From contig NZ_LFME01000045.1 of the NCBI RefSeq assembly GCF_001043115.1, positions 1 to 32,394 on the forward strand: 32,394 bases of DNA, read 5' to 3'. This stretch comes from Xanthomonas sp. NCPPB 1128 (lineage in GTDB: Bacteria; Pseudomonadota; Gammaproteobacteria; Xanthomonadales; Xanthomonadaceae). The notes under the pieces are model-generated. The model made no database searches, had not been told where the DNA came from, and worked only from the letters and a program-made list of their open reading frames with translations. Positions 1-32,394 of this stretch are shown piece after piece (the stretch's first letter is position 1; the number at the start of each line of letters is the position of its first letter). The position numbers were made by a program, and so were the translations under genes.

Positions 1-196
1 GATCGGATGAGCAGGCCCAACGGCCACCTCAGCCTCCCAACCACCATGATCCGACGCCTCTCTGGTGCCGTTGCGACAGAGGCTGCCCCCCTAGCTCCAG
101 GTCATGGCAGGTTGTTCGAGGTGCCCTGAAGCCGCTCCTGCGAGGACAACGCCACGTCCCGCTGAGCCGCGGCAAGCGTGATGTTGGAGACGCCCT

Positions 197-1729
197 TCAG
201 CGGCCGACGCCGAGCTTGCGCAGAGCCTCGCCCCAGATCGCGTAGCCTGCTTCGCTGGGATGGGTGCCATCGGGCATCAGCGCCGCCGGCAGTGTGCCGT
301 CCGGCTGCAGGAACCGCGCGCCGATGTCGAGCCAGCGCACCTGCGGGTCGTGACCGAAGCGCGCGGCCAGCAGGCGATTGGTCTGCAGGATCGGTTCGCG
401 CTGCGGCGCATCGGCGGCGAAGCCGCGCGGAAAGATGCCCATCAGCACGATCCGGCTGTGCGGCAGGCGCCGCCGGATCTCGGCGACCACCGCCGCCACG
501 CCATCGGCGGTCTCCTGCGGCGTGTTGGTGCGCGCATGCTCGGTGCCGGCGAGATTGTTGGTGCCGAGGTTGATCACCACCCAGCGCGGCGCCAGGCCAT
601 CGACTTCGCCCTGGCGCAGCCGCCACAGCACGTTCTGGGTGCGGTCCCAGCCGAAGCCCAGGTTCAGCACACGCGCGGCGCCGAAGGTGCGCTGCCAGGC
701 CTGCGCGCCGTTCACCCGGATCGCCTGCGGCGTCCCCGCCCAGAAATGGGTGATCGAATCGCCGAGCATCACCACCTGCGGCTGCACCTGCCGCGCGGCG
801 TCCAGCGCGGCATGGTGGCGGCCATCCCAATCGTAGGAATCCTGTTCCAGCCAGGGCACCGGGATGCGCGCCGTGTCGACGTCGGTCATCGCGTCCAACG
901 GCACCCGTGGCGCGTCGTCGAGCAGCCGCGCCAGGGTCGGCGCGATCGCCTCGGCCATGCGCCGCTGCCCGCGGGTGTCCGGGTGCAGCGCGCCGCTGCC
1001 GGGACGCTGGCGCGGATCGTAGAACAGGCTCGGATCCAAGGTGCCGTCGGCGCGCTGGAACACCGTGCCGATGTCCAGGTAGGCCACGCGCGGATTGTCG
1101 CCATAGCGCACCGCCAGCGCACGGTTGATCTCGGCATCGCGCGCACTCTTCTGCGCCGACAGCCCACTGGGCAGCAGGCCGAGCAACAGGATGCGCGTGC
1201 GCGGCAGGCGCTGCTCCAGCGTGGCCACCACCGCATCGATGCCACGCACCGTATCCGCCGCACTGTCGCCGTCGCGGCCGGTGTTGTTGGTGCCGATCAG
1301 CAGGACCGCCACCTTGGGCCGCAAGCCATCGACTTCGCCATGCTGCAGGCGCCACAGCACGTGTTCGGTGGCGTCGCCGCTGAAGCCGAGGTTGAGCGCG
1401 CCGCGGCTGCCGTAGAAGGTCCGCCAGGTCGACTGGAAGTCCTGGTCCGGCGCCTGCGCCTTCTCGTAGTTCTGGGTGATCGAATCGCCGATCAGCAGCA
1501 GCGGCGCATCCGGCTGCGCGCGCACCTGCGCCACTACCTGCTGGTGGCGCTCGGCCCACCAGGCTTCGTGCAGGCGATCGGCCGGGGTCACCGGAACCTG
1601 CGAGGCCACAGGCGCTGGCGCGGACCGGGCGTTGCCCGGATGCGCAGCGAGGCACAGCAGTGCGAGGACGGCCGCGCGCGGGAGCGATGCGGCGAAGCGG
1701 GCGCCGAAGGCGCGGAGAAAGCGCTGCAT
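197..1729 (-). CDS. Secreted tandem GDSL/SGNH hydrolase (two domains)
   Basis: The 510-residue protein has a signal-peptide-like N terminus (hydrophobic stretch about residues 14-30, small residues to 40) and two SGNH/GDSL esterase domains of the PAF-acetylhydrolase type. Domain 1 has GDSIT with Ser83, an NLGFSG block at 113-118 and GTNN at 146-149. Domain 2 has GDSIT with Ser325, NLGFGW at 356-361, GTNN at 389-392 and a D487-G-T-H490 catalytic pair. Both share VLWRL plus GEVDGL, so the gene arose by internal duplication. Domain 1 keeps His249 but has no Asp three residues before it. The frame is open upstream to 1972, but that extension is arginine-rich and unlike a protein start; Met at 1729 puts the signal peptide at the N terminus. 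It probably hydrolyses ester groups in the periplasm or outside; the substrate is unknown. Confidence 0.85.
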   Translation of the reverse strand: MQRFLRAFGARFAASLPRAAVLALLCLAAHPGNARSAPAPVASQVPVTPADRLHEAWWAERHQQVVAQVRAQPDAPLLLIGDSITQNYEKAQAPDQDFQSTWRTFYGSRGALNLGFSGDATEHVLWRLQHGEVDGLRPKVAVLLIGTNNTGRDGDSAADTVRGIDAVVATLEQRLPRTRILLLGLLPSGLSAQKSARDAEINRALAVRYGDNPRVAYLDIGTVFQRADGTLDPSLFYDPRQRPGSGALHPDTRGQRRMAEAIAPTLARLLDDAPRVPLDAMTDVDTARIPVPWLEQDSYDWDGRHHAALDAARQVQPQVVMLGDSITHFWAGTPQAIRVNGAQAWQRTFGAARVLNLGFGWDRTQNVLWRLRQGEVDGLAPRWVVINLGTNNLAGTEHARTNTPQETADGVAAVVAEIRRRLPHSRIVLMGIFPRGFAADAPQREPILQTNRLLAARFGHDPQVRWLDIGARFLQPDGTLPAALMPDGTHPSEAGYAIWGEALRKLGVGR

Positions 1730-1900
1730 GTGCGGGGCTGCCGAAGCCTGCGAAGAGCCGCATTCTGGTGCGCAGGCCGCGGCAGCGGCAAGTGTCCAGT
1801 CGCCGGAGCGCGACGCGGGGCACGCCTGCCGCACCGACCGCCGCGCAATGGAACGCACGCGCCGCTGCCGCGTCACCGGCGCGAACTGTCTGCTGTCCGC

Positions 1901-1917
1901 GCCGGCCGGACGCCGGC
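1901..1917 (-). terminator. Possible hairpin after the efflux operon
   Basis: A 6-bp GCCGGC stem around a 5-nt loop lies 24 nt beyond the emrB stop. It has no T-run, so it is only a weak candidate for a transcription end. Confidence 0.2.
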
Positions 1918-1940
1918 ATGCCGACGCCCGATCGCGGGAC

Positions 1941-3518
1941 TCAGTGGCCCCCGGCCGCCGCCGCGCCACCACCGCCGCCGAACGGCGGCTTGGCCAGCCA
2001 CAGGAAGAAGATGATCCCGAGGAAGGTCCAGCCCAGCAGGTAGAAGATGTCGTTGAAGCCCATCTGCGAGGCCTGGTGGTTGATGGTGTTGTTGAGCAGC
2101 GCCGCGCCGTTCTGCAGGCTGCCGTTGCCCATCATCTGCACCTGTTCCTGCATGCCCGGCGTGTAGGTGGAGATGTGCTCGGTCAGGTGCGCATGGTGCA
2201 GTTGCGTGCGCTTGGCCCACAGGTAGGTGGTCAGCGACGCGGCGAAGCTGCCGCCCAGCGTGCGCAGGAACGTGGCCAGGCCGGAACCGGCCGCGATCTC
2301 GCGCCCGTCCAGGTCCGACAGCAGGATCTGCAGCACCGGCATGAAGAACAGCGCCACGCCCACGCCCATCAGCAACTGCACGCCAGCCACGTGCGGGAAA
2401 TCCACCTGCAGGTTGAAGTCCGAGCGCATGAAGCTGGTGGTGGCCATGAAGATGAAGGCGATGCTGGCCAGCATCCGCAGATCGAAGCGCGAGGCGTACT
2501 TGCCGACGAACGGGGTCATGATCACCGGCAGGATGCCGATCGGCGCGGTGGCCAGACCGGCCCAGATCGCGGTATAGCCCATGTCGCGCTGCAGCCACTG
2601 CGGGATCAGCAGCGACACGCTGAAGAACGCGGCGTAGGCCACGATCAGCGCCATGGTGCCGGCGCGGAAGTTGCGGTGTCGGAACAGGCGCAGGTCGACG
2701 ATCGGATCCTTGTCGGTCAGCTCCCAGATCAGGAACACCGCCAGCGCCACCGCCGAGATCGCGGCCAGCACGACGATCTTGGTCGAACTGAACCAGTCCT
2801 CGTCGTTGCCCAGGTCCAGCACCACCTGCAGGCAGCCGACGCCGATGATCAGGGTGATCAGGCCGACGTAGTCCATGCGCGGGCGCTCGATCGGCTCGGG
2901 ACGGTCGCGCAGCTGCGAGCCGACCACGGTCGCGGCGATGATGCCCAGCGGCACGTTGATCAGGAAGATCCATTCCCAGCTGTAGTTGTCGGTGATCCAG
3001 CCGCCGAGGATCGGCCCGGCGATGGGCGCGACCACGGTGATCATCGCCAGCAGCGCCAGCGCCTGGCCGCGTTTCTCGCGCGGGTAGATCGACACCAGCA
3101 GGCTTTGGGTGATCGGGTACATCGGGCCGCAGACGAAGCCCTGCAGCGCGCGCGACACCACCAGCATGCCCATGCTCTGGGCCAGGCCGCACAGCAGCGA
3201 GGCCGCGGTGAAGGCCAGCGTGGCCCACACGAACAGCTTGGTCTCGCCGAAGCGGCGGCTGAGGAAGCCGGTCAGCGGCAGCGCGATGGCGTTGCTGACC
3301 GCGAACGAGGTGATGACCCAGGTCGCCTGCTGCGAACTGGCGCCGAGGTTGCCGGCGATGGTGGGCAGCGAGACGTTGGCGATGGTGGTGTCGAGCACCT
3401 GCATGAACGAGGCCATCGCCAGGCCCACCGTGCACAACGCCACACTGGCCGGGCGGAACGCGGCGGCCGGTGCGCCCGGCCTCCCGGGCGCGGCGGGAGC
3501 GACAGCTTGGTTGGACAT
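1941..3518 (-). CDS. emrB: DHA2-family MFS multidrug transporter, EmrB-like
   Basis: The 525-residue inner-membrane protein has the layout of the 14-helix DHA2 drug:proton antiporters. Visible signatures are LDTTIANVSLP (42-52, first helix), motif A as GFLSRRFGETK (84-94) and motif C around APIAGPILGGW (164-174), followed by WEWIFLINVPLG (181-192), a stretch typical of EmrB. The C-terminal tail is glycine/alanine-rich. It would be the pump of a tripartite EmrA-EmrB-outer-membrane complex exporting hydrophobic compounds. The start lies 8 nt past the emrA stop, so the two are translated together. Drug specificity cannot be read from the sequence. Confidence 0.93.
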   Translation of the reverse strand: MSNQAVAPAAPGRPGAPAAAFRPASVALCTVGLAMASFMQVLDTTIANVSLPTIAGNLGASSQQATWVITSFAVSNAIALPLTGFLSRRFGETKLFVWATLAFTAASLLCGLAQSMGMLVVSRALQGFVCGPMYPITQSLLVSIYPREKRGQALALLAMITVVAPIAGPILGGWITDNYSWEWIFLINVPLGIIAATVVGSQLRDRPEPIERPRMDYVGLITLIIGVGCLQVVLDLGNDEDWFSSTKIVVLAAISAVALAVFLIWELTDKDPIVDLRLFRHRNFRAGTMALIVAYAAFFSVSLLIPQWLQRDMGYTAIWAGLATAPIGILPVIMTPFVGKYASRFDLRMLASIAFIFMATTSFMRSDFNLQVDFPHVAGVQLLMGVGVALFFMPVLQILLSDLDGREIAAGSGLATFLRTLGGSFAASLTTYLWAKRTQLHHAHLTEHISTYTPGMQEQVQMMGNGSLQNGAALLNNTINHQASQMGFNDIFYLLGWTFLGIIFFLWLAKPPFGGGGGAAAAGGH

Positions 3519-3526
3519 GACCGGGC

Positions 3527-4708
3527 TCAGTTCGCCTTGGCGGCGTCAGGCAGGTTGGCGTGGATGATCTGCTTCACGGCCGCATCGGCCTGCTGCAGCT
3601 GCTGCGCGTAGACGTCGGTATCCAGCAGCGTGCCGCTGGCCGGCTTGCTCGGCAGTACCGAGCCGTTCTGGTCGTGCAGGTTGACGTCGACCTTCATCGA
3701 CAGGCCGATGCGCAGCGGGTGCTGCTCCAACTGCTTGGCGTCGATGGCGATGCGCACCGGCACGCGCTGCACGATCTTGATCCAGTTGCCGCTGGCGTTC
3801 TGCGCCGGCAGCAGCGAGAACGCGCTGCCGGTGCCGATGCCCAGGCTCTGCACGGTGCCGCGGTAGGTCACGGCGCCGCCGTACAGATCCGATTCCAGTT
3901 CCACCGGCTGGCCCAGGCGCATGTGCTTGAGCTGGGTTTCCTTGAAGTTGGCATCCACCCACACCTGGTTCAGCGGCACCACCGCCATCAGCGCGGTACC
4001 GGGCTGCACGCGCTGGCCGCGCTGCACCGAGCGCCGCGCCACATAGCCGGACACCGGCGCGACGATCGCGCTGCGGGCGTTGTTGAGGAAAGCCTGGCGC
4101 ACCTGCGCGGCGGCGCCCTGCACGTCGGGCTGGTCGGCCACGCCGTTCTCGTCGATCAACGCGCGGTTGCGCGCCAGGGTCTCGCGCGAGCCGCTGACCG
4201 CGGCCTCGGCGGCGGCCAGCTGGTCGCGGGCATGCGCCAGCTCTTCGGCGGAGATCGCACCGGTGGCGACCAGGCTGGCGCGGCGGGCGACGTCGGCGCG
4301 GGCGCGCTGCAGGGTCACCTGCTGCGCGGACAGTTCGGCCTGGGCGCCTTCGACAGAGCGGTACAAACCGCGCACCTGGCGCACGGTGCGCGCCAGATTG
4401 GCCTCGGCCTGCTGCAGCGCGACCTCGGTGTCGGCCGGGTCGAGCTTGACCAGCGGCTGGCCGCGTTCCACGCGCATGCCGTCGTCGGCGTCGATGCGCA
4501 CCACGGTGCCAGCCACCATCGGGGTGATCTGCACCAGGTTGCCCTGCACGTAGGCGTCGTCGGTGTCCTCGTGCCAGCGCCCGACCAGGAAGTACCAGAT
4601 CGCCAGCGCGATCAGCACCAGCACCACTACCACGGCCAGGCCGCGCAGCAGCTTGCCGCGCCGGCTGGTGGCGGGAGCGGGGGAAGCGGGGGTCGTTGTC
4701 TGATTCAT
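3527..4708 (-). CDS. emrA: Membrane-fusion (adaptor) protein, EmrA/HlyD family
   Basis: The 393-residue periplasmic adaptor has one N-terminal transmembrane helix (about 22-42), then the EmrA signature TDDAYVQGN (49-57), a split biotinyl-lipoyl domain, a long alpha-helical hairpin (about 95-210) and a beta-barrel domain. It links the EmrB pump to the outer-membrane channel. The frame is open to 4780, but Met at 4708 is preferred: it leaves a short cytoplasmic tail before the helix and has a GAG-type ribosome site overlapping the stop of the upstream outer-membrane gene (10 nt gap). Confidence 0.92.
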   Translation of the reverse strand: MNQTTTPASPAPATSRRGKLLRGLAVVVVLVLIALAIWYFLVGRWHEDTDDAYVQGNLVQITPMVAGTVVRIDADDGMRVERGQPLVKLDPADTEVALQQAEANLARTVRQVRGLYRSVEGAQAELSAQQVTLQRARADVARRASLVATGAISAEELAHARDQLAAAEAAVSGSRETLARNRALIDENGVADQPDVQGAAAQVRQAFLNNARSAIVAPVSGYVARRSVQRGQRVQPGTALMAVVPLNQVWVDANFKETQLKHMRLGQPVELESDLYGGAVTYRGTVQSLGIGTGSAFSLLPAQNASGNWIKIVQRVPVRIAIDAKQLEQHPLRIGLSMKVDVNLHDQNGSVLPSKPASGTLLDTDVYAQQLQQADAAVKQIIHANLPDAAKAN

Positions 4709-4718
4709 TGCAGCGATC

Positions 4719-6206
4719 TCAGGAATGCGAAGGTGCGGAAGAAGAAGAGCTCGGCGCGTCGGCGGCGGAGGTGGCGTCATAGCCGCCGCCCAGCGCCTGA
4801 TTCAGGCGCACCGAGACCAGGATCTGGTTGGATTGCAGCGAGGCCAGGCGCTGTTGCGCGTCCAGCAGCTGCTGCTGCGCGCTGAGCACGTCCAGGTAGT
4901 TGCCGATGCCGGCGCGGTAACGCTGCTGCGACAGGTCGAAGGCGGCCTGCGCGGTCTGCAGCGCCTGCGCCTGCTGCTGCGCCTGCTCGGCCAGCGAACG
5001 CGCGGCGTTGACCTGGTCGGCCACCTCGCGCAACGCCGCCACCAGGGTCTGGTTGTAGTTGGCCACGGCCAGGTCGTACTGCGCATCGCGCTCGGCCAGT
5101 TGGCTGCGCAGCCGCCCGCTGTCGAACAGCGGCAGGCTCACGCCCGGGCTGAGCAGGCCCAGCACCGACGAACTCTTGAACAGGTCGCCGGGGTTGGTGG
5201 CGGCGACACCACCGAGCAGGGTCAGGTTGATGCTGGGATAGAACTGCGCCTTGGCCGCATGGATGCCCTGCGAGGCGGCTTCCACCCGCCAGCGCGCGGC
5301 GACCACGTCGGGGCGGCGGCCGAGCAGGTCGCTGGGCAGCACCGACGGCACTCGCGCGGCCTGCGGGTCGAGCAGGCGCGGCCGCTCGATCTGCAGCCCG
5401 CGGTCCGGGCCGCGGCCGAGCAAGGCCGCCAGCGCGGTGCGCGCTTCGTCGATCTGCTGCTGCGCCGCCGCCTGCTGCTGGCGCGCCGCCGGCACCCGCG
5501 CCTCGGCCTGGCGCAACTGCAGGTTGTTGTCGATGCCGGCATCGCGGCGCTGCCGCACCAGCTTCAGGCTGTTCTCCGAGCGCGCCAGTTCGGCGCCGGC
5601 CAGGTCGTACAGATGCCAGGCGTAGCCCAGTTGCGCGTAGGCGCGGGCGACGCCGGCCGACAGGTCCAGGCGTGCGGCCTGCGCGTCGACCTCGGCCGCA
5701 TGCGCCTGGTCCACCGCCGCCTCCCAGGAGGCACGCTTGCCGCCCCACAGGTCGAAACCGTAGCTGAAGTCCAGCAGCGCCTGTTCGTTGTGGATGTACT
5801 TGCCGCCGATCTCGTCGCCGGCCAGGCCCTTGGGCAGTTGCAGGCCGGTGTAGCCGGCCGACAGCGACAGCTTGGCGCCGCGGTCGGCATCGGCCGCACC
5901 GGCCTGCGCCTGCGCCAGGCGCAGCCGCGCGTCGGCCGCGTCCAGGCTGGGCGTGCCCTGCAAGGCCTCGGCGATCAGCGCGTCGAGCTGCGGATCGCCC
6001 AGCGCCTTCCACCAGTCCTGCTGCGGCCACGGCGCCGGCGCCAGCGCGTCGGCGGCCAGGGTCTTGCCGATGTGCAGTTGGCGGTCGGCATCGAGCCGGC
6101 GCCCCTGCGGTTCCAGGCCACGGCTGCTGGCGCAGGCCGCCAGTGCCAGGGTGAGGGCCGCGACCGCGAACGGGCGCAGGCGGGAGAGAGAAGGAGACAG
6201 AGTCAT
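4719..6206 (-). CDS. Outer-membrane efflux lipoprotein, NodT/OprM family
   Basis: The 495-residue precursor has a lipoprotein signal with lipobox L22-A-A-C25, followed by the two outer-membrane-efflux-protein repeats. The WW..LGDPQLD block near residues 65-75, typical of NodT-type channels, precedes a first repeat rich in Ala, Leu and Gln. It would be the TolC-like exit duct of the pump. An encoded channel together with emrA and emrB matches the gene set of the Stenotrophomonas EmrCAB pump. Met at 6206 gives a classical lipoprotein signal; the upstream extension to 6302 is an open-frame artefact. A purine-rich AAGGAGACAGAG site precedes the start. The gap to the marR stop is 10 nt. Confidence 0.92.
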   Translation of the reverse strand: MTLSPSLSRLRPFAVAALTLALAACASSRGLEPQGRRLDADRQLHIGKTLAADALAPAPWPQQDWWKALGDPQLDALIAEALQGTPSLDAADARLRLAQAQAGAADADRGAKLSLSAGYTGLQLPKGLAGDEIGGKYIHNEQALLDFSYGFDLWGGKRASWEAAVDQAHAAEVDAQAARLDLSAGVARAYAQLGYAWHLYDLAGAELARSENSLKLVRQRRDAGIDNNLQLRQAEARVPAARQQQAAAQQQIDEARTALAALLGRGPDRGLQIERPRLLDPQAARVPSVLPSDLLGRRPDVVAARWRVEAASQGIHAAKAQFYPSINLTLLGGVAATNPGDLFKSSSVLGLLSPGVSLPLFDSGRLRSQLAERDAQYDLAVANYNQTLVAALREVADQVNAARSLAEQAQQQAQALQTAQAAFDLSQQRYRAGIGNYLDVLSAQQQLLDAQQRLASLQSNQILVSVRLNQALGGGYDATSAADAPSSSSSAPSHS

Positions 6207-6216
6207 GTGGGCGGGT

Positions 6217-6666
6217 TCAGGGCGAATTGAGGGAATCGCGGACGCGGGCCAACAACGAAAACAGGTGCTCGCGCTCTTCGGCGGACAGATCGCGCAACGC
6301 ATCGGCGATGGCGTCGTCGCCGCGGCGCTTGAGCTGCTGCCACAGCGCCTGGCCCTCGTCGGTGAGCACCAGGCGCAGCGCGCGACGGTCCTGCGCGTGC
6401 GCCTCGCGGCGCACCCAACCCAGGTCTTCCAGCTTGTCCAGCAGGCGCGTCACCGCGCTGGGGTTCTGGTCGATGGCCTGGGCCAGTTCGTTGGCGGTGC
6501 ACGGCGCCATGTGGGCCAGGGCCTTCATGCCGATGTAGTGGCTGAAGCCCAGGTCCGGTTCCAGCCCGGCCATGGCCTGGTCGAGACGGCGCATCAGGCC
6601 GTCACGCACCTGGCGCAGCAGCAGGCCGAACGAGGGCGGGCCGGGAAAGGAGGGAGCGCAGTTCAT
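6217..6666 (-). CDS. MarR-family repressor of the efflux operon
   Basis: The 149-residue winged-helix regulator has a MarR core: helices near 12-45, helix-turn-helix with NELAQAIDQNPSAVTRLLDKLE at about 59-80, and a wing containing DRRALRLVLT (98-107). It is first in a four-gene operon (regulator, channel, adaptor, pump), the position of EmrR-type repressors that are released by pump substrates. The start ATG has no Shine-Dalgarno sequence and lies 8 nt after a strong -10 box, so the mRNA is probably leaderless. Autoregulation is inferred from the palindrome that fills the promoter spacer. Confidence 0.92.
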   Translation of the reverse strand: MNCAPSFPGPPSFGLLLRQVRDGLMRRLDQAMAGLEPDLGFSHYIGMKALAHMAPCTANELAQAIDQNPSAVTRLLDKLEDLGWVRREAHAQDRRALRLVLTDEGQALWQQLKRRGDDAIADALRDLSAEEREHLFSLLARVRDSLNSP

Positions 6667-6674
6667 GGGCGCCT

Positions 6675-6702
6675 ATTATTTTCATTTAGAAATATATGTC
6701 AA
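6675..6702 (-). promoter_or_regulatory. Promoter of the marR-efflux operon with overlapping imperfect palindrome
   Basis: Read on the minus strand there is a perfect -35 TTGACA (6702-6697), a 16-nt spacer and AATAAT (6680-6675), five of six matches to the -10 consensus. The spacer and -10 hold an AT-rich imperfect inverted repeat (6677-6694, TATTT...AAATA), a plausible MarR operator. The predicted transcription start falls at or within 3 nt of the marR ATG at 6666. Confidence 0.65.
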
Positions 6703-6794
6703 GAAAATATCCCCAAGGAAAGTAGATGCTGCGTTGCGACAGGAGAACGCTGATGGCGAACGCACTGTAGCGGCGGGCAACGGTGGCTCGGTAT

Positions 6795-6800
6795 TACAAT
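6795..6800 (+). promoter_or_regulatory. Candidate -10 box of the araC-type gene
   Basis: TACAAT matches five of six -10 positions and ends 7 nt before the ATG, which has no Shine-Dalgarno sequence, so this transcript may also be leaderless. No convincing -35 is visible. Confidence 0.35.
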
Positions 6801-6807
6801 TCGGACA

Positions 6808-7692
6808 ATGGATATCAAAATCGCGCCAACCCGTTCGGCCGACGTTCCGGCCACCGCCGGCGCCGACAGCGCGCTGGACCCGCGCGCCATGGAGTGGTTC
6901 GAGCGCGCCGATGGCCCGCCCGCGCTGGCCTTCATCGCGCATTCGCCGGTGTCGCTGCGGCGCGAGGTGGACTGGCATCGCCACGTGCGCGGCCAGCTGA
7001 TCTACGTGGAGGACGGCGTGCTGGGCACCCGCACCGCGCACGGCCAGTGGTCGTTGCCGCCCGGCTGCGCCGGCTGGATGCCGCCGCAGGAGCTGCACAC
7101 GGTGCAGGTCTCCGGGCGGGTACGCAGCTACCTGGTGCTGATCCGCCCCGACGTCTGCGCCGACCTGCCGCCGCGGACCTGCGTGATCGGCATGAACGAC
7201 CTGTTCCGGGAGGTGCTGCGGCGGATGTGCCAATGGGGCGTGCCAACGGCGCTGGAGGCCGAGCAGCAGCGCCTGTGCGCGGTGCTGCTGGACGAGGTGC
7301 GCAACGCCCCGGTCGAGCATCTGCACCTGCCGATGCCACGCGACCGGCGCCTGCTGCGCATCGCCACCCAGTTGCTGGAAACCCCTGCCGACGACCGCTC
7401 GCTGGCGCAATGGGCGCACTGGGCCGGGCTGTCGCCGCGCAGCCTGAGCCGGCACTTCCGCGACGAGACCGGGTTCGGCTTCGCCGGCTGGCGCCAGCAG
7501 GCACGGCTAGCCGAGGCGCTGCGCCGGCTCAGCGACGGCGCCAGCGTCGCCGACACCGCCTACCGGCTCGGCTACAGCAGCCCCAGTGCCTTCGTCACCG
7601 CTTTTCGCGGCCGCTTCGGCCATCCTCCGGCGCGTTACCTGGCCAGCGCCGGCGGCACGCGCGGCTTGGCATCGCCGGCCGCATCCGGATAA
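6808..7692 (+). CDS. AraC-family transcriptional regulator with cupin sensor domain
   Basis: The 294-residue protein has an N-terminal AraC-type cupin (about 40-115, with His57 and His59 in the DWHRH motif) and a C-terminal double helix-turn-helix (about 195-280: LAQWAHWAGLSPRSLSRHF and ADTAYRLGYSSPSAFVTAF). This is the common sensor-plus-DNA-binding layout of AraC regulators of metabolism or efflux. It diverges from the marR-efflux operon with 141 nt between the start codons, so it may act on that operon as a second input; this is inference from position only. The ligand is unknown. Confidence 0.88.
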   Translation: MDIKIAPTRSADVPATAGADSALDPRAMEWFERADGPPALAFIAHSPVSLRREVDWHRHVRGQLIYVEDGVLGTRTAHGQWSLPPGCAGWMPPQELHTVQVSGRVRSYLVLIRPDVCADLPPRTCVIGMNDLFREVLRRMCQWGVPTALEAEQQRLCAVLLDEVRNAPVEHLHLPMPRDRRLLRIATQLLETPADDRSLAQWAHWAGLSPRSLSRHFRDETGFGFAGWRQQARLAEALRRLSDGASVADTAYRLGYSSPSAFVTAFRGRFGHPPARYLASAGGTRGLASPAASG

Positions 7693-7707
7693 TCGACCGG
7701 CTGACCT

Positions 7708-7724
7708 GCGGCGCCTGGCGCCGC
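7708..7724 (+). terminator. GC hairpin between the araC-type gene and parC
   Basis: A perfect 7-bp stem (GCGGCGC/GCGCCGC) with a 3-nt loop lies 15 nt after the regulator stop. There is no T-run, so termination is uncertain; the hairpin could also affect parC expression. Confidence 0.3.
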
Positions 7725-7749
7725 GTCCCCTCATAGGTATTTCCTGCGC

Positions 7750-9993
7750 ATGACCGATCTCGCCCGCCCCGCCTTCCATGGTTTCGAACAGCTGCCGCTG
7801 CGCGAATACGCCGAACGCGCCTACCTCGACTACTCCATGTACGTGGTGCTGGACCGCGCCCTGCCCTTCCTGGGCGACGGGCTCAAGCCGGTGCAGCGGC
7901 GCATCATCTATGCGATGAGCGAGCTGGGCCTGAACGCGACGGCCAAGCCGAAGAAGTCCGCACGCACCGTCGGCGACGTGATCGGCAAGTACCACCCGCA
8001 CGGCGACAGCGCCTGCTACGAAGCGCTGGTGCTGATGGCGCAGCCGTTCTCCTACCGCTACCCGCTGATCGAGGGCCAGGGCAACTTCGGCTCCACCGAC
8101 GACCCAAAGTCGTTCGCGGCCATGCGCTACACCGAGTCCAAGCTGACCCCGATCGCCGAAGTGCTGCTGGGCGAACTCGGCCAGGGCACCGTGGACTGGT
8201 CGCCGAACTTCGACGGCACCCTGGACGAGCCGACCTGGATGCCGGCGCGGCTGCCGCACCTGCTGCTCAACGGCACCACCGGCATCGCCGTGGGCATGGC
8301 CACCGACGTGCCGCCGCACAACCTCAACGAGATCGTCAGCGCGCTGATCCGCCTGCTCGACGACCCCGACGCCAGCGTCGCCGACCTGTGCGAGCACGTG
8401 CGCGGCCCGGACTACCCGACCACCGCCGAGATCATCACCCCCGCCGCCGACCTGCGCGCGATCTACGAGACCGGCCATGGCAGCGTGCGCGCCCGCGCCA
8501 CCTACCAGAAGGAAAACACCAACATCGTGGTCACGGCGCTGCCGTACCAGGTGTCGCCGTCCAAGGTGATCGAGCAGATCGCGCAGCAGATGCGCGCCAA
8601 GAAGCTGCCGTGGCTGGAAGACATCCGCGACGAGTCCGACCACGCCAACCCGGTGCGGGTGGTGCTGGTGCCGCGCTCCAACCGGGTCGACGCCGAGCAG
8701 CTGATGGGCCACCTGTTCGCCACCACCGACCTGGAGCGCAGCTACCGGGTCAACCTCAATGTGATCGGCCTGGACGGCCGCCCGCAGGTCAAGAACCTCA
8801 AGACCCTGCTGGAGGAATGGCTGCGCTTCCGCAGCGACACCGTGGTGCGCCGCCTCAACCATCGCCTGGACAAGGTCGAGCGCCGCCTGCACCTGTTGGA
8901 AGGCCTGCTGACCGCGTTCCTCAACCTGGATGAGGTGATCCGCATCATCCGCACCGAGGACGAGCCGAAGCCGGCGCTGATCGCGCGCTTCGCGCTCAGC
9001 GAGGAACAGGCCGACTACATCCTGGAAACGCGCCTGCGCCAGCTGGCGCGGCTGGAAGAGATGAAGATCCGCGGCGAGCAGGACGCGCTGGCCAAGGAGC
9101 GCGAACAGTTGCAGGCGGTGCTGGCGAGCAAGACCAAGCTGAAGAAGCTGATCAAGGACGAACTGATGGCCGACGCCAAGAAGTTCGGCGATGCACGGCG
9201 TTCGCCGCTGGTGCAGCGCGGCGCGGCCCAGGCCATCGACGAGACCGAGCTGGTGCCGAGCGAGCCGATGACCGTGGTGATGTCGGAGAAGGGCTGGATC
9301 CGCGCGGCCAAGGGCCACGACGTGGACCCGGCGGCGCTGTCCTACCGCGACGGCGACGGCCTGCTGGCGGCGGTGCGCGGGCGCAGCACGCAGCAGGTGG
9401 CGTTCCTGGATTCGGAAGGCCGCGCCTATTCGACCCTGGTGCATACCCTGCCCTCGGCGCGCGGCAACGGCGAACCGCTGACCGGACGCTTCTCGCCCGC
9501 AGCCGGCGCGTCGTTCCAGGCCATCGCCAGCGGCGAGAACGACAGCCGCCTGGTGCTGGCGTCCTCGCACGGCTACGGCTTCGTCACCCGCTTCGAGAAC
9601 CTGACCAGCCGCAACAAGGCCGGCAAAACCATGCTCAACCTGACCCCGAACGCCAAGGTGCTGCCGCCGGCAGCGGTGAGCGGCACCGGCAGCGACCGCA
9701 TCGTCGCGGTCACCAGTGCCGGCCACCTGCTGGCCTTCCCGGTCGCCGACCTGCCCGAGCTGGACAAGGGCAAGGGCAACAAGATCATCGACATCCCCAA
9801 GGCCAAGCTCAGCACCGAACGGGTGGTGGCGATCGCCGCAGTGGCGCCGGGCAACACGCTGCTGGTCAAGAGCGGCCAGCGCACCATGTCGCTGTCGTTC
9901 AAGGACCTGGACGCCTACCTCGGCGCCCGCGCCAGCCGTGGCGGGCTGCTGCCGCGCGGCTGGCAGAAGGTCGACGATCTGGCGGTGGAATAA
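7750..9993 (+). CDS. parC: DNA topoisomerase IV subunit A
   Basis: The 747-residue protein is near the usual ParC length and is colinear with E. coli ParC. The breakage-reunion domain holds the catalytic Tyr127 in AAMRYTES. The quinolone-resistance region reads [11 protein letters not shown], keeping Ser87 and Glu91 (E. coli Ser80 and Glu84), so no classic resistance substitution is seen there. The C-terminal part (about 490-740) has beta-pinwheel repeats as in other A subunits. With ParE it decatenates daughter chromosomes. No Shine-Dalgarno sequence precedes the ATG, but no other start fits before the conserved [12 protein letters not shown] block. It stands alone, without parE. Confidence 0.97.
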
Positions 9994-10068
9994 GCGCGCT
10001 GCGCCGGCAAGGGTCCAGAGGACGGCGCGACAGCGTGCGCGCCGCTTCTCCCAAGTCGTTTCGCTAAG

Positions 10069-10920
10069 TCACACGGATGCCGGCGCCGCGTCGGTCCGCG
10101 CGGCCGCGAGCGCGCGAATCCGCGCGGCCACGCCGGCCTCGACGGGCGTGTAGACGATCATGCCCAGGTCCGGCCGGCCGTCTACGGCAAAGGCCGAGTA
10201 CTCGAGCGCGATCTCGCCGAGCAGCGGATGCCTGAGCCGTTTTTCGCCATCGCCCTCGCCGTGGCTCAACACCTCGTGGTCGTGCCACAACATCTCGAAC
10301 TCGGCGCTGAGCGCGCACAGTTCGGTCACCAGGGCAGCCGCGTCCGACGCGATGCCCGCACGCACCACGTCGGCACGAAACGCGCCCACCACGAAGCGCG
10401 CCACCCGCTCCCAATCGTGCTGTTTGGCACGCGCGGCAGGATTGCCGAACAGGAAGCGCAGGATGTTGCGCTCGCCGACGGGCAACTGGCTGTAGTCGGT
10501 CAGCACCACCGCCGCCGCGCGATTCCAGGCCACCACGTCCCAGGTCGGCGTCTTGACGATGGCCGGGCTCGTTTCCAGCGCATCCAGGACGCGCTGCAGC
10601 CGCGGGTCGACGCCCGCTACTCCGCGGTAGCGCACCTCGGGCTGTCGTCCGAGCGCGACCATGAACAAGTGATCGCGTTCGGCGTCGGTCAGCAGCAGCG
10701 CGCCCGCGATCCGCTCCAGCAGCTGCGCCGACGGTGCGCCCCCGCGCCCCTGTTCCAGCCAGGTGTACCAGGTCGGGCTGATGTTGGCGCGCTGCGCGAC
10801 TTCTTCGCGACGCAGCCCCGGCGTGCGCCGGCGCCCGGAGAAACCGAAGCTTGTGGGGTCGAGCCGGGTCCGCCGGCTGCGCAGGAAGTCGCCCAGGGAA
10901 TTGGCTGGATCGGAGGGCAT
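10069..10920 (-). CDS. XRE-family regulator with MmyB-like ligand-binding domain
   Basis: The 283-residue protein has an N-terminal helix-turn-helix (about 35-62, with RREEVAQRANIS and WYTWLEQGRG) followed by an MmyB-type PAS-like ligand-binding domain (about 105-275) holding WDVVAWNRAA, a hallmark of this family. Such proteins commonly control a divergently transcribed short-chain dehydrogenase or epimerase gene; here exactly such a gene starts 97 bp away on the other strand. The inducer is unknown. Confidence 0.9.
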   Translation of the reverse strand: MPSDPANSLGDFLRSRRTRLDPTSFGFSGRRRTPGLRREEVAQRANISPTWYTWLEQGRGGAPSAQLLERIAGALLLTDAERDHLFMVALGRQPEVRYRGVAGVDPRLQRVLDALETSPAIVKTPTWDVVAWNRAAAVVLTDYSQLPVGERNILRFLFGNPAARAKQHDWERVARFVVGAFRADVVRAGIASDAAALVTELCALSAEFEMLWHDHEVLSHGEGDGEKRLRHPLLGEIALEYSAFAVDGRPDLGMIVYTPVEAGVAARIRALAAARTDAAPASV

Positions 10921-10931
10921 GGCAAGCCTGT

Positions 10932-10966
10932 TAGTCGCTTTACTACGATGACGTCACTACTTTAAC
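10932..10966. promoter_or_regulatory. Shared control region of the MmyB regulator and epimerase-like gene
   Basis: The AT-richer centre of the 97-bp divergent region holds TAGT-N6-ACTA (10932-10945), the perfect palindrome TGACGTCA (10949-10956) and ACTAC twice (10943-10946 region and 10956-10960). A weak plus-strand promoter reads TTTACT (10939-10944), 16 nt, TTTAAC (10961-10966). These are candidates for the regulator's operator; none is proven. Confidence 0.35.
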
Positions 10967-11017
10967 GGGATACGCCAATACCGGAGAGTCGCCCGCACTG
11001 ACTCAACGGAGTGCACC

Positions 11018-11914
11018 ATGCGTATCTTTCTGACGGGCGCGACCGGTTTCATCGGCTCGGCCCTGGTTCCCGAACTGCTCCAGGCCGGCCATCGCGTGCT
11101 CGGCATGACCCGATCGGAGGCCGGCGCGCAGGCGCTGCGCGCGGCCGGCGCCGAGGTCCACCACGGCACGCTCGAGGATCCGGACAGCCTGCAGCGTGGT
11201 GCCGCCCAAGTCGATGCCGTGATCCATGCGGCGTTCGACCATGATTTCAGCAACTTCGCCGCCAACTGCGAGAAGGACAAACGCGCGATCGCGGCGCTCG
11301 GCGCGGCGCTGAAGGGTTCCGATCGCCCCCTGTTGATCACCTCGGGCACGGGCGTGGGCAGCGGCGAACACGGTGCGCCGGCCAGCGAGGACGTGTTCAA
11401 CGCCACGCACCCGAATCCGCGCATCGCCTCCGAGCAGGCCGGCAACGCGCTGATCGAGGCCGGCGTCAATGTCTCGGTGATGCGGCTGCCGCAGATCCAT
11501 GACCCGTATCGGCAAGGGCTGATCACGCCGCTGGCGGCGATCGCGCGCGACAAGGGCGTGGTCGCCTACGTCGGCGACGGCAGCAACCGCTGGGCGGCCG
11601 GCCATCTGTCCGACGCGGTGCGGCTCTATCGTCTTGCGATCGAGAAGGCGCAGCCCGGCGCGCGCTATCACGCAGTCGGCGAGGAAGGCGTGCGCATGCG
11701 CGAGATCGCCGAGGCGCTGGGGCGCGGGCTGAAGCTGCCGGTGGTGTCCATCGCCCCGGGCGAGGCGGCCGCGCATTTCGGCTGGATGGCGATGTTCGTG
11801 CAACTCGACATGCCGGCCTCTAGCGCGCTGACGCAGGCCAGGCTCGGCTGGACGCCGACCGGCCCCACGCTGATCGCGGATCTCGATGAAGCCACGTTCG
11901 CCGCCGCGCCCTGA
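11018..11914 (+). CDS. NAD(P)-binding epimerase/reductase-like protein (extended SDR)
   Basis: The 298-residue protein opens with a Rossmann dinucleotide-binding motif GATGFIG (7-13), then VIHAAFDHDFSNF near residues 68-80 and LLITSGTGV near 107-115. It belongs to the extended or atypical short-chain dehydrogenases related to NAD-dependent epimerases. The classical YxxxK pair is not evident, as in several atypical family members, so the reaction is uncertain. A GGAG ribosome site lies about 7 nt before the ATG. It is probably controlled by the divergent MmyB-type regulator. Confidence 0.87.
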   Translation: MRIFLTGATGFIGSALVPELLQAGHRVLGMTRSEAGAQALRAAGAEVHHGTLEDPDSLQRGAAQVDAVIHAAFDHDFSNFAANCEKDKRAIAALGAALKGSDRPLLITSGTGVGSGEHGAPASEDVFNATHPNPRIASEQAGNALIEAGVNVSVMRLPQIHDPYRQGLITPLAAIARDKGVVAYVGDGSNRWAAGHLSDAVRLYRLAIEKAQPGARYHAVGEEGVRMREIAEALGRGLKLPVVSIAPGEAAAHFGWMAMFVQLDMPASSALTQARLGWTPTGPTLIADLDEATFAAAP

Positions 11915-11974
11915 TCGCGGCCGCAGCGGCATGCGTACCAAGTTTCAGGCGCCGCGCCTCGTGCACTGACGCCT

Positions 11975-11996
11975 CGCCTGCTGCCGGCTGCAGGCG
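11975..11996. terminator. Possible hairpin between convergent genes
   Basis: A 7-bp stem CGCCTGC/GCAGGCG with an 8-nt loop lies between the convergent epimerase-like and tetR genes. It has no T-run; a weak bidirectional terminator candidate. Confidence 0.2.
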
Positions 11997-12106
11997 GCCG
12001 TGGGGCGACGCGTGGTTCGCGACATCGTCGGCTGCCGCGCCTTGCGGTTCGGTTTCCTGCCCGCGTGTGCCAAGCAGGAGGCCATATCAGGAACCGCAGT
12101 CGCGGC

Positions 12107-12778
12107 TCACCCAGCCGACGCTCCATCGCGCAGCTGCTCGATGTGGCTGGCGATCATCGCCGCCACGGTGTCGGCCACCGCGCGTGCGCTCAGGCGGGTG
12201 TCGAACAGCAGTTCCACGGTCGCGTAGATCAGGTCGACGACGATGCGGCTGACCAGCCGCAGCTGGCGCGGATCGGCGTCGGGGAAGGCCTCGCTGAGAA
12301 AGCGCACCTGGCCCTTGGTCACCTGCGCATGCGAATCCAGGCGCACCTGCTGCAATGCCGGCACCGCGCGCAGCGCGCGCAGCACCCACACCCCTCCCTC
12401 GGTCGCCTTGGTGACGCGGTAGGTGTCCAGCACCAAGCCTGAAAGCGCGCGCTGCAGTTCCTCGCGCGTGCCGCTCATCGCCGGCAGCGTGATCCACTTG
12501 GGGACGAGCTGGTTCTGCCGCTCCATCAGCCGCCGGCCCAGTTCCGACAGCAGCGCGTACTTGTTGGGGAAATAGCGGTACAGCGCCGGCGGCGTCAGCC
12601 CGGCACGCGCGCACACCAGGTTGGTGGACAGCCGCTCCACGCCGACGTCGCCGAGCAGTTGCGCGGTGACCGAGAGGATCTGTTCGTAGGTCTCGGTGGC
12701 GCGATGCTGGGCCGGCACCTTGTTCCCGGTCAGGCGTGGGCGGTGCGGTGCGGAGGGACGCGGCGTGTCGGCGGGCAT
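12107..12778 (-). CDS. TetR-family transcriptional regulator
   Basis: The 223-residue protein has a TetR DNA-binding domain at about 28-75, ending in the family signature LYRYFPNKYALLSEL (66-80), and an all-helical C-terminal ligand domain. Met at 12778 is chosen because a GAGATCCC ribosome site precedes it and the extension to 12901 is arginine-rich and non-homologous in look. It follows the aldehyde dehydrogenase gene by 164 nt on the same strand and may sense an aldehyde or its precursor. It is also the only regulator on the minus strand near the kinase/aldolase operon. Confidence 0.88.
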   Translation of the reverse strand: MPADTPRPSAPHRPRLTGNKVPAQHRATETYEQILSVTAQLLGDVGVERLSTNLVCARAGLTPPALYRYFPNKYALLSELGRRLMERQNQLVPKWITLPAMSGTREELQRALSGLVLDTYRVTKATEGGVWVLRALRAVPALQQVRLDSHAQVTKGQVRFLSEAFPDADPRQLRLVSRIVVDLIYATVELLFDTRLSARAVADTVAAMIASHIEQLRDGASAG

Positions 12779-12942
12779 GGGATCTCGATGGTGATGAAGC
12801 GGCAGGCGCCGCGGTGGCGGCACTACGCCAGCCGCACGGCACGCATCGCCACGGCAATGGGGGCGCGGATTGCGCCGCGACGTCGCTGCACGCGCCGACA
12901 TCGCATCTTACCGCGCCCGCCGCTGGCACATCGGCAGCGCGC

Positions 12943-14385
12943 TCAGCGCCGCGCCAGCCAAGCGCTGAGGCCGGCCGCCAAGCGCTGCTGCAACGTGGTG
13001 TACGGAGGAAAGAACGCCTTGACGATCGGCAGGCGCCCGCCACGCAGCAACGCGCGTTCGTGGGAGAAGGTGCGGAAGCCGTGCACGCCGTGCGCGCTGC
13101 CGAACCCCGAGGCGCCCACCCCGCCGAACGGCAGGCCACTGTGCACGAACTGCTGCAGGCAGTGGTTGACCACCGCGCTGCCGGAACTGGTGCGCGCCAG
13201 CACGTGGGCGATGCCGGCGCGGTCGCGACTCCACAGGTACAGCGCCAGTGGCTTGGGCGCGGCGTCGAGCCGGTCGAGTACCTCGTCGAGGTGGGCGAAC
13301 TCGACCACCTGCAGGACCGGGCCGAAGATCTCTTCCTGCGCGATCCGCGCCTGCGCCGGCACCTGCCCCAGCAGGGTCGGCGCCACATAACGCTGTGCCG
13401 CGTCGTGTTCGCCACCGGCCAGCAACTGCGCGCCGCCGGCGCGCGCCTCGTCGATCAGCGCGGCCACGCGCGCGGCATGCGCCGGGTGGATCATGCGCGC
13501 CAGGTGCGGACTGGCGGCGACCGCCTGCGCGTCGGCACCGTAGCGCTGCGCCAGCAGGGCGCGGCAGTGCGCGAGCAGGCGCGCGCTGACATCGCGATGC
13601 ACGAACAAGGTATCCGGCGCGATGCAGGTCTGCCCGGCGTTGACCAGCTTGGCCCAGACGATCACCTCGGCGGCAAGACGCAGGTCGGCGCTGCGGTCGA
13701 CGATCACCGGCGACTTGCCGCCCAGTTCCAGCGTCACCGGGGTCAACTGCCGCGCCGCCGCGGCCATCACCTGCCGGCCGACCGACGCCGAACCGGTGAA
13801 GAACACATGGTCGAACGGACACGCCAGCAAGGCCTGCGCGGTCGCCGCGCCGCCCTGCACCAAGGCCACCTCCTCCGGCGCGAACGCCTCCTCCAGCACC
13901 GCCTGCAGCACCGCGTTGACCTGCGGGGTGAATTCGGAGGGCTTGATCAGCGCCGTGTTGCCGGCGGCCAGTGCCGACACCAGTGGCCCCAACACGGTGG
14001 CCACCGGGTAGTTCCAGGGCCCGATGATCAGACAGCGGCCCTTGGGCTGGAACGCGATGCGCGCGCGCGTGCCCAGGGCCAGCAGGGTCGGCGCGACCTT
14101 GCGCGGACGCATCCAGCGCGGCAGCTGCGCGATGGCGGTGGCGATCTCGTCGACCACCGGCAGCAGCTCGGTCAATTCCACTTCCAGTGCGGGCTTGGCG
14201 AAATCGGTAGCGAAGGCGGCGATCAGCGCCTGCCGTCGCGCCAGCAAGGCGTCACGCAGTGCACGCAGATGTGCGCGCCGCGTGTTCGCCGAGGAGCCGC
14301 GCCAGGCCAGCGCAGTGGCCTGCTGCGCGGCGAACAGCGCCGCGACCGTCTCCGGTGGGGTGTCTGGCACGGGCTCAGGCGCCAT
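12943..14385 (-). CDS. Aldehyde dehydrogenase, coniferyl-aldehyde-dehydrogenase type
   Basis: The 480-residue protein has the aldehyde dehydrogenase fold with GPWNYP (122-127) at the NAD site, FFTGSASVG (195-203), catalytic Glu220 in LELGGKSP and nucleophile Cys254 in NAGQTCIAPD. The short form, GPWNYP and the C-terminal LPFGGVGASGFG block resemble ALDH3-like coniferyl aldehyde dehydrogenases and fatty-aldehyde enzymes. It would oxidise an aromatic or aliphatic aldehyde to the acid with NAD(P). AGGAG lies 10 nt before the ATG. It stands between the MFS gene (125-nt gap) and tetR, so it may be its own unit. Confidence 0.9.
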   Translation of the reverse strand: MAPEPVPDTPPETVAALFAAQQATALAWRGSSANTRRAHLRALRDALLARRQALIAAFATDFAKPALEVELTELLPVVDEIATAIAQLPRWMRPRKVAPTLLALGTRARIAFQPKGRCLIIGPWNYPVATVLGPLVSALAAGNTALIKPSEFTPQVNAVLQAVLEEAFAPEEVALVQGGAATAQALLACPFDHVFFTGSASVGRQVMAAAARQLTPVTLELGGKSPVIVDRSADLRLAAEVIVWAKLVNAGQTCIAPDTLFVHRDVSARLLAHCRALLAQRYGADAQAVAASPHLARMIHPAHAARVAALIDEARAGGAQLLAGGEHDAAQRYVAPTLLGQVPAQARIAQEEIFGPVLQVVEFAHLDEVLDRLDAAPKPLALYLWSRDRAGIAHVLARTSSGSAVVNHCLQQFVHSGLPFGGVGASGFGSAHGVHGFRTFSHERALLRGGRLPIVKAFFPPYTTLQQRLAAGLSAWLARR

Positions 14386-14510
14386 CGCCGCGCTCCTGCT
14401 TGGCGGACGCCGGCCAACGCCCGATGCTTGGCAGTCCCCTGCCCTGCGCCATGCGCGGCCGACGGAAGCGCGTCACCGCAACGACCAGCGCGCTCGCACG
14501 GCCACCACCA

Positions 14511-15734
14511 TCAGCCCGCATGCGAGCCCGCCTCCACGACAGCCGGACGGCGCTGCCGCCGGCTGATCCACAGCGCCAGCAGCGCCGCAGCCAGCGCAAA
14601 GCCCAGGCCGACCAGCGGCACCGGCGCCGGATCGTCGGCGTGCAGCAGCAGCGAGGCCAACAATGGCCCGCAGGCCGACCCGATCAACTGCGCGGCCGGC
14701 ACCAGCACCGCCACCCGCCCCTGCGCATCGGCGCGCAGCGCCAGGCCGACATGGAACGGCATCAGGAACATCCAGGCGAAGCCGAACGCCACGCACACCG
14801 CGGCAAAGCCCAGCGCCGCATTGCCGGGAACCCGGTACATCGCCGCGGCCACCACACACAGCGCCACGCTGCCCAGGGTCAGGGTCGCCGTCACCGAGAG
14901 CCGGCGCACCCAGTAGATCGCCGCCAGACCACCGACGATCTGCATGCCCAGCACCCACGAGGTCTGCAGTTGCGCCGCATGCGCGTCCAGCCCCGCGCGC
15001 AACGCCAGCGGCTCCAGGTACGCCCACAGCGCGCCGATCGCCGACATCTGCAGGAACGCCACCAGCAATGGCGCCAGCGTCGCCGGCGACCAGCGCAGCC
15101 TGGCGGTGGCGGTCGCCGCGCACTGCGCATCGGCGGCGGGAGCCAGGCTTGCCGGCACCGGCAGTGCCGACGCCAGCGGCAGCACCAGCAGGCAGGTCGC
15201 GGCCATGGCGACGAAACCGCCCTTCCAGCCGGCCGCCGGCAACACCCACAGCGCCAGCGCCGCCGCCAGCGCAATCTGCGCCAGCGCCTGCAGCACCATG
15301 AACACCGCGGTGATCCGGTCCGGCGTGGCCGCGCGCACGATGCTGACGGTGGCCACCCAGACCAGCAGGCCCTCGGCCAGGCCAGCGACGGCGCGCAGCG
15401 CGACGAAAGCCGCATCGCCCTGCGCCTGCAGGGTAGCCAGGTTCAGCAGCGCCGCCAGCAACGCCGCCACGACCGCCGTGGCACGCTGCCAGGACACCGG
15501 CAGCAGCGCATCGGCCAGCGCCACGCCGATGCCCAGGGCGATGATCTCGCCCATCGCCACCACGCCCACGCCGGGCAGCGTGATCAGGTGCTGCTCGACC
15601 AGTGCGCCGAGCACGATCGGCTGCACGCCGAGGATCAGCAGCGCGATGGCGCCGATCGACAAGGCCGCGGCGAGCGGACGTGTCGCCTGGACGGCGGTTG
15701 ATGCGACGGAAGACGGGGATGGCGTGGCGGTCAT
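14511..15734 (-). CDS. MFS transporter, last gene of the kinase/aldolase operon
   Basis: The 407-residue integral membrane protein has about 12 hydrophobic segments and general features of the major facilitator superfamily (LRAVAGLAEGLLVW after helix 3, a hydrophilic loop near residues 200-215 in the middle). It looks like the short 12-helix sugar/drug transporters of the AraJ type rather than the DHA2 pump at 1941-3518. It starts 12 nt after the aldolase-like gene, so it very probably serves the same pathway, either importing the substrate or exporting the product. A GAGGG ribosome site is visible. Confidence 0.85.
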   Translation of the reverse strand: MTATPSPSSVASTAVQATRPLAAALSIGAIALLILGVQPIVLGALVEQHLITLPGVGVVAMGEIIALGIGVALADALLPVSWQRATAVVAALLAALLNLATLQAQGDAAFVALRAVAGLAEGLLVWVATVSIVRAATPDRITAVFMVLQALAQIALAAALALWVLPAAGWKGGFVAMAATCLLVLPLASALPVPASLAPAADAQCAATATARLRWSPATLAPLLVAFLQMSAIGALWAYLEPLALRAGLDAHAAQLQTSWVLGMQIVGGLAAIYWVRRLSVTATLTLGSVALCVVAAAMYRVPGNAALGFAAVCVAFGFAWMFLMPFHVGLALRADAQGRVAVLVPAAQLIGSACGPLLASLLLHADDPAPVPLVGLGFALAAALLALWISRRQRRPAVVEAGSHAG

Positions 15735-15746
15735 CGCGATGGACCC

Positions 15747-16385
15747 TCAGTAGCCTTTGCTTTCGGCCGGCAGTTCGCCCGCGGCGAAGGCCGCGGCAGC
15801 CCGCATCTGGTCCTTGCGCAGCCGCCCGTTGGCGATGCGCCGGACCCACCATGGCAGTTCCCGCACCTGCCCGCCGGTGGCCGCGGCAAGCACATAGGCC
15901 TTGGCGCATTTCTCGAACAACTCCACGTTCAACGCCAGCCGCTGCGCGGTGATGCCAAGACACAGCGGGCGTCCGCCGAACAGCAGGACGCTGCCGACGC
16001 CCGGCGCGGCCGTCGCCAACGCGTCGACCGCAGGAAACGGCGGCGGCATCGGCCCGATGTGCCGGGCCTGTTCGTCGAAGACCTGCGGCAGCACGCCGCC
16101 GACATTGGCCAGAAGGTGGCCGAATGCGCCGGCCGACCAGGCGCTGGCGCCGACATCGGGACGCCGCAGGTACACCTGCGCGTGCACCTGCGCCCATGCC
16201 GGCAGTGCCGGGTCGCGCCAGTCCAGCCACTGCGGCCGCTCCGCCTCGAGCGCGCCACAGCACATCGCCGTGCTGCCCGGACAGCGCAGCGCCAGGGCTG
16301 CCGTGTCGTCGCCGAGCAGGCGCTTGGCCACGAGCCGCTCGCGGGTCTGCAACCAGAGCGCTTCGATCTGCGGGACGGTGGGCAT
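15747..16385 (-). CDS. Class II aldolase-like protein lacking metal ligands (pseudoenzyme candidate)
   Basis: This 212-residue protein is not an obvious enzyme, but it aligns along its length with the class II aldolase encoded at 17887-18528: RRPDV (74-78) matches RRPDV, LLFGGRPLCLG (134-144) matches its LMRNHGVLCCG, and the helix after it also fits. In the family a zinc ion is held by HxH and a later His. Here those positions read Trp83-Ser-Ala85 and Gly138, and the GN motif near the N terminus is also gone. It may be a regulatory or structural partner of the true aldolase. It sits 3 nt after the aminotransferase stop. Homology is read by eye; an unrelated fold cannot be excluded. Confidence 0.7.
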   Translation of the reverse strand: MPTVPQIEALWLQTRERLVAKRLLGDDTAALALRCPGSTAMCCGALEAERPQWLDWRDPALPAWAQVHAQVYLRRPDVGASAWSAGAFGHLLANVGGVLPQVFDEQARHIGPMPPPFPAVDALATAAPGVGSVLLFGGRPLCLGITAQRLALNVELFEKCAKAYVLAAATGGQVRELPWWVRRIANGRLRKDQMRAAAAFAAGELPAESKGY

Positions 16386-16388
16386 GCG

Positions 16389-17882
16389 CTACACCAGCTT
16401 GAACACGTCGTCGAAGCGGTTCAGCGCCTCGTCGACCACCGCATCGGTATCGGCGCGGCTGGTGTAGATGCGGCTGCCGGCCAGGGTGATCAGCCCGTGC
16501 GCCGAATACGCCGCGCCCATCTCCTCCATCATGTGCTTGCGCTCCTTGGCTTCGTTGCGCACGCGCCACAGCTTGTACAGGTTGCCGGTGTCCAGCAGCA
16601 GCACGCCGGAGGTCTGCAGGTGCACGATCGAGCCCATGTTGTAGACCACGTATGGCAGGCCGAGACGGCGGATGATCGCCTCCAGGCCCTGCCGCAGGCG
16701 ATCGCCGGCGCGGCCGGCCTGGCCGGCGGCGTCGCTGCGCTGCGCTTCCAGCAAGGCGTGGTAGCCGGCCACGCAGGACAGCGGATTGGCCGACAGCGTG
16801 CCGCCGACGAAGGCGCGCCGCGCGGTGGTGCCGATGCCGCCGACCAGGCTCATCATCACCTCGCGGCGGCCGCCGATCGCACCGGCCATCGGATAGCCGC
16901 CGGCCAGGCATTTGCCGAGCACGGTGATGTCCGGCAGGACCCCGAAGTAGCCCTGCGCACCGCCCGGGCCGAGCCGGAAGCCGGTGACCACTTCGTCGAA
17001 GATCAGCAGTGCACCGAACTCGTCGCACAACTTGCGCACCTGCCGGTTGTAGTCGTGGTGCACCGGCCGCGTGCCGCTCTCCGGCCCCAACGGTTCCAGC
17101 AGCACCGCCGCGGTACCGCCACGCAGGCGATTGAACTGCAGCTTGCGCCGCAAGGCCTCCAGATCGTTGGGATGGCATTCCTGGGTGTAGGCGGTGGCGC
17201 CGCGCGGAATGCCGATCGCCTCCATGCGCCCGGTGCCCGGCAGGCGCATGCCGTACACCAGCTGGTCGCTCCAGCCGTGGTAGGCGCCGCCGATCTTGAT
17301 GATCCATTTCTTGCGGGTGTGGGTCCGCGCCAGGCGCACCGCGCCCATCACCGCCTCTGTGCCGGAGCCGAGCAGGCGCAGCATCTCCACCGCCGGCATG
17401 CTGGCGCAGACCAGTTCGGCCAGCTTGACCTCGTACTCGTGCAGCAGGCCGGTCACCGGACCGCACTGGTCCAGTACCGCCTGCACGTGCTCGCGCAGTT
17501 CCGGCGGATTGGACCCGAGCAGGGTTGGGCCGCCGGCCTGCAGGAAGTCGATGTAGCGGTTGCCGTCCACGTCGGTCAGGTACGCGCCCTCGGCGCTGTG
17601 CATGGCCAGCGGGAACGGATGGTTGAACGCCAGGTTGTGCTGCACGCCACCGGGGATCACCTGCTTGGCCGCCTCGCCCAGGCGCTTGGAGCCCTGGCAG
17701 CGCTCGTCGAAATAGCGCATCACCTTGGCCATGCCGGCGGCGCCGATCGGCCGCATCGGCTGGTTCACCAAAGCATGGAAGCGTGCGTACAGCTGGTCCA
17801 CATCGGGCCACTGCGAAATGACGGGGGTCTGGCTCATGGTCGGTGCCGGGCTCGGGGGAACGGAAACGGAAAGCGCTTGCAT
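16389..17882 (-). CDS. Class III PLP aminotransferase (glutamate-1-semialdehyde-aminomutase-like)
   Basis: The 497-residue enzyme has GSGTEA (172-177) for the cofactor phosphate, YHGW (201-204), FDEVVTGFR (295-303) with Asp296 to the pyridine nitrogen, and the PLP lysine Lys324 in LGKCLAGGYP. The pattern is that of HemL-related class III aminotransferases, but it is about 70 residues longer than HemL, mainly at the N terminus, and lies in a sugar-type operon, so a haem role is unlikely. It could move an amino group to an aldehyde or ketone made by the neighbouring kinase and aldolase. The start at 17882 has GGAGG 9 nt upstream and lies 4 nt past the aldolase stop; Met at 17837 is the alternative. 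Confidence 0.88.
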   Translation of the reverse strand: MQALSVSVPPSPAPTMSQTPVISQWPDVDQLYARFHALVNQPMRPIGAAGMAKVMRYFDERCQGSKRLGEAAKQVIPGGVQHNLAFNHPFPLAMHSAEGAYLTDVDGNRYIDFLQAGGPTLLGSNPPELREHVQAVLDQCGPVTGLLHEYEVKLAELVCASMPAVEMLRLLGSGTEAVMGAVRLARTHTRKKWIIKIGGAYHGWSDQLVYGMRLPGTGRMEAIGIPRGATAYTQECHPNDLEALRRKLQFNRLRGGTAAVLLEPLGPESGTRPVHHDYNRQVRKLCDEFGALLIFDEVVTGFRLGPGGAQGYFGVLPDITVLGKCLAGGYPMAGAIGGRREVMMSLVGGIGTTARRAFVGGTLSANPLSCVAGYHALLEAQRSDAAGQAGRAGDRLRQGLEAIIRRLGLPYVVYNMGSIVHLQTSGVLLLDTGNLYKLWRVRNEAKERKHMMEEMGAAYSAHGLITLAGSRIYTSRADTDAVVDEALNRFDDVFKLV

Positions 17883-17886
17883 GGGG

Positions 17887-18528
17887 TCAGGCCTCCAGTG
17901 CGGTGAGGACGGCGCGCAACGGCGCGGCCAGGCCGGCGTCGTGCAGGGCGCGGCGTTCGATGCGGCGCGCCAGGTGATCGCGCGCCACCTGCTCCAGCGC
18001 ATCGACCGCGGCCACCGCCTGTTCCACGCTGCGGCCGCAGCACAGCACGCCGTGGTTGCGCATCAGGTAGGCGTTGCGCGACGGGCGCAGTTGCCGCGCC
18101 AGCAGCCAGGCCAGCAGCCCGGTGCCGGACGGGAAGTAGCCGACCATCGGCACGCGGACGCCGATCGTCGCCTGCAACGTCGGATCCTCCACCGGCAGCG
18201 CCGCACCGAGCAGCGCGCAGGCACTGGCCACCGGCTGATGGGTGTGGATGCTGCAGGCCACGTCGGGCCGGCGGCGCAGCACCTGCGCATGCAGCCCGGT
18301 CTCCACCGACGGCGTGGCGGCACCGTCCAGTTGCCGCAGGTCGGCCAGGCGCACCACGCAGATGTCCTCGGCGCGCATCGCCAGGTAATCGATGGCCGAC
18401 GGCGTCACCGCGAAGCGCTCGGCATCCAGGCGCAGCGCCACGTTGCCGCCGGTGCCGGCCAGGTAGCCGCGCCGCGACAGCTCCACGCACAGCGCGACCA
18501 CGCGCGCGCGTTGTTCATGGGCAAACAT
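17887..18528 (-). CDS. Class II (zinc) aldolase/epimerase family protein, fuculose-phosphate-aldolase type
   Basis: The 213-residue protein keeps the full class II aldolase set: GTGGN (25-29), Ser74-Val-Glu76 with the likely catalytic Glu, zinc ligands His95 and His97 in IHTHQP, and the later His159 in RNHGVLCCG. Family members (fuculose-1-phosphate and rhamnulose-1-phosphate aldolases, ribulose-5-phosphate 4-epimerase) act on phosphorylated ketoses, which suits the kinase gene directly upstream. Its start overlaps the kinase stop by 14 nt and has GGAGG nearby. The decarboxylating or dehydratase branches of the family cannot be excluded. Confidence 0.92.
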   Translation of the reverse strand: MFAHEQRARVVALCVELSRRGYLAGTGGNVALRLDAERFAVTPSAIDYLAMRAEDICVVRLADLRQLDGAATPSVETGLHAQVLRRRPDVACSIHTHQPVASACALLGAALPVEDPTLQATIGVRVPMVGYFPSGTGLLAWLLARQLRPSRNAYLMRNHGVLCCGRSVEQAVAAVDALEQVARDHLARRIERRALHDAGLAAPLRAVLTALEA

Positions 18529-20158
18529 GCTGGGGAACCTCCGGCACGCATTCGGGAACGGGATTCATGCGCCGGTAGATCGGCGCCAGGGTGCGCTGCA
18601 ATTCGCGGAACATCGCGTAGCGGTCGTCGTACAGCGCGCGGGTGAGCGACGACGGCTCGTACACCCGGCGCGCGCGTTGCAGCGCCGGCAGGTCGGCGAA
18701 GCGCAGCCGGCCCAGGCCCACGCCGGCGATGAAGGTGGCGCCGATCGCATTGGCTTGGATCGGGTTGTGCAGTTGCCGGATCGGCTGGCCGCTGACGTCG
18801 GCGATGATCTGGCACCACAGGTCCGACTGCGCGCCGCCGCCGACCGCGGCGATCACGCCGGGATCGCGGCCGAGCAGGCGCGCGAACGGCTCCATCATCC
18901 AGCGCGTGTTCAACGCCACCCCTTCCATGAAGGCGCGAATGATGTCCTCGCGGGTGTGCATCAGCGACAGGTTGACCAGCCCGGCGCGCAGGCTGTGGTC
19001 CTCCACCGGGGTGCGCTCGCCGAACAGCCACGGCATGTACACCAGGCCGTTGGCCCCGGGCGGCACGCGCGCGGCGATGACGTTGAGCACCTCGTACACG
19101 TCCGGGCGCTCTTCGTCGCGCAGCAGTTCGTCGGGATGGAACAGGATGCGGTCGCGAAGGAACGACAGGTTGGCGCCGGCGGTGGACTGCAGCGCGGTGG
19201 CCAGGTAGCGCCCGCTCACCGCGCACGGCACCGCGGCGATGTTGCTGAACACATCGGTCTTCATCCGCGGCACGTGCGCGCCCAGCCACGACGAGGTACC
19301 CAGGTACAGATGCGCGGCGTAGTCCTCGACCGCCGCGGCCACCGCCACCGCCGAGTTGTCGATGGCGCCGGCGATCACCCGGGTCTGCGGCGACAGGCCC
19401 ATCTGCGCCGCCACCTGCGGCAGCAGCGGCCCCAGCACCTCGGTGGAGGCCACCAGGTCCGGCAGCTTGTCGCGTTCGATGCCGAGCAGGCGCAGCAAGC
19501 CGTCGTCGTAGCGGATGCGCATCGGGTCGCGGTTGTCGGTCACCCACGTGGTGAGCACCGAGTCCGCGGTGGCGCAGAAGCGCCCGGTCAGGCGCAGGTT
19601 GAGATAGTCCAGCGCATTGAGGAACTTGTGCGTGCGCTGGTAGCGCTGCGGTTCGTGGTCGCGCAGGTAGGCGATGTGGCCGGCACAGTCCTTGCCGCTG
19701 CCGGCCGGCGCGCCGCCGCTCAGGCGCAGCCAGCGCAGCAGCTTCAGCGGCGCATAGCCGCGCACGTTGAGCCAACGACCGCGCAGGCGCCGCGCGATCG
19801 CGGCCTGCCCGCGCATGTCCAGCCACAACATGGCGTTGCCCAGCGCGCGGCCGTCGCGATCCACGCACACGGTGCATTCGCCCTGGGTCGAGCAGCACAC
19901 CGCGGTCACCCGCCGGCGCAGCGCCTCGCCGCCCTGCAGCACCGCCGCGGCGGTAACCAGCAGCGCGTTCCACCAGTCGCGCGGATCCTGCTCGGCGCAG
20001 ACCCCGTGCACGTGCAGCGGCACCGGCTCGAATGCCCAGGCGATCACCTGGCCGTCCAGCGTGACCAGCGCGCACTTGCAGCCGGAGGTTCCCAGGTCCA
20101 CCGCCAGCACCAGCGGTTGGTCGCCGCCCCGGTCGGCATCGAGCAGTTCGCTGCGCAT
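18515..20158 (-). CDS. FGGY-family carbohydrate kinase (xylulokinase-like)
   Basis: The 547-residue kinase has the N-terminal phosphate-binding motif DLGTSGCK (21-28), the FGGY catalytic base Asp267 in AGAIDNSA, and a C-terminal ATP-domain loop AAVGGGAQSDLWCQIIAD about 445-462, all typical of xylulose/ribulose/glycerol kinases. It would phosphorylate a sugar or polyol and hand it to the overlapping aldolase gene. The natural substrate cannot be named; xylulokinase is only the nearest general look. It begins 3 nt after the porin stop. Confidence 0.9.
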   Translation of the reverse strand: MRSELLDADRGGDQPLVLAVDLGTSGCKCALVTLDGQVIAWAFEPVPLHVHGVCAEQDPRDWWNALLVTAAAVLQGGEALRRRVTAVCCSTQGECTVCVDRDGRALGNAMLWLDMRGQAAIARRLRGRWLNVRGYAPLKLLRWLRLSGGAPAGSGKDCAGHIAYLRDHEPQRYQRTHKFLNALDYLNLRLTGRFCATADSVLTTWVTDNRDPMRIRYDDGLLRLLGIERDKLPDLVASTEVLGPLLPQVAAQMGLSPQTRVIAGAIDNSAVAVAAAVEDYAAHLYLGTSSWLGAHVPRMKTDVFSNIAAVPCAVSGRYLATALQSTAGANLSFLRDRILFHPDELLRDEERPDVYEVLNVIAARVPPGANGLVYMPWLFGERTPVEDHSLRAGLVNLSLMHTREDIIRAFMEGVALNTRWMMEPFARLLGRDPGVIAAVGGGAQSDLWCQIIADVSGQPIRQLHNPIQANAIGATFIAGVGLGRLRFADLPALQRARRVYEPSSLTRALYDDRYAMFRELQRTLAPIYRRMNPVPECVPEVPQHVCP

Positions 20159-20161
20159 GGG

Positions 20162-21073
20162 TCAGAACGTGTAGCCGATCGAAGCCACCAGGGTGTCGCC
20201 GTCGGTCTTGCGGATGCGCGCGCCGTCCTGCACCCAGTACAGTTCATGCGCGTTGACCCGGGTGCTGACCCAGTCCAGGTTCCAGTCCAGCCCCCAGCGC
20301 TTGTGGGTGACGCCGATCTGGTAATCGGCGAAGCTGCCCTCGCTGAAGTTGCGCAGCTTCTGGTAGCCGGCATGCAGGCGCAACGTGGTCGACGGCAACA
20401 CCGACGGCAGCAGCGGGGTCTGGTAGTTGAGATCGCCGAGCAGGGTGCCGCGCGAATCGTGCTCGCCGCGGGCGAAGCAGCGCAGCGCCGTCGTCGGATC
20501 GGCGGCGAACTGCAGGATCTGCGCACACACCCCGCCGGTGTCGGCACCGCGGTAGGTCTTGGAGAACACGTACAACACGCGGCCTTCGATCGCGCCGTAG
20601 CCGAGTTCGAGCACGCCGAAGTTGCTGTTGTAGTTGGTGCGGCGGATGTCCTCCGGCGTGCCGGTCTCCAGGTCGATCCGGTGCGGAGCCAGGAAACTGG
20701 CGCCGGGGAAGCGCTCGGTCGCCAGGCCGACACCGCCATGCCAGGCATCGGGATTGCCGAAGCGGTAGCCGGCCGCGGCGGTGATGCCCAGGCCGTCGCC
20801 GTCGAGGAACTGTTTCTTGCTGACCTTGGCCACCTCCAGCAGCGCAACGAAACCGCTGGCGTGCACGAACTGGGTGGTCCACTTCAGCGATGGGCGCATC
20901 AGCGAGTCGGACACGCCGCGCGTGCGCTGCTCGCTCATCAGCCTGATCTGGTTCTGGAACTCGTAGTTGACCATGCCATCGGTGTCGGCCTGCTGGGCGT
21001 GGGCCTGGGCACAGCACGCGCCGTGCAGGGCCAGTGCGCCCGCGAGGGTCGCCATGAAGCGGACTGCAGTCAT
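20162..21073 (-). CDS. TorF-family putative outer-membrane porin
   Basis: The 303-residue precursor has a signal peptide (about 1-27, ending AQAHAQ-Q), a start of the mature part with NYEFQNQIRLMSEQRTRGVS similar to the TorF/conserved Proteobacterial porin family, alternating beta-strand patterns, and a terminal aromatic residue (YTF), as expected for a beta-barrel. Three cysteines near the middle are unusual for a porin. It may take up the substrate of the following kinase. Met at 21073 has a GGGGAGA ribosome site; the long open frame upstream is a high-GC artefact. Confidence 0.82.
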   Translation of the reverse strand: MTAVRFMATLAGALALHGACCAQAHAQQADTDGMVNYEFQNQIRLMSEQRTRGVSDSLMRPSLKWTTQFVHASGFVALLEVAKVSKKQFLDGDGLGITAAAGYRFGNPDAWHGGVGLATERFPGASFLAPHRIDLETGTPEDIRRTNYNSNFGVLELGYGAIEGRVLYVFSKTYRGADTGGVCAQILQFAADPTTALRCFARGEHDSRGTLLGDLNYQTPLLPSVLPSTTLRLHAGYQKLRNFSEGSFADYQIGVTHKRWGLDWNLDWVSTRVNAHELYWVQDGARIRKTDGDTLVASIGYTF

Positions 21074-21173
21074 CTCAATCTCCCCTGGTTCGCTGAGGAA
21101 GGTGGGACGCGCGGCGGCCGGCGGCGGCCCCGCACGTCGATGGCACCGGCGCCTTGCGCGCGCGGCGGGTGGA

Positions 21174-21617
21174 TTACTTGGCGCAGACCGGCGTGCTGGG
21201 CAGCGCCTGCACGCGGGTGAAGCGTTCGGTCTCGCCGAGCACTTCCACGCCGACGAAGGCGCGCAGATCCAGCGATTTGCCGCTGGCGCGCAGCGTGGCC
21301 TTGTAGCGCTTGCCGCTGCGCGGATCGAAGGCCCAGCCATCGCGCCAGGTGTCGCCGTCCTCGCGCCCCAGGCGCGCGATCTGCACGCCGCAGGTATCGG
21401 TGGCGGTGCCGGCGTCCTTGTCCCAGACGATGCGCCCGCACAAGGCGGTGGCCGCATCCGCGCAGGGCGCGAACTCCACCACCGCGTCCTTGGCCGCAGT
21501 CAGCCACAGCCCCTGTGCCGAGGCCGGTGCGGCGCCCGCCGCGGCCGGCGCCAGCAACCATCCGGCGACGAGTGCGCCGACCATGCCGTACCGCTTCATT
21601 CCCGAACTCGCCTGCAT
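21174..21617 (-). CDS. Secreted DUF2147 family protein
   Basis: The roughly 147-residue protein has a signal peptide (to about residue 30) and the DUF2147 core: QGLWLT, VVEFAPC, LCGRIVW, then RYKATL and a C-terminal Cys. Proteins of this family are small periplasmic beta-sheet proteins of unknown function. Two starts compete: Met at 21617 has GAGGGGG 7 nt upstream and is preferred; Met at 21599 gives a tighter signal peptide. It lies 100 nt upstream of the porin gene, probably in the same transcript. Confidence 0.85.
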   Translation of the reverse strand: MQASSGMKRYGMVGALVAGWLLAPAAAGAAPASAQGLWLTAAKDAVVEFAPCADAATALCGRIVWDKDAGTATDTCGVQIARLGREDGDTWRDGWAFDPRSGKRYKATLRASGKSLDLRAFVGVEVLGETERFTRVQALPSTPVCAK

Positions 21618-21646
21618 CGAACGCCCCCTCGCCATCGCGCAATTAA

Positions 21647-21687
21647 GTAGTGAAAACTACCGTATAGCGATCACTACCGTTTTGCAA
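21647..21687 (-). promoter_or_regulatory. Promoter and operator-like repeats upstream of the DUF2147-kinase operon
   Basis: On the minus strand TTGCAA (21687-21682), 17 nt and TACGGT (21664-21659) form a promoter. ACTACCGT occurs twice on the plus strand (21656-21663 and 21673-21680), 17 bp apart, covering the -10 and the spacer. A perfect inverted repeat GTAGT-GAAA-ACTAC (21647-21660) spans the -10 and likely start point. The AT-rich block stands out from its surroundings and is a likely regulator site. Confidence 0.5.
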
Positions 21688-22183
21688 GCATTGCACGCAC
21701 GATGTTCGTCGCGGACGCGGCGGAGCGCGCAAACGCCTGGATTTCAAGGGATTCCGCGCATAGCGGCACGCATGCGCTGGCCGGTTTTTGCGGCATTGCA
21801 ACAGCCGACGGCGAGGACCAAGACGCGGATCGGCTCGCCCTGCGACCATCCATCAACGTCTCACGTCGACGGAATCCGTCGATCGCGCGCCCTCCAATGA
21901 CGCAGCCACAGGCGTGCAGCCGAACGCGGTCGGCAATGGCACGAGACGACCAAGGACGCGAGATTGGTCGGCGTTCGCTGCAACCTGGCTGCAGCGACGC
22001 GACGACATCGATGACAAGCACCGCCGCCCGCGAGGGCGGCAGTGCCGATGCGGACCAACGAGAAAGATGTAGGACCGGCAGGATCGGCCGGCCGAAGCGG
22101 CCGGCGATGGCGCGGCCGCGATGGGGGAAGCCCCCCCGTTCAACGCATCGGCGCCTCCCGCAGGCGGTAGGCGCGCGTTTGGA
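21688..22183. other. Intergenic stretch with three GC hairpins, no gene seen
   Basis: Between the DUF2147 promoter and bacterioferritin I see no supported gene; the open frames lack family motifs. The part near bfr holds three perfect stem-loops: GCCGCCC/GGGCGGC with a GCGA loop (22023-22040), GCCGGCCG/CGGCCGGC with an AAG loop (22087-22105) and GGGGG/CCCCC (22123-22135). One could end bfr transcription, but none has a T-run on that strand. Confidence 0.5.
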
Positions 22184-22675
22184 TCAGGCGTCCTTGCCGG
22201 ACACGTGCCCGTCGATCTTCGAGGTCTGGTACAGCGCCATGCCGATGCGCTTGATCAGGCCGAGCTGCTGCTCCAGCCACCAGGCATGGTCTTCCTCGGT
22301 GTCGCGCAACTGCGCCAGCAGCACGTCGCGGCTGACGTAGTCGCCGTGCTGCTCGCACAGCTTCATGCCCGCCGCCAGATTGGCGCGCACTTCGTACTCG
22401 ACCTTCAGGTCCTTCTCCAGCATTTCCTCGACGGTGCGCCCGGGCTCGAACGCATGCGGGCGCATGTCCGGGTCGCCCTCCAGGAACAGGATGCGCCGCA
22501 GCAGCGCATCGGCGTGTTCGGTCTCCTCCTCCATCTCGTGGTTGATGCGTTCGTACAGCGCCAGCAGGCCCTGATCCTCGTAACGCCGCGAGTGGATGAA
22601 ATACTGGTCGCGCGCGGCCAGTTCGCCGCGCAGCAGCTCCTTGAGGCATTGCACAACGTCGGGGTGTCCCTTCAT
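22184..22675 (-). CDS. bfr: Bacterioferritin lacking the haem-ligand methionine
   Basis: The 163-residue protein aligns with E. coli Bfr from MKG onward. Ferroxidase-site residues are visible: Glu18, Glu51, His54, Glu93 (E. coli 94), Glu127 and His130. The residue at the haem-ligand position 52 is Thr instead of Met, as in the alpha-type or haem-free subunits known from other bacteria. It should store iron as a 24-mer and oxidise Fe(II), perhaps with haem supplied by a partner subunit or not at all. Met at 22675 matches the family start. No bfd gene is next to it. Confidence 0.93.
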
Positions 22676-22701
22676 GGGGCGGGCTCCGTGGGGTCGACTG
22701 A

Positions 22702-22717
22702 GGGCACCATAGTGCCC
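22702..22717. promoter_or_regulatory. 16-bp palindrome upstream of bfr
   Basis: GGGCAC-CATA-GTGCCC is a perfect 6-bp inverted repeat 27 nt before the bfr start codon. It includes a TAnnnT-type -10 (TATGGT, minus strand 22711-22706). It may be an operator or a leader hairpin. It does not resemble a Fur box. Confidence 0.3.
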
Positions 22718-22866
22718 GATGCCGCCGCGCCGCGTTCCAATCGGAATCATTCACATCCCGAGTCGCAACGTCCGCGATGCGTGACCCCGCGCACAGCGCG
22801 CCGCGCCTACGCGGGAACGACACGCACGCGTGTCTAGAATCGGAGACTTGCCACCGGAGAGAGACG

Positions 22867-25251
22867 ATGCGCGTGCGATGGAAACGCCTGCTGCTGGGGA
22901 CGCTGCTGCTGACGGCGGCCGTGGTGCTGGGCATCTGGCTGCTGCTGCGCGGCAGCCTGGCCGCGCTCGACGGCAACGCGCCGCTGCAAGGCCTGCGGGC
23001 GCCGGCGAGCATCCAGCGCGACGCGCTGGGCGTGGTCACCATCGATGCCGCCGACGAAGCCGACGCGATGCGCGCGCTCGGCTACGTGCACGCGCAGGAG
23101 CGCTTCTTCGAAATGGATCTGCTGCGCCGTGCCGCCGCCGGCGAACTGTCCGAGCTGGTCGGTCCGCACGCGCTGGACGTGGACAAGGCACGGCGGGCGC
23201 ATCGCCTGCGCGCACGCAGCAGCGCGCAACTGGCCGCGTTCGCCGGCACGCACGCAGCGGCTTTGCAGGCCTACAGCGCCGGCGTCAACCAGGGCCTGCA
23301 CGCGTTGCGGGTACGGCCGTGGCCTTACCTGATGCTGTTCGCCGCGCCGCGCGACTGGCAGCCGGTGGATTCGGCGCTCGCCGGCCAGGCGATGTACTTC
23401 GACCTGCAGGGCAAGCAACTCGACCGCAAGCTGGCCCTGTACCGCCTGCAGCAGCGCTTGCCGGCGCCGCTGTATGCCCTGCTGCGCCACGAAGGCAGCA
23501 GTTGGGACGCGACACTGGACGGCAGCGCGCGCGGTGACGCGCAGCTGCCCGCCGCCGATCAGGTCGATCTGCGCCGCCTGGCAGACGCATCCGCGCCCGC
23601 CGCGGCGGACGCGGTGGCCACCAGCGCGCCCGGCAGCAACAACTGGGCGATCGCCGGAAGCGGCACCGCCGACGGCCGCGCCATCGTCGCCAACGACATG
23701 CATTTGGGCCTGCGCGCGCCCAGCCTGTGGTTCCGGGTGCGCCTGCGCTATGCCGATGCGCATGCGCCGGGCGGCCGCGTGGACGTGTCCGGGTTCTCGC
23801 TGCCCGGCCTGCCGGCGGTGATCGTCGGCAGCAACGGCCACATCGCCTGGGGCTTCACCAACAGCTATGCCGATACCGCCGACTGGTACCGGCTCACTCC
23901 CTGCGCCGCGGTGGCGCAGCCCGGCTGCACGCCGGTCACCGTGCACCGCGAACGGATCCGGGTCTCGGGCGCGCCCGACACCGTGCTGCAGGTGGAGGAC
24001 ACCGCCTACGGCCCGATCCTGCAGCACGAACCCGACGGCAGCGCGCTGGCGCTGCGCTGGGCCGCGCAGTTGCCGGGTGCACTGAACCTGGGGCTGGCCG
24101 ACTTCGCCCGCGCCGACACCCTGCCCGATGCCTTCGCCCGTGCGCAGCACATCGCCACGCCGGCACAGAACCTGGTGTTGGCCGACCGCGACGGCCACAT
24201 CGGCTGGCGCGTGCTCGGCCCGTTGCCGCTGCGTGGCCCGCACTGTGCGGCCGATGCGGTGATGCACGACGTGCGCACGACGGTGCCGACGGATGCCCGC
24301 TGCGCGCCGTGGCCACTGTCCACCGCCCAGTCGCCGCAGCGCATCGATCCCGCCGACGGGCAATTGTGGACCGCCAACGCCCGCGTGGTCGGCGGCGCCG
24401 ACCTGGCGCCGATCGGCGACGGCGGCTACGCGCTGGGCGCACGCGCGCAGCAGATCCGCGACGACCTGCGCCTGCATCCGCACCTCGACGAACGGCAGTT
24501 GCTGGCGATCCAGCTCGACGACCGCGCCCTGTTCCTGCAGCGCTGGTGGGCGCTGCTGCAGCAACGCGACGCGGGCGCCGCCACGCCGGCGCTGCACGCC
24601 GTGTCGCAGGCCGCCGCGCACTGGGAGGGCCGCGCCAGCACCGGCTCGGTGAGCTATACCCTGGTCCGCGCGTGGCGCCTGGCGGTACTGACCCGGATCC
24701 GCGACGGCCTGATCGCGCCGGCCCGGACAGGATCGGACGCCGATGCCGCGCCACCGCCGCTGCCGCAACTGGAAGGCGTGGCCTGGCCGCTGCTGCAGCA
24801 ACAGCCCCTGCACCTGTTGCCGCGCCGCTACGGCAGCTGGCAGGCGCTGCTGGAGGACGCCGCCGCCGAGGTACGCACGCAGCTGCAGGCCGATGGCCCG
24901 CTGGACACGCGCCGCTGGGGCCAGGAGAACCGCGCGGCGATCTGCCATCCGCTGGCGCAAGGCCTGCCGGCGCCGTTGAGCGGCTGGCTGTGCATGCCCG
25001 ACACGCCGCTGCCCGGCGACGACGACATGCCGCGGGTGCAGCGCCCGGCCTTCGGCGCCTCCGAACGCATGGTGGTGGCGCCGGGCCACGAGGCCGACGG
25101 CATCGTGCACATGCCCGGCGGCCAAAGCGGCCACCCGCTGTCGCCGTTCTGGGGCGCCGGCCACGCCGACTGGGTACAGGGCCGTGCCACAAAGTTCCTG
25201 CCCGGCCCGACCCTGCACACGCTGAGATTAAGCCCGTCCGCTCCACAATGA
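22867..25251 (+). CDS. Penicillin-acylase-family Ntn hydrolase
   Basis: The 794-residue precursor starts with a membrane anchor or signal (about 8-27) and follows the penicillin amidase plan: alpha part with GYVHAQERFFEMDLLRR (72-88), a spacer about 225-255, then nucleophile Ser257 in GSNNW, which becomes the beta-chain N terminus after self-cleavage. NDMHLGL and the SNGHIAWGFTNSYADTADWY block further on are family hallmarks. Such enzymes cleave amides, including penicillins and, in some members, acyl-homoserine lactones; the substrate here is unknown. A GGAGAGAG ribosome site precedes the ATG at 22867. It diverges from bfr. Confidence 0.93.
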   Translation: MRVRWKRLLLGTLLLTAAVVLGIWLLLRGSLAALDGNAPLQGLRAPASIQRDALGVVTIDAADEADAMRALGYVHAQERFFEMDLLRRAAAGELSELVGPHALDVDKARRAHRLRARSSAQLAAFAGTHAAALQAYSAGVNQGLHALRVRPWPYLMLFAAPRDWQPVDSALAGQAMYFDLQGKQLDRKLALYRLQQRLPAPLYALLRHEGSSWDATLDGSARGDAQLPAADQVDLRRLADASAPAAADAVATSAPGSNNWAIAGSGTADGRAIVANDMHLGLRAPSLWFRVRLRYADAHAPGGRVDVSGFSLPGLPAVIVGSNGHIAWGFTNSYADTADWYRLTPCAAVAQPGCTPVTVHRERIRVSGAPDTVLQVEDTAYGPILQHEPDGSALALRWAAQLPGALNLGLADFARADTLPDAFARAQHIATPAQNLVLADRDGHIGWRVLGPLPLRGPHCAADAVMHDVRTTVPTDARCAPWPLSTAQSPQRIDPADGQLWTANARVVGGADLAPIGDGGYALGARAQQIRDDLRLHPHLDERQLLAIQLDDRALFLQRWWALLQQRDAGAATPALHAVSQAAAHWEGRASTGSVSYTLVRAWRLAVLTRIRDGLIAPARTGSDADAAPPPLPQLEGVAWPLLQQQPLHLLPRRYGSWQALLEDAAAEVRTQLQADGPLDTRRWGQENRAAICHPLAQGLPAPLSGWLCMPDTPLPGDDDMPRVQRPAFGASERMVVAPGHEADGIVHMPGGQSGHPLSPFWGAGHADWVQGRATKFLPGPTLHTLRLSPSAPQ

Positions 25252-25330
25252 GATGTCGGTTCCGCGCCGGCGCGTGTCACATGCGCCGGTCTGCCGCCTC
25301 CCCTCCCCCCACTGCCGAGTCTGCCTACCG

Positions 25331-26377
25331 ATGAAGCGCCCTCCCCTGCTCGCCCTGTTGCTGCCGCTCGCCGCGGCCGTGTCGTTCCCCGCCTGTGCCA
25401 CGCCGGCCGCCGACGCCCCCCCTGCCGCCGCCGACTGCAGCGTGCGCGCCGAACCCGGCGACGACCTGCAGGCCGCGATCGACCGGGTCCCCAACGACGG
25501 CAAGCCCGCCACCGTGTGCCTGAGCGCGGGCGAGTTCCACATCGACAAGCTGATCTCGATCCAACGCGACGGCCTGCGCCTGCGCGGCCAGGGCGATGCC
25601 ACCGTGCTGCGCATGCGCGACCACGTGCAGCAACCCACCATCGTCATCGGCGACTACCAGAACGAGCGCCCCATCCGGCCGATCCGCGACGTGCGCGTGG
25701 AGCAGTTGCAGATCGTCGGCGGCACCATCGACAAGGAGTTCATGCCCGAGCGCCCGTACCTGAGCAACAGCCTGGTGGTGGTGCGCAACGGCCAGGACAT
25801 CCAGCTGACCCACCTGCGGGTCAGCAAGTGCCGCAGCGCCTGCCTGCTCAGCGAGTTCGACAGCCGCGACCTGCTGATCGCGCACAACGACGTCTCCGGC
25901 GCGACCTGGGACGGGGTGTCGTTCAACCGTACTGCCAAGGTCAAGCTGATCGACAACGTGATCCACGACAACGTCGCCGCCGGCATCACCACCGAGCACC
26001 TGGAAGACAGCGAGATCCGCGACAACCGCCTGGAACGCAACGGCAGCCAGGGCGTGTACCTGGCCGACGCGCGCCGCAACCTGTTCGCGGGCAACCAGTT
26101 CATCGACAACAAGGGCGCCGGACTCTACCTGACCTGCTCGATCCGCCAGCGCACGCCGCAGATCCTGTGCTGGGACAACAGCATGAGCCAGGACAACACC
26201 TTCGAGAACAATACCTTCCGCGGCAATCCCTACACCTACACCATCGGTGTGGACAGCGCCGCCAACTGCACCGGCCCGGACTTCCGCCCCAACCTGTGGC
26301 GCAAGAGCAACCAGGCCGACGCCTCGGGCATCGACATCCAGCCCGAACGCTACGGCCACTGCGTGCGCTTCGAGTAG
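25331..26377 (+). CDS. Secreted right-handed parallel beta-helix protein
   Basis: The 348-residue protein has a signal peptide (about 1-24) and then a series of short repeats with Asn and Asp ladders (DNVIHDNVAAGI, DNRLERNGSQGV, GNQFIDNKGAGL), as in parallel beta-helix (PbH1) proteins related to pectin- and alginate-modifying enzymes. No catalytic set can be named. Several Cys residues suggest disulfides in the periplasm or outside. There is no clear Shine-Dalgarno sequence; Met at 25331 begins the signal peptide. It is 79 nt downstream of the acylase gene and could share its transcript. Confidence 0.85.
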   Translation: MKRPPLLALLLPLAAAVSFPACATPAADAPPAAADCSVRAEPGDDLQAAIDRVPNDGKPATVCLSAGEFHIDKLISIQRDGLRLRGQGDATVLRMRDHVQQPTIVIGDYQNERPIRPIRDVRVEQLQIVGGTIDKEFMPERPYLSNSLVVVRNGQDIQLTHLRVSKCRSACLLSEFDSRDLLIAHNDVSGATWDGVSFNRTAKVKLIDNVIHDNVAAGITTEHLEDSEIRDNRLERNGSQGVYLADARRNLFAGNQFIDNKGAGLYLTCSIRQRTPQILCWDNSMSQDNTFENNTFRGNPYTYTIGVDSAANCTGPDFRPNLWRKSNQADASGIDIQPERYGHCVRFE

Positions 26378-26931
26378 GCCTGCGCCGCCTCGCCGCCAGC
26401 CTGCCGTCCTGCCCGCCTCGGGCAGGACGGCCTGGCGCGGGGCGACGGCGGCCGCCAGACGCGGCGCTGACGCGCGGCACGATACCGCCGGCACAGCCCG
26501 GCCCCTCTGCCGGGTGCCGCATGACTGCCCGCCATGACGTCCGCGCGAACATTCGGCAAAGGCGCTAAAGCGCGGCCTGCAGCGGCCGCTAACCGGTGAC
26601 GACACCCCAGCGACCGACGGACCGCGCTGGATCCCCGTACCGGCCGCGTCGGCGTCCGCCACGCCCGCCAGGCGAGCCAAAGCAGATAGGCGGCACCGGC
26701 CACCGACAACCCGCGATGCAGCGCCGGCACCTGCGCCAGCAACGCCTGCAGGCCCAACAACGCCGCCAACGCGAACAGCGCGCAGCCCACCCCCATGCCC
26801 AGTGCCGCGGCGAACCCGGCCGCACGCGAACGTCCGGCGGCCAGCCGCGCCACCAGCAAGAAGCTCGCACCGGGGCTGATCGCCCCCAGCGTCAGCACGC
26901 CGGCGATCGTCAGCAGGCTTGCGCCGGTCAC
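26350..26931 (-). pseudogene. Truncated LysE/RhtB-type amino-acid exporter
   Basis: A GTG start overlaps the asnB stop in a GTGA sequence. The first about 95 residues are a clear LysE-family N terminus: LTLGAISPGASFLLV near 13-27, then AGFAAALGMGVGCALFALAAL and AGAAYLLWLAWRAWR. Past about 26645 the frame stays open to 26350 but becomes Arg/Pro-rich with no further membrane helices, and the LysE second half (with its NP motif) is not found in any frame. The gene was probably cut by a deletion at about 26640. The open remainder makes an annotated 193-residue ORF possible. An amino-acid exporter coupled to asparagine synthesis would have been logical. Confidence 0.7.
26403..26431 (+). terminator. 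Strong 12-bp hairpin after the beta-helix gene
   Basis: GCCGTCCTGCCC pairs perfectly with GGGCAGGACGGC around a GCCTC loop, 25 nt after the stop codon. It lacks a T-run, so it may protect the 3' end of the mRNA or terminate with help. It is symmetric and could also serve the opposite strand. Confidence 0.6.
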
Positions 26932-28619
26932 CCCAGCGCCTGCGCGTGCACCCCGGCCACCGCACGACCGGAGGGATCGGCCATCGCCGCGAAGCTGGCA
27001 TCCCAGGCGATCGCCGCCGGCGAGGAGCAGGCGATCGACTTGCCGCCGGGCACGGTCTCGGCCGCGGCCGGGGTCGGGAACACGCGCTCGAACAGGCTGC
27101 GGTAGTAATACGCTTCCTTGGTCTGCGGCGGATTCACCGGAAAGCGCTTGTCGGCCGCGGCCAGTTCGCGGTCGCTGACCTGCGCCTCGGCGTGCGCCTT
27201 CAGCCCGTCGATCCAGCCGTAGCCGACGCCGTCGCTGAACTGCTCTTTCTGCCGCCACAGGATCGACTCGGGCAGATAGCCTTCGAAGGCTTCGCGCAGC
27301 ACACCTTTTTCCATGCGCGCCGCGCCGCCACTGGCCTTGTCGATCATCTTGTACTGGGCATCCATGCGCATGGCCACGTCCAGGAACTCCACGTCCAGGA
27401 ACGGCACGCGCGGTTCCACGCCCCAGGCCATCATCGACTTGTTGGCGCGCAGGCAATCGTAGTTGTACAGGGCGTCGAGCTTGCGGATCAGTTCCTCGTG
27501 GAATTCGCGCGCGTTCGGCGCCTTGTGGAAGTACAGGTAGCCGCCGAAGATCTCGTCGCTGCCTTCGCCGGACAGCACCATCTTCACCCCCATCGCCTTG
27601 ATCCGCCGCGCCAGCAGGAACATCGGCGTGGAGGCGCGGATGGTGGTGACGTCGTAGGTCTCGATGTGCCGGATCACGTCCGGCAGCGCGTCCAGGCCTT
27701 CTTCGAAGGTGTATTCGAAACCGTGGTGCACGGTGCCCAGCGCCTCGGCGGCGATCGCCGCGGCGGCCAGATCCGGCGAGCCCTTCAGGCCGATCGCGAA
27801 CGAGTGCAGGCGCGGCCACCAGGCCTCTGCCTCGTCGTTCTCCTCGATGCGCTTGCGCGCGAAGCGCGCCGCCACCGCCGCCACCAGCGAGGAATCCAGC
27901 CCGCCGGACAGCAGCACGCCGTACGGCACGTCGGTCATCAGCTGCCGATGCACGGCGCGCTCGAAGGCCTCGCGCAGTTCCTGCTTGCTCACTTCCACGC
28001 CCTGCACCGCCGCGTAGTCGCGCCAGGGTTTGCGGTAGTACTGCACGAGCTCGCCGCTGGCACTGTCGTAGTAGTGGCCCGGCGGGAACTGGGCGACGTC
28101 GGCGCAACTGTCTGCCAGCGACTTCATCTCCGACGCCACCCGCAGCCGACCCTGCGCGTCATGGCCCCAATACAGCGGACACACGCCCATCGGATCGCGC
28201 GCGATCAGCACGCGGCCGGCGGCCTTGTCCCACAGTGCGAACGCGAAGATGCCGTTGAGTCGGTTCAGCAGCGCGTCCGGCGTGGTTTCGCGGTACAGCG
28301 CGTTGATCACCTCGCAATCCGAACCGGTCTGGAAGGCATAGGGCTGGGCGAGTTGCTTCTTCAGTTCGCGATGGTTGTAGATCTCGCCGTTGACCGCCAG
28401 CGCCAGTTGTCCATCCTCCGACAGCAGCGGCTGCGAACCACCGGCCGGGTCGACGATGGCCAGGCGCTCATGGACCAGGATCGCGCCGTCGTCGACATAC
28501 ACGCCGCTCCAGTCCGGGCCGCGGTGACGCTGCCGCTGCGAGCAGTCCAGCGCCTGCCGCCGCAATGCCTGCAGGTCGTCGCCCGGTTGCAGGCCGAAGA
28601 TGCCGAAGATCGAACACAT
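26928..28619 (-). CDS. asnB: Asparagine synthetase B (glutamine-hydrolysing)
   Basis: The 563-residue enzyme makes asparagine from aspartate, ATP and glutamine. The N-terminal glutaminase domain starts MCSIFG, with Cys2 as the nucleophile after Met removal, and includes RHRGPD, RLAIVD, NGEIYNH and GSDCEV. The synthetase domain has the ATP pyrophosphatase loop LLSGGLDSSL (about 243-252) and LSGEGSDEIFGGY. The start at 28619 is fixed by the Cys2 requirement and an AGGAG site; the Met six codons upstream would bury Cys2. The gene is preceded by an Asn-rich leader ORF and a terminator, so it is very probably controlled by asparaginyl-tRNA supply. Confidence 0.97.
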   Translation of the reverse strand: MCSIFGIFGLQPGDDLQALRRQALDCSQRQRHRGPDWSGVYVDDGAILVHERLAIVDPAGGSQPLLSEDGQLALAVNGEIYNHRELKKQLAQPYAFQTGSDCEVINALYRETTPDALLNRLNGIFAFALWDKAAGRVLIARDPMGVCPLYWGHDAQGRLRVASEMKSLADSCADVAQFPPGHYYDSASGELVQYYRKPWRDYAAVQGVEVSKQELREAFERAVHRQLMTDVPYGVLLSGGLDSSLVAAVAARFARKRIEENDEAEAWWPRLHSFAIGLKGSPDLAAAAIAAEALGTVHHGFEYTFEEGLDALPDVIRHIETYDVTTIRASTPMFLLARRIKAMGVKMVLSGEGSDEIFGGYLYFHKAPNAREFHEELIRKLDALYNYDCLRANKSMMAWGVEPRVPFLDVEFLDVAMRMDAQYKMIDKASGGAARMEKGVLREAFEGYLPESILWRQKEQFSDGVGYGWIDGLKAHAEAQVSDRELAAADKRFPVNPPQTKEAYYYRSLFERVFPTPAAAETVPGGKSIACSSPAAIAWDASFAAMADPSGRAVAGVHAQALG

Positions 28620-28662
28620 GGGAAAGCTCCTGATCATGGGGTGGTGTGCGCGAGGGGGGACG

Positions 28663-28793
28663 CACCAGACACAAAAAAACCCGCATCGGCCGATGCGGGT
28701 TTTCTGGTGGCTGGGCGTGGTGTTTCTGGTAGCGCCTAGTCGCAGACCCGCATCGGCCGCGCACGATTATTCGCCAGCGCATTATTGCGGCCG
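28663..28793 (-). promoter_or_regulatory. Asparagine-responsive transcription attenuator of asnB
   Basis: Four RNA segments can be read on the minus strand. Segment 1 (28793-28787, CGGCCGC) can pair with the start of segment 2 (28760-28754). Segment 2 (28759-28746, CGGCCGATGCGGGT) is perfectly complementary over 14 nt to segment 3 (28700-28687) and identical to segment 4 (28692-28679). Pairing 3:4 gives the terminator, pairing 2:3 the antiterminator. CACCAG (28709-28704) and CTGGTG (28668-28663) can extend the terminator base. Segment 1 ends directly before the first AAT AAT pair of the leader. A ribosome stalled there would cover segment 1 and free segment 2 (read-through); one that reaches the stop codon would cover or approach segment 2 and allow termination. 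Confidence 0.85.
28673..28703 (-). terminator. Intrinsic terminator of the asnB leader
   Basis: The perfect 20-bp palindrome CCCGCATCGGCCGATGCGGG (28680-28699) is followed on the minus strand by seven T residues (28679-28673) and preceded by four A residues that pair with them. It lies 36 nt after the leader stop and 53 nt before the asnB start. It also has TTTT on the plus-strand side, so it may act weakly in both directions. Confidence 0.92.
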
Positions 28794-28831
28794 TTGGCGT
28801 TGATCGAGCGGAGGACGGACAGCGAGGTCAT
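28736..28831 (-). CDS. Asparagine-rich leader peptide of asnB
   Basis: The 31-codon ORF (ATG at 28831, TAG at 28738-28736) has Asn at positions 11, 13, 16, 17, 21 and 22, that is 19 percent, where about 1 would be expected. Four of the six are AAT, in two adjacent pairs, in a genome that should prefer AAC. It begins MTSLSVLRSINANG and ends RPMRVCD. It sits 38 nt after the dapE stop and is followed by a terminator-antiterminator sequence and asnB, which makes it a regulatory leader peptide like TrpL or HisL. No Shine-Dalgarno sequence is present; a promoter directly abuts the ATG. The peptide itself is unlikely to have a function. Confidence 0.87.
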   Translation of the reverse strand: MTSLSVLRSINANGRNNALANNRARPMRVCD

Positions 28832-28837
28832 GCAGCG

Positions 28838-28866
28838 ACCGTAACCCGACGCGCGGGCCGACGCAA
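28838..28866 (-). promoter_or_regulatory. Promoter of the asnB leader
   Basis: TTGCGT (28866-28861), a 17-nt spacer and TACGGT (28843-28838) fit a sigma-70 promoter with a TAnnnT -10 box. Only 6 nt separate the -10 from the leader ATG, so the predicted transcript starts at or beside the ATG and is leaderless. The promoter lies between the dapE stop and the leader ORF. Confidence 0.55.
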
Positions 28867-28869
28867 CTG

Positions 28870-30000
28870 TTACCGCAGCAACCGTTCGATCAGGCGCAGG
28901 TACAACTCGGGCAGCGCTTCCAAGTCGGCCACGCGCACGTGCTCGTCGACCTGGTGGATGCTGGCGTTGACCGGGCCGACTTCGATGCACTGTGCGCCAA
29001 GCGGGGCGATGAAGCGCGCATCGGAGGTGCCGCCGCCGGTGCTCTCCTCCGGCGGCGCGCCGGCGACCTCGCCCAGCACCTCGCGCGCCACCCGGCGCAG
29101 CGTGCCTTCGGGGGTGTAGAACGGCTCGCCGCTGCGGTGCCAGCGCAGGCTGTAGTCCAGGCCATGGCGATCGAACAGCGCGGCGATCTCCGTTTCCAGC
29201 CGCGGCGCATCCCAGTGCGGGGTGTAGCGCAGGTTGAAGGCGACCTGCAGTTCGCCGGGGATCACATTGCTGGCGCCGGTACCGGCATGGATGTTGGAGA
29301 GTTGCAGACTGGTCGGCGGGAAGCTTTCGTAGCCGTCGTCCCAGTGCCGCGCGACCAAATCGGCCAGCGCCGGCGTGGCCAGGTGGATCGGGTTTCGCGC
29401 CTTGTGCGGATAGGCCACGTGGCCCTGCACACCGCGCACGACGAGCGTGCCCGAGAGGCTGCCACGGCGGCCGACCCGCAGCAGATCGCCGAGCCGTTCG
29501 GTGGACGAGGGTTCGCCGGTGATGCACCAGTCGATGCGTTCGCCGCGCTCGGCGAACAGCCGCGCCACTTGGCGCACGCCGTCGATCGCATCGCCTTCCT
29601 CGTCGCTGGTCAGCAGCACCGCCAGCGTGCCCGGGTGCTGCGGATGCGCGGCCACGAACCGCTCGGCGGCGACCACGAAGGCGGCCACGCTGCCCTTCAT
29701 GTCGGCGGCGCCGCGCCCGTACAGCACGCCGTCGCGGAGTTGCGGCGCGAACGGATCGCTGGCCCAGGCCTCGCGCGGCCCCGGCGGCACCACGTCGGTA
29801 TGCCCGAGCAGCGCCAGCACCGGACCGTCGCCGCCACGGTGGGTGGCCCACAGGTTGTCGACCTGGCCGCAGCGCAACCGCTCGATGGCGAAACCGGCGC
29901 GTTCCAGCCGCTGCGCGATCAGGTCCTGGCACCCGGCATCGTCAGGAGTGACCGACGGACGGGCGATCAGGTCGCAGGCGAGTTCAAGGACATCGGACAT
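28870..30000 (-). CDS. dapE: Succinyl-diaminopimelate desuccinylase
   Basis: The 376-residue cytoplasmic enzyme hydrolyses N-succinyl-LL-diaminopimelate in lysine and cell-wall precursor synthesis. Zinc and catalytic residues are in place: His67 in GHTDVVP, Asp100 in GRGAADMKG, Glu134-Glu135 in SDEEG, Glu163 in TGEPSS and a late His in [11 protein letters not shown]. The length equals that of typical DapE. Aspartate is the shared precursor of both the Dap and Asn pathways, which suits the asnB neighbour. The start has no good Shine-Dalgarno sequence. Confidence 0.97.
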
Positions 30001-30083
30001 GCAGGGACACCGTTGGAAAACACGAGAAAGACGCGATGGGGATCGACAGCGGCACCGTCGCGTGTGGGCGGCGCAGGAAACGC

Positions 30084-30112
30084 AGTGTACGAGCGGGACT
30101 GGCGGATTCGAA
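30084..30112 (-). promoter_or_regulatory. Candidate dapE promoter
   Basis: TTCGAA (30112-30107), 17 nt and TACACT (30089-30084) lie in the 153-nt gap between the acetyltransferase stop and dapE, leaving an untranslated leader of about 75 nt. Matches to consensus are moderate. Confidence 0.3.
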
Positions 30113-30153
30113 GCATCGGCCAGGTTTGCCTGGCGGGTGCCGGTCGCGGCCTT

Positions 30154-30612
30154 CTACGAAGCGACGCCAGGCCAGCGCATGCATTGCACGCGCACCGCGA
30201 ACGCTTCGTTGCCGGGCATGCGCCCGCCGTGCGTTCCGGTCTCGACGAAGCCGCAAGCGCGGTAGAAGGCCAACGCCGCAGCATTGCCTTCCAGCAATTC
30301 CAGCGTCAGGCCGGCCGGGCTGGCGGCCTGCACGGCCGCCACCAGCGCCTGGCCGACGCCGCGCCGGCGCGCGGCCGGGTCCACGTACAGCCAGGCCAGT
30401 TCCTGGCCATCGTCGGCGACGAAGCCGAGCACCTGGCCAGCGCACTCGGCGACCTGCACGCGGTAGTCGAACAAGCCTTCGCGCTCGGCCGCAACCGGCA
30501 GCGGCAGGAACGCATCGGACAGCCCCGCCGCCTGCAGTTCCTCCAGGCGCGCGGCATCGTGGATGGCGCACAGGCGCGCCCAGTCCTCGGCCCGGTACGG
30601 GCGGATGGTCAC
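30154..30612 (-). CDS. GNAT-family N-acetyltransferase
   Basis: The 152-residue protein shows the GNAT acetyl-CoA motif A: LAWLYVDPAARRRGVGQALV (72-91) with the RRxGxG-like pyrophosphate loop at 83-87, and motif B with GNAAALAFYRACGFVETG (109-126). The start is GTG at 30612, inside the stop of the upstream ArsC/Spx-like gene (GTGA overlap), since TIRPYRAEDW is the usual family N terminus and no ATG is suitable. Translation is therefore coupled to that gene. The substrate is unknown. Confidence 0.88.
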   Translation of the reverse strand: MTIRPYRAEDWARLCAIHDAARLEELQAAGLSDAFLPLPVAAEREGLFDYRVQVAECAGQVLGFVADDGQELAWLYVDPAARRRGVGQALVAAVQAASPAGLTLELLEGNAAALAFYRACGFVETGTHGGRMPGNEAFAVRVQCMRWPGVAS

Positions 30613-30965
30613 GCGATCCCGAATCGCTGCTTGAAGCCGTTGTCGGAGAAGCCCTGGCTGAGCCGGCCGTCGTCGGTCACCACCACCGGCCGCCGGATCA
30701 GCTGCGGATACTCGCGCAGCAGCAGCTTCCACTCGGCATCCGAGCCCGGGGCTTTCTTGTTGTCGGGCAACTGCCGCCAGGTGGTGGAGGACTTGTTGAC
30801 CAGCGCGTCGAAGCCACCGGCCTGGCCGGCCCACTCCAGCAGGGTCTCCGGGGTCGGCTTGTGCTCGCGGTAATCGACGAAGGTGTAGGACACGCCGAAG
30901 CGGTCCAGCCACTTCGTCGCCTTCTTGCAGGTGTCGCAGTTCTTCAATCCGTACAACGTGGTCAT
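30609..30965 (-). CDS. ArsC/Spx-family thioredoxin-fold protein (YffB-like)
   Basis: The 118-residue protein has the family fold with C10-D-T-C13 near the N terminus, KKATKWLDRFGV, then the RRPVVV cis-Pro block (91-96) and a C-terminal GFK/RF. This is the YffB/Spx/ArsC family; members of this subgroup near dap genes are often annotated arsenate reductase, but the KNCDTCKKA motif and lack of ars genes nearby fit YffB better, a possible glutathione-dependent reductase. It heads the minus-strand group acetyltransferase, dapE, asnB. Confidence 0.9.
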   Translation of the reverse strand: MTTLYGLKNCDTCKKATKWLDRFGVSYTFVDYREHKPTPETLLEWAGQAGGFDALVNKSSTTWRQLPDNKKAPGSDAEWKLLLREYPQLIRRPVVVTDDGRLSQGFSDNGFKQRFGIA

Positions 30966-30988
30966 TGGTACTGTCTCATCAGGTAAAG

Positions 30989-31020
30989 CCCCTCTCCCAC
31001 CGGGAGAGGGGTTGGGGTGA
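30989..31020. repeat. Xanthomonad-type extragenic hairpin repeat
   Basis: CCCCTCTCCC-ACC-GGGAGAGGGG is a perfect 10-bp stem (30989-31011) followed by TTGGGGTGAG. I recall this sequence as a frequent extragenic repeat in xanthomonads and related gammaproteobacteria. It lies just upstream of the ArsC/Spx-like gene and may be a terminator for the gene behind it or a mobile repeat. Confidence 0.65.
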
Positions 31021-31134
31021 GGGTTGGCGCGCCGTGGTGACATGGCACACGCAGATATCGTGTTTGATCTTACCCGGCGCACGCGCCGTCGGTTCTCCCG
31101 TGCAGCGAGAAAACGCACTCGGCCACACCGCGCC

Positions 31135-31908
31135 TCACTGCGCCGGCACTTCCTCGAGCTTGGCCGAATCGATCCGCCAGCGCAGCTGTGCCGCCGAGGC
31201 GCCGTCCACGCCGTTGACGCGGCGCAGGATGTAGTCGCCGCGGAAGCGTTGCCGGGTGCCATCGGCCAGCGTCGCCTCCACGGTGACCGGCACCGGCTGA
31301 TACACCGAGCCGGCGGCACCATCGCTGGCGCCCAGCGTGCCGATCGTCGCCTTCACCGCACGCGTCTGCGCGAAGCCGGCCTTGAACGCAGCGTAGGATT
31401 GCCCCGGACGCCCGTCCTCGCCCCACTGCTGCCAGGCCGTGGCGTAGTCGCGCGCATCGATCGCCGCGTAGTAGCGTCGTACCACGTCGGCCGCGGCCTG
31501 CGCGCTGTCGGCGGCTGGCCCGCAGCCAGCAGTGGTCGCCGCGTCGCGGCCGAGCAGCGCACAGCTGCGCGCGATCTCGTCGTCAATCATGGCGCAGCTG
31601 TTGGCGGCATTGCAGGGCGGGTGCGTGGCCGGCGACACCGCGCGGCAGGTGGCCACACGAGCCGCCGCGGCGTCGGCGCCGATCTGGTCGGTGCAGGACA
31701 GCGGCTCGACTGCGGCGCTGGTGCTCTCCGCAGTCGTCGCAGGCGGTTGCGCAGGTGCAGGTGTCGCGGCCGAAGCGGGATTTGGCGCAGCGGCCGCCGC
31801 TGGCGTATCGCCATCCTTGGGCGTCGCCGGTGCCGGCGCGCCCTCACGCCCGCACCCGGACAGCGCGAACGCTGCCGCCATCCAGTAAGCCCATTTCATC
31901 TTCCGCAT
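31135..31908 (-). CDS. Putative lipoprotein with NTF2-like C-terminal domain
   Basis: The 257-residue precursor has a lipoprotein signal with lipobox L16-S-G-C19, an Ala/Pro-rich linker (about 22-68), a Cys-rich central part (five Cys between about 70 and 135) and a C-terminal domain starting VVRRYYAAIDARDYATAWQQW that resembles NTF2/SnoaL-like folds. The function is unknown. AGGAGA lies 7 nt before the ATG at 31908. The open frame upstream to 32349 has no protein character. Confidence 0.82.
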   Translation of the reverse strand: MRKMKWAYWMAAAFALSGCGREGAPAPATPKDGDTPAAAAAPNPASAATPAPAQPPATTAESTSAAVEPLSCTDQIGADAAAARVATCRAVSPATHPPCNAANSCAMIDDEIARSCALLGRDAATTAGCGPAADSAQAAADVVRRYYAAIDARDYATAWQQWGEDGRPGQSYAAFKAGFAQTRAVKATIGTLGASDGAAGSVYQPVPVTVEATLADGTRQRFRGDYILRRVNGVDGASAAQLRWRIDSAKLEEVPAQ

Positions 31909-32394
31909 CAGTGTCTCCTGTCGGCAAAGTGGCAGCACCCGGCACTGGTCTGCGCCGGGATTCGCCGGTCCGATGTGCATCGCCGCGGCAGAACTCGAAC
32001 CCGCGTCTAGTAGCGTATACGGCCACCGATGTACGCCGGGTGTGCGCCCTTTGACTGCTTCAAGATCGCAAGCCATACGAGACAACCACCTCGTGACGTG
32101 CGACGACCACAGCATGTGCCCATGCCTAACCGCAAGCACATGGGCTGGATTCGCAGGAGGTTCAGTGTGCCACCACGCCGATGACGACGACGGAAGCCGC
32201 CGCACGCTCTGCCGCCGTTGCGTTTGCTTTTGATCTGCCGGGTTCCCTTCCGCAGCGGCGGATGGACCGGGGAAAAACCCGAAGGGCGGCGCACAGGGAT
32301 GTGCGCCGTTCGCGGCAGGGGCAGGGCTCGCCGGAAAAAGGCGAAGCACTGCTTCGCCCCGGCGGGCGGGCTGGCGCCGTGAGGCGACTGCCCC
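31909..32394. other. Intergenic tail with hairpins, no gene seen
   Basis: No ORF here has recognisable motifs. The last 110 nt hold perfect stem-loops: GGCGCACA-GGGA-TGTGCGCC (32288-32307) and GGCGAAG-CACTG-CTTCGCC (32340-32358). Both look like extragenic palindromic repeats and the array may continue past the window end. Confidence 0.5.

What the first reader, a model, noticed from the sequence alone, without database searches (positions are those of the whole stretch)
28663..28831. Asparagine attenuator: an Asn-rich leader peptide and switchable terminator control asnB
A 31-codon leader ORF with six Asn codons (two AAT AAT pairs) is followed by a 20-bp perfect palindrome plus seven U, then asnB. 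A 14-nt stretch in the leader (28759-28746) is identical to the terminator's distal arm and so pairs with its proximal arm; a 7-nt segment (28793-28787) ending right before codon 16 (AAT) can mask it. Low Asn-tRNA should stall the ribosome at codons 16-17 or 21-22 and give read-through; ample Asn should give termination. Ribosome-mediated attenuation is classical for trp, his, leu, ilv, thr and phe operons; I know of none for asparagine synthetase.
Basis: partly seen in the sequence, partly recalled or inferred. Interest (0 to 1): 0.95.

Follow-up and report, generated by a model that had tools for sequence, protein, structure and literature searches.

The report
Asparagine attenuator upstream of asnB
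A tiny asparagine-rich reading frame and an RNA switch in front of the asparagine synthetase gene appear to let Xanthomonas-like bacteria read their own asparagine supply through ribosome stalling; it is an old mechanism applied to an amino acid for which we found no earlier report, and it is conserved across many genera.

Summary

Comparison supports the interpretation. A strict test (short ORF with at least 4 Asn in 20 codons, terminator 10-50 nt past its stop) is met by 121 of 125 asnB loci from 19 genera of the window's family, 13 of 15 and 3 of 3 in two other families, 1 of 19 in four more, and 0 of 732 shuffles. Only Asn is enriched. Terminator and antiterminator helices covary. The last Asn codon lies 17 nt before the antiterminator core in 82 of 122 loci.

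Two additions: a promoter-like site ends 6-7 nt before the leader ATG in 122 of 125 loci, so the leader mRNA is probably leaderless; and the window's genome has AsnRS but no GatB match, so Asn-tRNA charging should report free asparagine.

Ten library searches listed no asparagine attenuator. Expression was not testable.

The parts
28861..28866 (-). -35-like hexamer TTGCGT of the leader/asnB promoter
   Evidence: coordinates; TTG-starting hexamer with 17-18 nt spacer over the family
28838..28843 (-). -10-like hexamer TACGGT; its end lies 6 nt before the leader ATG, so the predicted transcript start is the A of ATG (28831)
   Evidence: 6 or 7 nt in 122 of 125 loci
28736..28831 (-). Leader ORF, 31 codons, six Asn codons (11, 13, 16, 17, 21, 22)
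   Evidence: Asn-rich ORF in relatives
28781..28786 (-). Control codons 16-17 (AAT AAT)
28766..28771 (-). Control codons 21-22 (AAT AAT), 20 and 17 nt before the antiterminator core GCGGG
28787..28793 (-).
28746..28759 (-). Segment 2: antiterminator strand CGGCCGATGCGGGT inside the leader ORF
28692..28705 (-). Segment 3: proximal arm of the terminator; pairs with segment 2 or segment 4
28674..28687 (-). Segment 4: distal arm of the terminator with most of the U tract (28679-28673)
28627..28631 (-). AGGAG, Shine-Dalgarno-like site of asnB
   Evidence: read by eye
26928..28619 (-). asnB, glutamine-hydrolysing asparagine synthase B, 563 aa

Best explanation
This is a ribosome-mediated transcription attenuator specific for asparagine. 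Transcription starts at or next to the leader AUG, so a ribosome loads on the 5' end and follows RNA polymerase. When Asn-tRNA(Asn) is scarce the ribosome stalls at the Asn codons; segment 2, just past its leading edge, pairs with segment 3 (antiterminator) and transcription continues into asnB. When Asn-tRNA is plentiful the ribosome runs on to the leader stop and covers segment 2; segments 3 and 4 form the terminator and transcription ends before asnB. Shown by sequence: leader ORF, Asn codons, promoter-like site and its position, terminator, antiterminator complementarity and spacing, kept over many genera. Inferred: translation of the leader, stalling, and regulated read-through.
For: Strict test (Asn-rich ORF plus terminator): 121 of 125 (family f1, AsnB about 82% or more identical), 2 of 3 distant f1, 13 of 15 f12, 3 of 3 f2, 0 of 732 shuffles. 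In 27 further f1 loci from other genera (one, g15, seen before), 11 pass strictly and 17 have at least 4 Asn per 20 codons. Asn is the only residue well above shuffles: mean 6.3 against 1.3, 5.4 sd; the next, Leu, 0.56 sd. Peptides differ greatly (NANGRNNALANN, NNNNRNNASLPRAGD, NNNNRANNNANRWRARA) but keep Asn runs. Segment 2:3 pairing exceeds permutation (0 of 5000 on 49 distinct triples; one per genus mean z 3.8), as does 3:4. Spacing: last Asn codon to GCGGG 17 nt in 82 of 122, GCGGG end to end of stop 11 nt in 80 of 122. With a ribosome placed at the last Asn codon, segment 2:3 forms (P over 0.5) before segment 4 exists in 110 of 122. Window: -36.5 kcal/mol with segment 2 free (antiterminator), -20.8 with it hidden (terminator). 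AsnRS present, GatB not found in the window's genome.
Against: No expression, toeprint or ribosome-profiling data. At equilibrium the terminator is often the preferred fold even with segment 2 free (terminator P over 0.5 in 91 of 122 for a stall at the last Asn codon, 67 of 122 one codon earlier; antiterminator 29 and 53), so the switch must be kinetic in those loci. In the window's genus the ribosome-free full transcript is predicted mostly as antiterminator (mean 0.84 over 20 loci), so an untranslated leader might read through, unlike trp. Parts are weak or missing in some loci: 8 of 125 not called by the terminator script, no perfect hairpin in L051, L075, L137, L140 and no clear segment 2 in L121. 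Families f7, f9, f5 and f10 mostly lack it (1 of 19). The stock promoter and terminator scans found nothing in 28500-29000. ORFs were chosen by highest Asn, so the frame count is biased; the shuffles are the control.
Confidence: 0.92

Rival explanations
1. The hairpin is just the terminator of the upstream gene dapE, and the ORF is chance.
For: In the window dapE lies directly upstream on the same strand and the hairpin is a strong intrinsic terminator.
Against: dapE was found in the 1.5 kb upstream of asnB in only 8 of 80 named loci, while 37 of those 80 have leader plus terminator. The leader has its own promoter-like site. Asn runs exceed shuffles.
Confidence: 0.02
2. The leader responds to ribosome slowing in general (antibiotic or other starvation), not specifically to asparagine.
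For: Leaders are also rich in Arg and Ala; any stall upstream of segment 2 would expose it.
Against: Arg and Ala are near the level expected from composition (0.36 and 0.42 sd), Asn at 5.4 sd; the regulated gene makes asparagine; the last Asn codon sits at one distance from segment 2 in 82 of 122.
Confidence: 0.04
3. The leader is a small functional peptide or sRNA acting in trans, with attenuation secondary.
For: The Sinorhizobium trp attenuator RNA and peptide act in trans (PMC7298713, passages).
Against: Apart from the Asn runs and the C-terminal end that is encoded by segment 2, the peptides differ between genera, and those of f12 share neither end with f1.
Confidence: 0.05
4. A T-box or metabolite riboswitch controls asnB here.
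For: Asn T-boxes are known in Firmicutes (recalled).
Against: No Rfam family reached its gathering score in 28300-29100 (14 matches, all below).
Confidence: 0.01

Closest known systems
Amino-acid leader-peptide attenuators (trp, his, leu, ilv, thr, phe) of Proteobacteria (list recalled)
   Same: Leader ORF with cognate codons, terminator, competing antiterminator, biosynthetic gene downstream
   Different: Asparagine and asnB; no established 1:2 pause hairpin; probably leaderless
Leaderless trpL of Sinorhizobium meliloti (PMC7298713, passages) and leaderless leader peptides of Streptomyces lividans (PMC8079986, passages)
   Same: Leader mRNA begins at the leader-peptide start codon, upstream of an amino-acid gene
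   Different: Other amino acids (S. lividans: Leu, Trp, Ala, Ile, Met, Thr), distant taxa, different leader peptides
Asn T-boxes of Firmicutes (recalled)
   Same: Charging of tRNA-Asn decides termination upstream of asparagine genes
   Different: Direct RNA-tRNA binding without leader translation; no Rfam match here

Membership tests
Ribosome-mediated transcription attenuator (amino-acid leader peptide) | Short ORF upstream of a biosynthetic gene with codons for that gene's amino acid | tested here: met
Ribosome-mediated transcription attenuator (amino-acid leader peptide) | Intrinsic terminator between leader ORF and gene | tested here: met
   (117 of 125 by script); the stock scan did not list it
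Ribosome-mediated transcription attenuator (amino-acid leader peptide) | Competing antiterminator placed so that a stalled ribosome frees it and a ribosome at the stop covers it | tested here: met
   footprint assumed, not measured
Ribosome-mediated transcription attenuator (amino-acid leader peptide) | 1:2 pause/protector hairpin | tested here: inconclusive
   Leader upstream of the terminator folds like shuffles in the window (z -0.5); the named 7-nt arm is mostly limited to the window's genus; segment 2 is predicted paired with upstream sequence in 102 of 122, without a shuffle control
Ribosome-mediated transcription attenuator (amino-acid leader peptide) | Read-through rises when the cognate charged tRNA is scarce | not testable with these tools
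   needs reporter or RNA-seq
T-box leader (Rfam) | Match to the Rfam covariance model at its gathering score | tested here: not met
Rfam Thr_leader / Leu_leader | Match at the gathering score | tested here: not met
   22.9 of 55 bits and 20.3 of 50 bits

The most novel reading that the evidence does not exclude
An ancient asparagine-specific attenuator in which a leaderless start replaces the pause hairpin: RNA polymerase begins at the leader AUG, so a 70S ribosome engages at once and the two machines start in step without a 1:2 pause structure.
Probability: 0.45. Interest if true: 0.75.

Novelty: new variant of a known kind. Interest (0 to 1): 0.66.

Why it matters
It would add asparagine to the amino acids read by ribosome-mediated attenuation, with about 150 natural variants on hand (strict positives). 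Because nearly all of those examined look leaderless, they offer a natural test of how polymerase and ribosome are kept in step; modelling holds that such synchrony is needed for sensitivity (PMC1183508, passages). It also predicts that asnB expression in Xanthomonas, Stenotrophomonas, Lysobacter and Rhodanobacter follows asparagine supply.

Tried and rejected
dapE-terminator reading: rejected. T-box/riboswitch: no Rfam match. The stock promoter scan found no site in 28500-29000; its threshold (9 of 12) is stricter than TTGCGT/TACGGT, which relatives brought out. The stock terminator scan also found none, probably because the stem takes up most of the T run; searches show the hairpin. The swapped-arm control by arm class was informative only for the ATC class (own 9.83, swapped 5.5-6.7); the other classes share the GCGGG core and did not separate. 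The class-level asnB search gave 4 of 229 genomes at E 1e-120, three of them the window's genome and two of its family, so other orders could not be sampled this way. All 36 named loci outside Lysobacterales-labelled and the three oddly labelled records failed the strict test; a Photobacterium ORF with 7 Asn per 20 codons (L261) has no matching terminator and is taken as chance. Lysobacterales-labelled loci that failed strictly: L207, L211, L228, L251 (3 to 5 Asn per 20 codons). Rows dropped: L127 and L135 (asnB start not recognised; L135 is the same place as L206, which passed), L284 (no start), L096 (masked bases) from the shuffle tests. In one search, 3 of 125 loci were skipped for want of an anchor, and some g16 loci with core GCGGC were anchored at another site, which lowers its counts. 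The tools structure prediction, fold search, build_rna_model and the count of structure pairs were not used.

Full report
OBSERVATION. On the minus strand, 28831-28736 is a 31-codon ORF with Asn at codons 11, 13, 16, 17, 21 and 22. 30 nt after its stop begins a hairpin with a 14-pair stem and a GGCC loop whose 3' side runs into seven T (28705-28673). asnB begins at 28619 (NF006949, 881.2 bits, cut-off 499). Segment 2 (28759-28746, CGGCCGATGCGGGT) equals the palindrome's centre and distal arm, so it can pair with the proximal arm.

CHANCE. In the window, seg2 to terminator folds with z = -3.9 and the terminator alone with z = -4.4. Relatives decide it. asnB was found in 20 of 20 genomes of the genus and in 269 of 297 of the family. 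I took 126 loci (19, 12, 95): the closest AsnB relatives (about 82% identity or more), not a random draw. 124 were oriented; with the window that makes 125. In 124 of 125 some short ORF has at least 4 Asn in 20 codons; shuffles of 124 regions reach this in 13 of 1240. Against shuffles Asn stands 5.4 sd above expectation; the next residue, Leu, 0.56. With a terminator 10-50 nt past the stop also required, 121 of 125 pass (misses L051, L075, L137, L140), against 0 of 732 shuffles.

REACH. At order level 121 genomes were searched and 71 had asnB at E 1e-60, 53 of them outside the family. 40 upstream regions were read: f12 13 of 15 and f2 3 of 3 (all that had asnB), distant f1 2 of 3, f7 1 of 7 (18 had asnB), f9 0 of 10 (14 had it), f5 0 of 1, f10 0 of 1; the single f4 genome was not read. 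Of 28 further f1 genomes, one per genus (g15 was seen before), 27 could be read: 11 pass strictly and 17 have at least 4 Asn per 20 codons; all eight with AsnB at 64-65% identity lack it, as does L154 (64%). Of the best 80 named loci among 591 confirmed, 37 pass: Stenotrophomonas, Xanthomonas, Pseudoxanthomonas, Thermomonas, Luteimonas, Lysobacter, Arenimonas, Dyella, Rhodanobacter, Fulvimonas, Frateuria and unnamed Lysobacteraceae, Lysobacterales and Pseudomonadota. The 36 loci from Shewanella, Vibrio, Colwellia, Rheinheimera, Marinobacter and others fail. Contig lengths and positions link genus g17 to Xanthomonas euroxanthea, g16 to Pseudoxanthomonas, g29 to Stenotrophomonas and g51 to Thermomonas. 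The window's genus g1 has no name here; a Xanthomonas-like genus is inferred. That f12 is Rhodanobacteraceae is inferred from the similar peptides in named Rhodanobacter and Dyella.

ANATOMY. The peptides differ widely but keep Asn runs: NANGRNNALANNRARPMRVCD (window), NNNNRNNASLPRAGD (g15, g45), NNNNRANNNANRWRARA (Rhodanobacter). AAC and AAT are both used (429 and 382), so the residue rather than the base string is kept. In the window's genus AAT leads in the leader (65 of 97), while the window's asnB and dapE use AAC (14 of 16). Terminator arms change in step (A-U and G-C swaps). Segment 2:3 pairing beats permutation (49 distinct triples, 397 of 490 cells against a mean of 379.6, 0 of 5000; one sequence per genus, 18 genera, mean z 3.8). 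The core GCGGG starts 17 nt after the first base of the last Asn codon in 82 of 122 and ends 11 nt before the end of the stop codon in 80 of 122. With a footprint of about 12 nt past the A-site codon start (recalled) a stall at the Asn codons leaves the core free and a ribosome at the stop hides it. Folding under these boundaries gives segment 2:3 before segment 4 is made in 110 of 122, and the terminator in 122 of 122 when segment 2 is hidden, the latter by construction. In the window the antiterminator also wins at equilibrium (0.84 and 1.0). Over all loci the equilibrium favours the terminator in 91 of 122 (stall at the last Asn codon) or 67 of 122 (one codon earlier), so the switch must be kinetic there.

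LEADERLESS START. A promoter-like pair, TTG-starting hexamer - 17 or 18 nt - TAnnnT (CAnnAT or similar in some genera), lies so that the -10 ends 6 nt (83) or 7 nt (39) before the leader ATG, 122 of 125 in all; scores reach the null's 95th percentile in 124 of 125. The score slightly favoured 6 nt, and the best in-frame start was chosen. Most f12, f2 and named loci listed show 6-7 nt too. The transcript should therefore begin at or beside the AUG. Leaderless leader peptides are reported for S. meliloti trpL (PMC7298713, passages) and several in S. lividans (PMC8079986, passages).

PHYSIOLOGY. The window's genome has AsnRS (626.5 bits, cut-off 342.6) and no GatB match (0 of 1; 12 of 14 control genomes ring), so Asn-tRNA should be made only from free asparagine. 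Besides asnB the Asn_synthase model matches short stretches in frames of 233 and 617 aa, so a second synthase-like protein is not excluded; asnA was not searched for.

CGGCCGC with its partner GCGGCCG occurs in 17 of 20 g1 loci and 9 of 102 others. The window's leader without the terminator folds like shuffles (z -0.5), and the ribosome-free full transcript of g1 is predicted mostly as antiterminator. A classical 1:2 hairpin is thus not established.

LITERATURE. Ten searches showed no title or abstract start on asparagine attenuation; three of the listings were capped. Two returned zero papers. PMC2965389 (passages) surveys attenuators and holds neither asparagine nor asnB. PMC3771888 (passages) names Xanthomonas AsnB2 only as one of the genes tested by qRT-PCR. 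The library is open-access only and the 2004 Vitreschak survey was not read, so priority is not proven.

VERDICT. A real and widely conserved asparagine attenuator by nearly all sequence tests available (the 1:2 hairpin is the exception); the regulation itself awaits experiment.

Noticed in passing
L180 (f7, g94) upstream of asnB: One of 7 loci read in a family otherwise without the leader has MFAIYNTINTTNNRLLRSAGSF, a CCCGCTT terminator and GCGGG in the leader; possibly an independent origin or transfer.
   Followed up: partly
L154, L296-L303 (f1 genera with AsnB about 64-65% identical): These nine lack the leader; they may carry a different AsnB lineage.
   Followed up: partly
L162, L212, L217 (Rhodanobacter-type loci): The terminator lies 200 nt or more before asnB, so the stretch between may hold a further element.
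   Followed up: no
window 28870-28861: The leader's -35-like hexamer starts 3 nt after the dapE stop codon, yet dapE was found upstream of asnB in only 8 of 80 named loci.
   Followed up: yes
L205, L209, L231: Records titled Holophagales, Rhodococcus and Deltaproteobacteria carry AsnB 76-83% identical to the window's, without the leader; mislabelled or transferred sequence is possible.
   Followed up: no
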